This document shows positions 1 to 64,000 of a stretch of 64,000 nt of DNA, one piece after another. Position numbers and translations under genes: made by a program. This DNA comes from Pascua guehoae. Its lineage: Eukaryota; Basidiomycota; Tremellomycetes; Trichosporonales; Trichosporonaceae. The stretch covers positions 2,931,165 to 2,995,164 of the forward strand of contig BCJX01000002.1 of the NCBI GenBank assembly GCA_001600415.1. The letters are read 5' to 3'. The first letter of the stretch is position 1. Every line of letters starts with the position of its first letter. Under the pieces are notes generated by a model. That model was not told the DNA's origin. It ran no database searches and worked only from the letters and a program-made list of their open reading frames with translations.

Positions 1-61
<61 letters not shown>
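1..61. repeat. poly-C homopolymer at the window edge
   Basis: The window opens with an essentially pure run of about 60 C, followed by CACCCC. It is the first of several long G/C homopolymers here (see 1001-1016, 20337-20350, 35566-35653 and 53191-53212). It may be a contig-end artefact, because one of the other runs contains an N and another lies next to an assembly gap. Confidence 0.9.
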
Positions 62-716
62 ACCCCCCCTGGCTCTCTCCAGTTCTTGCCAAACAAACGG
101 GACCTGAACACCCGTCCACTCGGCCTTGTCCCTAAACCAGACCACAGCGCTACCCACCACCTCTTCTCCGTTCAGTCAGCAGTCTTCCTCGCGCCCGTCA
201 CCACTTCCCCAGTTCCCACGCGGCGGGGGTCGGCGTCGCCCTGTCAGTAACTGGAGCACTAGAGTACACACCCCGACGGGAGCGCAGCTGGGAACGCCAA
301 CATCCGCCAGCGCTGCCGCCAGCGCTTCCCTGCCTCACGACCTCGGTCAGTTCTCCCCTCTCAGTCGTCTCTGCCCGGGTGCCAGCACACTGGTCGCGCA
401 TGCCGCCTCGATCGCGCCTGTAGTCTCTCCTCGCGTCCCGCTCGACCACCGCGGCCACCCCGACAACGCTCAAACCCGCCGCTTTGTTTCTTCCTTCCGC
501 CTCTTCCTGTCTCGACCCTCCGCTTTGTTTCTTCCTTCCGCCTCTTCCGGTCTCGGCCCTTTCCCACTCTCCCGTCTTCTCGCGTTTCACACACTTGCCT
601 CCTTCCCCCCACCTCATTTCGACCACATCATGCTCCGCCTCTGCGCCACCTGCGCCTCCAGTCTCCAGCCCGTGTCCTGCCGAATGCTATCCATCTCCCC
701 ATCTCTTCTCGCGCGT
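62..716. other. non-coding stretch downstream of the complex I subunit gene
   Basis: No reading frame here has recognisable protein features; the open frames are pyrimidine-rich and low-complexity. A two-copy direct repeat of about 29 bp with a 41-bp period (copies near 479 and 520, containing GCTTTGTTTCTTCC) is visible. This lies 3' of the minus-strand gene ending at 717. Confidence 0.5.
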
Positions 717-1191
717 CTAGTGGTGGCTGCCGTGGCTGTCCTTCTTGGCGAAGAAGTCGTCGTAGATGACGTACGCGGCGAACGCGACGGTCGCGATACC
801 AAAGCCGGGGAACATATTCCTGGGCGTCAGTGGGTGTGCGGGGTGGTGAGGTGATCCGGGGCGGGAATCACTCCGGCGCCAGGAACTCGTGTGGGCGAGA
901 GTGGTGTGTGGGCGGAATGGGGTGTGGGTGATTGGTGGAGGTGACAGTTGCCAAGTCGACAGTGCGCATGGCCGGCGAGCGACGACGAGCGACGCAGACT
1001 CCCCCCCCCCCCCCCCTTTCCATCACAAGTGTCCCGTCTCATCGCACTGGTCTCGTCTCGTCCGCCTCGAGCTGCTCGAGCTGCGTACACCGCACGCATA
1101 CGCACCGGTACATGGCCTTGTTGGAGAAGATGGGCGACTTGCGCCACGCTTCCCGCGCAGCCCAGGGGTCGCGGTAGAGGGGTCCAGGCAT
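717..1191 (-). CDS. NADH:ubiquinone oxidoreductase B12 subunit (NDUFB3-like)
   Basis: Two exons on the minus strand, 1191-1106 and 819-717, give 62 residues. Exon 1 starts MPGPLYRDPWAAREAW; exon 2 continues RNMFPGFGIATVAFAAYV and ends in a short His-rich tail. DPWAxxEAW followed by a short transmembrane segment headed by FPGFGIATVAFA is the hallmark of the B12 accessory subunit of complex I in the inner mitochondrial membrane. Donor GTGCGT at 1105 and acceptor CAG at 822-820 join in frame and rebuild an Arg codon across the junction. The 286-bp intron is long for this locus and carries a 16-bp poly-C run. An in-frame upstream ATG at 1317 exists, but the added residues are low-complexity, so the shorter start was preferred. 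Confidence 0.85.
1001..1016. repeat. 16-bp poly-C tract in the complex I subunit intron
   Basis: Sixteen consecutive C within the intron (820-1105) of the minus-strand B12 gene, so it is poly-G in the pre-mRNA. Confidence 0.95.
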
Positions 1192-1670
1192 GGTGGTAGT
1201 GGCGGCGGGTGGTGGCTGGGCGGCGGAGGTGAAGGGGTGCGGGGTTGCCTCGGAGACGGAGCGGCGTTGGGTTGTGCGGGCGGCGTCGAGTGTTGGTCGA
1301 GCGAGCTGGAGATGCACCGATCAGCGCAACCCAACCTCACGGCCGAGCACCACCGAGAGTCAGAGCCAGAGCCAGAGCCAGGACGCCAGGCTGGGACAGG
1401 GAAGCAGCTCCGAGGCAGCCAGGCAGCAGCCAGGCAGGGCCAACCGTTGGACGGGGATTTGATAATGCCGGTCATGTGGCGTACCTGAACAAGCGCGAGC
1501 TAGTGTGTAATGAGGCGATTTAAGCTTTGAAGGTTGAGACAACAAGAAGAAGAGGCGGGGGCTATTTTTGCAAAAAAAAAAATACTACTAGGCCCAGGGA
1601 CAAGGATACAACAGGCACACGGCCCGCAGGCCCGCAGACGCAGAGTCTAGTCGAGTCGCGACCCGCGCGA

Positions 1671-1705
<35 letters not shown>

Positions 1706-2651
1706 CAGCCTGCAGCTCTGGTTCTGTGGCCGGTGTGGGTGTGCCCGATCTGCACTCTATCACCGCGCCCACTCACGGCTCCGATCACCGACAGTTGGAC
1801 GGGCGTGTTCAATTCGGGCGAGAAATGACAGACCGACAGACCGTACAGACGGAGGAATGCACAGAATACAGCAACCTCTACTCAGTTGGCTAGTTGGGGT
1901 CGAGGACGGGCAATGCATGCATACTGTACATGCAGCATGCAGGTAGGCAGTGCGCACGGATGGCACGGTCTGTCTGTCAGGACCCAAGCAAAGTGCCACG
2001 GGCCGAGACGACTTTCAGTTAGATTTAGACTAAAACACACACTGTACATACGACGGGGGTTAACCTGGGTAACACTGGTTGGCTTTGAATCCCGCCGCCG
2101 ACATCATCCTCCTTTCAATCTTCACCTCTTTTCCACCTTCCTTGTCCCTTCTCCACTGTGCACACACCAACCGCCGCCGACGCCGCCACCCACCCACACG
2201 CCTGTGACAGGCAGCCTCGCCGACGTTGTCGACACTGAGCGTCACCCCCCGACCCCCTCGAGTGCAACCTATTGCACGCGTGCCGCCCCTGGGGAATCCC
2301 GTGACCGCCGTGACCGCGACCGCGTCCTCCCGAACGACTACCCCTGGCTGCCAGTTGACACCTGACCCACCCCACACCTCGAGACCTCGACGACCGACGG
2401 CCCGGACCCACTCGCCTAGACGAAATCCGAACGTGCAGGTGCTGGTCTTTGTCCTTTGTGTTCTCTGACCATCAATTCTCTCGGGCCGCCTCTTTGACTC
2501 ATCCCCCAACAACTCTCCACCAACTCGGCGAGCCGCCAAAGCTTGTTTTGTAACATCTTTTCAACACACCCTCCCCGCGACGACGCGCCCGACACAACCG
2601 ACCGCCTAACGCGCGGCGGCAACCCGCCGCCCCCCTCCCCCCCTCCCTCCC
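1192..2651. other. intergenic region between divergent genes
   Basis: This probably holds the promoters of both the complex I subunit gene (-) and the membrane coiled-coil gene (+). It contains a perfect (CTGC)9 microsatellite at 1671-1706. No convincing gene or structured RNA was seen. Confidence 0.5.
1671..1706. repeat. (CTGC)9 microsatellite
   Basis: Nine perfect tandem copies of CTGC lie in the intergenic region. A shorter, imperfect relative of the same motif lies near 15775-15804. Confidence 0.95.
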
Positions 2652-5600
2652 ATGCCGGCCGCGCTCCTCGCAGGCATTGCCGCGCTCGCCGACCGCTCCC
2701 GCGGCGCGCTCGCGGCCCTTGCGGGCGCGACTGTCGCTGGAGCGGGACCGGGACCAGGAACCGGGGGTCCGCCAGGATCCCTCGGCGCCAGTCCACTCGG
2801 GGACGCACTCGCTGACGACATGGACATGCACATGGGCCCCCTCGGTCCCGCCTCGTGGACTGGTATCGCGACATCGCCACACGCGCTGAACGACTTTCGC
2901 CGGCTCCTCGTGTGGCTCGCCGCTGCCGTCCTTGTCCTCGTCCTGGGTGAGTATCGGACCGCCTCAAGTGTGCTCTAGCCAGTCACACTCGAAGCGAACG
3001 AGTGCGCCAAGTTTTGTGTGGGCCCGCGCGTCCGGGCGTACAAACACAGTGGGGTTGGGAGGACACTGGGGCTCTGCATTTTTCTTTTGCGTGTTGTCCT
3101 TTGTCCTCGTCTTGCGCGCGTGCCGTGGGGTTGCTTACTTCCCAACACGATCCGACCACACGGTGGATCCTGCACGCTGACGTTGCTCCGTGTCCCAAAA
3201 AAAAAACCGAGTCATTGCTGACACTGGTCCAGTCGCCGTGACAAACCCGACCGAAGCGAGCTTTCGCTCCCACCTCACCGAGCTCGCGTTCCGCAGACAC
3301 CTCGCGCACATCCGCTCGTCGGACGACCCCGAGGTTCCCGCATCTGCAGCAGCGGACGGCGCACGGCATCCCCCAAGCACCACTGTGTCGCCGCCCAACG
3401 GCGCAAGTAGTGGGGCCGACTCGCCACCCATTGCACCGTTCCGCTTTGCCAATCACGTTGCTATTACGCTCCGCACTCCTACTCTGTGTTACAGGTCGTA
3501 TTTTTTCCTCGCCCTTGCGTTTGCCGCTGCGCCAGCGCCCCCCGCGTTCCTCTCGGACCCCGTGCCGACAAAGCACACAAAGCACGCATCGGGCCCTCCA
3601 GCCCCAGAACCCACACTCGCCTACCTTGGCGTCTTGGGACACTGGTTTGTGCTCGGACATGTACCCGCGTTCCTCCACTGGGCATGGCGTCTTGTCCGCG
3701 TAGGCCGACGCAGCGACAAGTCGCGCAAAAAGGCTTCGGCGCTCGACCGCCCCGGTGTGCTTGAGATGCGCGCCGTCCTTCCCAAGGACGAGCAAATCGT
3801 CTCGACAACGACTACCAGCACATCGGGTCGGGGCCTTGTCCCGCCCAAGCTCGTGTTCCGGACAGAGTCCTACAAGGACCTGGCCGACCTGTTACCCACC
3901 CTTGCTACACCAACCACGAGCGCGTTTGGCCCAGAGTCGCGGCGAGGTTCCATTGTCAACCTCATTGCGCCTCAGCCACCCACGCCGCCCGAACCCGATA
4001 CCCCAGCCCTCGTTGCCCTCAAGGCTGAACTCGTCGCTGCACAAAACATGTTGACTGAGCTGCAGACTCAGCTCGCGACGCACGACGAGTCGGTCGCCGC
4101 CGCCCAAGCCCACCTGCAGTCGACTGTCGATGAGCTGCGTCAGCGGCGCAAAGAAGACGACGCAGAACGCCAAGACCTCAAGTCGAAAGCAAAGACTTTG
4201 GAGGATCAAAAGCGCCAGGCAGAGGCGGCGCGTCGTGAAGCAGAGAAACGGCTCAAGGCCGTAGAGTCTGTTCGCGACGGCCTCCAATCCAAGATTGGCG
4301 CGGCGCGCGACAAGATAGAGGATCTTCGGGGTAACATGGACGTGAGCAAGAAGAATATCAGGATTGTATCGGAAGAAGGTGCGCAACATGTACTTGAAAC
4401 GCGCCAGGCGGTCGACACCAAGACCAACGAGCTCGGCGTCCTTGAAAAGGAAATTGCCCAGCTCGAAACGACAAACGACATGCTCTGTCAACAGGTGCGG
4501 CAAGCAAAGGACAAGCTCCATGCGGCCGAGACTGCTGCCGAGGACGCACGCAAGATTGCCCCCGAAGAGGAAATGATGCTCATGGCTGCCGCGTACGAGG
4601 CTGCAGCCTCGGAAACATACCTCAAGGGCCAGCGCCAAACCCAGGCCGACAGCCAGTGGGCGTCACAAGCAGCTGCATACATGGCCGAGGCGGGTATGCC
4701 GTTTCTCGACCAGTCGTATACTGCGCGTCCGGCTCAAACTGCATCGACTGGCTATGGCCACCTCTCGCGCGCCCATCCCAACAATGCATCGTACCGTAGC
4801 CTCGTCGACCAGCGCGGTGTCTCTGACGTTCCCGTCGTCGCAGTCCCCGGCTTTGAGGACTTTGGACCCGGCGCCGGCGGCTCACGCTCGCTCGCTGCAC
4901 AGCGCCAGTCGCCAACGCCCATCCAGACCCAGACCCAGCAGCAGCCCGACGAACACGAGGAGCTCGGCTCGGCGCAGGGTCGAATGTCTGCGTCGTTCCC
5001 CAACAGCTGGCTTCCGCAGGGCCTTGTGCGCTCGCTCGAGGGTGACATTACGCCGCTCGACAGCGGTGCGTCTGATGCTGTTACCGATGATGGCGATGTG
5101 CTCCTGTCCTCGATCCACGACGCCCTCGCCACAAGCCCAACCGAGCCGGACGGATCTGGCTCCGACTCTGGTGCCGACTCGCCTCTGTGGCCGACGCACG
5201 ATCACGACCAGATTACGTTTGGTCGTAACCGTCACGTTGGGGCAGGTGCGCCAGGCACTCGCTTCCAGGGTGCTCCTGCGTTTACTGGCTCAGCCTCGAC
5301 GTTACCGGGCATTGGCCCACATTCGTCGTCTCGCCGCTGGTTTTCGTCTTCCCCGTCGTCGGAAAACGTCTCGTCGCCGTTTCACTTTGGTGCCGTTGGT
5401 GGTGTCGGATCGAGCGATTCGCTCCCCCTTGCCCCGGGCTTTGAGTCGCCGTTTGCCCCCTCTGCCTCGGAAAAGCGTGCGCTCAAGTGGCCCCTGTTGG
5501 GCAAGTCACGCTGGTCGGGCAACGGTAACCGGTCCATCTCGAGCCTCGACGAGATCTCCGCCGGCCTCAAGGACATCGCCGGTGGCACGGGCTCGGGCAC

Positions 5601-6060
5601 GAGCTTTGCCATGGGCTCGGGCGCCAACGGTCTGAGCGCCGAGGAGCTCTTCAACCGCGTTCCTGCCCCCGGTGACCGCGCGGGCTCGCTCGACCGCACA
5701 CCCGCTCCTGGCGGTGCGACCGGCAACCAGTCGTGGCTCACGTCTCGCCCCTTTGCCTTCCACCACACCCCCAACCAGGGCCACGGAGGCCAGGGCGGCC
5801 ACGGTCACGGTATCGGTGGTCGCGGTGGTCTTGGCAACCTCGGCCACGGCTTTACGTTTGGCCGCAACCACAGTCAGGCGGGCAGTAGCCATGCAGACGA
5901 CGCCAACGAGACGCTCGCGATCGGGACCGGGGAGAATGGCAGCGCGGTCGGCAACGGAGGAAGCCTCGATTTGCTCGGCGACGACGACCGGGTGGCGGAG
6001 CGCAAGCCGTCGTTCCGCTTCTTTTCGCTTCGCAAGGGTGCAAAGGATTCGCCTCAGTAG
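2652..6060 (+). CDS. predicted membrane-anchored coiled-coil protein of unknown function
   Basis: The best model joins 2652-2946 and 3233-6060 (donor GTGAGT at 2947, acceptor CAG before 3233), keeps frame and gives 1,040 residues. Visible parts: a hydrophobic segment at about residues 84-99 (LLVWLAAAVLVLVL); two more hydrophobic stretches at about 187-205 and 227-251; a long Glu/Lys/Arg/Gln-rich coiled coil at about 360-548; then a Ser/Gly-rich low-complexity tail with a GHGGQGG-type patch. I do not recognise the family. The order of short N-terminal membrane segments and then a coiled coil suggests a tether or organelle-shape factor, but that is inference. The intron boundary is the weak point: the acceptor-like TTACAG just before 3495 is tempting but does not keep frame. 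Confidence 0.7.
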
Positions 6061-7598
6061 CCGTGATGCAGTCGTGTCGTGTCAGCGGATGGTGCGAGCG
6101 GGGCGAGCAGTGTCAGTGGCGTGAGGAGGGAGCGGGGTGAGTAGCCTGGGCGGGGAAGCAGCGTAGCAGCGTGGGCAGCGTGCGCAGCATGAGCAGGGCC
6201 GGTATGCGCTGGCAATGTGAGCAGCGCCGGCAGCAGGAACAGTGCCGGCAGCGCGAGGGAGCAGCATGGCCATACCGGCAACCAAGGCCGCCATCACAGC
6301 GCCGGTCGGCGCCGAGACTACGGCTGGAAGCGAGCGAAGCAAGCAAGCATCCAGCACGTCATCCATGTCAGTCATCCATGTCGGCGCCAAGTATGCCCAG
6401 TGGCAACAGTGGCAAACAGTCAGCGCTAAGTGTGCCGATGTTGAGAATCATGCAAGCGTCGGCGGCTGTCTCAGCGACGCCGATCACGTCTCAAGTCCGA
6501 GACCAGAAGGCCATGCATTTTTGCTACGGACATGCATGTGGAATAATGCTAACCGCCGCGCGCCGCGGGAGCCAAGGTCTGCGCCATACATTGTTGCGCC
6601 AGGGGCAGGGGGAAGCTGGTGGAGGTTGGGCGGGTGAGTGCTGCGGCCTTGGCCCACAGAGAGTGGGATGGCTATTGGCTGCATGGCTGTGGTGGTTGTT
6701 TGGCTCAATTGGCGCCGATCGGGTCGGGGGTGGGGGGATGAGGGAGGGTGGAGCTGGAACGAGATCGACTTCTCGGCGATGGCCACGGGCCATGGGCCAT
6801 GGGCCATGGGCCTGCGCTCGGCCCCTCGGGACGTCTCCCGCCCGTCGGGGGGCGCGAGGGGGATGGGCATTGTGCGTCCATGGTGGGATGCGAGCGGGTG
6901 CGGAGCAAGGGCGGCCTAGGCCGGGCGGAGCGAGGGAGGGATAATGTGGCAGAGATGGGGCCCAAGGATAATAATTATGGATGTCGGTTTACATCCGCCT
7001 GGGCCCCTGCACTGCTGCGGTGGGTGTGTCACAGTTGATCCTATGGTCCATTTCGCCGACCGGCCCGGTACGCCCCCCCCCAGGCCCCCAGCGCCCACTG
7101 TACCCACTGTAGTAAAAATTGCCACGTGCTCGGGTGTGGTGGATATTTCGCGTATTCGGACATGTGTCCGGCGATTACGCCACCGGAAACATGACCCCTC
7201 ATTGGATTTGATTGGGAATTTCGACTCAATCGCGTTATCATCTAGTCGCAACTGGCCAGGACCACAGAGCAGCAGGCAGCAACAGGCAGCACGAGAGCTC
7301 GAGAGCATTACAGAGCTACAGACCAGCTGGACAGGTAGCCAACGGGTAGTGGATTCTTTCGGGCTGGCCGGGACCCCCATCGCGTTTCTGTCATTGTCTT
7401 TTGTCTTGCTCTCCCGTTCCTGTCTTCTTGTTCTGTGCATACCGTCAGCCAACAAGCGACTGCCTCGACGACGACGACGACGACGACGACTACGACGACT
7501 ACGACGGCCTACTGTCCGCTGGTCAACCGTTGGTCTACCGCTACTGCTACTGCTCCTCGTCCACCCACAACAACCTCCCCATCCCATTGCCCCCCACC
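6061..7598. other. intergenic region upstream of the aspartokinase fusion gene
   Basis: About 1.5 kb with no supported gene. It contains a short heptamer repeat (CATGGGC, about 6791-6812) and a GAC-rich run at about 7466-7510 that lies in the likely 5' leader of the next gene. Long frames here have composition unlike the neighbouring proteins. Confidence 0.45.
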
Positions 7599-10500
7599 AT
7601 GTCGCGCGTGTCGTCTCCGGACTCTGGCGCCTCGACGCCGACGACGGGCAGCCACGACGAGATTCTGAACGGCAACTCGGCCGACGAGAGCGTGCCCTGG
7701 GTCGTGCAAAAGTACGGCGGGACGAGTGTCGGCAAGTCGTTGGACTCCATCACTAACATTGTCGAGTGCGTACAGCGGCCAGTCGCGAGCGCAGCGAGCG
7801 TGTTGCCTTTCTCTCTCTCACCGCATCTCACACTAACCCCCAGATCGTACCTGGCGTCGAACCGGGTCGTGGTCGTGTGCTCTGCGCGCTCGACACAGAC
7901 AAAATCGCTCGGCACGACAAACCTCCTGCTGCAGGCCTCGCGCGAGGCGCTCCAGCCCGCCTCGGCGCGCGCCCGCTCGGGCTCGGCATCGGGCTACCAG
8001 AGCGGCTACCAGACGCCCCTCTACCCCAAGCGCGTCGGCAGCGGGTACTTTGCGCAGGGCATGATTTCGTCCCTGTCGTCGTTGCGCGACGAGCCCGCCA
8101 GCACGACCACGTCGGCGCGCGCGGGGTCGCCGTCGCCGTTCCAGCGCGCGGGCGGCGGGCGCGCGCGGTCGCCCACGACCGACTCGTCGAGCGCAGAGAC
8201 ACCCACGGCCGAGAGCTTTGAGCCCGCCTTCAACGCCACGGTCGACACGATCAAGCGCGGCCACCTCGATGCCGCGCGCAAGGCACTGCGCGCCGGCGCG
8301 CTCAGGAATGAGCTCGCAGACGAGATTGAGAGGGATTGCGAGCAGCTGCGCAGCTTTCTCAATGCCGCCCATGTGAGTCGTCGTACGATGCGAGTGGAAG
8401 GATGCTGGGCGCGAGGGGTATTCTTGGGGCGGCGCGCTTGGGAGCAAAGGCAGCGAGCGAGCGCATCTGGAGCTCGCTAGTCTGCCAAAGGAGGATGCCA
8501 CCCGGGCGGAGATGTGGGCAACAATGGGGCCGCCGCGAGAGAGCGATGGGGCGCTGTGGTCGCTGTGGGGCCGCGCGGATCGCTCCCCTCCCCAGGTGAC
8601 GTTCGCATTCAAGGTGGAGGTGGATGGGTGGGCACCATGCTACATTGCAATCGCACGATGTCGATTGCTCGGCAGCCCAGTGCCGGAGAACGGATTGCGC
8701 AGATGGTGGTACCCCTTTCTGGAATGCTGTGTGCCGCTGGAACGTTGCAGTGGACTGCAGAAGCATCCTCGGTCCGAGGCCGTGTTCCAGAAGGCGGATC
8801 ACTCAAAAGGGCTCATCCTTCCCGGCGAGATGCAGATTCCTAACGGTCCGCTACATGCCGCGGACCGTTGTAACCGGTGCTAGGTAGACGGAATGTTGCT
8901 AACCAAGCCAGATCATTGACGAGATCTCGCCCCGCTCGCAGGACTCTATCATTGGCACTGGCGAGCGATTGGCGTGCAAGATTGTCGCTGCCGCATTGAG
9001 GGATAGGGTGAGTGACAAACAAGATGTGGGCACCCCCGCGCACAGGTGGCTGACGTACGCCAGGGCATCGACTCGGAGTTGGTCGTACTCGACAACATTG
9101 TCGATGCGGCCATGACGACTGCGACCGAGGCGACGCTCACGGCGTCGGGCGACCAGGGCGTGGCACAGCTTGGCCAGGTGTTTTACGACGAGCTCGCCAA
9201 GCGCCTCGGCGAGCGGTTGCACGAGTGTGGCACGCGCGTCCCCGTTGTCACTGGCTTCTTTGGACCGGTGCCCGGCTCGCTTCTTGCGCAGATCGGACGC
9301 GGATACACCGACCTGTGTGCGGCTCTGTGTGCGGTTGGTGTCCAGGCTGCCGAGCTCCAGGTGTGGAAAGAGGTCGATGGCATCTTCACCGCCGACCCGC
9401 GAAAGGTTAAAAGCGCGCGCCTCGTGCCGTCGATTACGCCCGACGAAGCGGCCGAGCTCACCTATTACGGCTCTGAAGTCATCCACCCGTTTACCATGGA
9501 ACAAGTGATCCGTGCAAAGATTCCTATCCGGATCAAAAACGTCGAAAACCCAAAGGGTTCGGGCACGATTATTCTTCCCGACGAGGGCTTCCCGCGCGGG
9601 CTCGACACCGAGCCGCCGGCCCACATTGCGGAAAAGGACCGCCTCCCGACGGCAGTCACCATCAAGGACCAGATTATCGTGCTCAACATTCACTCAAACC
9701 GCAAGACAATCTCGCACGGCTTCCTCGCGCGCATCTTTGGCACGCTCGACCGTGCGGGCGTCGTCGTCGACCTCATTTCCACATCCGAGGTGCACGTCTC
9801 GATGGCGCTGCAAGACTTTGGCAACCCGCGCCGCCTCGACCGCCTCGTGCGCGACCTGGAAAAGATTGGCGAAATCACCATTTCGCACGACATGGCCATT
9901 CTGTCGCTCGTCGGCCGCAACATGCGCAACGCCATCGGCTCGGCGTCGCTCATGTTTTCGGCGCTCGCGCGCGCAAACATCAACCTCGAAATGATCTCGC
10001 AGGGCGCGAGCGAGATTAACATTTCGTGTGTCATTGACAACAAGGACTCTGTCAAGGCCCTCAATGTCATTCACGACTCGTGCCTGTCGCACGTCCCCGG
10101 TTCGCCGGCCGCGAATGTGTTCCCGAACGGCAAGGGCCGCCACAAGGCCCTCACGATTGACACGGTCAACCCGTCGACTGTGGCGGTCGAGTATGCTGTC
10201 CGCGGTGAGCTGGCGCTCAAGGCCGACGCGCTTGCTGCCAAGCTCGCCGAGGGCGACCACGACCTGCCGTTTGACCGCATCATCTACTCGAACATTGGCA
10301 ACCCGCAGGAGCGCGAGCTCAAGCAGCAGCCCCTGACGTACTGGCGCCAGGTCGCCGCGCTCACAGAGTACCCCGAGCTCATCACGCACCCTCTGTCGGC
10401 CGAGCTGTTCCCTGCCGACGCGCTCGAAAAGGCTGCCCAGCTCGTGTCCGAGTTTGGCTCGGTGGGCGCGTACACTGGCTCGCGCGGCAGCTTGCCGATC

Positions 10501-11589
10501 CGCAAGCGTGTGGCCGAGTTTCTCGAAAAGCGCGACGGCGTCCCTGCCGACCCCGAGCAGATCTACCTCACTGGCGGCGCGACCCCCGCAGTCCACATGG
10601 TCATGGACATTGCGCTGCGTCCCGGCGATGCGTGCCTGATCCCCATCCCGCAGTACCCCGTGTACACGGCGACATTGGCGCACCTGCACGCGACGCCGGT
10701 GCCGTACCACCTGTCCGAGGAGACTGGATGGTCTTTGGACCTGGCGTCGATCAAGGCGGCGATTGCGTCTGCGCGCGACGACCCGGAAATCCGCGCCCTC
10801 AAGGCGCTCGTCGTCATCAACCCGGGCAACCCGACGGGCTCGTGCCTGTCCGAGTCGGACATGCGTGAAATTGTCCAGCTCGCATACGACGAGTCGCTCC
10901 TGCTCCTCGCCGACGAAGTGTACCAGAACAATGTGTACGACCCCGAGCGCCGCCCCTTTATCAGCTTCAAGCAGGTGGTGCGCTCGATGCCCGAGCCGAT
11001 TGCGAGCAGCGTCGAGCTCGTGTCCTTCCACTCGATTTCCAAGGGCATTTCGGGCGAGTGCGGCCGGCGCGGCGGATACCTCGAGGCGGTCAACCTCGAC
11101 GCCGACGTCGACGCCCTCCTCCTCAAGATGGCCAGCATCCACCTGTGCGCCCCCGTCGCGGGCCAGATTGGCGTCGACCTCCTCGTCTCGCCCCCCCAAC
11201 CGGGCTCGCCCAGCTACGACACGTATGCCCAAGAAGCGAGCCACATCCACACGGGCATGCTCTCGCGCTCGCGCTACATGGCCGACCGCTTCAACGCCCT
11301 CGACGGCGTCTCGTGCCAGCCCGCCGATGGCGCCATGTACCTCTTCCCCCGCCTCCGCCTCCCCGACGCCGCGATTACGGCCGCAAAAAAGGCCGGAAAA
11401 CAGCCAGACGTCTTTTACGCCCTCGCCCTCCTCGACGCCACGGGTATCTGCACCGTCGCCGGCTCGGGTTTCGGACAAGAGGACGGCACATACCACCTCC
11501 GCGTCACGGCCCTGTGCCCCGGCGCTGAGGACATGATGGCAAAGATTGAGCGCTTCCACCAGGGCTTTTTGCAAACGTATGCCCAGTAG
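7599..11589 (+). CDS. bifunctional aspartokinase-alanine aminotransferase fusion
   Basis: Four exons: 7599-7765, 7844-8372, 8912-9007 and 9064-11589, giving 1,105 residues. The N-terminal half is aspartokinase (aspartate to aspartyl-4-phosphate, first step toward threonine and methionine): KYGGTSVGK at 38-46, a low-complexity insert at about 93-178, EISPRSQDSIIGTGERL at about 236-252, GRGYTDLCAAL, and two ACT domains at about 468-533 and 541-608. After a short linker, alanine aminotransferase (alanine + 2-oxoglutarate to pyruvate + glutamate) begins near residue 622 and runs full length to the end: NPGNPTG at about 851, DEVYQ, and the PLP lysine K924 in FHSISKGISGECGRRGG. Both halves of the junction lie in one uninterrupted exon, with no stop and no Met at the start of the transaminase. 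The exon 4 start at 9064 gives DR-GID, matching the family better than 9046. A regulatory or channelling reason for the fusion is unknown. Confidence 0.94.
8373..8911 (+). other. unusually long intron of the aspartokinase fusion, with a hairpin
   Basis: Intron 2 is 539 bp, while the gene's other two introns are 78 and 56 bp. It contains a perfect 9-bp inverted repeat, AACGGTCCG at 8842-8850 and CGGACCGTT at 8861-8869, with a 10-nt loop, about 40 bp before the acceptor and just upstream of the GCTAAC branch-like motif at 8899. No coding signal was seen inside. It might affect splicing or host a small RNA; neither can be judged from sequence alone. Confidence 0.5.
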
Positions 11590-14232
11590 GGCGTGCTGTA
11601 GAGTGTGAAGAAAGGGAGATTGCGGGGTTTCGACGAGCGGCATAGATCTTGTAGGGTTTACCACAATGCATACATTGGATACAGACGCAAGGGAATGCAC
11701 ACGGCACCGAATACTCACGTGATGGCTGGGCTGCCATGCCCCGCGGTGATGCGCCAGTGTGGCACTTTAATCAGCCCGTCTGCTCTGTTGTGGCGGCTTA
11801 CGCACATGAAACGACACGCACCAGCCACACTCATCCGAGGTGTCGCTCGCATCGAGGCTCATCTCAGCCATGAACACAGACAAGCTGCACCTTGCCTGTA
11901 GACACGGCGCCCTGGTGGGCCAATCTAGCCCACCCACTCCCAAAAAAAAACAAAAAAAAAAAAAAAATCAAAAATCAAAAATCAAAAAAATCAGTCCCGT
12001 CCGGGTCAACCCACCTCAACCCAACCTCGGGCTAGCACCAGGAACCTGCCAAGTAAAGAAGACGAAATAAACCTCAAGGCTCGTTTTGGGCCTTCAGTGT
12101 GACGTTACATGTGCCCCTCGGGTTTGCACGCGTGGTCAGATAGCTGGCCATGGAGTGGAGATTCCAGTGGGCGTTCGTCGGATATCGAATAGCACAGGAA
12201 ATGCTAGAGAGACGAGGGCGTACATTCGCCAAAGCGCATCTACAAGATAGAAGTCGTATGTACACGGACCATTGTTGAATGCGGGCTATGGTGAGGGCGA
12301 GCACGGGTCATCTTGGGTGGCACGAGGGGGTTTGGTAGGCCATGTGCGGTTGATCATGTGTCATTGGGGCTGGCCAGGTGCCACATTGCAATCTGCAGCG
12401 AGTGGATAACCAGGTTTACCGTAGGTACTCCTACAAGGACTGGGACTGCGTTCACAGCCAAGCTGAGACGGCTTTGGTACTCGGGAGATACTTCCCAGCG
12501 CCTCAGCGTCCACGACTGTATGTACGTGTCTTAATTGCTTGAATCGTGTACCGTCTCGTGCGAGGACGCACCGGTTACTTACGAGGCACTCGGCTCGGCT
12601 CGGCTCGGCTCGGCTCGGGTGGATGCAACGAATGCATGTCAAGTACAACATGGTCAACTGACAAGACGTGGCGGAGAATGCGACACGCACACATGACACT
12701 GCGCGCCGGGGGGTGAGAGAGCGGCAGTCCTCAGCGAGGCAAAGGGGATCCGGACAGAGCAAAGACAACACCAAGGCACAGGTCACAAAGTATGCTCGGG
12801 CTGAAACAGTGCGGCCGGGTCGGAGAGCTGCTTGACGAGAGTGAGAGGCGGGCACGGCGAGGCCTGCCTGAGATCTGGTGTGCAGAAAGAGGATGGAATG
12901 CTGATGGGGGCGAACGGTGGGGCGGGAGAGACACCAGGGTTTGAGGCCAGGGCGGACAGAGTGGCGGGGGATGCGGACATGACAGCTGCGGTGTTGGGAT
13001 CGTGTGCGTGTGCGTGCGTTGGGAGGGAACAGGCATCGGGAACGGGCGTCGGGATCGTATTCTCGGAAAGGACAGACAGAGAGTGGGCGGGGACATTTGC
13101 ACAAGGAATGCAAGATACAAGGTGCCGTACACGGGCCACAGGTGCATGGGGTAGGCCATGGGGTAGCAGACAGGTGAACAAGAGAAGAACAAGTCGACAG
13201 GGTCGACAGAGTATGCGCGGCGGCAGTGAACAGGGCATGGATGCGAGGTCGAGCGAAAATGTGGGCGGTGTGCGAGGTGAAGGAGACGAGATCCTGCGAG
13301 GCGAGGCGAGGCGAGGTCAGGTCGGTCGCTCCAGTCGTTTTGGTGCATGGGTGGCGTAAAGGTCGTCCAGAATGTTGGTGGTAGTACAGTGGTGCGAGGC
13401 TGCAGAGAAGAACAAGAGAGTGCGAGCCCAGAGTTTTAGAAGCAAGGTGGTGGTAAAGTATCGTCCATAGGACCATTGGCTATCGAACGGGCGCGAGGCG
13501 GCACGTGCGCTTGGCATGATAAAGTGGCCGCAAGCCGACAAGGCCTGAGGGGCAGGCGCGTGCTGGAATCACGCTTGTGCTCGGAGCGGCCAGTGCATGG
13601 CGCACGGTGGTGCGTGACGCCAAAGAAGGAGTAGATGCGGGGTAAGGCGCCGTGTGACGTGCACCAAGTCCGAAAGCCCCGAGGCGGGGAAGGGGGAGAA
13701 AATGGCGACAGGAACTGTAGTGGCCAACTTGCTGCGTGAGGTGGGTTCGTGCACTCGTGGGTGCGTGCATCCCAGCCGTCTAAAACAGCTGAGACTGCGG
13801 GGGGGCCGCTCGGGCTTTCGGGGATGGGCAGGATGTTGATGTCAGCTTGGCGTGAGAGAGGTAACTGTGGAGGTGGGGTTGAGCGTGACTTGAAAATTGG
13901 GCGACGAGCTCAGAGACGCGAGCAGAGCGGACAGTGCGACATCCTGCATTGGGGATCAGGGTGACACGGCAACGTCTGGAACAGACGTCTGTGTCTTTCG
14001 TGTAGTGCGTGTGGTGTGTGGTGTGTGGTGACGGTGAGGGAGGTTACGGTGAAACCAGCTGAGGCGTCACAGTGGGCGGATCGTTGGCAAGTAGGCGGCG
14101 GGCGTTGACGGTGTGGGTAATGAATGAGTTGCGACGTGGGGTGGAAGGCGGGGAGGATACAGACGTGGACGGCGGGATGTGCGGCACACAACACCTCGCC
14201 AGCCGCAGTAGTCGCAACAGCGGGGTAGAGAG
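11590..14232. other. long region between convergent genes
   Basis: About 2.6 kb. It contains A-rich tracts at about 11941-11990 (A9, A15 and repeated TCAAAAA), a (CGGCT)5 microsatellite at 12591-12615, and a GCGAG tandem repeat at about 13296-13315. A 371-codon open frame on the minus strand (12361-13476) has no domain, membrane or composition signature and is not called as a gene. A non-coding transcript is possible but not supported. Confidence 0.45.
12591..12615. repeat. (CGGCT)5 microsatellite
   Basis: Five perfect tandem copies of CGGCT, followed by a degenerate CGGGT, in the region between convergent genes. Confidence 0.9.
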
Positions 14233-15417
14233 TCACAGCGAGTGGCCTGCGTGAACAGAGTCGGACCACCCGGCGAGTTCGCTGCGTCCGATAAACTCCC
14301 ACCCGTCAATGCGACGGGTCTTGCGGAGTCGTCGTGCTGAAGCCCGTGAGACATGTCGGGGAAAAAGGGCTGCGTGCAGATTGTTCAGGCTCGAAGTCGG
14401 GGTACGGACCGTGGTGCTGGTGTCGAGCGTTGAAAGTGAGGTGTCTGTGCTGTGTGGCCCGAGAAGCGCCGCTGATTCCATGCTGGCGTTTGTGCCCATT
14501 GTGTCCATAGTGTCCGTTGTGGCGCTCGTGCCGTGTGTCTTGTGCGTGAGCACTGTGCCCCGGGTCGCCGCTGAACAGTGCGTGTCGTCACTGCCCTCGT
14601 CTACGACGGGGTCACTGAAGTGCACAGAGCGACGCGTGTGGAGAGTCGACGATGACGCACGGTGCGTGAGGCTCAGGTGGCTGGTATGGCTGAGTCTGCG
14701 ACGAGCGACGCTGGGTCCTGGGAGGGCCCTGTGGAGCGACTGGGAACGCGTGCGTGTGCGTGGGCGAGTGGGACTGCGCGCAATCCTGAGCGAGGGCGTG
14801 GAGGTGGGGCGAGGAATGTCGACATCGACGGAGTCATGCGGAAGAGAGTCAGAGTCTGTGGGGAGGTCGAGTGGCATGTGTGAGAGCGAGGTGGAGGACG
14901 GGCAGCTGGGAAGGGAAAGCGCAAGCGAGGGAAACGATGGGAGGGATGGCAGGGAAGGTAGAAGCGGCAGAGCAAGAACCGACGGCGGTGCAGTGTCGGT
15001 GCTCAGCAGTTCAGTGTCGGTCTCGCCGGGCATGGCGGGTTCAACACCCAGGTCTTGTGGCCGGAGCTCGGGCTCGTCCATGTCAAAGTTGAGGTCGCGC
15101 TCCACGGTGTCGAGGTCGCGCTCACCCTTCTCGCCCAGTTGCATGGATACGTCCTTGTCAATGTCCATGTCCATGCCCTCCGTCTCAGTTTCCGTGCCTT
15201 GGGCCGTCCTGATGAGGCTCTGGTGCCGCTCGTCGACTGTCGGAATGAGCTGTCGACGCCGTGGGCGTACGCTGCGGGTCGTCGCTGCCGATGTCCGGCT
15301 GCCTTGTCGCCGCACAAGAGGGCGTGGGTGGGAGATGCTCCGTGACGGAGTTGTTGGAGGCGCGGCCCGGCGACGAGTGCGACGCCGGAAGCACGGGAGC
15401 GACAGTATTCCGCCCAT
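14233..15417 (-). CDS. hypothetical protein with an N-terminal acylation motif
   Basis: Single-exon frame of 394 residues if translation starts at 15417. The frame stays open 112 codons further upstream, but that part is Thr/His/Pro-rich and looks like leader sequence. The chosen start gives MGGILSLPCFRRRTRRR: Gly2 and Ser6 fit an N-myristoylation signal, and Cys9 plus the following Arg cluster fits palmitoylation with basic membrane binding. The middle is Ser/Thr/Pro-rich with an acidic stretch. The C-terminus (RRIDGWEFIGRSELAGW) is more ordered and may be the conserved part. It was chosen over the 451-codon frame on the opposite strand because that one is Arg/Ser-rich with no features. Function unknown; a peripheral plasma-membrane protein is inferred. 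Confidence 0.6.
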   Translation of the reverse strand: MGGILSLPCFRRRTRRRAAPPTTPSRSISHPRPLVRRQGSRTSAATTRSVRPRRRQLIPTVDERHQSLIRTAQGTETETEGMDMDIDKDVSMQLGEKGERDLDTVERDLNFDMDEPELRPQDLGVEPAMPGETDTELLSTDTAPPSVLALPLLPSLPSLPSFPSLALSLPSCPSSTSLSHMPLDLPTDSDSLPHDSVDVDIPRPTSTPSLRIARSPTRPRTRTRSQSLHRALPGPSVARRRLSHTSHLSLTHRASSSTLHTRRSVHFSDPVVDEGSDDTHCSAATRGTVLTHKTHGTSATTDTMDTMGTNASMESAALLGPHSTDTSLSTLDTSTTVRTPTSSLNNLHAALFPRHVSRASARRLRKTRRIDGWEFIGRSELAGWSDSVHAGHSL

Positions 15418-16339
15418 GGGGAACGAGTGGTGGTTTGTGCAAGGTCGTGGTCGTGGAGGAGAGTGTGTAAAAGTGGGCCCAAGGGTTGTGGGTGTTGTGG
15501 TGCGAGTTGTCGTGTGGGTGGATGGAGAAGTTGAGAGATGCAAGATGTATTGTGAGGGTAGCAGAAGATTTAAGAAGAGAAGAGCGGAGGCAAGGCAAGA
15601 GAGACAAGTGGCAAAGCGAGTGTGTGTGGGTGGGCGAGCGGGTGGGTCGGGTCGGAGAGAGTGAAAGAGAGTGTGTGTGTGTGGTGTGGTGGGTGGGTCT
15701 GCCTCTGTCTCTCTCTGTCTGTCTGTCTTGCTTGTCTCGGTTGGCTCGGGCATTTGCCTGTGGGCAATTTGCCTGCCTGCCTGGCTGCCTGCCTGCCTGC
15801 CTGCGTCTTACACAAACACCCAAGCGTCAGCCGCGAGGGCCCCGCTTGCTCGGCAAAACACACACTCTCGCACACACCAGAGAGATACCAGCAGCAGGTA
15901 GTGCACTGTTGCAGGGCAATTATTTTAATCTAGGCAGCTCAGAGTGCACAAGTGTGTGCATATGCATGCATGACACGACAAGGGGGGGAAAACGCACTCG
16001 GAGGAGAGAGGAGCCCCAATGTGACATGTGGGGGTGGCTTGCTTGTTGACACCAAAAACTCACCTGGACCTGGCTCGCACTTAGTGTGGCTGGCTCGGCT
16101 CGTGTCGCGTTTCAAATTGCTTCCATCATCCCACCCCTGCAAAGTGCTCTACCACCCACTGTACTGTACTGTCGGCTGTAGGCGGCGGTGCTGTTGCCAA
16201 GTCGAGGCACGTCATGCTCTGTATGTACTGTACCGTGAACATGACGCTGTTGCTCTTGCTCTAACCACCACCACCTCGGGTCATTCATTCATTCATTCAT
16301 GTCGTCTTATTCCATTTGCATCACTTCCCACCCTACACT
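15418..16339. other. intergenic region between divergent genes
   Basis: Contains CT/GT-rich sequence, an interrupted CTGC-type repeat at about 15765-15804, and a short ATTC repeat at about 16283-16300, just upstream of the next start codon. This probably holds two promoters. No gene was seen. Confidence 0.45.
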
Positions 16340-17337
16340 ATGAGCTTCTGGACGCCCAAACTCTACGGCAGAACGACCTTGTGGAAAGAGCATCCCCAAT
16401 ATGGCGGCCGTTACGACTTTGCTGTCCGCAAACGCCCACCAGGGGAGATGGATACGATCACGACCGACTATGTGACAGCCCTCGTCTACCCGCGACACAT
16501 CTTCAACGTCCCCGTCCCTTTGTCCAAACCGACATACTACTTTACCCACTTTCATTGGAACGCGCCAGACGGAAAGCATACGGTGAGCTCTCGGCAGCGG
16601 AGCCTTTGTACTCGAAGCTCACACCCCAGGTTTCCCGCGAAGACGTTGTCCTCTTATTCGAAGCGACCTTGGACATGTGGGAGACGCATTATCATACCGC
16701 GGCCGACCTCGAAGAGGCAAGATATTACCAACAAATGTATCATCAACCACTAATACGCGATTCCACTGCCGGGATGATTTTCCAAGCTGGCTCATGGTTG
16801 GCTCAAGTGCGTGAGTGTCAAGTCGCCCAGAAGCCTCGTGGAAGGTAACACGCTTGCATTCAGCCTATTGACACTCTGCAGACAGCATCTCCCTGACCCT
16901 TGGTGCCTTGGCCAACATGGAGAACAGTGGAGACCTTCCCGATGCGTGGCACCCATACGACGGGCCGATCAGGTTCGACATGCCAACCTACAATGATTCT
17001 CCACTGCTGGATGGCAAGGTTTCTGACTTTGCATTCCGAATGGCCGAGGCTTATCCCGCTCACGGATACTCCATCTGCTCAGTGGATGAGGATACTTTGC
17101 AGCGCGCTGAGAGGGAGTTGCAGGTGCTGCGCGCTACACTGCCCGATGAGGTAGGTTGGAGGCGATGGCAGGAGATTCGTCAACCTGGAAAAGCGTGAGT
17201 GGGGTTCAAGATGACACAATGGGATGCCGTGTGCAGCAGACGCTAACACAATTAGGCACATCCAAAGAGAGGGCTTTCGCATCCCAACGATCATGAACAC
17301 TGTACAGACTCTTGATGAGGAATGGGATGAAGTTTAG
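16340..17337 (+). CDS. hypothetical protein, four exons
   Basis: Exons 16340-16582, 16630-16810, 16882-17194 and 17256-17337 join in frame to 272 residues, with introns of 47, 71 and 61 bp, each with GT and AG ends. It starts MSFWTPKLYGRTTLWKE and ends LDEEWDEV. It is rich in Trp, Tyr and Pro (YYFTHFHWNAP, AWHPYDGPIRFDMPTYND), with no signal peptide or membrane segment, so it is probably a small folded soluble protein. I do not recognise the family. It ends about 200 bp from the convergent neighbour. The closing frame over four exons argues that it is a real gene rather than a chance frame. Confidence 0.7.
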
Positions 17338-17537
17338 TCCCTAGCTTCCTGCAAGTCACGCCTATTCCTGCACCGGTTCTCCTCATCCTTCCCACGTGGT
17401 GTGCAGCCCTTTTCCTAAGGAGAATGCTAAATATGCTAAATGTCGAGCCGCTCCCCCGGGCCGCTCGCCCAGGGGAGGGGTGATGGCTTGCTTGGAAGGA
17501 AAAAACGTTCTGCATAGTCAGGAGACACACCAGTGGT

Positions 17538-18733
17538 CTACGTCACGTGGTGTATGCTAATGCCACCAAACGCCCATACACCCAAGATTACGGCCACAGT
17601 GGGGGACATGGCAGGAATATCTTCCAACAAGAAGATCCCCCAAACCTCCGCCCATGATTTGGGTTCCCTCCCCTTCTTCCGACCATCTTCTCCTACGTCC
17701 GCATCGACTTGTGTGTCGTCCTTGTTATCCTCCCTATCCTTGTCCTTCTGTACTTCTTGTCGATGCTCTTTGTAGCACTCGCCAGCCCTCTTTAGTGTAA
17801 CTATGAGTGCCCCTTCAACAAACACCCAAGGGACGAAGCGGGCAGACCCCTTCCTGTAGGACGTTGAGCACTTTTCAATCACAGATAACAATGGACTTAC
17901 GTTTTAAACGTCACACTGACCGCCACCACTATCGCCACCGCTAGAATCAAGGAGTTCAAGCCCACTTGCCTGAATAGGTCGTTCCAACGAAAAGGTATGC
18001 CTTTGTTAACCGTGTTGGGCATCCCACCAGTCTCGGGCTGACCATCAGCCTTGTTATGCTCTTGACTCCGGCGAACCAAACCTACGTCTCCGTTGGCAGA
18101 AATCTTGGTCTTTCTTCCACTACGGCCTCGGATCTGATAAATCCCATCAGCCTCTAAGACGTGAGTCGAGCAAGTAAACCCACGAAAGAGGGTGCAGACC
18201 ATGTACGGTTGCCTTTACCCTTATTCAGCTTGTCGTTTTCGGCCTGGATGTGTGAGTGTCGGCTAGCACGTTTTAATGTCTGGCCTCACTTGTAGCACAC
18301 TGATTTGTGCCTGCCATGTGTGAGCTTTTGCTGTAACGATGTTATAATGGGTCCCACCTGCAATTGTTCGACGACTGTTAACCCATTGGAGACAGTAGCC
18401 ATCCCGGTTGAACCAGACGAGGTTATATTGCTTCCTGAGGACGAACCCTCGCTCGTAGACATCGGGACTCCAATATCAGAGCCCCCAATCGTATAAGCTG
18501 GACCTTTGACTCTGGGTGGCTGCTCGGCCGCGGCCTGAGATATCAGTACGATCGCAACTATACCATGGACCACTCACCTCGTGCTCTGGTAGGAAGGGTG
18601 CTGTAATATCTCCCGGCGGGATACGAGTCATTCGATTCCTCATCTTTCTGGCTCGATCATCTAACTTGATGGTAGCCGAAAGACTAGGGTGTAGGGGCGT
18701 ATCGCTGGGTACGTCGTCGTCGTCGTTGTCGTG

Positions 18734-18786
<53 letters not shown>

Positions 18787-20293
18787 CGTCGTCGTCGTCC
18801 TCGCCATCGTCTCCAAGCTCGTTCAACTGGGGCGCCAGAGTGGTGGGGGTATCGACAGGTGGCGTTTGCGTGTCGACAGTGGCGAGGTTGGAGATTGGTG
18901 CGCTTGACTTGCGTTTGAAGACGTTTGCAATGCCTCTCAAGGCACCTCCTTTTCCTGATTGGCCCCAGGGAGGCGGCTCTGGTTTATCTAGGTCGAGCCA
19001 GTGACGGGGGTCCTCGGACTGAAGAAGGGCCACCTTTGCTGGATCCGTTGCCGAACGGGGTTGACGAGCAGCCCGGGTCATCGGGGCTGCATCCCGGTTA
19101 TCGTGGAGCGGACTATTAGGGATGTACGTTTGTGGAGTCTCACAAACCGCATGCCCAGTCACGGCCTGAAGGGACGAGGGGCTGGAGACGTTGTCGGTAG
19201 ACCCTTTGGTATGCGAGATCGTGTCCGCGGTGCCGCTGCCAGTGCGTCTTCGCTCCTGTCGTCTCTTGCTTACGCCCAACCACGCGTCAAACGACTTTTG
19301 GAATTTCTCAGCCTAGGAGGCATTGTGATTGACCGAGTCGCCAGAGAGCGCAACAGCACTGCCGGGGGTGATCGTGGTCGTCGAGGGTTGGGTGGGATTC
19401 GAGTGACTGCCACGTTCGGGATGAGCTGGCGCCGATGATTGGGGCGTGGACAGAGCCTCTATACGGTTAAGGCTTTGCTCAACCTGATGCGCCCACTTCT
19501 CGGTTCCTTGACGCGATTGTTGGTCGAGTTGTTCTCGGTCGTGCTTTTCTCTGGCACGCTGGGCTTCGCGTTTGGTTTTGTTGTGTTTCCTAACCTCGAA
19601 TCGGTATTGGGGTGGGAGGCCATAGGTCTCCGCGTGACCGACGGCACCTTTGGCGGGCGAGGAACGTGCAGGGACGTCCGATTTGGGTGGCACTGATGGT
19701 GGCGGTTTGGCGGGAACTGGAGGGGTTGGCCTTTGGTCCCGATCCGTTGGGGGGAATGGGCGGGGCTGGTGATGTTGGGCCGCTGAAAGCCTGGTGTGGA
19801 GTGAAGGGGGGTTGGGGCCTCGAGGTGATGAATGCGGTCCAGACGGATGAGGTGTCAAGGAAGTGGTTATGATTGATGGTCGAGTCCTGGTTCCTTGTAC
19901 TGGTAGCCGAGCCACACTTCTGGCGGAGGAAGGGTCGGTGAGGGCAGTGTTGTTTGAAGGGGGACCTCGACTGTAGGTCGTAAGCGGCGGACCAGACGTG
20001 CGGCCTTGGTTGTAGGTCGTGGGTGATGGACCCGATCCAGTGGGGTGAGCACGGGAATGTACACGGGCTTGTCGTATGGGAGAAGAAGGGTCCCCGCTGG
20101 AGGAAGTGGCACGGGATCGATGGAATGAGAGAGAGGCAGAACCGGGTGGACTGCATGTTGGAGTTGTCGAGTTGTGTCCTTGCGAAACCCCTCTGGAGGT
20201 AGTGCTCGACCCCGCGTTGAGATTGACGCCAGTCGCCTTGAGACTCCCTGGGGAAGAGTCACCGCTCACGCGGCTGTATTGGTGGAGGACCAT
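17538..20293 (-). CDS. hypothetical protein with leucine zipper and two C-terminal membrane segments
   Basis: Minus-strand exons: 20293 to about 19355 (or 19484), 19312-18578, 18534-18358, 18310-18290, 18243-18219, 18153-17901 and 17853-17538, giving about 821 (or 778) residues. Every boundary has GT/AG and keeps frame except the donor of exon 1, for which GTTGCG at 19354 and GTTGAG at 19483 both fit. The N-terminal 300 residues are Pro/Ser/Thr-rich. The middle holds an Asp-Asn repeat encoded by a GTTGTC hexanucleotide. Exons 3 to 5 together spell a leucine zipper (VVEQLQ-AQISVLQ-AENDKLNK), of which AQISVLQ is a 21-nt microexon. Hydrophobic segments NSLILAVAIVVAVSVTF and SPTVAVILGVWAFGGI lie near the C-terminus, separated by a Lys/Asp/Glu-rich stretch. 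Probably membrane-anchored; function unknown. Confidence 0.72.
18715..18800 (-). repeat. coding hexanucleotide repeat (Asp-Asn)n
   Basis: Tandem GTTGTC on the plus strand, bordered by GTC triplets, encodes alternating Asp-Asn inside the 17538-20293 protein, flanked by Asp runs. Repeat number is likely variable between strains. Confidence 0.9.
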
Positions 20294-21525
20294 GTTGGCT
20301 GGAGTGTGTGTATGTGCGTATGAAGGAGGTCGCGCTGGGGGGGGGGGGGGTTATTGGTAGGGGGATTAACTTGCATCGCTCGCAGCTGTTATAGCATCCT
20401 CTCCAAGTCAACAGAGTTTACAAGACACAGCCTCGTCAGTAACCTGATACTGTGCTGTGCGATATGCAACGCGTTCTATACGGGGTAAGGAGGCTCTTGA
20501 GTTTAAGATACCAGGAGGAGTTTGGGGGAAGCGTCATTCCTCAGTCCGTCAAAGTTTAACCGCGTCACAAGAAAGGAAGGATACCAGAAGCAGTGCCATG
20601 GGTGTAGCAGTGTCGTAGGTGCCAAGCAACAGTGCTCTCAGGAGCCATCCTGAGGCATCTGGGGAAGAGTTTTACGTGATGCTTATTCCGCAAACTCTGT
20701 TGATGGATAGACGTTTCAGAACTTGACAACAACTCAGTGAGTTGCACTGCACCCACCTGCCACACCAGGGGTTGCCACCGCCACCTTCGGCACCCGAGGT
20801 CGAGGCGGTGCCACATTGGCTGCATCGGGCAATGTGCCTCTCTTTGCACTCTTGGCACTACTTGTTCAACAGTGTTCACTGTCCTGCTGGATCGCTGTGC
20901 TCGTAAGGAGAGTTTCGTTGGGAACTGAACTGTGGAGTACAGTATATATGCCCAGGCCCAGAACACCATGGAGGTCGTGGGGCTCTGGTGGCACAGCCTT
21001 GCCCCATCCATTAGTGCCTCATAGAGTGGTGTGATGCAAGCTCTACAATTGACGAGCATCTGGAAGCTGGCCCCAGGCCCAAGGACCCAGGTCCTATTCC
21101 AGTTCAAGCAGATGTTCAAATGTCAGACTCGGCCCCATGCAGGCCGCCCCACCCATCCAACACTCTTGCCCAGAATAAGCCACCCAGGCGTGCAGGCCCC
21201 TCCCCCTCGCCGCGGCTGCACCGCGCGCCTAGCCTGTTGGCCAGGCGCACGCTCGTGTGCACATGCGTGCACCAGAGCGCTCAGCGGCTCCTTTCACAGT
21301 AGGTGAGTTCCCCTGAGAATCTGGTGTCGGCGGGAGAGCGTCCACGATGTTGAAGGTCGCGAATGGTGGAGAGTGGTTCACGAGTGCCAGTGATATTTTG
21401 CTTCCGCTCCGTCCATCACGATTCCCTGACTGGCAGTCGCCACCCAAAACAGCGAACATTCTATGCTGACCTCATCCCAACTCCTCTTACATCTCCATTC
21501 CCACTCGTACATTCCCACTGTCCTC
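20294..21525. other. intergenic region between divergent genes, with poly-G tract
   Basis: A run of 14 G at 20337-20350 lies about 45 bp upstream of the minus-strand start codon. A TATA-like AGTATATATG is at 20941-20950. Several open frames cross the area, but none has protein-like features. Confidence 0.4.
20337..20350. repeat. 14-bp poly-G tract
   Basis: Fourteen consecutive G about 45 bp upstream of the start codon of the minus-strand gene ending at 17538; it would be poly-C in that 5' leader. Confidence 0.95.
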
Positions 21526-22935
21526 ATGGACGATCCACCCTCGGCCCCGCGCCGGGGTCTCGGCTTCTTCCCACCCGCTGTTGTCATCCACTCCGGGCCA
21601 CCGCGCTCGCTGCGAGGGTACACGGACACCAACGAGAGCGCAGGGCTATCGCGATCCGACACCACAACCGCCGCTGTCGACTCGGGGTACACAGGGCCAC
21701 CTCTGCCCTCGAGATCGGGCCGCGAGGCGTATGAGATTTGGAAGGACTGGAACATCAATCCGGGCGGGCACGGTGGACGACGCGGCCCGCCCGTCTTCGT
21801 CCCACCATCGGGCAGCTACGATGAGCTCGGGCGCAGTGTTGGGGATGGGTTTGGCGTCGCTGTGGACCATGGGGAGGGAGAAACGCAAGATGAGGAGAAG
21901 AAGATGGCGGGAGGAGAGGTTGCGGATTGGTACCGCTCTCTCTCTTTGAGACCTAGCGCCAACGCAAGCGCGCAGGCGAGCGGGAGCTCGACGCCAGTCA
22001 CCCAAGCGAATGATGCCACGGCGGTGCGAGAGTCGGAAGACACTCCCGTGACAGCGGGGTCGACGTCGGTACCCCTACCATCGCCACCACCACTTCCAGA
22101 GCCCTCCAATCAGGACTTGCCTCGGTCAAAGACGGCTTCCTCAGCCTCATCGCCGTCGGCATCGGCCCCAACACCAACCCCGTCGTCCACCGTGACACCC
22201 GTCCGCGTCAACCGGTCTGAGTGGTTCATCCGCCGTGCCCTCCTCTCACGAGCAGGACAAGAATCCCAGCGTCCATCCCCTGCCCCTGCCCAACCGTCGT
22301 CCATCGGTGCCATGCTCAACCTCGACACAGTTCGCTCCGCTCCCGCACCGCGGAGGTACGCTCTCGGCCCCGACAATGCCGGGTACGCGCGCCTCGAGGC
22401 GCTGGGGTGGGGTGGTGGCGGCCTAGGGCGCCCGGAGGGATGGGAGCGTGACGTCCGCGAACCGCCTCGGAAGCGCCGGCGGGATACCGAGGTCGAGGTT
22501 GTGGACCTGACGGCGGACTCGGACTCTGAAATGGACACGGACCAGGACACCCAACCCGCCGTGACCGCCAAAGCGGCCCATCGTGCAACCGAAGTCTCTA
22601 CCACCAGTTCATCCGGGGTGGGTCGACGCGCCCAGAAGCCAGCCGACGTTTCAGTGCCGGCGTCTCCAGACTCGGACGACGAGCGCGACGGTCCCGGCCG
22701 CACGATGCCTGTCGCCACCGCGCTCAAACTCGACCGCCTCGGTCTCGGGCGCGCCGCCCACGTTAAAAAGGTCACGCACTCGGCCGCCGAGATTGCCGCT
22801 GCCCAGCGGCGCGCAAAGGGCAAGCGCGACAAGCGCGGGGGCGAGATGGGGAAACGCGAAAAGATCAAGTGGGCAGATAGGGAGAAGCGGGATCGTGATG
22901 CGCGGCGGAGGATTCAGCAGGCGCTCAATGCGTAG
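21526..22935 (+). CDS. G-patch domain protein (GPANK1-like C-terminus)
   Basis: Single exon, 469 residues, starting MDDPPSAPRRG. A G-patch-like segment lies at about 281-305 (AGYARLEALGWGGGGLG); G-patches bind and activate DEAH-box RNA helicases. It is followed by a basic nuclear-localisation-like cluster (PPRKRRRD), then VEVVDLT backed by acidic ADSDSEMD, which fits a SUMO-interacting motif at about 323-335. The C-terminal part, TALKLDRLGLG...KKVTHSAAEI, resembles the tail of GPANK1-type G-patch proteins. The frame extends upstream to 21463, but the first good ATG in context is 21526. Nuclear RNA processing is inferred; the exact ortholog is uncertain. Confidence 0.78.
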   Translation: MDDPPSAPRRGLGFFPPAVVIHSGPPRSLRGYTDTNESAGLSRSDTTTAAVDSGYTGPPLPSRSGREAYEIWKDWNINPGGHGGRRGPPVFVPPSGSYDELGRSVGDGFGVAVDHGEGETQDEEKKMAGGEVADWYRSLSLRPSANASAQASGSSTPVTQANDATAVRESEDTPVTAGSTSVPLPSPPPLPEPSNQDLPRSKTASSASSPSASAPTPTPSSTVTPVRVNRSEWFIRRALLSRAGQESQRPSPAPAQPSSIGAMLNLDTVRSAPAPRRYALGPDNAGYARLEALGWGGGGLGRPEGWERDVREPPRKRRRDTEVEVVDLTADSDSEMDTDQDTQPAVTAKAAHRATEVSTTSSSGVGRRAQKPADVSVPASPDSDDERDGPGRTMPVATALKLDRLGLGRAAHVKKVTHSAAEIAAAQRRAKGKRDKRGGEMGKREKIKWADREKRDRDARRRIQQALNA

Positions 22936-25721
22936 AGAGCATGGGGGGCCATGGTTGAAGTAGAGTTGTATAAAACACATATTTGCATTGGTTGTGGATC
23001 GATCGTTTGCGACAGACAAGCGAAGTGCGGACATGCCCTCGGTGCTTACCAGGCCACCTCGCTCAGTCCAACTTCACGCGGCGCTTACCCACAAGCGGTG
23101 GCGTCGCTAGCGGAAAGGTCGCAAACGTAAACAAGTCGGTGCTACGCGCTACACGAGTGATGGAGAATCGACAAGAACTTGGGGAGCAAGGTGTGTGGAT
23201 CGCCCCTGTATGTATGCGAGCTCAAGTGTATGTCGGGGCCGAAGACGGCAAAAAGGATGGCGTTGGGAGCCTCTTTGGGATCGGTAGTGGGGTACTGGGC
23301 ATCGACACATCAGCCAGCCTGTTTGCTGCAGCCGACAAACTGAAGCTAGCGGCACACTTACCGGTGGCACATTGTGGTCCAGGATCACAAGCATGTCGCG
23401 CATGTCGTCTCCTTCCCATGCTCAGGCTCTCCTCCAAATCCCATCGTGACCAGTCCAGTGGTGGACTCCAGTTGTGGTAGTACTTCCCGTACCGGCGAGA
23501 ACAAGCCGTCAGGTCATTAACACCGGCGGCCGCAAATGTCGACGCCGACAGCACCCCCGATCATGAGGACACGGGCAGCTCCACACATGGGCTGTAACCA
23601 TCTGAGTTGTGACGAGGCGGGTGTAATCAACCGTACACACCGTCTGCTGTCGACGCCCACGGGCGCCCGTAATGGGTTCAATACTCTAGTATGGGATCCT
23701 AGCGCTTTATTCACCGTGCAATAAGAAAAAAAGAAAAGAATCGCACGGTGCTAGAGCAGAATCAGACACGTAATCACGCCCTCTGTAAGCGGCGGTCTTG
23801 TACCCAGAAACCTGCACAGCCCCATGTCTGGATCCCGTGTCCCTAGGTCTCCTTCCCCCGCCCAGTGGCCATGCGGAAACCATGTAGCTTCCATATGATT
23901 TATCTCGAGCATCTTCGTCTTATATCATAGATACGGTCAAGAGGGATGAGAACAGCGATGTCATCAGCAACAGCGATGGCCAGTGGGATGGTCAGGAACT
24001 ATGTAGAGACAATTGAGACCTGCGTTCTGTGAGTTTGGATTAGAGGGTGATACGTTGCGCTGCGGAGGTGTATCCGTTCCGAGCTATGTGGAGACGTTGG
24101 CTGCCTCGATTCACCTGTCCGCGATGGACGCAACGCAGCCCTTGAGCAATAGTCGGCAGCCTTTTGAGACGTCCACAGCTTCACATAGGCGTTTGAGTCG
24201 CATGGGTCGACGTGCGAGGCTTGAAAGCATGGCAGAAAGAGTTGAGTATACTGGTCAGCATGTCAGACCTAAATGGTTGGGCTCCAAGCGATCAGAGTCG
24301 TACATACAGCATCTGAACGAGGCGGCGACCAGGCTGACTTGGGGCCACGGAGCGCGTGGCAAGGGCACGGCTCACACACGCGCGTGCGCACGCGTGGCCA
24401 AATACAAGCATATCCATGTCAAACCAAAAGTCGGTGCTGCATGCCACATGCAGCAGGCAGCATGCAGCATGACGGCGGCGTGGTCCGCACATGGCCCAAC
24501 AAAAGGCTGCGGCGCGTGGTGCGGTGACGTACAGGCTTTGTTCAAGGTCGTGTTGGGTGGAGCTTAATTGGTGTAAACAGCAGATGAAACTGGCTCGTGC
24601 ACCGCCACAAAAACGCAAATTCTGGGCTTGCAGCTTCCCGCGGGGGGTGTGCAGCAGCAGCAGGGGAGAGACATGGGCACCAGCAAAATGGTACGTTATT
24701 GGGGACTGCAGGTAGGGCAAGAGCTACGTAGCGCGCCGAGACCCAGAGGGCGGAATATGTATTGCAACTGCCCTGCAGGATGTCTATCAAATTGCAGCAG
24801 AAAGCCGAAACATGCGCCGCTGCAAACCCAAGACTCAGTATTCAATTGTTCAATGCCCTCCCCCCGGGCATGCATCCATGCATGCTTCCCAACACCCCGC
24901 GCGGGCCCGCGGGGACTGCACCCAAACTAGCAAGAGTTAGCTGCAGTTAGCCAGACATGCTCATTGCGCACTAGTTGTTTGGGGGTGGGGTGGGCCAGGC
25001 GAGGCCCGAATAATGGGCTAGAGGGCTAGGGGCCTCCCGCTCTCGTTCCCGGACACTTGGGACAAACTCTGACGGGCAAGGGACGACACGAGAAGCCAAA
25101 CCAAGGCAAGGGAAGGGAAAGGGCAAGGGGGCAAGGCAAGGGAACGACCCGACCCGACATGGCTGCCCCTTTGCCTCGTTGCAGCAATAATCTCTGCTCT
25201 GCCCCTCTGCCATGCATCCAGTGCCCGTGTTCGCCTGTGGTTCGGACCATGGACCAAGCAGAAACTAGTACAGAGTAGTAGAGCAGAGTCACAAGCATGC
25301 CTGGCTAGCAAGCATGGGACAAGGACGAGCAAAGCACATGGCAAAAGAGAGTCAGACAGAGACAGGGGGGAAAGGAAAGGGATCGACCATGTTGTTGGCC
25401 CTCCCACATTATTCCAACAGAACTGGATCATTATCCACTACTACTCGCTCCTCCTCGCTGTTGCTTTGCCTTCCTTCAACATCACCACCACCACCACTGC
25501 TCGCCGCGTGCTTCCATCCATCCATACCCTCGCACTCTCGGCCCCTATCCCCCCCCCCCTCCGTTGCTGTATCCGATACACGCCACCGACAAGCGCGCGC
25601 GTAGAACTGGCCACCCTTGCACCGTCGACATTCCGATCACCGCGGCGCGCTTTGAGCGACCCACCGCCAAAGTCTCGTTTTCGAGTGCGAGCTCCGCCGG
25701 AGGCGCTAGCTGCGGCCTGAC
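22936..25721. other. long region with little recognisable coding content
   Basis: About 2.8 kb between two plus-strand genes. One minus-strand stretch (23063-23560) looks partly protein-like and is listed separately. Elsewhere there are short frames only. An 11-bp C run at 25549-25559 lies in the leader of the next gene. No tRNA or rRNA was recognised. Confidence 0.45.
23063..23560 (-). pseudogene. possible minus-strand gene fragment or decayed gene
   Basis: On the minus strand the frame ending at 23063 reads TDLFTFATFPLATPPLVG then KRRVKLD and a stop, which looks like a genuine protein C-terminus. Further upstream, RYGKYYHNWSPPLDW and, in another frame, MRDMLVILDHNVPP also look protein-like and are followed by a good GTAAGT donor. 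I could not join these pieces into one frame with convincing splice sites, and found no start. It is either a gene with an intron I misplaced or a degenerating copy. Family not recognised. Confidence 0.3.
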
Positions 25722-28700
25722 ATGGACAAGCTATTCCGGTATGTATACCTTGTCCGCCTCCCGTCGACTACAGTCGACGCACGTCGCGCGCGTCGTACGT
25801 TTGATGGCGGCCCCAGTGTGCTGTATGCACACAGTGCATTCGGGCGCGACGCGTCTGTCTGCATGCCAGGTTACTGCGCGTTGCTATGTATAGCTCCTTG
25901 CTCGCCTTGCTCGTGTGCCTGTACACGACGCGCACATGCAGAGAATGCGTTGCTGGCTTCCTCCACCTGGGTGGGACAAGGATCACTGACCGTGCAGGAA
26001 ACGGACAGAGAAGGCGACGCGCCCTCGCAAGGATTCCGAGTCGTCCAAGCCGTCGTCGCCGTCCAAACCGCCTGGGGTTCCGCTGCACAAGACATTCTCC
26101 AACAAGTCGACCAAGTCGAACTCGTCCAAGTCATCCAAAGCGCCCAGGACGACGCCAAAGATAAAGTCACAGCCCCTCGTCGACCCTCTCCCACGCCAGC
26201 CCCCGCCGAGCCTCAATGTCGAGATCCGCAACTCGCTCATACTGCCGAGGTGAGTCTCATCGAACGACGCAGGTGCTGCGTAGTGGCAGCGGCGTGCTCT
26301 GGGTGAATACAACGCACGTCGCTGTGGTGTACCCATGACCACGCGGCACGCGCATCTAAGGGTGGCGTAGAGCCGCCCTCAGGAGGAGATACCGGCCTGG
26401 TGGTTGTTTCTGGACGAGAGCGTTGCAGCCCCAGTGGTCGTGCCGGACGTTTCTGCGACGAGCAACACGAGTGGCCTGAGCAATCCCTGACCCACCCAGC
26501 CTGACGGAGCGCTTCTCGGTGCTTCTCCCAACACTCTCTGCGGTACCAGAGACATCTGTACGCGAGCTGCTCGCGCAGCAGCGGGGCCGCGGCGATGGTC
26601 CCAGTCTCACGGTCGAGGAAGAGGAGATGCTGCTGGCCGAGATGCGCGCCAAGGACTCCATCCCGTCGGAATCTCTCGGCATCACAGACTGGAACGGGAA
26701 ACCACCGCAGGATGGCGAGTGGTCGGCGACATCGTCCAGCCGGAGTCCACAGCTGAGCATGCACGGGAGCTCGGACGGCACGACGACCCCTCGTCACGGC
26801 GCGTCGATCTCTCCATCCGCGACGAGCACGCACCTCACGGCATCGCCGGGTTCGCCTGCTTTCAACACATTTGGCTATGAGCGCAACCGCATGCGCGGTT
26901 ACGGCTTCTCTGGCGCGCAGAGCTGGCGCGACAACAATTATCTACGCCATGTCCACAAGAGCCCAGGCAAGGCTAGCGCTGGGGATGACGAGGATGAGAT
27001 TTCGGCGCCAGCACCCAAGCGCAAGCCTCTTCCCAATATGGAGCCCCCGAGCAGCTCGGAGCACTCGTCTACCGAACGGCTTACGCAACAACAGCAGTCG
27101 TCGAGTTGGACCGCGCGCGTGGGGCAAGATACGCCTCCTCCAGACCGGCGGCACGTTGAGAGCCCCGCAGCGTCAGAGAGGACGGTCAGCACGTCTGGTG
27201 CTGCGACTGGCCACTCGCCGCTGATCGGCGCGGGTGCCGCGTCGTCAACGTCAGCCATGCTATTGAGCGCAAGGTCTGCTTCAGACACTGAGGTCCTAGA
27301 GACTCCGCCCGAGGTTCCAGATGCTCCAGGCCCAGAACGCGTCCACGTGCCAGAACGTGTCACATCGATCCCCACCACACCGCTCGACAGTCGCCTGGAG
27401 AGTGGACCGCGTCAAATTAGCAGCAACGATCTCGATCACAGTGGAGGCTCCCGCAAACGCCAATCTCTCTTAGTAGGCGCGACTCCTGCTGCCGTCAAAC
27501 GCATCTCGCTCGCATTACTAGAGATTGAGTCGCATCTTGGCAAGGCGAATGTGGGCAGCCCCTTGGAAGAGGTGCGGGATTCTGTGCGGGCCAGCGAGCA
27601 CTTGGTAGACGAAGAGGTGCTGGACGCCAATGGTGGAGGTGAGAGGCATTCGGGCGTCCAGGCGTCGCATGCTGCGCACCAAATGGGCCAGGCGACGCAC
27701 GCTGGCTACGGAGGTCCTATCGGACTGGGTATTGGACGGCGTAGCCAACCTAGTAGTGAAGAGGCTGAGACGTCTGGGGCGGCGCATGCGTCAATTGGGG
27801 CCCTGGATCGCCAAACGTCCATTGCCTCCACTTCGGGTGCATCTTCGGTTTTCCCATTCAACGCATCTCCAGCACCCAGTTCATCACACGGTCACGGCAC
27901 GCGCAACGGCACTGGCATCAACGAGCGCGAGACCACACCAACCAACACCAGAATGCAGTCACTCGTCTCCTCCGCCCCAAGCACAGACCTACATGTGCAG
28001 ACCCAGAACCGACGATCCGCACTCGACTCGCCACAGCGCCCATCGCCGTCGCCCGGAAGCGGGCACGCGCCATCCCTCTCATCCTCATCAAACATTAGCG
28101 AGTCGGACGAGTACGCGGTACCCCGCCCCGCTTTGACGCCCTTCCGCCCCCAGCCGGTGCGCTACACGCCTTCACCAGCCTTTGGGGCGGTATCGAGTTC
28201 ATATGTCCCTGGCATGCCGAGGCCAGTTGGTCGCAAGGCACCGTCCCAATCCTCAAAAAGTTCGACACCAGTCGAATCACCCCAGTCGCCTTACCAAGGC
28301 CCGTTCGGCGGCAATCAAGCGCAGCGCGTACAGTACGGGGGCGCTGGCGCTGGTGGCCATCGGCCGCGTGGGCCAGGTCCAGCCCTCGCGCGCTCCGTCT
28401 CCGCCCAGGGAACCACCAACCCTTCGGGTTCGCGGTCAAACACACCCAAACAACGCATTGACCATGTCCCCGCACCTGGGGTGTTGGCATCACGCCACCA
28501 AGCGAGCCAAAGTATGGGTGAGCCCGTCTCGTATGGCAACTGGCGCGCGGGATCAGCCGCTGGCATTCACTCGCCCCCGCGCCATGGCCAGGGTACCATC
28601 ACCGAGGCGATTACCGAAAACGACAATGGCTACGCGGGCGATGTCGGCGATACGCATACAAACGGCGGCGAAGCGCATACAGACCCGTCGAGTGATTTCA

Positions 28701-31700
28701 TGAACCGCATGCCCAGCAATGCCTCCTTTGAACGGTCCATCATGACGCCGACGCTCCGCCGCGAATCCGCCGGCTCGCTCAGCTCGACATGGACGGGTCC
28801 GCATGAGGGCGAACACTCATCGCCGTGGGATGCAATCCTCGGCCAGTCCAAGCCTGTTGATGACAGTGCTGTGCTACTTGTCTCTGACGAGGAGCAGGAC
28901 CGTTCAGACGTCGACCTGCTCCGCTCGATGAGTGGGATGGGCAAGGAAGAGCTGCTTCTGATCCAGGAGCGTCTTGTCCAGAAGGCCAAGGGCGAACGCG
29001 ACCGCTTGCGCGCGCAACAGGCCGTCCTGGAACAGCATGCCACCAACGGCGTCGTGGTTATCGGCCAAGAGCACGAGTACGAGCACCCTGACCGTGAACA
29101 CGGCCAGCAAGGGTATGGACGTGGTACACCAAGCCCTCGACCGCCGCCCTTCAGCAGCAAGCTGCAACGCGAACGATCTGGGTCCCCATCGACCAACAAC
29201 TTGCCTTTGTTGCAACGAGAGAGGTCTATGAGTGCGAATGCACACGAGCGTCCTGGCGCGTTGAGCCCATCCAAGCTCAAGGCGTCTGCGTCCTCGTCTT
29301 CGATCGATGTGGTTGCCGGAGCATCCGTGACTCCCAAACCGCTACAGCACTCTGAGCTACCATACAGCACACCACCACCGCACCCGCACCCGTCGTCGGC
29401 ATCGGCGTCGCGCTCGCCGTCGCGGACCGCTGCGATCCCTACCTCGACGTCGATGACTTCAATCACAACGCCCGATGCCAAACCAGACATGTCCGACGCA
29501 GGTCACGACCGTTCCGGCTCTGGAGGACGCAAGTGGATCGACGACAACCCAGAGGCACGGCGCAATATTGAGGACCGGATCCACCAGGCCACAGCGGACC
29601 TGTTTCGGGCTCCTTCCCGTAGCGCACACAAGCGCAGCTTGTCCAAGAAGAAGATTTCGACCCCCACGCTCGTGTCCACGTCCAACACGGTCCCCACCAA
29701 CCCGATTGCCAACCCGATCGTCAAGCACGTCACCGACAAGACCGAGAGGCTCGAGAAGAAGCCCAGCATGCGTTGGAAGAAACTAGGCTTCCGCAAGCCC
29801 AGCACGTCAGGCCCAGAGTACCTGCACGCCAATGTACCGGCTTCAGCACCACCCATCCCCATCGATCTCCGCGCTGCCCAAAATGCACCTGCTGCTCCCG
29901 CGCCACGGTCTGCCCAGCCCAACCTTCCCAGCACATCCAATGAGCCTTCCAAGAAGGGTGACACGCCCAAGCAAGTCGAAGACGTACCGTCACGCAAGGG
30001 CGCGGGCGGCGCCCCGGCCGATCTACGCGGCTTCCGCTTCCCCATGGCACCAAAGTCTCCAAAGTCTCCAAAGTCGACCGATAAGGAAAAGGAAAAGGCC
30101 AAGGCGAAGGAAAAGGAAAGGGAGAAGGAAAAGGCCAAGGACAAGGGTCACAAAAAGGATGCCAGCAAGGCTAGCAAAGTGAGCAAGGCGAGCAAAGACA
30201 GCAAGGAGAGCAGGGAGATCAAGGAGATCAAGGAGGGCAAACCCGCCATTACAACGGAGGCTCACCAGTCGCCATCCAATGGCCGGGGCCCAGTGTCCCC
30301 ACCCATCGGTCTCTTCACGGCTGCATCGCCAGAACGTGCAGCGCGCATCCACTCGCCTGTGGAGCCCAGCCCAGGCGTTCTGTCGGCCAGTGCAGCTCTG
30401 CAGGGAGACGTATCGCCGTCGACGCCCATGCAGGGAGCCACGACGCCAACGACGCCGACGCCTGGCAGCCCTCTTCCGCCGCACATTCTGGCTCTCTCAC
30501 GACGCATGCACCGCCCGTCGGGATCCGTGGACTCGATTGCGATCAGCAACTTTCTCGAGGCCGGCCGCGCGGTCGGCATCAATGAGGATCGTCTGCAGAC
30601 CATGCTTGTGCAGAACGGAGTGTTCAACGAGTCTGGTGCGCTTTCCGGCCCACTCACGCGCCCGAGCACGTCGAGCAGTCGCTCTGGGGGTACATCCTTC
30701 TCCCAGCTGTCACCCCCTTCGGCCACTACGCCGACGATGATGCAGCTCGGCGGAGACCCCGTGCCAGGCGTTGCGCGCTTGCAGCCTCCGCCAACGATGG
30801 CGCGCATCCCGTCGCCTGTCGCTGAGGATACCGGCATTACTTCGCAGCGTGCGTCGACCATGTCGTCGCAGCGGCCGTCCAGTGACATTGTGGACCCTAC
30901 CATTGTCCGCCACAGCATTATTATTCCTACATTCCCAGCGTTTGATATGCTTACCACACCGCCTGCTGTTCGGGGACCCGTATCGCCGACGTCGCCAGAG
31001 ATTAGCATTTCACCGCCGCCCGACTTGGCATTCTTTATCCCGCGAACGCCAACGCCGCGCCAGGCTCCCGAGCCAGTCGAGTCTCTGGAGCACGACTTTT
31101 CGCACGACGAAGACTATGGGCGTGTTGACGACTATGACCGCGACGACGAGGGCGAGGTGCTCGATGACCGTGTGGATGGGAGCCAACAGGCGCATCAGGC
31201 TGGATACCAATTCGGGTCCCAGTTTTCTTCCCAGCACTCAATCTCAAACTCGTTCTCGCAAAATTCCGACCTCAGCAGGGCGTCGTCCAACATGCCCGGC
31301 CGCGGAATGCGCATCGTCTCGGATCACGAGTCGTTTGCCGACTCGGTGGGGTATGGAAGCCAGTCAAATGCTGGCCACAGTTCCACGACGGGTGTCGAGC
31401 GCTCGTCCACCCAGGGGTCCATCTATGACTTTTACCAGAACGATCAGCAGGAGGAGTCGTCACCAGAGCAGGAGCAGCGCAGTTCGCAGGCTGTCGAGGT
31501 TACGTGAGTCTCCGTGGGGCTAGCCCGTTGTAGTCGGCAATGCGCTAACCACCTCAGAGAGTATGCCGACGGCCGTGTGGTGTGGAACATTGTCAATGCC
31601 CTGCGCAACGGCGGCGGTGCGGAACGGGGCTCGTTTGATGTCCGCCGCGACATGCGCGACTCGATCGAGTCGACACGGTCCAATGTGTCCAACTATGAAG

Positions 31701-32317
31701 GATCGCAGCAGGCCGACAGCGACCACGGCGACACTCCGTGGCGCGTGGGACCGACCGAGGGTCTGTCGTTTATGCGCAGGCCAGAGACGAGGGTATACTA
31801 TACGTCTCCGACGGATGTCGCCGACCTGATTGACCACCTGTCGACCGACCTGGCGGGCGCGGCACGCGGCCGCATTGACATCCGCGCTCTGGAGCAGGGA
31901 GCAGACGCGAATGGCGGTCATGCAGTTCCGCCTCTTCCCGCCTGTGCGGCTAGGCCTGCCGATGGCCAGTTTGCCGACGCACCCACCCCCGAGTCGGCTT
32001 ACAACTACCGCGACCGCGACCGCGCGGCAAGCCCGCTCCCCAAGGCCAGTCCTGGCGGAGGAGCCGCCAGCGGACTGGGTCAATTCTTCCTGCGCCCCGA
32101 TACTGCCGCGGGCGCTCACGCACGCTACATGGCGGGCACGTCGGGGTTGACCACTTCGGGCCCCACACGCGCCACCGACTTTGAGCTGTCGCCCAAGACG
32201 TCGAGCTTTGCGAGTGATGGCAGCCACCCGGAACGCTCGGTCGAGGACCGGCTGCAGGCGCTCATGGACCGGCTGCGCGCGGCGCCCGGTGGCGTAGGGC
32301 GGGGCGCTCGGGCGTAG
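25722..32317 (+). CDS. very large low-complexity protein of unknown function
   Basis: Exons 25722-25738, 25998-26249, 26500-31503 and 31558-32317 close in frame to 2,010 residues. The first exon has only 17 coding bases (MDKLF plus two bases of an Arg codon). The N-terminal region (SLNVEIRNSLILP then SLTERFSVLLPTLSAVPETSVRELLAQQRGR) is the most ordered part and is interrupted by a 250-bp intron. Most of the rest is Ser/Pro/Thr/Gly-rich disorder, with a Lys/Glu-rich stretch near genomic 30080-30240 (KEKEKAKAKEKEREKEK). The C-terminus (EYADGRVVWNIVNALR and RRPETRVYYTSPTDVADLIDHLS) looks folded and conserved. A scaffold for polarity or cytoskeleton is a guess only. Start choice rests on the MDKLF exon having a proper GTATGT donor in phase. 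Confidence 0.82.
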
Positions 32318-33101
32318 CGGAGTGGGATGTGAGCAGTGGAAATGCGGATACGAGTGCGAGTGGGAAGTGTTAGGGTTTGCGTAGGGCCAAGTGGAGACAG
32401 GGGTGAAACGGATGAAGGGCAGGTGAGGAGTGTAGGGGAGGGGTGTAGAGCGTATTAGAGAACGGCACAGGCTTGCATGTCCATGGTGTTCTGTACGATG
32501 GTTGTATGGTATCAATGTGCATCCATGGATGGTTGCCCTTGGGTGAGGGAGTACGTGTGTAGGCAAGTGGTCGAGCGGAATGACAATGGCAACGATGGAT
32601 GGGCGTCACGTTGGTGGAATGTGGTGAGTGTGGTGCAGTAAGCGCTGTTATCGAAGCGAGGTGGGTCGACGGTGGGGCTAGGATGTGATGAAGGCAGGAT
32701 GCACAGCGCGATGTGAGAGTGTCTAGGTGTACTTCCTGCCACCGTGGTGTTCGACCAAGCGCCAGCACAGGGGCCTTCGGAGTGAGCCCAGACGCGTGTA
32801 CAAAGGGTATCAATACCTAGCGGGCATACACTGCCCAAGCTGTCGATCGAGGCGGTTGCCGATCGGGGCGGCTCAAAATTGACATGACGAGGACCAAGAG
32901 CACCCACGTACCAGGGTGTGCATATCGATTACAATTTTCTATAGCTTGACAAGTGGAGTCGAGTCGCCGCGACGCCGAGGCCTCGACCGTGTCATTGCGC
33001 CAATGGCACCGGCGGTCTGGAGCGTCTCGGCGGGGCTAGGCAGCTGGGCAGAGCTGGGCTATAGGCTAGGCTAGGCATGGCTAAGATATCCAAGACGACA
33101 C
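32318..33101. other. region between convergent genes
   Basis: About 780 bp downstream of two convergent genes. Nothing beyond short chance frames; 3' UTRs and terminators are expected here. Confidence 0.5.
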
Positions 33102-35564
33102 CTAGACCTCGACGAATGCGCGGAACACTTCGGTATCCTTGCGCGCCTGCCACTTTACCTCTGTGCCGGCGGCGATAAAGAGGACATCGCCTCGGGAGAC
33201 AATAATGTCCTGCTCCTCGTGACCGGCGGGGCCCCAGTACACGATGGCCTCGCCGGCGGTGACGAGGGCAATGCTGGGGCCGTCAATGGCGCGGGTTGTG
33301 GTCACCTCGTCGCGCGCGAGGTGGGTGCGGAGCACGGAGAACTCGGCAATGGGCGGGTCGTACAGCTTTGTCGACGGATCGCGGTTGAACTCTGTGGGTT
33401 CGAGGATTTGGCGCTCGGCGGGGCCCGCGTCGTACGTGAGCATCGAGACGAGCGTGGGGACGTCGCGGAGCTTGGGGGTGAGGCCCGCGCGCACAACGTT
33501 GTCGGATTGGGCCATGCATTCGATGATGTCTGTGGGTTAGTGGCAGGTTGGCGCGGGGGTGGGGCTCACACTCTCCCGACCCGTGGTGCACAGGCTACCA
33601 TGACCGCTTACTCACCACCAGAAATGTACGCGTGCGGGACGTTGGCGCCGAGGAAGAGCGCCTGGCCAGTCTCGAGATCGACCACGTTGAGGACAAAGAC
33701 ACACAGCACGCCAATGTCGCCCGGGTACTGCTCGTCGAGGGTGACCGCCAGGTCTGCGAGGTGCTTTTCCGACTCTGCCAGGTCCTCGCCGGCCTTGTAC
33801 CGCGCGACGAGTGCTTCCACCGTGGACCGGTACGTGTCCTCGGGCGTGTGCATGAGGGCGGAGAAGACGTCCTTGACGGCGGCCTTTTGCGCGTCCGTCG
33901 TCGTCGCCGACGCGTCGACGGCAAACTTGGACGCGTCAGAGGCGTCCTCTGGCAGGTCGAGCGACTGCGCCAGGGCCGTCACGGTCTCGTCGGGAATGAG
34001 CGCACGGAACTCGGGGACCGTGAGGAGGTTGAGCAGGAGCGTTGGGGCTGGGACAAAGTTCATGAACGCGCGGAAGGGCGTGAGGGCAATAGCCATTTCG
34101 GGCTTGTGGTTCGGGTCTGAGGTTAGCCGAGAGGGTGTGGGGGGAGTTCAATCGATTGCAGGGATGGAGACAGAGGTGCAGAGACCGGGTGAACGGTATC
34201 CACAAGCCAAGAGCGGCCTAGACGCAGACGCGGGATACAGACGCCAGTTGGAGCGACCTAGATGTAGCCGCCAGATGCAGAGGCAGAGCAGATGCAGACT
34301 CCACACAGAGATACAAACTCCACACGCAGACGCAGGCGCAGACGAAGACGCCGACACAGGCGCCTTGGGCAGAAGGCAACTGAGCATGCCAGACAACCAG
34401 GCATTGTTCAGACCGGACCCACAGACATAGGCATGCGGCAAGCACAACCTACTGTCATTCCTGTCCATGACAGCCCGGCGGCCCTCAGGCACCTACACTC
34501 ATGTCCCCCTGCGGTTGAGGCCTCGTGCACATCACACGGCCTCGTAGCGTGGTGCCTCGTGCCGATCTTTATGCGGCAACGTCGGCACCCACACCCACAG
34601 AACACCCGGTTGAGACGGCAACAACCAGCGCGTCGGGACGCCGGCAACCACGCCGGCAACCACGACATCGACACGCGCCCCCCCACACACGCACAAACAC
34701 ACGCACAAACACGCGCACCCACACGCGCACCCACCCTCCGCGCAGTGCGCAGCCTCCCGTACAGCACCTACGTCGCCACCCGCACCCACCCGCGCACCCT
34801 ACTCGCACACCCACAACCACGACCCCCCGTCCACACCCCCAGACTCTACGCACCCTTGTAAACCTCTGGCCGCTCGCGATGCAGCTCCTCGGCAAGCTCC
34901 TTGCCCGGGTGCGCCTGGATGCTGAGCGCGGTCCCGATCGAGAGCACCTTGAACAAGAATGGAATCTGGCCCTGCTGGGCGTCGGGAAACGCCTCGGCCA
35001 CCGCGGCGCCGATAAAGGCCGGGTGCTGCGCGAGGTGCGTCGAGAGGAGCGTGTCGGCCGAGACGCGCGAGGGGAGCGTGGGGTGTGTGCCCATCCAGAG
35101 CTGCTGTTAGTGCAAGTCGGCGGGGGGNNNNNNNNNNNNNNNNNNNNNNNNNNNNNNNNNNNNNNNNNNNNNNNNNNNNNNNNNNNNNNNNNNNNNNNNN
35201 NNNNNNNNNNNNNNNNNNNNNNNNNNNGAGATGGGGGTGTGGTCGGAGGACTCGCGAGCACTTGGCGACGGGCGTCGAGTCCGGCGGGTCGGTGCGATGA
35301 ACAGTAGCGACGGCGACGGCAGCGACGCATCCTGCATCCTGCCCCCTGCCCCCTCGTCTCCACCCAACACTCTCACCTCGTCGCCATCTCAACACCCAAC
35401 CTACCCCAACCCCAACCCCAGCCCCAACGAACTCACCTCGGCATACGTCTTGTTCTCATCGACGATGAAATCCGGCACGCTCTCGAGCGCGACCTGCGCG
35501 GCGAGCGACGACGAGCCGCGCTTGCCCCAGTCGTACGCCTGGATGCCCGGCGCGAGCTTGAACA

Positions 35565-35565
<1 letters not shown>
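33102..35565 (-). CDS. PMI40: mannose-6-phosphate isomerase, 5' end unresolved
   Basis: Catalyses fructose-6-phosphate to mannose-6-phosphate in the cytosol, feeding GDP-mannose for glycoprotein and wall synthesis. Exons on the minus strand: 35565-35437, 35100-34854, 34116-33616 and 33529-33102, giving 434 residues plus a missing start. Visible family signatures: VFKLAPGIQAYDWGKRGSSS, ELWMGTHPTLPS, SIQAHPGKELAEELH (the Gln and His zinc ligands), DPNHKPEMAIAL (the Glu ligand), GANVPHAYISGG (the final His ligand) and DIIECMAQSDNVVRAG. The first readable codon abuts an 88-bp C run (sense strand), so neither start codon nor acceptor AG is visible. A 100-N gap lies in the first intron, and the third visible exon is preceded by a 737-bp intron rich in CACGCACC repeats. 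Confidence 0.95.
35128..35227. other. assembly gap of 100 N
   Basis: Exactly 100 N inside an intron of the phosphomannose isomerase gene. The left edge ends in CGGGGGG and the right edge begins GAGATGGGGG, so the gap probably hides another poly-G tract. True length unknown. Confidence 0.99.

Positions 35566-35653
<88 letters not shown>
35566..35653. repeat. 88-bp poly-G tract
   Basis: Eighty-eight consecutive G on the plus strand (C on the sense strand of PMI40), directly touching the first readable codon of that gene. Either a real homopolymer that has grown into the exon border or an assembly or polishing artefact. Confidence 0.95.
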
Positions 35654-35654
<1 letters not shown>

Positions 35655-36809
35655 GGTTTTGGGAGTCGGGGAGTGGGTGTGAGAGACGCCCAGGGGTGGA
35701 GTGGGAGTTGGAGTGGAGCGGGAATGAGGTAGGAGGAATGAACGAGCGAGAGGATGAGAAAAATAGACAATGAGAGATGACGACTTGCTAGCGTGGATAT
35801 AGTGTGCGACACGACGCGGGTATGCCTGGCATCATGAATGGGTGGTGCAACGCCACGAGCCAGGTGGGTGGTGACACGCACAACGCGCGACGTCAGAACC
35901 CGCTCGCCCGCCGGGTTGGATGCCCAGCCACTCCCGCCGGCTCGTGGCACGCAGCAAATGACAACAGTCCCGAAAAATGACCCGGGAACCGAGAAAACGG
36001 CCCGGGAAGAGCCCTGGAATGGGACTTCCTGGAGGCGTGGCGCCGCCGGCAGTTAACCAGCAGCGTGCCTTGCCCCAGCGTACGCGCAGTCCATAGATGC
36101 CATGGAGGGCCCTGCACAAGCCAAGGCTCATGGCAGAACGCTAGAACGGGGAGGACACTAGAACAGACTGCACATTCTCGAGCATGGATGAACTTTTGCC
36201 GCCATGGTTGGCCACGTTTGGGCTGTAGAACGGCTCAATTCTGACCTGCCAGCAGTCAGGGCTTGACAGGTGTCCTGCGGACACGGCAAGAGTGTACAGA
36301 GAGAGTGGTTGCGATCCGCAGGCTGGGTGTGCACGTCCCCACCCAGACGAGATGGGTGTATCGGGCCGTTTTGTTATCAGGATCACATGCTTGCTCTCGA
36401 CCGTGTGCACTCTGACCAGCAGGTTTGGCATGTCCAATGCCAAGGCGTCAGTATGTCGAGTACGTCCCGAACATGGGCCAACACCAGCCGCTATCTGGCC
36501 TCCTGCGTTCCAAGACCGGCACCATCAAAGACCCACCGACCAAGCCCTCCGCTCCGGATCCGATTCGCTTCGCCTCCTCACCTCGCCTCCTCGCCGCACC
36601 CTACCCACACTACTGCCTATCCACACCACTGCCTACCCACACTACTGCCCACCCACGCTACTGCCAAATATGCATCACATGGGATCAAGTGCCACTCCAT
36701 GCCGTCTATAAAGTTTATCTACAACCGCCTGGGCCCGCGCGGCTCAGTCACAACTAGCAGCGCAGCAAATTCAGCTGCACGCTGCTGCCATGTTTCTCCA
36801 CCGCCGGGC
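35654..36809. other. intergenic region upstream of PMI40 and downstream of lipin
   Basis: Both flanking genes are on the minus strand. It contains a 16-bp tandem repeat (four copies, 36603-36666). It should also hold the missing PMI40 first exon and promoter, but no start could be identified. Confidence 0.45.
36603..36666. repeat. 16-bp tandem repeat, four copies
   Basis: Four adjacent 16-bp units close to ACCCACACTACTGCCT (36603, 36619, 36635, 36651), differing at one to three positions each. They lie about 145-205 bp beyond the lipin stop codon. Confidence 0.88.
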
Positions 36810-39800
36810 CTAGAACGGTACACGGGCCATTTCGCCAGTGGCGAGAATGTCATCGTCAAAGATATCGTCGTCGTCATAGTCGACGTCGTCGCCGTCGTGA
36901 TCGTGGCCGTTGCCGTACTGGTCGTAGTGGCCATCGTGCCCGTCGTCGTCGTCGTCGTCGCCTGCGTCGCCGCGCTTGTGGCCGCGTTCGCGGAGCCACG
37001 AGTCGGGGAACGCGGGGCCGTCGCCTTCAAAGCTGCCTGGCAGCGATGACGGGCGGGACGCACGCTGCGACGCCGATGTCCAGTCTTCGTCGTCGCTGGC
37101 TGGCTCGGGGACAATGGCGGGGCCGACGAGAGGCGACGAGGGGCGCGAGCTCGGCGACGACGTGGGCTCGGGCGAGTGTGCGCGCGATGAGCCACGGCGG
37201 CCAAGGCTGACAATCATGCCGAGCGTGGACATGCGCGAATTGTCCGAGCGCGCAGAGAGCGCAGGAGACGGAGGCGACAGGTCGGGGAGGTCAAACTCGG
37301 GGATCGGGTTGTGCCAGTAGTTGAAGTCGGTGTACTCTGGCTGGACCTTTGTCTTGACGGGTGGGAACACTTCGTTGACCAGGTCGTTGAGGCCGACGTA
37401 GCTACCCTTGTGCGAGCTCTGCAGGAGCTCAGTCTTGATCACGCCCAGAGAGTCAATCGTGTAGATTTTGCCCGTCGGGATGCCGACCGAGCGGTAGCTC
37501 ATGGCGTCTGTAATGCGGTTGCCAAAGCCCGCAAAGAAGGCATCGTTTGCGCGCGAGCCGAACAACCGCTGAATGTCACGCAAACACGCCATCTTGAACA
37601 ACTCGGGCTTGCGCAGAATCACCTCGCTAGGGGTTAGCATGATCCATTCAAAGCGCCTCATTGATCACACCACACTCACCGATGCAAACTAGCCATCAGT
37701 CGGTCGGGGCTCATGATGACCGGTCCCTCGGGCATGCGGTACTCGCCCTGGATAATCGTCTTGAGGTAGTCGCGCGTCGTGTCCGCCTGACCAATGGCGC
37801 GCGCAGTGAGGTAGATGATCTTGTACCCATTGTTGCAGATGTCAGTGTACAAGTTGGCAATGCCCGGGTGCGTCCAGTCGCGACCGATGGCGGCGTAAAA
37901 GTGTCCCAGGGCATCCGACCTGCTGGGTCAGCTTTTCAAACGACACACTAGATAAGATAAAGTTTTGGCTCACTTTGTAATGGTACCGTCAATGTCGGAA
38001 ATGACAACCTGGTCATTCTCGTCCCAGAGGAAGATGCGCGCACCGACCACCGCGTTGCCAGAGTACGACGACGTGACGGAAAACTGGACCGTGTTTGGGC
38101 CCGGTTTGAGGTGGAGCTCCTTGAGTTGGTCCGACGTGAGACGGAGTGTCTTTGCGTAGTGCTTTTGCTCGGCGGCGGGTTCCGCGTCGGCCGGCTGTGG
38201 CTGCGGTGTCCCGGTCGGAGTGGCAGCGGGGGAAGGGACTTCGGAAGCGGGGACAGTGGCAGCGGGCCGCGTCTCCTTGTCGAGCTTTTCCTTTGGCGGT
38301 GCGGCCATTGCAGACTGGGTGCGTGCAAGCGCTGGAGCGGTTGAAAGCTCGGCGGGCGCAGCCTCACTGCGCCGCCACCAGCGCGACCAGTAGCCAGACG
38401 AACGGGCAGCCGCATTGGCCTGCTTCTTGGTGCTCGGCGCGTTGCTTAGCGACCGGCGGTAGATGGTCAGCGCAAAGAGGACCTGGTAGCCAGTAGTCCA
38501 CGAGAGGTAGCTGCAGTGTGAGTTGAGCCGTGATGTTTCAACTCACAGGTCGCCATAGTGCACGACCAGGGCCAGCTCGTCGACAATCGTCGCGTCGTCC
38601 ATAAACTTCTGGTACGTCACGCGTTCTTGTTCAAACTCGTCAATCTCGTCGAGCTAGCGTGTCAGTTCCATCCCAGTGTTACCACTCACGCTCGCCTTGC
38701 CGTCTGGGGCATAGTCCTCGCGGCCACAGAGACTGATCTCGAAGTGGTGTGTGCGCCCCTCGAGCTCGAGAATGAACCCGTACGGGTCGTCGGGGTCCTG
38801 ACAGAGCGTCGCGCGTGGCGGTGCGGCCAGGCCCAAACCGTCAACACCAGGGGGCAGGCTGTTCGAGTGCTGGGGCATCTTGCGCACATCATCGCCATCA
38901 CGAGTACCGCCCCAGTCCCATGCGAGATCCATCTGCGACGAGTCGAGACGCTCGCCCGAGGGCGACGACGGCCGGCTAAACTCGGCTGGAGGCTCAGACG
39001 TGGCGCGGACACTCCGGTCTAGACTCGACTCGGCCCCCAGTGTGGGCGAGACGGGCCTCGAGGGCGTGTCGAGCGCGAGCGAGTCCATCGCCTTTGCCAA
39101 TTCGGCGTCTGCCTTGCCGCTGCGCGGGCGTGCCGTCGAAGCCATCAGGTCGTTGACAAAGTTCTCCACTGGGTCCTTGTCCTTTGGCTCATCGGTCTTG
39201 ACCTTGTCCTTTGGTTCGTCGGTCTTGACCTCATCCTTTGTCTCGTCGGTCTTGACCTCGTCCTTTGGCTCGTCGGTCTCATCAGTCTTGACCTCCTTGT
39301 CCTTTGGCTCCTCAGCCTTGACCTCCTCGTCCTTTGGCTCGTCGGCCTTGACCTCCTTGTCCTTTGGCTCGTCGGTCTTGACCTCCTTGTCCTTCGGCTC
39401 GTCGGTCTTGTCCTTCTTGTCCGTCTTGTCCTCCCTGCCCTTTCGCTCGTCGGTCTTGACCTCCGTGCCCTTTGGCTCGTCGGTCCTGACCTCCTTGTCC
39501 GTCTTGACTGCGTTGACCTCGTTGGCCTCGTTGACCTCGTTGACCTCCTTGTCCTCCTTGTCAACCTTGTCAACCTTGTCAACCTTGTCAACCTTGTCAA
39601 CCTTGTCCTCCTCGTCCGCCTTGTCCGTCTTGTCCGTTTCGTCCGCCTTGTCCGTCTTGTCCGTGCCATCCTTTGGTGTCTGTTCCTTGTCGGCCTTTTC
39701 GGAGTACGACTTTGCAGTGGGTGTTCCGGGCTCCTTGTCTGCGTCATCATCGCTCGCCTTGGCCGTGGGCGTGAGCGACCGCTTGCCTTCGGCTTTCGTG

Positions 39801-40981
39801 GGCGACGAAGGCCGTTTGTCCTTTGCTCCCGGGCGGTGGAAGCCCTCCATGTCGAGGACAATGTCCTTTCCATACACGACGTCGGGGGCGTCTGCTGATC
39901 CTGGGGCGATTTTCGGCAGCTCGGTATCGGCATGGTCGCTGTGGACCATGCTGAGCCGATAGTTGCGAATAGGGAGCCCGTGCGGCTCGCCAGGCTTGGC
40001 CTCGAGGGGGTTGGGCGGCTGTTGGCTCGAAAACGATGTGCTGCGTGAAGACGTTGTCGACGAGATGGATGCACGGCGCGCGTCGGTCGACGAGATGGAC
40101 ACACGGCGGGCGTCGGTCGACGTGCGGAGACTTCCGGTCGAGCTGCGACGCCCAGAGGGCAGCTTTGACGGCTTCTGTGTGGGCGTGCCCGACGTGTCGT
40201 CAGTCGCGGATCCTGTGCCGGGCGGCGGCGCATCGAGGTCTAGTGGCTCCACTTCGGCAAGATGCTCTTCGTGGCCCTCGTGGTCTACTTTTGTCTCGGT
40301 CGCCCCGAAAGGCGTGTGTGTGAGCGTCTTGCCGCCGTCGGCCGGGATCGGGTCAGGCTTCTCGGGCGGCAGTTCTTCGGCCTGACATCAGTATGCGTCA
40401 AACTCGCCCATCGGTGGGCCTTGGGGCCACTCACATCCGCTGCCATGACGACAGGACTCGTGAGAAGGTCGGCAGGCACATCCTCTTCAGTCTCAAAGAC
40501 GAAAAACGCCTCGCCCGTCTCGCCGACCTTCATGCTAAAGGGCGCAACGTGGGGTGCCGGGAGGTTGTTGGGCAGGTGCAGCGATACGCGCTTCTCGCCC
40601 GCACGCAGCACCTGGAGCTTGCCGAAGCGCACATGGAACGGCGACGACTGGAGAATCTCGTTCCCATGCTGGTGGTTAGCAGTGTAACGGTTATGGGTCG
40701 ATGGTGGGATATGTCGGTCGGTGTCCGTAAACTGCGGCGGCGGCCGGCAAGCTCGAGCCGGTCACGGCGGGACTTTGGCAAACGTGTGATCTTGGCTCGG
40801 CTCGGTGTCTCGAGCCCGCCAGCGCCAACTCACCTCGTCATGGCTGCGGACCACAATGATATCGATGGCTCCCGAGAGTGTTGCTGGGTTAATACCAGAA
40901 TCTTATGGTCAGCGCACGCCGAGATGAGATCCGCTCCAAGTTCTGCTCACAGTAGTTGTACGCCTTTGATAAATACTGCAT
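36810..40981 (-). CDS. PAH1: lipin-type phosphatidate phosphatase
   Basis: Mg-dependent phosphatidate phosphatase making diacylglycerol at the nuclear/ER membrane; controls triacylglycerol and phospholipid synthesis. Eight exons: 40981-40951, 40883-40834, 40668-40435, 40381-38690, 38653-38547, 38510-37974, 37919-37680 and 37626-36810; 1,235 residues. The N-LIP domain starts MQYLSKAYNY-STLSGAIDIIVV (residues 1 to about 105). The catalytic DIDGT is at 877-881 within VISDIDGTITK, followed by SDALGHFYAAIGRDWTHPG and the rest of C-LIP. The tail is highly acidic (DDDDIFDDDIL), as in yeast Pah1, where such a tail recruits the Nem1-Spo7 phosphatase. Between the two domains is an exceptional charged tandem-repeat segment. 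The 36-bp intron at 38654-38689 is very short. The start was chosen because MQY is the family's usual N-terminus. Confidence 0.97.
39165..39660 (-). repeat. coding tandem repeat in lipin (TDEPKDKEVK and VDK units)
   Basis: A degenerate unit of about 30 bp, encoding variants of TDEPKDKEVK, repeats many times at about 39165-39500. It is followed by 9-bp units encoding VDK (CTTGTCAAC, about five copies, 39555-39605) and DKTDKAD-type units. The result is a long run of alternating Lys and Asp/Glu between N-LIP and C-LIP. Confidence 0.9.
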
Positions 40982-41657
40982 GGTGGAGGTGGCAGCCGGT
41001 GGCGGGTCGAATGGTGCGGCGCAACGGGGTCGTCTGGCGGGACGGGGAGGACACGGGTCCTGGACCCACTATCCTTCCAGAGACGAGGAGGGAGTGAGGG
41101 GTGAGGAAGAGGTGTTGTTGCTAGTGCGAGTTGGAGATAGGAAAGTGAGGAGATGTTGTCGAATGTCTAGAGTGTTGTTCACTTTTGGACGTGGGAGGCG
41201 TGCGCAGGTGGGTCATATTCATATCAATCTTACTCTAAAGTGCGCCCCCCGGTCTCTAATGACCGCCGTGCCCAGGGGAAAAGAGGGCATCTCAACGGGA
41301 TGGGCAGATGGGGGGCCCGGCTCGGTAGTACCACACTCTCTCTCTCTCTCTTTGCCATCTGGGGCGGCTCACGGATCGGCCCAACCGGTTCTGAAAATCA
41401 CGTGATTCAGTGGCGCGTGGGCCATCCTAGGGGCGCACAGGCGCAGCCAGCGCTGCCGTGGCTCTGACGTAACTTGGAGGGGTACACCGGCCGCCGCCAC
41501 ACACGTAACACTTATCACGGACTTGCACTGATCTCCGATACTATGGACATTGGACAAACTCCGCTCCCAATCACCATCGTCGCGTTCTCTCTTGCTGGCC
41601 CAAACGTCAACAACAAACGAACAGCGTTGCAACTGCAACTACTCTCCACGCTCCACT
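40982..41657. other. intergenic region between lipin and DAD3 (divergent)
   Basis: A shared promoter region of 676 bp. A CT dinucleotide tract lies at about 41338-41352. No gene was seen. Confidence 0.5.
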
Positions 41658-42726
41658 ATGTCGGCAACAAACCCATAGTACGTTTTCGCCCCTTCCCCGA
41701 TCCGTGCTACACTGACACTCAGCGCCAGCAACCCCCAATTGACACCACTCGAGGCCGAGGTGCTGTGGGAGTATGCAAAACTGGCAGACAACATCAAGCG
41801 CGTGCGTCGAGAAGGCGAGATTGGCGCCAGTGGACTGTGCTGACGGGCAGATGACGACGCTGGCACGCGAGCAGGCCGAGAATCCGAATGAACTGCTGCT
41901 GGCCAACTTTCGTGATCTCGAGAAACGGATGAAGCTCGTGTGGACATCGGTATGTGCCATTGTGGACGTGTTTGGAGGAGGAAAGGGAATCGAAGGGGGT
42001 CACTCGTGGCGACAGGCGCGTCGTTTGGGGCATACTGGTGGGAAAGGGCCCCAGGAAAGTATTCCGAATGTGTACGCGTCGACGTGCCTCATTCCTTGCC
42101 TGTCCTCACCTTCATTCTGCTGGGGAGTTGCCTTGGGGCAAATGAAGCAAGGTGACGACTTCCGCGGCAAGCGATGAGCTGGGAGGCGGGGCGACGCGTG
42201 ATCCAAACCTGGTGGTCGACCACGCCTTTCCTCGAGCGTGTGTTATTACGTGAATGGCAAGCCCAGGACGTGACCCCTCTCCAAATTCGTCTTCACGCCC
42301 AGAAGGCCCTTGCCTACGAGTTGTGGATGCGTTTCCGGCGCAGACGCCCAGATGGACTGGCCAGTACCCAACTTTCATGTCCTTCGAGCCACTGGCATAC
42401 CCAAATTTGGCTGCATATCCATGTCCACACCTCCCATCCCACACCTCCCACACCTCCCACACCATGCCCTGACTGACCCACAGTACCGCGCCGCCGTCTT
42501 TGGCGTCATCACCCAAAACATGATGGAAGAAGAAGCCCAGACCATGGCACATCTCGCCGCGTCGGGATCCGCATCCGCGTCCGGGTCGGCGTATGGCTCG
42601 CGCTCGGCGTCGGTTGGGGGCGGCACGTCGGCGGGCGGGTCGCGGCGGGGGTCGCGCGACGAGTATACACGTTGGGAGGGGGATGAGACGACGATTCGGC
42701 AGTATGAGACGACGATTCGGCACTAG
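41658..42726 (+). CDS. DAD3: DASH/Dam1 complex subunit Dad3
   Basis: Subunit of the fungal DASH ring that couples kinetochores to microtubules. Exons 41658-41677, 41723-41801, 41851-41949 and 42484-42726 join in frame to 146 residues. MSATNPY leads into SNPQLTPLEAEVLWEYAKLADNIKR, the core Dad3 signature, then NPNELLLANFRDLEKRMKLVWTS and YRAAVFGVITQ. The final 60 or so residues are Ser/Gly/Arg-rich low complexity not expected of this roughly 90-residue family. The third intron is 534 bp, while the first two are 45 and 49 bp. The more upstream ATG at 41542 is in a different frame that lacks the Dad3 signature, so it was not used. Confidence 0.9.
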
Positions 42727-43245
42727 GTCGCGTAAAGTGTGTGCGAGGGGCGGCTGGAAGGCGCGACGGCTGCGCCTGGCATAATGCTGGTGGCTGTGCG
42801 GGTGGGAGGTAAGACGCGGGTTGGGTTGTGTTCCGCTGGGCCAGTTCTTGCCCGACGTGTCGACGACCCGTCCACCCACGCCGCTCCGAAGCTCCTCCGC
42901 CGCTTCGACACCTCTTTGACACCGCTCCGATACTGCACCACTGCCGCCCCACCACCTCATACCCAACCACGACATACCAGCCCGCTATACTCGGTTGACA
43001 CCCCTGTATTCGACACATCTGTACAAGTTTCATGAACATTTTGCATCTGATTTCCATGTTCTCGCTGCAGCCGCGGCGGGCTAGCAGAGTCCCTCCAAAT
43101 GCAGACGCACGGCAGCGTCGAGGACGCATCGAGGTCGCCCCTCTACGCCGATACCATCTACTCTGGCATCTAGCTTCGGACTGTACGTGGCCACCATCTA
43201 TAACTGCGCCAGCAACCTCCCGGACGCTGTCACACATGTGGCTGC
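42727..43245. other. region between convergent genes
   Basis: About 520 bp between the DAD3 stop and the 3' end of the cytochrome b5 reductase gene. No feature was recognised. Confidence 0.5.
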
Positions 43246-45493
43246 TTAGAACTTGAACACCTCCTCCTCGGTGTAGCCCAGCTCCTTGAGGGCGCCGCCG
43301 AGGGGTCCCTGCTCGCGGCCCTCCTTCTTGCCCGAGACGGCAGCGTACTGCGCGGGGGGACCGCAGACAAACGCCTTGACGCTCTCGCCCTCGGCGCGGG
43401 GGAAGTGCTCCTTGATCTTGTCGGCGGTGACGTAGCCGGTCTCGCCTGGAGTGTTAGCGGGGGTGGTGCTGGTGGTGGAATCGGGGCTGGACCGAATTGG
43501 AACGGCGTGGGACATTGATACACGCGAGGCAAAGAGGACGTGTGGGACACAATGTGCCAGCAACGCCAGCTAACACGCTGGGGAAACTCGCGCCTCGCCA
43601 AGCCCACAGTCCAAGACAACCAAGTTACAACGTTTTCCCGCCTGCTCGCCGAGCGGCTCGCAGGTCGCGTCACTCACCCTTCCATCCGTCGGTCGCGTTG
43701 TCAAGGAAGTAGACGACCTTGAGGCGGTCGGGGTGCGCGGCCTGGAGGGCGTCCCACTCCTTGCGGAGGAGGACGTCCTTTTCGGAAACGTTGGCAAAGA
43801 GGAAGGTAAACTTGGTCTTGTCATTGGGCTGCTCGAGGGCGTGCGTGATGAGCTGGTAGGCCGGGGTGACGCCCGAGCCGCCGGCGACAAAGAGGGCCTT
43901 GTCCCAGACGTTGGGCTTGTACTCGAGCTTGAGGAAGGGGCCCTTGAAGAGCACCTCGTCGCCGGGCTTGAGGCCCGCAAGGTACGGGCCCATGGCACCC
44001 GTGGGGTACTCCTTGACGATGAGGTCGAGCGAGCCCTTCTGGAGCGGGTGGGTCACCGGCGTGTAGGGGCTGGGGTTAGTGCGGCGACGAGGGTGGGGAG
44101 GCGAGGGTTGGGCCCCATGTCGTTTGGAATCGGCCTCGGCTGTGAGAATGGCCACTGTCGCGAGCCTCTACAGGGACCCACGCGGGAAGGGCAGGGGCGA
44201 AGGGGACCGCAAAAGTATCCATGTGCAGCACCAACATTACCCATTGCGCTGATAACACCACACAACACGCAGCGCCGACATCGCGACTTTGCCCAACCCA
44301 TCGCGCCACACTCACCGAATGACAGGCTTGCCCTTGTCGTCCTTGAGCGCATTCTCGCCAGTGGGCGAGCGGACCATGATGCACGACGCGACCGTGAGGC
44401 CCGACGTCTTGTTGGCCGCATCGTCGCCGAGGAAGTCAAACTCGTAAACGTTGGTGTTGTCGTTGTACTTCTTCACCTTGGAGAGCTTGACCGGGAGCCA
44501 CTCCTTGCTGCGCGTGTAAATAGTCTGACGGACATGCCATACGCTGCTCAACTTTACTCACTCGTTGAGGTAGGGGTTGGGCTGGTCGGCGAGGTTGGTC
44601 TTCTTTGCTGCACCGGCGTCAGAGCGCTGAAGGTACGCCCAGTAACCAAGGCCAGCCTGGTTGTCAGCCTTTGAGTTGGTGCAGGGTGAGATGATTCTGC
44701 CGTGCAGTCACTGTCGCAGCTTTGGGCTGCATGCAATTCTGTGCACTCTACTTGAGTGTCGGCAGCGCCATAGCTGCGTTGCACAGTCTGCAGAGCAGCT
44801 ACTGTGGGTAGACGGTCTGGCCCTTACTACTCCAGTGCAACAGTGCAACCTCCATGGTTTGCGCTTCACCTGCAGCGACCCGGGGTTCCAACTGGCTGGA
44901 CCGCAGCAAAGTCGAGGACAGCTGGGAGCACCAAGCACAGACAAGCACCCCGCCTCACTCGAGGGCCCGTTCAATCTCGCCGCGCGAAGCGCTGCCAGCG
45001 TACTTTGCCGCCGCCTGCTGGGCCCACGAGACCGGGGCCAAGGACAACCTCGGCCCAACACGCATCCCCGCATTCACAGCGCCGCATGTGGCCCTGGCCA
45101 GAGTCCCATAGGGTGGCAGGTATCCCTCGCCCGACCTCGCTCGGGATTCAGCCCAGTTTCTGGACAACTGAGCGAGACAGCTCGCCGCCGCCAGTGTACC
45201 CCTCGACCATCGGCCACAAGTCCCTCCCCAGCACACCCGGACACCTGTCCCACTCCACAGCGGGCAGCCTGCCCTCCACCCTCCAAGCCCCGGACATAAA
45301 CTCACCGCACCAGCAGCACCGAGCAGGAGACCGACATCTGTGGGTGAGCGCATGAACGCACGTCGCCGACGGCAACACGAGCGTACGCGGACGCGCTCGT
45401 AGCGCGTGCCCATTGCGCATGGCTGGACTCGCTGGACTCACTCGAGCCACCGCTCTTCTGCGGGGCAGACGCGTAGGTGCGCACGCCGCGGAT
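43246..45493 (-). CDS. MCR1: NADH-cytochrome b5 reductase, mitochondrial type; first exon unresolved
   Basis: Transfers electrons from NADH via FAD to cytochrome b5 or other acceptors. Exons seen: 45493-45442, 45337-45306, 44656-44562, 44507-44316, 44069-43678 and 43445-43246, giving 320 residues plus an unseen first exon. Visible: a presequence-like RGVRTYASAPQKSGGS, a small membrane anchor spliced from a 32-nt exon (VGLLLGAAGA) and AGLGYWAYL, then NDKEWLPVKLSKV, the FAD motif RPYTPV, TGAMGPYLAGLKPGD, the NADH-binding GGSGVTPAYQLI, and CGPPAQY near the C-terminus (ends VFKF). The N-terminal anchor and presequence point to the mitochondrial MCR1 type rather than ER CBR1. The intron between the second and third visible exons is 649 bp. 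No ATG joins cleanly upstream of the acceptor at 45494. Confidence 0.92.
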
Positions 45494-46472
45494 CTATTGT
45501 TAGCCGCTGGGCGCGTCATGCCGTAGAGGAACGGGGTTGAGGAATGCGCGAGGGGAGAGTGGGTAGATGCGGAATGTGGTGTGGGAGCGCCAACGAGGTG
45601 GCATGCTGAGCAAGCCTGAGCAAGGTATAGCAGCTATACAGCTAGTGTGGCCTCAACAGAGCAGCGGGGTAAACATGTCCCAGTTGCCACAGCGGACAGC
45701 GGACTGCTCGTCCAACCGCTCCCCCAACGGCTAGATCGCCAGACGCAGCTCTGGGGTGACTCACAGCAGACGAGCGCGCGGCGCGGAGGGCGGAAAAGGC
45801 GGGAGGAAGCATGGTGCGGTCTTTTTGTAATCTACACGAGACGTGGTGATGAGAGAAGGAGCAACGTCGACGAGGAGGCGGGGTTTAAATAACGGCGGGC
45901 GGCGTTGGTGGCTTTGATGCTGAGAACGAAATGCATTTGTAAGGCGGGGTTCTGTGCGCTGTCGTCATTCGTCGTCTTGGCCTGCAGCCTGGCCTGGGTG
46001 CAGCTGCCCCGCGCACGCCGCCCGCAAAACCAGCTTGGCAGCCCGTGCCCGCCCCAGTCACCAGTCACCGCAGCCGTCCTCTCCTCTTTGCACCACCCTC
46101 ATTCTCGCCGTTCCGTTCCCCCGTGCCTGGCGGCGTACTCAAGTCAAAGATATCGGCCTATCGGAGGCCACGTCGGGCGTGTCTCCGAAGATGATGGCGA
46201 CCGTGGGAGATGTCCTGCGCTTGTTGTCAGGTGGGCCATGGCTGACGTAGGAGGCCGAAAGAAGTGTGGAAGTCACGCACAGACTGCGAGTGTGCAACCT
46301 GCAACCTGCAACCTGCAACCTGCAACAATTGTAGACTACTACCCCCTGCCTCCTCCCATCGCATCTCATCTTGACCACTGTACACTGTCTAGCCCCTCTG
46401 GCACCACCCGCCACTCGCACCACGACGCGCCGCTTCCTCCCCCCCACTCTCCCTTACCGCCTATTACGCCGC
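45494..46472. other. intergenic region between divergent genes; likely holds the MCR1 first exon
   Basis: Contains a heptamer repeat (TGCAACC, about four copies, 46293-46322) and a 7-bp inverted repeat GTATAGC/GCTATAC with a 1-nt spacer near 45635. The MCR1 start codon should lie here but could not be placed. Confidence 0.4.
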
Positions 46473-48987
46473 ATGACGTCCGCGCCGCACGCGCACATCC
46501 GCGCCGTCTGGGCCGAGCTCCAGGAGCGCGAGGCGGACCGCGCCGACGCCTCGCGCGCATCGCTCGTGCCCGACCTCCACCGCGGCGTCCACGGAAACAC
46601 AGCCAACGCGTATGCGGCCGCCGAGGCGCTCTACTACGGCACGTCGGCGGCGAGGCGCACACGCGGCGTGAACCGGTACTCGAACGTGCTGGCGTATGAC
46701 CGCACCGCTGTGAGGGTGTACGGGGATGGGCAAGGGGGAGGGGAGGGCGAGTATGTGAATGCGAGCGTTGTGGGGGATCCGTGGGGACGGTGGTGGGTTG
46801 CTGCGCAGGTGAGTTGGTCGTGTGAGTGATGTCGCTGCGGATGGCTAGGGGGGGCGATGGGCCTCAGGAGAAGTGGAGATGGAGAGGCCGGGGAGACTCT
46901 GTACAGCCTGGAAGAACCATCACGAGCCGCGACCCCCCTCTGGGTTCGCCCCCACCTCATCCCTCGCCGACCATGCGCTGCCGAGAGCTGGCAATTTGGC
47001 TAACCCCCAGGCGCCGCTCCCGGGGACATTCCACCACTTTTTCCGCGCAATCTATGCGCGCTCCGCCACGCACATCGCTGGGTGCCTTGCGGAAGCCGAA
47101 GCCGGCGCGGCCGGTTCGCGCGCGGCGAATGGTCCGGGTCCAAGCAGTACAGTGGACGGTTCGACAGCGGGTCCACGCGAGGCGATCATTGTGCAGCTCA
47201 CGGGCTGGAGCGAGCGGGGAATGCGCAAGGCGGATCCATACCTCCCGTGCGTTTATTGCGAGGGTTACTGGGCGCGCGGCCGCGGGGGCGGGGGTGGGGA
47301 GGGCGGAGGCCACAGGGGTCACGGAGGCCGACGGAGGGAGACATGGAGGGATACGATGGGCCACGGAGCGACGCAGGGCGAGGAGGGTCATGAGGGTGAC
47401 GGTGGGTCATGGAGCCATGGCCACGGTGCGCTCAGGGCGATGAGGGTCATCGAGTGTGGAAGAACACGGTGGGCCCATGGGCAATGAAGGGGCAAGCAAG
47501 GTAGGCCATGGTGGGCTATGGTGGGCCACGGACGCCACTGTGGGTCACGGAGGCAAGGAAGGCCACGCCGGGCAAGAAAGGCGACGATGAGCGAGGAAGG
47601 CCACGCTCGGCGGGCAAGGCCACTGGGGACGGCCACCGAAGACCTTGCTCAGTGGCCTTCCCCGCCCGGCCGCCTTGCGTGGCCTTCAAGGACGTGGAGG
47701 AAGGCCACGGGCAGGCCATGGGCAGGGCCACGAGCAAGGCCACGAGCAAGGCCGAGCCACTAAACAGCAGGAAGCATTCTGACCCACAGCACCCCGTCAT
47801 CACCCAACACATTCCCCTCCCCCATGGGCGCGGTCCGCGTACACCTCGCATCGCAAACCCCGCGCCCCGAGCTCGGCGCGGTGTATTCGGCCCTCGACGT
47901 CGACGTCGACGCCGAGCTCGAGTCGAGCGGCGCACAATCTCCACCACCGCCCATGCGCGTGCACCACTACCTGTACTCTGCGTGGCCCGACCATGGCGTG
48001 CCCGAGGGCGCGTCGGAGGGGGAGCTCGTGGATCTCGTGCGCGAGGTGGCGGGGCTGCAGGATCGGCTGGGCGGGCAGGAGGCGTGTGAGGTGTGGGTGC
48101 ATTGGTGAGTGATTTGGTTGGGGTGGTGTGTGTGTGTGTGTGTGGTGGGGGGGGGGATAGCCAGTTTGATGCTGGTGCTGGTGCTGGTGGGCATCGGTCC
48201 TGCTGCGGCTAGGAGCTCGGCGGGATCGGCGGGGGGCGTATGTGGTCTGCGCCTACATTATCGGTAGCTCGTCTCCGTGATATCGGGCGCAGCAAGCCTG
48301 CACCAGCAGTGCAAGTGGCAGCAAGGCGATGATGGAGCTTGGCGTCTACCAGCCTACGCATTCCCAGCGCCACATGCTGCCCTGTGACAGTGTCGTGTGT
48401 TGTGTATCGCTATCGCGTATCCCTGTCCTTGTGCTTGTGCGTGAGCCTGACCGTTTGTGTACCCACCTGGTCATGTGCGCGGCGCGAGTTGTGCACATGG
48501 ACTCGTCATGGTCGTGTCCTGGCAGCCACGAGGAATGTGGTTATGAAACACGAAACACCACCCCTGCTTCTCACTCGGCTCAGCCAAACTGTAACTCAGC
48601 AATACAGGCTGCAGACTACACACCGCCAGCAGACCCAGATACCTACCATCCTCCCAATTCCACAACTGCAGACTAGCCTCACATGCCTCGCTCAATTCTC
48701 CCGCACACGCCCCACACCCACGACTAACCACCAGCTCGGCCGGTGTCGGACGCACAGGCACGTTCCTCACCCTCCTCTCCGTCCTCCGGCAGGAGCAACA
48801 AGGCAAATCCGCACCAACCACGACCCCCTCGCCCCTGGGCCGCCTAGACCCCGCAGTGTGCGACGCGGTCAGCGTGCGCGTCGACGCGATGCGCGAGTGC
48901 CGCCCCTTGCTCGTGCAGACGCCCGAGCAGCTCGTGTTCCTCTACACGGCGCTCGCGGACATGGGTGTGGATTGGCGTGCCGTGTGA
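46473..48987 (+). CDS. classical protein tyrosine phosphatase
   Basis: Dephosphorylates phosphotyrosine, probably on MAP kinases by analogy with fungal Ptp/Pyp enzymes (inference). Exons 46473-46808, 47011-47246, 47790-48104 and 48735-48987 close in frame to 379 residues. Motifs in order: NRYSNVLAYDR, EYVNAS, WWVAAQ, the WPD loop (WPDHGVPE, W256-D258), the catalytic HCSAGVGRTG (C296, R302; the Cys codon spans a splice junction) and the Q-loop region LVQTPEQLVFLYTAL. All catalytic residues are present. Introns 2 and 3 are unusually long (543 and 630 bp); intron 2 is filled with degenerate GGCCACG-type repeats. Confidence 0.95.
47247..47789 (+). repeat. repeat-rich intron of the tyrosine phosphatase gene
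   Basis: A 543-bp intron carrying many degenerate copies of AAGGCCACG/GGGCCATGG on both strands (for example CAAGGCCACGAG twice in a row near 47733-47757). It does not encode PTP sequence; the flanking exons join directly in frame. Confidence 0.7.
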
Positions 48988-49396
48988 GGTGCGAGGTGCA
49001 GGTCGAGGTGCTTGGGCGGGGGCGGGGAGTGTGCCTTGTGTCGTTGGGTAGACTTGTCTCACTTGGTGCGATTGTGCGCCTGATGTATCTTGCGCCTTCG
49101 TTAAACGGGTGGTAGCGCCACCAACGGATATGCATTGCCTCTGATCTGCGTTGGCTGCCTGTACCGCATTGTCACTCCGAATGCCGCATGGCTGCCTCCG
49201 AGTGGCGCCCTCGTACTCTGCACATGCCGCACACGCGCACACATACCGTACACGCGTACTCATGCCGTACACGCACACACACAACATAAACCACAAACCA
49301 CAACAAGGCACCTCTCATAGTGTCACAAATGCATGCCAACGGATAAAAATGCTCAAAGAGTCGCAGCGTGCAACCGCTCGTCCAGCGACGCGGCTA
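48988..49396. other. region between convergent genes
   Basis: About 410 bp. Contains CACACGCAC-rich sequence around 49235-49290. No gene was seen. Confidence 0.5.
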
Positions 49397-52300
49397 CTAT
49401 TGTCTAGGACCATAGCCGTAGCCACCTTGGCCGCCGTAGCCCTGTCCGCCATAGCCCTGTCCGCCATAGCCCTGGCCGCCATAGCCCTGTCCACGCGGGG
49501 GCGACGAGTAGCCTTGCGCAGATGGACGAGGCGGCGAGCTGCCGTACTTCCGAGGAGGAGACACCGAGGGCGCGAGTGCCTGGTCGCTTCCTTGCGAGTC
49601 GGCGCGCGATACCGGTGCACCATACTGGGCGTATGCGGCGTAGGCGTCGTAACCACTCGGCGGGCGTGAAATGGGCGGTGAGCCACCATGCTGCTGGGGA
49701 ACAGGCCCCGACGAGTCGTAGCTGCTACCCTGGCGGACTGGGATGGGGCGCTGCTGGTACGCGCTTGGCGCACCATACGGTGCGGGTGATTCGCGGCCAA
49801 GCATGTCGCCTGTTGACACACGCGACAGAGGGGGCCCACCCATCGAGCCCATCGAGCTGCCAGTGACAGTGCGGCTGATCGGTGGATAGGACGGAGCGGC
49901 GCCTGCGTGGGCCGCCGATTGCTGCTGCTGCCATGGGTCGAGGAGTGGTGCGCGGCCATCCTCGCTCTTGGGACCGGGGTATGCGCGGTTGACAAGTGGA
50001 GGCGCCAGATCTTCAGAGCCATTGTATCCGGGGTGCAACGACTGTTGCGACTGGGCGGCGGTTTGGAGCATGGGTGTCGAGTAGCCAGAGCCCGCGCTTT
50101 CGCCAAACATGTTGAGAGCCGAGGCAGAGTCGATGGACCGCGTGTCCCAGTCGGCCTTTTGTGCACCGTCGGCCGGGCCGTCGCGCTCCGGATTGTACTC
50201 GAGGTTTTCCTCGCGCACACCCTTGATGTGCATGTCGTTGTCCCGGAACCACGAATATGGCGAGAGCACCTCGCGCGCAAGTGCCTCCTGCTTCTTGTGC
50301 ACCATGATAGTGTACAGCTTGTCACGCTGGAGCGCCGGGTTGAGGAACCGCCGCTCCATCTCCGAGTGCCGCGTGCGCTTTTCGCTCATCGCCTGCTGGC
50401 GCTGCTGCTCGGCCTCTTGTGGCGTCGGCACGTAAAACTTGAACTGCTTTTCAAGCGTAAACGTGATCCAGATTTTGAACACAATAATGATGATGACGGG
50501 CGGGACAGCCGCAAAGCAGTCGATCCAGCGGCCGCGGATAAAGCCAGTTGCTAGAAACGTCAGCAACCAGTGGTCGGGGGGCCAAGCAAAACCTACTAAT
50601 GACCATCATGCCCTGCATTAAGAAGCAGCACCAGAGGAAGCGGTTGACCCAAACATTCCACATGCGTCCGCCGCTCTCGGCGCGAGAGACGTAGACATAC
50701 AGGAGCTGGTACTTGAACTGAACGTGAGCGGGTGCTGACATGCAAAACGAGGGCTTTATCCACGTACCACAATGACCGAGAACCAGAAGACCAATGCGGC
50801 ACCAATCGAGACCAACGGCGCAAGAGGTGCGTAAAGCATGCCGACAGCCGCAATCATGAGCATGTTGACACCATAGACGTGGTACGCAAACGGCGGCGGC
50901 TTGGTCAAGTCGCGAATGTCACGCGGCGTGTACGAAAACATGAGCCGGCGCCACGACACCATGGCGAGCTTGATGAGCTGGATAATGTCATAGATGATGA
51001 GGAATCCACGAAGAGGAAGCCACGAGAGCCAGTACGTGCTGACAGACACGTACGCCGCCTGCACCTCTGCGAGCGTTAACAATGGTCTCAGGTAGTCAAG
51101 GTATCGCTACTCACTCTCTGGCAACTCGCGGACCTGGTCCCAGATTTCGCTTGCCGACCGCTGCTCGCCAATGACAACCACGACCTCGCTGATCAGGTTG
51201 AAGATGAGAGCAATCAGGACGAGAATGATCAAGTACATGAAGACCATGAAGAAGAAGTAGCGGGCCGTCACGGCGCGGTCGAGTTGGGTGCGAGTTGGAA
51301 TCCCTTGGTACTTGCCAATCTTGCGGATGACAATGGGCAAAAAGTAGCCAAACACCGCCTGGATCATGGGAGGCAGGACACCAGACACGACGGCAAACTG
51401 AAATGGTCAGTAAAAGCCTCTTTGGTTGTCACTCACGGCCCAGCCCCATGTGGCGCTGTCCTTCCATTCGTTGAGGGCTGGCACAAATGTGACGAGCGAG
51501 GCCAGGTTGGACATGGATGCAATGATGGTCACGGGGACCGTGTTGAAAAAGCAGACGAGGCCGATCAAGACGAAGCCAATGACACGGACAGAGGCAATCT
51601 CGGCCGGCTCCTTGGAAATGTTTTGCCACAGAATGTCGTTTGGCATTGGCGCGAGTTGGAGCCTGGCACCCGAGAGAGCGGGGACCTTGCCGCCGTGCGT
51701 GCGTGCGATACGGTGAGCGTCGGCAATCGTCTTGAAGGTGACAAAGCCATAGTTTTCGCCTTCGACACGCGTCCCCGCTGGACCCTTGCGCCCACGCAAC
51801 TTGCGTTCCCTGCGCTCCTTGCGGAGCAACGAGTCGATGACCTCGCGGTGCTGTTCGACCTTGTCACGGAGAAACTTGACTTGCTTGGCGTAGTAGTCAA
51901 TCTTGTCAACCTTTTCGCCGCCCATGCCCATAAAGCCGCCCTTGCGGATCATTGGCCGCGTCTTGGCCATCTTGCCGTGCTTTAGGTACTTGACAAGCGT
52001 CTTTTCGAGATCCTTGACGGCCTCATTGTGGTCGTGAATGAGGTCGGGAAAATCGCCCAGGCGGCGGCCAACAGTCGTGCAGTCGATTTCTTGGTCAATC
52101 TTGATGCCGTCCACCGGGAGCTGCGACATGAGGGTCCGAAGACCCTCGTCACTGCGGAATGACTTGGGAATCTGGGTAACCATAAGGGTACGCGAGTAGA
52201 TCTTTGTCTGATATGCGGGAGAGCGGAACCACTGGTACCGGAGCAGCACCTGATTGTGTAAGCTGGGCAGCTACGGTAGAGTGAGGTAGGACGCACCATT

Positions 52301-53036
52301 GCCTTCCAGTTGTGCCAAATGAAGCCAAGGGCGATGAAGACTGGCGTTAGAGACAAATACTTTGACACTGTGCAACTCACCATAGACGTAGCTCATGGCA
52401 ACAGCGACCCAGACCCAAATGCCTTCCACATTTTGGATCGTAAACATGGACAGGACGTTTTTGCGGTTGGCAAACTTGACATTCTGGAGGTTCCAGACCG
52501 CAAAGCCAACGATGAGTGTAATACCAGGGATGGCACACGCGCTAAAGACGTAGAAAAGCATGCGAGTGAAACGGAGAAAGGTTGCAGCGTCGAGACCAAT
52601 GTTGGCAATCATCTGCTGCTCTTTGAGGTGGACGACTGGGCTGAGCCACGCAAAGAACCCGCTAGAGATGGTCGGTGGGGGCGGTTCATAGTCGGGATCG
52701 TCTTGAGGGTCTTTAGGTGGAGGCACATGGTACATGAGCTGTCGAGGTGAGTACTTTGCCGAGAAGCATCGGGGTTACTCTGCGGGAGCACCTCACGCAC
52801 CTTTGGAGCATAGACCTTGCTCTGCCGTGGGCGGAACAAGGAAAAGCACAAGAGTGTCAAGACCTAAGCGTGCGTCAGCGAGTTGTTCGGCCATGTAGAC
52901 GACCCCCACAGCATGTGCATAAACGCACCGAAATGCCAGTCATGAGGCCCACTTGCACGGCCACACCAAGGGCGGTCTTCTGCATCCCAGACTGGCTCTT
53001 CTCCAGCAAGTCTGACGTGATCCCGTCGAAGTCCAT
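49397..53036 (-). CDS. CSC1/OSCA-like calcium-permeable channel (DUF221 family)
   Basis: Multi-pass membrane protein of the CSC1/OSCA/TMEM63 family (osmo- or mechanosensitive cation channel or scramblase). Nine exons: 53036-52929, 52863-52801, 52738-52381, 52340-52297, 52249-51437, 51397-51115, 51066-50768, 50717-50597 and 50550-49397; 1,080 residues. It starts MDFDGITSDLLEKSQ. The N-terminal TM bundle includes SGFFAWLSPVVHLKEQQMI and GLDAATFLRFTRMLF. The cytosolic RRM-like domain has SRTLMVTQIPKSFRS and EGENYGFVTF. The pore-region TMs follow (PAEIASVRVIGFVLIGLVCFF, YFFFMVFMYLIILVLIALIF, GFLIIYDIIQLIKLAMVSW). The long tail is Pro/Ser-rich and ends in about four GQGYG repeats. Introns are 37-83 bp. 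Confidence 0.95.
49415..49500 (-). repeat. 18-bp coding repeat, Gly-Gln-Gly-Tyr-Gly tail of CSC1-like protein
   Basis: Near-identical 18-bp units (plus-strand GCCATAGCCCTGTCC-type) encode repeated GQGYGG at the extreme C-terminus of the channel. Similar Gly-Tyr-rich tails promote self-association in other proteins; relevance here is untested. Confidence 0.8.
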
Positions 53037-55250
53037 GATGGGCAACGGTAATGTGACGGGGTCGCGAGAGTGTAGTGTAGTGTGGAGTGTTTGGGATGGT
53101 GTCTATTGGTTCGTTGCCGGCGAAGACACGGCGCTGGGGATAGGGGTTCGTTGCCGTATGAGCGGCCAGCGTTGGCGAGTTGAAGGTCCTGGGGGNGGGG
53201 GGGGGGGGGGGGATCGATAGTTGTGCAGAGGCCAGCTCTGATGGTGCAAGGACGGAAATCGAGTGGCAAGAAACAACAATGGCGACGTCAACGTCGAGCG
53301 ATGAGAGCTATGAGTGGGGAGAGTGGGGTCGAATGGGCGAGGTCGGAGCGTTCAGCGGCGGCGGCTGCGGCGCGGTCGGTGGGTGTGGCCGTGGGTGACG
53401 AGCGGTCCGTGCGTTGGTTGTTCGGTGGGGAGGGGTCACAAGAGCTATAACCGGATAGCGCGCGTGTAGGGTGGCGTGGTGAGGACGCGGTCGTGTCGTG
53501 TACGTTCGTCCCGCGTGGTGTCGAGGGGGGTGGTGGTGTGTATGGGTAGAGAGACAATGGGTGATGTGGAGAAAGACAAACGACGAGGAGGATAATACAA
53601 CCACCGGACGGTGGACGAGGGACGATGGACGATTGTCGATTTGGAGGTTTGCGTCACTTTTGTCTTGGACAGAAAGAAGCAACCAAGCATCCGCCAGCCA
53701 GAGTGGATGGATATCCCCCTCTGCCCTCTGGATGCCATGCCATGCGTGAATGCATGAATGAATGCATGGCTAGTCCGCAGCACTGCACTGTGTAGAGTTA
53801 GGCGCCAGGAGGCCAGGAGGCCAGGAGGCTGCCAGGGGTGTGTGCCCGCCAGGGGAAAAGCCAAAGCCCATACAGTACACAAAAGGGGGGTTTGCAGCCA
53901 GCCAGATAAGCGGTGCCGTTAGCGTCCAAATCGTCAAGGGGCAGAACCGGCCTCACCCCACCCCCTCCAACGCTCTCTTTGCCCAGACACCAAATACAAC
54001 TAGCGCGTACATGCAATTGCTGCTCTGCATACACTACTGTAGTACTACAACGCGCGTGCAGCTGGTAGCGAGTAACAGGTGCGTGAGGCGGATGGCACAT
54101 TCTTCCACATGCAAAGCAGCACACGACATTCGACAGATGGATCGGTTGGATCCGCCGCAACTTTCCCTCGCTGCTCGCCTTGGCGCCCTCGCTCTGCCCT
54201 CCCTCGTATTGCCGTTCCCACGCTCCTCGTGGCTGCCACTCACCCCACTGCAGATCACCCCCGCACGTCGCTGTTGACGTTAGCTATGCATGCACAGTAG
54301 TATCGTTATTCAAAGGTGCACCCTCAAAAGTTTTCCTCATCGGCATCCCCAGAAGTCCCACTTTGCCCGCAGCCACGTCCCGCGTTCCCGCCCTGAATGC
54401 CTTTTCCTGGACACACTCCACCGTGGCCTCGCGCGCGTCGTCTGCAACGTTTTTCTTGTTGTTGTTTACCCTGTGCCCTGATTTACCCTGAACTGTTCTG
54501 GAACGCGACACGTCTGGGGCACCAAAAAGGCACACTCTAAAAAGGCACAGCAACCGCCGGCTTTGTCTCCCATTGTCCAATTGTGCATCCTGCGGCAAAG
54601 CTGGCCAAACGGGAGCAGCATAGCACAGCTTGCTGGAACAAGGGGGCGGGGGCAGTGGTGACAATAATAAAGACCTTGAACCCAAGGGGAAAAGCTATGA
54701 AAAGATGATACCAAAGCGTTTTGGTCATATCTTCGAACACATGAAACAGACCTCTTCTCAATCGTCCGCGTCGGCTTTTTGAGTATCGTGCGAGTGTGCC
54801 CCAGGGCACGTATGGACGGGATGTGCACAGCCCCACTCATCACCGGGCCATCGGGCCGCCAAATGCGGGCACACGCGTTGGGTACGGGAGGAACTGGAGC
54901 ATGTCCCATCTGTTGTCGGTTGCAAATCTCTGGGATGTAGCTCGCGACTGTCAGGCTGCAGAGTTACTGACAGTGGCGGGGAAGTGCGCCTCAGAGAGTC
55001 GCACTAGTGGTTATTTCTGGGCAAGAGCGTTGGAGGGGTGGCTCGGGGGGTGGGCCTGACGTGGTGTTGGTGGTAAATACACACAACAAGGGGGTGGACG
55101 GACTGTCACCGTGAACATGCACACCCACCCCGCGGTTCTCGGTCATGGCCACTAATATGAACCACACTGCCATCCACACCTGCAACTGCGCCCGCCCACT
55201 GATTGATACATGATGGAGTATAGTACGGTCTACATCACGCAGAAGGCATG
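53037..55250. other. long intergenic region with an interrupted poly-G tract
   Basis: About 2.2 kb upstream of the CSC1-like gene. It contains the G run at 53191-53212 with a single N at 53196. Several 80-150-codon frames exist on both strands but are mutually overlapping and featureless; no gene is called. Confidence 0.45.
53191..53212. repeat. poly-G tract with one ambiguous base
   Basis: Twenty-one G and one N (53196), about 155 bp upstream of the CSC1-like start codon. The N shows that the base caller or assembler could not settle the run length. Confidence 0.95.
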
Positions 55251-56484
55251 CTACTCTGCTGGTTGTTGGTTGTCGCTGGCTTTGGCTTCCGACTCCCTCT
55301 CTGCATCCTCCTTCCGGGCGCGTTCGGTCAAATACTCCTGATAACCCTTCGGCCAGACGGTTTGCGGGTATCCACGCATTGTAAAAGTCCAGCGGTCGGC
55401 GTCGTATGTACCAGGATCTCTGTCGAAGCGCGCCTGTTCGCGGGCAGTGCAGGGGAGCACAGGCTCCATTGTATGGGACAGGCCATTGTTGGAAACCAAA
55501 TAACGGAGTTTGCGAACGAGTTTAGCCTCGGGTATCGATGGGTCATAGTCACGGGTGAAGTCGATAGCGGGGTGGTCTTTTCCATACACTGCCGTCGCCG
55601 CCCTCATCCAGTCATTCCTCTGCACTGGGGTAAGGAGGTGCGTTGGGAAGGCGATACGGACGTTTCCCTTGGGATCAGCAAACACAATCTCCATCCAACA
55701 ACACGCACATAAACGACGTTGTCGGAGCTATCAAGAGCGTAGAGGTCGTCCTCGAGCTTGTGTCCTACTTGCGGTAATCTCTCAGTGCGATTGAGGGTCG
55801 CCAACCAAGGGTTGTGAGGGTATTTGGCCATGTCTTCGGGGGTGATCTCGGTTGGGTCCAGCCAGAGCCCCTCCGTTTTGGCCTCGGCAGCTTCCTTGAG
55901 CTGTTGCAGCCCCTGTGCAACCACATCGAGCTGCGGCTCGTAGACGTCCCTTGGAATCTTGGCGGCGGTTTCTTCTGGGAGTGCCCGATGGTGCGCTGCC
56001 CTTGCCACACACTCCAAGTATACTTGAACGTCGGTGGGTTGGCTCTCCGTCAATCACAACTCGCAGCGTGCCAGACAATGATTGTATGGAACCTACCTGG
56101 CAGGATCAAGACTGAGGTCAATTATATAGTCCCCAGGGCGACTCGAGCCAGTAAAGAACCACTCTCGGGTTGGTTGAGCGGGACTGCACGATCAGCACGA
56201 TCAGCATTCATCTTAGAACCTCGGGAGACCCACTCGGATGACATTGTGCAGCTGGTTCACAACACGATGCCTTACGTCTGAGAGATGGGTGATGGTGGAT
56301 GGTGAAGGTAGAGGACTGTCAAGATGGACGGGGAAGTTGGATCTGGTAGGAGATGTTTGCTTGCAGTGGAGGGGTGCCTGGTGCATGGAATTGAAGGCAC
56401 GTGACCAACTTGCAATGTCTGCCCCTTGCTCCTCGCCTTGCACCCAGAGTCCCGACAGCATGTGGTCGACTTGCGCGTGTGCAT
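55251..56484 (-). CDS. hypothetical protein, four exons
   Basis: Exons 56484-56276 (start tentative), 56183-56097, 56042-55709 and 55667-55251 join in frame to 348 residues; introns are 92, 54 and 41 bp. The clearer part begins in exon 2 (PTREWFFTGSSRPGDYIIDLSLDPA), then TDVQVYLECVARAAHHRALPEE, TEITPEDMAKYPHNPWLATL, NVRIAFPTHLLTPVQRNDW and TFTMRGYPQTVWPKGYQEYL. The apparent frame break near 55700 is resolved by a 41-bp intron ending CCCAAG. No transmembrane segment; the C-terminus is charged. I do not recognise the family. The first exon has poorly protein-like sequence and may be wrong. Confidence 0.68.
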
Positions 56485-57140
56485 TCATGATTGCGAGCTT
56501 AAGCTTGCGCCATACGGATGATGGACAAGGGACTGCTTAACGCGCTTGCGGTGCATGCTGTGCTTGCTTGTTGTTTGGCCGAATTGTTGCGACTCCCCTC
56601 GCATGCGTACCCAAAATGGTGCTGTGTCCTGCAGCTGAAACGTCCCCGTGTTTCAAGGGGTGCACTTGATGCAACTCCTGGCAAGCAGTGCTGCTTGAAA
56701 CTGCTTTTGAACAAAGGCTCCTGTCATGCTGTGCGCTTCCTGATGTAGTTACTTGCTGCTCCAGACCACCATGCTCACGTCGTCCTTGGTCAAGATGAAC
56801 CCCTGCTGCAAGTTTCCAACCGTTCTGCCCAGTCCTAGGCGTCACACCACAGCATCAATGCACTTCACTTGCCCCTACCCAAGCACCGCCTCCAACAATC
56901 GTATATATCTTCTCGTCTCCTGGACTAACCTATCTCCCCTTCTTCCTCTCCACTCGTTCAACATCTCTGTTACTCAACGACAGCCAGCACGCCGATAGAA
57001 CACATAGCCCCAGTACGTGACACTGCACTCCAACCAAACAGGTCTGAAAGAATTAACAAACAGCCTGTGAACAGCCAACCTCGCCGCCACTTCTCTACAC
57101 TTTCATCCTCCACACACCGCAACGTCGAGCCAAGCCCACG
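56485..57140. other. intergenic region between divergent genes
   Basis: Promoter region for the PIN-domain gene (+) and the hypothetical gene (-). Apart from a TATA-like element near 56901, nothing was recognised. Confidence 0.45.
56901..56910 (+). promoter_or_regulatory. TATA-like element upstream of the PIN-domain gene
   Basis: GTATATATCT lies about 230 bp upstream of the ATG at 57141, followed by pyrimidine-rich sequence (TTCTCGTCTCC). This fits a core promoter, but position alone is the support. Confidence 0.35.
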
Positions 57141-59575
57141 ATGTCGAAACAGTCCTCATCAAAGGTGCTATCATCGAACTCGAAGGCACGAATCGACAAA
57201 CTGCTTGGTTCTGGGCCCTCCAGGCTGTGCAACCCCTCTGCACCTGCGAACGGTCGACCGATCTACATTATCAGCGCAGAGATCCTCCACTCCTTGGTGG
57301 TGTCGAGCCACTATGTCCAATATGGCCCTACTGCCAAAGACCCACGTTTCGCATTCTCATGGGTCGACAACCGAATCTATAACGATCAAAGTCACGAGAT
57401 CGGTGGGGACGACGACGACGATAATGTAGATTTTCGCCGGGATCACGCTCTTGATGTTTTAAGGTCGGCGTCGACGGTGGGCCGGGGAAGGCCCAAGGAG
57501 AAAAATACTGGACCCCGTGGTGGAGTCAGTGGACTTGTCCCACGACATTTTTTTTGAAAGGGCTTACATGGTAAGTTTAGTTGAAATACGCAAGGGGCAG
57601 CTCTACTGACACTGGGTAGGACCTCGAGTATATCGACTTCACAAAGTTGGACGACCAGGAAAAGGCATACGCGCGTGCCAAGGGCTACAGCAACTTGGCC
57701 AAGGGTTTACCTACGGCCGGCCAGCAGACGGTCTTATTGCTGGACAACAACGACCGCGACAACGACGTCCATCGATACATTCAGCAATACTTTGCAAACC
57801 AATTCACTGTCACATGCCGACCCGCCCCAGGCCAAATGTGGCCCGACCGTCATCGACTGGAGTCCTGGACTTCAACGTCGTACGTTGGCGATAAGCTCAA
57901 GAATGACAAGTGGGAGGAGACAATTGCCTCCAGCACTAGTCAACCGAAAGAAGACTTGATCATTGCGGTCGACACGAACGCTTTCTTTGGACGCCGGCAC
58001 CCCAAAACAGGTGCTGCACGGGAGCAGTACCTCGACCAATACATGCAGTACAACAAAACCAAAAAGCGAGAGCAGCAAGGCAAGCAGAACGGTCTGGTGA
58101 CACTGCGGGTTCCCGAGGCGGCGATCAACGAGATTGCTGCGCGGTTCCGGCAATCTGGCCTGCCTCAACCGTCTCACGACTGGCAAAATGTCGAACTTGC
58201 TGCGCCAAACTTCCGCCGTCCCCCAAACGTCCCTCAGCAATGGTACACCACACCCTATGGCGACCAAAGCATCCGACTCACGCTGTACGGCCCTTCGCGA
58301 CCGGAGAAGCAAATCCTCCTCGTTACAGGCGACAACGGCATGACGACCGCCGCGTGGCACTATGACGAGCCGGTCCTCCAGGTCAACGAGAATGAGGACG
58401 ACGTCCGACGCTGGAACCAACTCCGCACCGAGGACGAAATGGCAAAGCAGTTTCCCAAGATGGCGACTGCTCTCGAGGGGTGGAAGGGCCACAAGAAGCA
58501 CGAGTTCAAAACCGCCAAGACACAGCAGGAGACCAAGCTGTCCACTCAGCCGGGTGCTCTTGACTACGCCAAAATGGCTGCGGCCGCAGCTGCTGGTCCG
58601 ACTCGTCCCCAGCCTGGCTCGTCGAAACAAGGAGCAACAGCCCATCCAGCAGCACACCCTCCCACCCAGGCAAAGTCTTCGGGTCAACACCCTGCGGCAG
58701 CCGATGCCTGGCCGCAGTTGGGTTCGTCGACACCCGCCCAAGCCACGCGTCCAGCTCCCCACCAGGGGTCCGGTCCTAGGGCTCCGTCCAACACGCAGGC
58801 TCGTTTACCTGCCAGGCCAACTCCTCAACCCGGTAATAGCTACGCGAACGCCGGCCGACCCGGGCCATCGTCGCAATCACGGGGGATGCCCCAGTCTAAA
58901 CCCCGCGGGATGCCCCACCAGGCTCACCCCCAGTCGCGTGGCATGCCTGGTTCTGGTGGTCCTCAGTCACGCGGCATGCCTGGTCCCCAATCACGCGGAA
59001 TGCCTGGTCCCCAATCACGAGGCATGTACCCGCCCAATGCCCAACCTCGCGGTCTGTACGACGAACCCCCCTCTCACCACGACGCCCCAGGGTGCACAAT
59101 CTGGTCGTGGCTGTGTTGCGGTCTTCCGCTCCTCTACTCGGCTCTCCGCAACTCGACATGCTGTTCGGCTCTCACCTGCTCGACATGCTGTGCCCGGTCT
59201 TCAGACTCGGGGTGCTGCTGTTTCCGCCCCTGGTGCGGCCTTAGCGGCTGTGGCAGCTGCTGTCTTCCCACATGCTGTGTCCCCACGTGCTGTCGCTCCG
59301 ACAAGGCGATGGAAATGCACCTCGACCAAGGGCAGGGGCGGTATCCGACCCCCCCGCCGGCGTACAGCTACGACCACGCGGGCGCGCCCATGATGAATCC
59401 CGCGGCACAGACACCGCCACAGTACGCGTATCCGAACCAGTATCCCCATGGCGGTGCGGGGTACGCACAGCAGCCGGGCTACCCGGGCTACCAGAATGCT
59501 GGAGCGTGGGGAGGAGGAGGATATGGGAGTGGGCACCAGCAAGGGTATGCCCAAGATGCGCGGATGTACATGTAA
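57141..59575 (+). CDS. PIN-like nuclease domain protein with RGM repeats and a cysteine-rich module
   Basis: Exon 1 starts at 57141 (MSKQSSSKVLSS); the last exon is 57620-59575, entered from a GTAAGT donor at 57571. The PIN-like core carries IIAVDTNAFFG (Asp codon 57971), VPEAAINEIAARF and ILLVTGDNGMTTAAW (Asp codon 58331), matching the acidic positions of PIN ribonucleases. After a Pro/Gln/Ala-rich linker come six RGM repeats (QSRGMPGPQ type, about 58870-59040), a module with 19 Cys in about 70 residues (59090-59300: paired CC, some in hydrophobic context), and a Pro/Gly/Tyr/Gln-rich tail ending RMYM. The Cys module could be palmitoylated, membrane-inserted or metal-binding. The join between the exons is uncertain: a T8 run at 57548-57555 puts exon 1 into a stop, unless an intron lies within about 57403-57530. 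RNase activity is inferred. Confidence 0.75.
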
Positions 59576-60352
59576 AAAGCCTGGGAGTCTCATTGTGAGG
59601 CTCTGTACAAATGTAAGTTGTACGTCTTCCTGCTTGTGCTAGAACTGCCCTGTATTTTAGGGAATGTACTCCTTATTATGCACGCGACTTCGCAATATCT
59701 CTTTATCAATGCGTATCCCACAATGCCTTTTCTTTCTTAGGGGTGCCTTCTAGTTCTAGAGCACAAGGATTGCTCTCAGCCTCCCAATGGTCCGAGGAGC
59801 CAACACGACAGCAGTTCTTCGCTGCCACTGTGATGTTCGCTCTACTGCCACAGGGTAGTATCAGCCTGTTCGGCAACCGAACCTTAGAGCGTCGTCATCG
59901 CCGTGTGCATCACCCTCGGCCGTGGACATGACGTAGAACGTTGTATATTCGGCGATGGTATATGTAAGGGAGTGTTGGGACTTGTAGATACCCTCGGCGA
60001 ATGTATAACGTAGCCTTCTACTATAGTACATCGCCACCTTGCTCCACAACATCGGTTCGAACATCTACTCTTGTGCCATCCCATGTCCACCACGACACTG
60101 AGGGAGGCCGCAGGACCGTATTATTGATCTCAATGTCCGCCCGCAAGGCAGGTAGCCCGGTGAAGGGCGGCAAATATCGCGGTCATTATAGGTCATCACA
60201 AGGCTAGAGCAAACTCACGATGGCACCGAAATTCGCCGACTCGCTGAAACACAATGTTGACAATCTACGTTGTCATAAAGAGCAGGCAATGTCTCTGTCA
60301 AATCTCGTCTTCATTCTCTACATCGACGCAAAACCCTACTGATCCTAACACC
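59576..60352. other. intergenic region upstream of the RNA-repair gene
   Basis: About 780 bp, AT-richer than the surroundings. It should hold the terminator of the PIN-domain gene and the promoter of the repair gene. No further gene was seen. Confidence 0.5.
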
Positions 60353-62967
60353 ATGCATCTAGACCCCTCTGGCCTCCACATCGGCGAGTACAAGGGCTGC
60401 ATCGCTCTGCTCGGCCCGGCGCTCGTCTCGGCATGCGCACAAGCCTCGGCCTCCGGCACCATCGCCACCGACGACTCGCCCGATACACTACACGTTACGC
60501 TTGTAACAGCTAGGGAACGCAAGACGCACCTGCGCGACGTCCCAGTGCCCGACGCCTGCACGATCCCAGTTTCCAACGTCTATGTCGTGGGCAACGACGT
60601 GGAGGTACGCCGGCACGGCCGGAGTGTGAGGTTTCTGGTTGTCGTGTGGAACCACGCCGACGTGTGGCGGCGCAAACACGGGCTCGGGAAGAAGGAGTAC
60701 CACATTACGCTGAGCGAAGACAATGACCACGAGATCCCCAAGGGGCTCGGGGCGTTGGTGAATGCGGGGCAGGGGAGAGCGTTGCTCAAGCAGCTGGCTG
60801 GGCTGGGCGAGACGGCCCTCGACCACGCGGCTGTGGCGGCTGATAATGTGATATTGGTGAGTGGGGGATGGAGTGTGGGGCAGGCGCGCTGGGGCTAACA
60901 CGTCTTTAGAAACAACAGATAGCGGAGCGCATGGTGGTAGACTACCCGGACTCGTACAAGGCGTGGGCTCGTCTCGCCGAGGCGACGCTCACACCCAAGA
61001 TATCGGCACTTGCATATGCACGAGCAGCAGCACTCAACCCGGCCCTGCTGCCGCGTGCAGTCTCACAGCTGAAAAAGATGCGCGACACGGTGTCCTACGG
61101 TCCGGTCGGCGCGGAACTTGTACCACTACCGCCACAACTATGGGAACGCGCCCTCCGCCCGTGGCCGGCCGAGCTCGGTGCTGCCCTCTCGCACATGCTC
61201 TGGACAGCTCCGACCACCTCGCGCGCGGGCCAGCTGAACGGGTGGTACCACCTGCCCCGCTTCTTCTCGTGGCTGTACCCCTCGCGCGTCGCAGGCATGT
61301 CCACTCCGCGACGCGCGGCCGACATTGACGTGCTCGCACGCATGGGCTTTACGCATGTCCTCAGCCTGACCGAAGAGGAGCCCCTGGACGAGGACTGGTT
61401 CCGCTTTGTGGTTCAGCACGTCTATGTCCCGGTGCCCAACTACCACCCGCCGACGATTGCAGAGATGGATGCAATCTGGGCACAGGTTGCGGCTGGGGGT
61501 GTGTGGCTCGTCCACTGCGGTGGCGGGGTCGGGCGTGCAGGGACCGTCCTGGCCTGTCTCATTGCGATGATGGGTACGGGTGACGACGGACCGGGCGACG
61601 TGCCGGTCGCGTCGACGCCGCGGCTTGATGCCCGTTCCGCCATCTCGCTCCTGCGCCACGCGCGGCCCCGATCGCTCGAGACCGAGCACCAGGAGCGCTT
61701 TGTCGCGGAGTGGGTGTCGCACCGGTGGAAAGTCGCCCATGCAGCCGACACGACAACCCCCGAGCCCGTCACCTTACTCCAAGTGGACCACCCGTCCCAC
61801 GACCCCATCACGGCCCTCTTCCTCATTGGCCGCCCGGGCTCTGGCAAGTCGTGGCTCGCATCGGCACTGGCCAAGCGGCGGGGACCAAAGAAGACGCTCA
61901 TCATCTCGCAAGACGAATCTGGCTCACGTGCATTCTGCGAGATGCAGCTGGGCCGCATCTCCAACCTGCCCCCAGACACACTCGTCATCCTGGACCGATG
62001 CAACCCGTCCCGCGCGGACCGCAAGCGCTGGCTCGACCTGATCGGAGGCGCGAGGCGGTGCGTCGCAGTCTACTTTGACTTCCCGGCCACACTGTGCAAG
62101 CAGCGCCTGGACGCGCGCCTCGACCACCCCACCCTCCGTGCGGGGCGGGGCGCGAATGCCCTCGCGCAGATGGACAGGGAGATGGAGGCGCCGGACGCGG
62201 CCGATGGCTGGGAGTCAATCTTTACCATTACGAGCATTGACGCCGCGCGCCAGGCGGTGCGGCGCATCACGCCCGACCCGCCCCTGCTCAAGTTTCCCCG
62301 CACCCCGCACCTCGTCAACCTCGGCGCGAGTACGGACGACGACATTGTGCTTGCCGACTTTGACGAGCTGCGCGGCAACCTCACGATCGAGGAGAAGATT
62401 GACGGCGCCAACATGGGCTTTTCGCTCGACTATGACGGCGTCGTCCGCGTCCAGAACCGCAGCCACTGGGTCAGCTCGGCCGACCACGCCCAGTTCAAGC
62501 CCCTCGACAAGTGGGTACGCGCGCACGACACCGCCCTCCGGCGCATCCTCGGCTCGGATCCGCAGTACCCCGAGCGCTTTATACTGTATGGCGAGTGGGC
62601 GGTCGCGCGCCACTCGGTCCACTACACGTCCCTCCCGGGGCCCTTCCTCGCCTTTGACCTGTACGACCGCGTCGCGGCCCGCTTCCTCTCCCGCTCGGCC
62701 CTCACGCGCGTACTCGCCGGCTCCGGTATCCCCCAGGTGCCCCTCATTACCAAGACGAGGTACGTCACCCGCGCCGAAGTGCTCGACATGGTGCAGGAGA
62801 CGTCGGCGTTCACAGACGGCAAGAGGGAAGGCGTCTACGTCCGCACAGAAGACGATAGCCGGCGGTACACCATCTCGAGGGGAAAGGTCGTCCGCGGTGA
62901 CTTTATCGCGGGCAACGAGCATTGGGCACGTGGACCGTTGGTGTTGAATGGATTTGCGAGAGAGTAG
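60353..62967 (+). CDS. four-domain RNA end-healing and sealing enzyme (2H-DSP-kinase-Rnl2 ligase)
   Basis: Exons 60353-60856 and 60910-62967 (53-bp intron with a GCTAAC branch-like site) give 853 residues. N-terminal 2H phosphoesterase: LHVTLVT (H47, T49) and YHITLSED (H117, T119), the two H-x-T motifs of cyclic phosphodiesterases. A helical segment follows at about 176-235. A DUSP23-like dual-specificity phosphatase follows with HVLSLTEEEPLDEDWF, PNYHPPT and HCGGGVGRAGT (C371, R377). Then a P-loop kinase: GRPGSGKS (475-482) and VILDRCNPSRADRKRWL. Then an Rnl2-type RNA ligase: EEKIDGAN (nucleotidyl Lys664), ILYGEWAV, FLAFDLYD, EGVYVRTE and ISRGKVVRGDF, i.e. motifs I, III, IIIa, IV and V. Together these would open 2',3'-cyclic phosphate, remove phosphate, add 5'-phosphate and ligate. 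It is not the order of fungal tRNA ligase Trl1 (ligase-kinase-CPD). The phosphatase general-acid Asp of DUSP23 appears as Asn345. Substrate unknown. Confidence 0.93.
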
Positions 62968-64000
62968 GCTGTGTTTGTGTGTATGCATGTACTGTACGGT
63001 ACATATACTTTTGAGTGGCGCATCGTGAGGCGAGAACTGACTCATTTTCTTTGCTCGCCTTACTGTCTTCCTTTCTTCAACCCGAGGGACACGTCTATTG
63101 TATCCAGCTTGTCGTTCACGGTCAGCTTTACCTTTCAGGTTTGACGCTGAAGGTGTTTACACGACCAGAGCTGCTTTCAGGATTACTTGTTCAGGTGGTG
63201 AGTTGGATGCCCCTCCTGACAGTGAGGCAGGTGAACATGTGAGTATGTCTACAATCGTTGAGGGTAGAGTACAAGCAGCGTCGGCAGCAAGGAGGTTTGC
63301 GAACTGCCGAGGACACCTGCAGTTTTGGTTAGCAACTTGTCACTGTTACTCGAGGGCAAGAACCGCCATCGACCTCGCGACCGATGAGCGGAATGGGTAA
63401 AGGTGCGTCGACCACGTTGGTTCGGCTGACAACCACCCGCCAGTTCGCTCGAGACGACTTTTACGGCGTGTGGGCTGCCTTGCTGGTCTTCGTCGATGCT
63501 GGAGGTATGGCGGGAGCTGGACACCGTGATCGCTTTGCCGCAGCGGCATTTTCTGTATCCCCCATACTTAAGCCTCGCACAGCATGATGCAGATGGTTCT
63601 CTTGCATGGACGTTTTGCTACGCTCAAGGTTTGCCAGGATGGCCATGGCGGTGCCGACCCAGAACTTGCTGAGGGAATGATATCACCGTCCGAGTTTATC
63701 AGCTGGCCCTGAAATGGTCAGCACGTGTTGTTATTATCGCAAACAGAGCAACCAAGCTCGCAGATGCACCGCTGCAGTGGTAACCATCAACAGGGTGAGC
63801 GTTGCTTTATGGCATGTGGCATGCGCTCGCTCGTGGGTTCGCGTTCAGCGCAGTCCATTGCCCAGACCTCGGGGTTGGGTGGTAACGGGGTAACAGCTTG
63901 GGAAAGGGTACGTCGTACGTCATGGCGGAATGGGGGTGTGGCATGCGGTTGGGCTTGGGGCCTGAGATGATCTGAGATGATCGGGGGTCAAGTGGCAAAA
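62968..64000. other. 3' end of the window without a supported gene
   Basis: About 1 kb downstream of the repair gene. Short frames on both strands only, none with domain or membrane signatures. A partial gene entering from the right cannot be excluded. Confidence 0.45.

Follow-up and report, generated by a model that had tools for sequence, protein, structure and literature searches.

A predicted single-chain RNA repair enzyme of the Swiss Army Knife family in the basidiomycete Pascua guehoae

The locus at positions 60353 to 62967 of a 64,000-nucleotide stretch of the genome of the tremellomycete fungus Pascua guehoae (contig BCJX01000002.1 of assembly GCA_001600415.1; the whole stretch is termed the window) raises the question of what is made by a gene in which motifs of a 2H phosphoesterase, a cysteine phosphatase, a P-loop kinase and an RNA ligase follow each other in one reading frame. 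The original prediction, made from the letters of the window, had placed one gene with a single 853-residue product here, and this was borne out: two exons are separated by a GT-AG intron and homologues span the junction. The features of the locus are as follows.

60353-60856, plus strand: exon 1 with 168 codons (residues 1-168), encoding the 2H phosphoesterase domain and the beginning of the helical linker
60470-60721, plus strand: 2H-SAK domain (PF22547), residues 40-123; 41.4 bits on the whole chain and 45.4 bits on exon 1, cut-off 27
60491-60499 and 60701-60709, plus strand: the two H-x-T motifs of 2H-SAK, residues 47-49 and 117-119, placed by motif position
60722-61254, plus strand: helical, repeat-like linker with the intron inside, residues 124-283; a row of helices with high confidence in AlphaFold models
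60857-60909, plus strand: intron of 53 nt, GT-AG, starting with GTGAGT and ending with CTTTAG
60910-62967, plus strand: exon 2, residues 169-853 and the stop codon
61255-61704, plus strand: PTP-SAK domain (PF22784), DUSP23-like phosphatase, residues 284-433; 164.2 bits, cut-off 27
61438-61440, 61513-61545 and 61678-61680, plus strand: phosphatase sites N345, the C371-X5-R377 loop and E425, assigned by conservation
61819-62193, plus strand: AAA_33 domain (PF13671), P-loop kinase, residues 472-596; 42.9 bits, with matching fungal and bacterial kinase structures
61828-61851, plus strand: Walker A motif of the kinase domain, residues 475-482
62380-62859, plus strand: RNA_ligase domain (PF09414), residues 659-818; 109.6 bits
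62395-62397, plus strand: predicted catalytic Lys664; motif V RGK, at residues 825-827, lies after the RNA_ligase domain

Joining of the exons yields the 853-residue product, in which all motifs named in the original prediction were found at their claimed positions, i.e., H-x-T at 47 and 117, HCGGGVGRAGT at 370, GRPGSGKS at 475 and KIDG with K664, followed by the further ligase motifs YGEW at 728, FDLYD at 750, EGVYVR at 808 and RGK at 825. Exon 2 is an open frame of 685 codons and it exceeds all frames in 500 order-2 Markov sequences simulated from the plus strand of the 3.2-kb region, for which the longest frame had a mean of 266 and a maximum of 562, and the E-values of the four Pfam domains on the chain range from 2e-10 to 3e-48. 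Frame and motifs are thus not due to chance, and an origin of the motifs by chance is ruled out. Within the intron the sequence CTAAC ends 10 nt before the 3' end. Homologues support the splice: the nine rows of homologues inspected at the junction continue across it, and a Vanrija orthologue is 69% identical over 100% of the query. This also rules out two separate genes. One of the nine, P0012, carries a long insertion at the junction, which was taken as a retained intron. An in-frame ATG at 60254 (60254-60352, plus strand) precedes the called start by 33 codons and could lengthen the N terminus by 33 residues; the Vanrija orthologue starts at the position called for the 853-residue product.

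The Pfam search confirmed the four enzyme parts in one chain, in the order 2H-SAK, PTP-SAK, AAA_33 and RNA_ligase, each above its curated cut-off. The related phosphatase model Tc-R-P also scored above cut-off across the PTP-SAK stretch (37.5 bits), and residues 124-283 contain no Pfam domain above cut-off. Pfam describes 2H-SAK and PTP-SAK as domains of the 'Swiss Army Knife' protein, and as two of the models carry this name the four-domain layout is that of a known family. The 853-residue protein is a fungal member of this Swiss Army Knife (SAK) family, with which it shares the four domains and their order, and no difference in layout was seen. An undescribed layout is ruled out by the Pfam names together with homologues of the same order. 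The family probably has its source in work of Burroughs and Aravind from 2016. Taken alone, the PTP-SAK model is unspecific: it scored above cut-off in six of 14 control genomes, and the eight named control genomes with a match are all prokaryotes. Names given to deposited SAK members include 'ATP dependent DNA ligase' and 'Dual specificity protein phosphatase 23'. NCBIfam gave no match for exon 1 and none near cut-off for exon 2, and PADLOC gave a single weak P-loop match (E 0.034). Among the PHROGs, two phage RNA ligase families were matched (2.5e-16 and 2.3e-13) together with weaker ones, and a family labelled thymidylate synthase matches the phosphatase stretch (3.5e-8). The name occurs in the text available from PMC7765460, where a phage kinase is annotated 'HAD domain in Swiss Army Knife RNA repair proteins', and in that available from PMC11090510, where it stands solely in a reference title on Cdc48. 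Searches of the open-licence literature turned up neither biochemical nor genetic work on a SAK member.

Structure predictions agree with the profile matches for the part encoded by exon 2. The models have a mean pLDDT of 92 (exon 2) and 91 (Vanrija orthologue), and the exon 2 model shows fold matches to DUSP23, to PNK-type kinases and to RNA ligases. A sequence search of the PDB at E≤1 returned nothing for exon 1, and no PDB relative for the ligase piece alone (one antibody chain, E 0.76). With the full-length model as query, no 2H protein appeared among the top 50 rows of each structure list, which is no argument against the 2H fold, as phosphatase, kinase and ligase matches fill these lists. 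Literature searches for the paper on the solved fungal kinases gave nothing relevant. Active-site conservation was counted in the 137 of 167 homologues that are 780-950 residues long, excluding 30 shorter or longer ones. C371, R377, E425, Q429, K481, D503, R571, K664, D666, R685 and E730 are kept in all 137, E808, R825 and K827 in 136 and D751 in 135. The 2H residues are kept less strictly (H47 in 127, T49 in 126, H117 in 130 and T119 in 128 of the 137).

The phosphatase differs from its solved relatives at the loop acid. The predicted fold and the HC-X5-R loop are those of DUSP23 (VHZ), and Glu134 and Gln138 of DUSP23 have their equivalents in E425 and Q429. The loop general acid Asp65 of DUSP23 aligns with N345, and because this acid is absent the domain is termed DUSP23-like. 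Across the SAK set the position is Asn in 135 of 137 homologues and Asp in two (P0014 and P0074), and it is Asp in all four solved relatives aligned (DUSP23, 25xa, ShufPTP and Tk-PTP). Another candidate acid, E324, is kept in 136 of 137. According to the available portions of two studies, Glu134 is the primary general acid in DUSP23, with Asp65 as the lesser one and with a role for Gln138, and Tk-PTP uses both Asp63 and Glu132 (PMC5965843; PMC9038691). In the former, the exchange D63N in Tk-PTP is given with an approximately tenfold lower activity (PMC5965843). Excerpts of a further paper term such residues catalytic backups and name Asp as the preferred base of ShufPTP (PMC12848742). As N345 takes the place of Asp65 and both E425 and Q429 are invariant, the domain can be read as a glutamate-dependent phosphatase, and judged from the alignment it looks like a natural Asp-to-Asn mutant that relies on glutamate. 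C371 would then act as nucleophile, R377 would bind the phosphate and E425, instead of the loop Asp of most PTPs, would be the main general acid. The lower activity of Tk-PTP D63N, the preference of ShufPTP for Asp and the use of pyrophosphates by some PTPs without an acid speak against this reading. No statement of the acid swap for SAK proteins was found in the open-licence literature searched, by searches not targeted to the acid swap alone.

Taken together, the protein is probably a single-chain RNA heal-and-seal enzyme of the SAK family for scarless end repair, and in this respect the original interpretation is partly supported. Metal-independent RNases leave a 5'-OH. They also leave a 2',3'-cyclic phosphate, and the opening of cyclic phosphates by 2H enzymes, with a 2'-phosphate left, is described as widespread (PMC9503650, available in part). 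In the SAK protein, the 2H domain would open the 2',3'-cyclic phosphate to a monophosphate, which the DUSP23-like domain would strip to give a 2',3'-diol, and the P-loop domain would phosphorylate the 5'-OH on the other fragment. The Rnl2-like domain would adenylate this 5'-phosphate via K664 and seal a normal 3'-5' bond, and the product would be joined without a 2'-phosphate scar, making Tpt1 unnecessary. Rnl2-type ligases require a 3'-OH, as established for T4 Rnl2, and therefore the phosphate would have to be removed first; a phosphatase placed between the 2H and the kinase domains fits this order. The inserted phosphatase would thereby make RNA ends produced by metal-independent RNases usable for an Rnl2-type ligase. 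We infer these reactions, their sequence and a role in the repair of RNase-cut RNA in conflict or stress.

Both 2H and DUSP domains act on other substrates too, which counts against the RNA-repair reading, and an alternative can be put forward for each of them. The kinase and ligase might seal RNA while the DUSP23-like domain serves a 5' phosphate, a pyrophosphate, a protein phosphate or regulation, which we regard as unlikely. Among proteins of known structure it comes closest to DUSP23 and to protein phosphatases of archaea that were assayed on phosphotyrosine or small substrates (PMC5965843, in the part available), and the usual loop acid is absent; some PTPs without any acid act on pyrophosphate substrates (PMC9038691, likewise in part), which would suit a substrate other than an RNA monophosphate. 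The conservation of C371, R377, E425 and Q429 in 137 of 137 homologues stands against this. In addition, the ligase needs the 3'-OH, as set out above, and by Pfam the chain contains no second phosphatase domain that could provide it. A further alternative, quite unlikely in our view, bears on the 2H domain. None of the other three catalytic domains is as weakly conserved: its identity to five homologues is 29-56%, compared with 52-81% for the ligase. Its histidines also vary in some rows, H47 being missing or changed in ten and H117 in seven of the 137. These exceptions include four gaps and may in part be gene-model errors; as far as the alignment goes, they speak against the 2H domain being strictly required. 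Set against this alternative are the two intact H-x-T motifs in the P. guehoae protein and the conservation of both histidines in most homologues.

Another explanation for the heal-and-seal domains is that the SAK protein stands in for Trl1 as the ligase for tRNA splicing or HAC1-type mRNA splicing in this fungus, as it has end-healing and ligase domains of the same kinds. Trl1 is a single chain with the order ligase, kinase and CPD, a ligase of the RNA_lig_T4_1 family and no phosphatase. It thus resembles the SAK protein in joining a ligase, a P-loop kinase and a cyclic-phosphate-opening domain in one chain, whereas in the SAK protein the ligase comes last and a phosphatase is present. After sealing by Trl1 the junction carries a 2'-phosphate, and Tpt1 later takes it off (PMC6333775, available in part). 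In the original prediction the ligase family had been set apart from that of Trl1, rightly so, as RNA_ligase was matched and no RNA_lig_T4_1 match was found among Pfam families at E≤1. The genome (33.6 Mb, 28 contigs) was searched with profiles, whose match counts are lower bounds. At least one match each of PTP-SAK and RNA_ligase was obtained, located at the gene of the 853-residue protein. The evidence for a Trl1-type enzyme comes from profiles for the ligase and CPD domains: at least four ligase matches, scoring up to 115 bits, and one CPD match at 54.6 bits lie together within 2.7 kb on contig C3; at least three Tpt1 matches (best 44.6 bits) lie on contig C8. Among the 14 control genomes, RNA_ligase was matched in five, the Tpt1 family in three, PTP-SAK in eight (six over cut-off) and the two Trl1 families in none. 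The presence of Trl1-type domains and Tpt1 makes a replacement of Trl1 very improbable, and identity of the protein with Trl1 is ruled out by the missing RNA_lig_T4_1 match, the different domain order and the Trl1-type domains on contig C3. As the genome holds both, tRNA splicing very likely relies on its standard enzymes, with the SAK protein present in addition. The neighbouring genes examined offer no functional clue. The upstream gene (57142-59575, plus strand, coding exon from 57620) encodes a tail rich in cysteine and in glycine/tyrosine, and its coding exon has no Pfam match at E≤0.01. We take its product to read like a PIN-type nuclease (DLIIAVDTNAFF, LLVTGDNGMT).

Among other RNA repair systems, the bacterial Pnkp1-Rnl-Hen1 system, which includes the methyltransferase Hen1, also has end-healing and ligase parts. 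It consists of three proteins that form a heterohexamer and repairs ribotoxin-cut RNA (according to the available part of PMC4411300), whereas the SAK protein is a single polypeptide that includes a cysteine phosphatase as well as a 2H domain. The SAK ligase shares the nucleotidyltransferase fold and ligase motifs with T4 RNA ligase 2 and the Naegleria RNA ligase, and it has motifs III to V as well as the lysine of motif I. The C-terminal domain of T4 Rnl2 is missing, the chain ending 26 residues past the RGK motif, and because of this absence the domain is termed Rnl2-like; the Rnl2-type ligase originally predicted is thus retained in its nucleotidyltransferase domain, motif I lysine and motifs III-V and given up for the C-terminal domain. 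Prokaryotic relatives of the ligase are mostly small, with frames of 195-403 residues (median 245) among the best 80 of at least 537.

The distribution of the four-part chain was surveyed by a homologue search, in which the nearly 8,000 candidates with the most words in common with the query were scored and 638 proteins were found at E≤1e-3, 120 of them listed. All four Pfam domains are present in 92 of the 120 listed homologues; among the remaining 28, all but two have fewer than 750 residues. The nearest among the listed deposited orthologues are Vanrija proteins, aligned over the whole length. The fungal carriers named represent the classes Tremellomycetes, Exobasidiomycetes, Agaricomycetes, Dothideomycetes and Leotiomycetes, and the moss Ceratodon purpureus is also among the named carriers. 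Coprinopsis cinerea, a laboratory fungus, has the orthologue P0065. A search from the moss protein, again with nearly 8,000 candidates scored, listed 120 of 419 proteins and added the bdelloid rotifer Adineta ricciae, whose full-length SAK protein P0142 is 39% identical to the 853-residue protein. The survey of domain order proposed earlier thus shows that the same four-part order recurs in fungi and also in a moss and a bdelloid rotifer. According to the available part of PMC11258130, the genes that rotifers, A. ricciae included, induce most strongly when attacked by a fungus include those for RNA ligases. In two agaricomycete gene models, P0091 and P0156, the SAK chain also has PF00294, a sugar kinase domain of the PfkB type; the two are possibly fused gene models.

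In a search of predicted viral structures (BFVD) the first match was the Terrestrivirus protein A0A3G4ZM97 (859 residues, E 6e-55, 921 columns) and the second the Bodo saltans virus protein A0A2H4UUE0 (649 residues, E 4e-30). Both belong to giant viruses of the Klosneuvirinae and match the SAK model over most of the model's length by predicted fold, with low TM-scores of 0.17-0.27, as can happen with multidomain chains whose domains are placed differently. In prokaryotes, the best 80 of at least 537 relatives (589 stretches) align with the ligase, extending at most into the segment directly ahead of it, and none of these 80 has a phosphatase, kinase or 2H profile match in the flanking DNA (up to 6 kb per side, often less). 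In viral contigs a kinase match lies beside the ligase at 20 of 80 loci (80 of 101 kept), in separate frames. The scan with the phosphatase piece yielded no relatives in three stretches and that with the kinase piece 46 loci, 45 with the kinase only and one with a kinase and a weak ligase in separate frames, so that the phosphatase and kinase scans of viral contigs, with patterns built from eukaryotic sequences that giant-virus genes could escape, returned no SAK layout. The two giant-virus proteins stem from the structure search and did not come up in these scans. On one viral contig a frame of 769 residues (L171:2153-4459) matches the SAK-like kinase with 107 bits towards the C terminus; a separate frame upstream of it matches the ligase weakly. 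As the prokaryotic and viral-contig loci match without the four-part layout, the fusion looks eukaryotic and giant-viral within the limits of these searches.

A tree of 28 chosen rows, i.e., 27 named homologues and the 853-residue protein, joins the latter to Vanrija (100/100), with Acaromyces and Ceraceosorus, both exobasidiomycetes, next (99/96). The Agaricomycetes group with Pseudogymnoascus and are found, with the moss, across a 99/98 branch from the group of the P. guehoae protein. In tests of clades chosen after inspection of the tree, a single Basidiomycota clade was rejected (AU p 1.2e-87) and a single Tremellomycetes clade was not rejected (p 0.115). Lateral transfer or an old duplication with losses can explain this tree, which fits both; lateral spread of parts for RNA repair is the subject of a sentence by Burroughs and Aravind (2016) cited in PMC11258130. 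The patchy spread, the giant-virus relatives and the ligase induction in rotifers suggest a defence against RNA-cutting attack.

The SAK family and its layout are known, and the interest of the P. guehoae protein lies in a complete predicted pathway in one chain and in the apparent acid swap. The new detail is the near-universal Asp-to-Asn exchange at the phosphatase loop acid combined with an invariant Q-loop glutamate in the SAK set (n=137). Tentatively, and somewhat short of being probable, the SAK phosphatase may represent a distinct class of RNA-end phosphatase that has lost the loop acid and uses the Q-loop glutamate for 2'- or 3'-phosphate ends, the whole protein being a scarless, Tpt1-independent, ready-made defence against RNA attack that moved among fungal phyla, mosses, rotifers and giant viruses. 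If the heal-and-seal prediction holds, the placement of a cysteine phosphatase between the end-opening and the kinase domains would be explained, and a one-protein tool to join RNA fragments with cyclic-phosphate ends would be at hand. Many fungi would then hold a second, self-contained RNA repair besides Trl1 that leaves no 2'-phosphate scar, and a single repair module would connect fungi, bdelloid rotifers and giant viruses.
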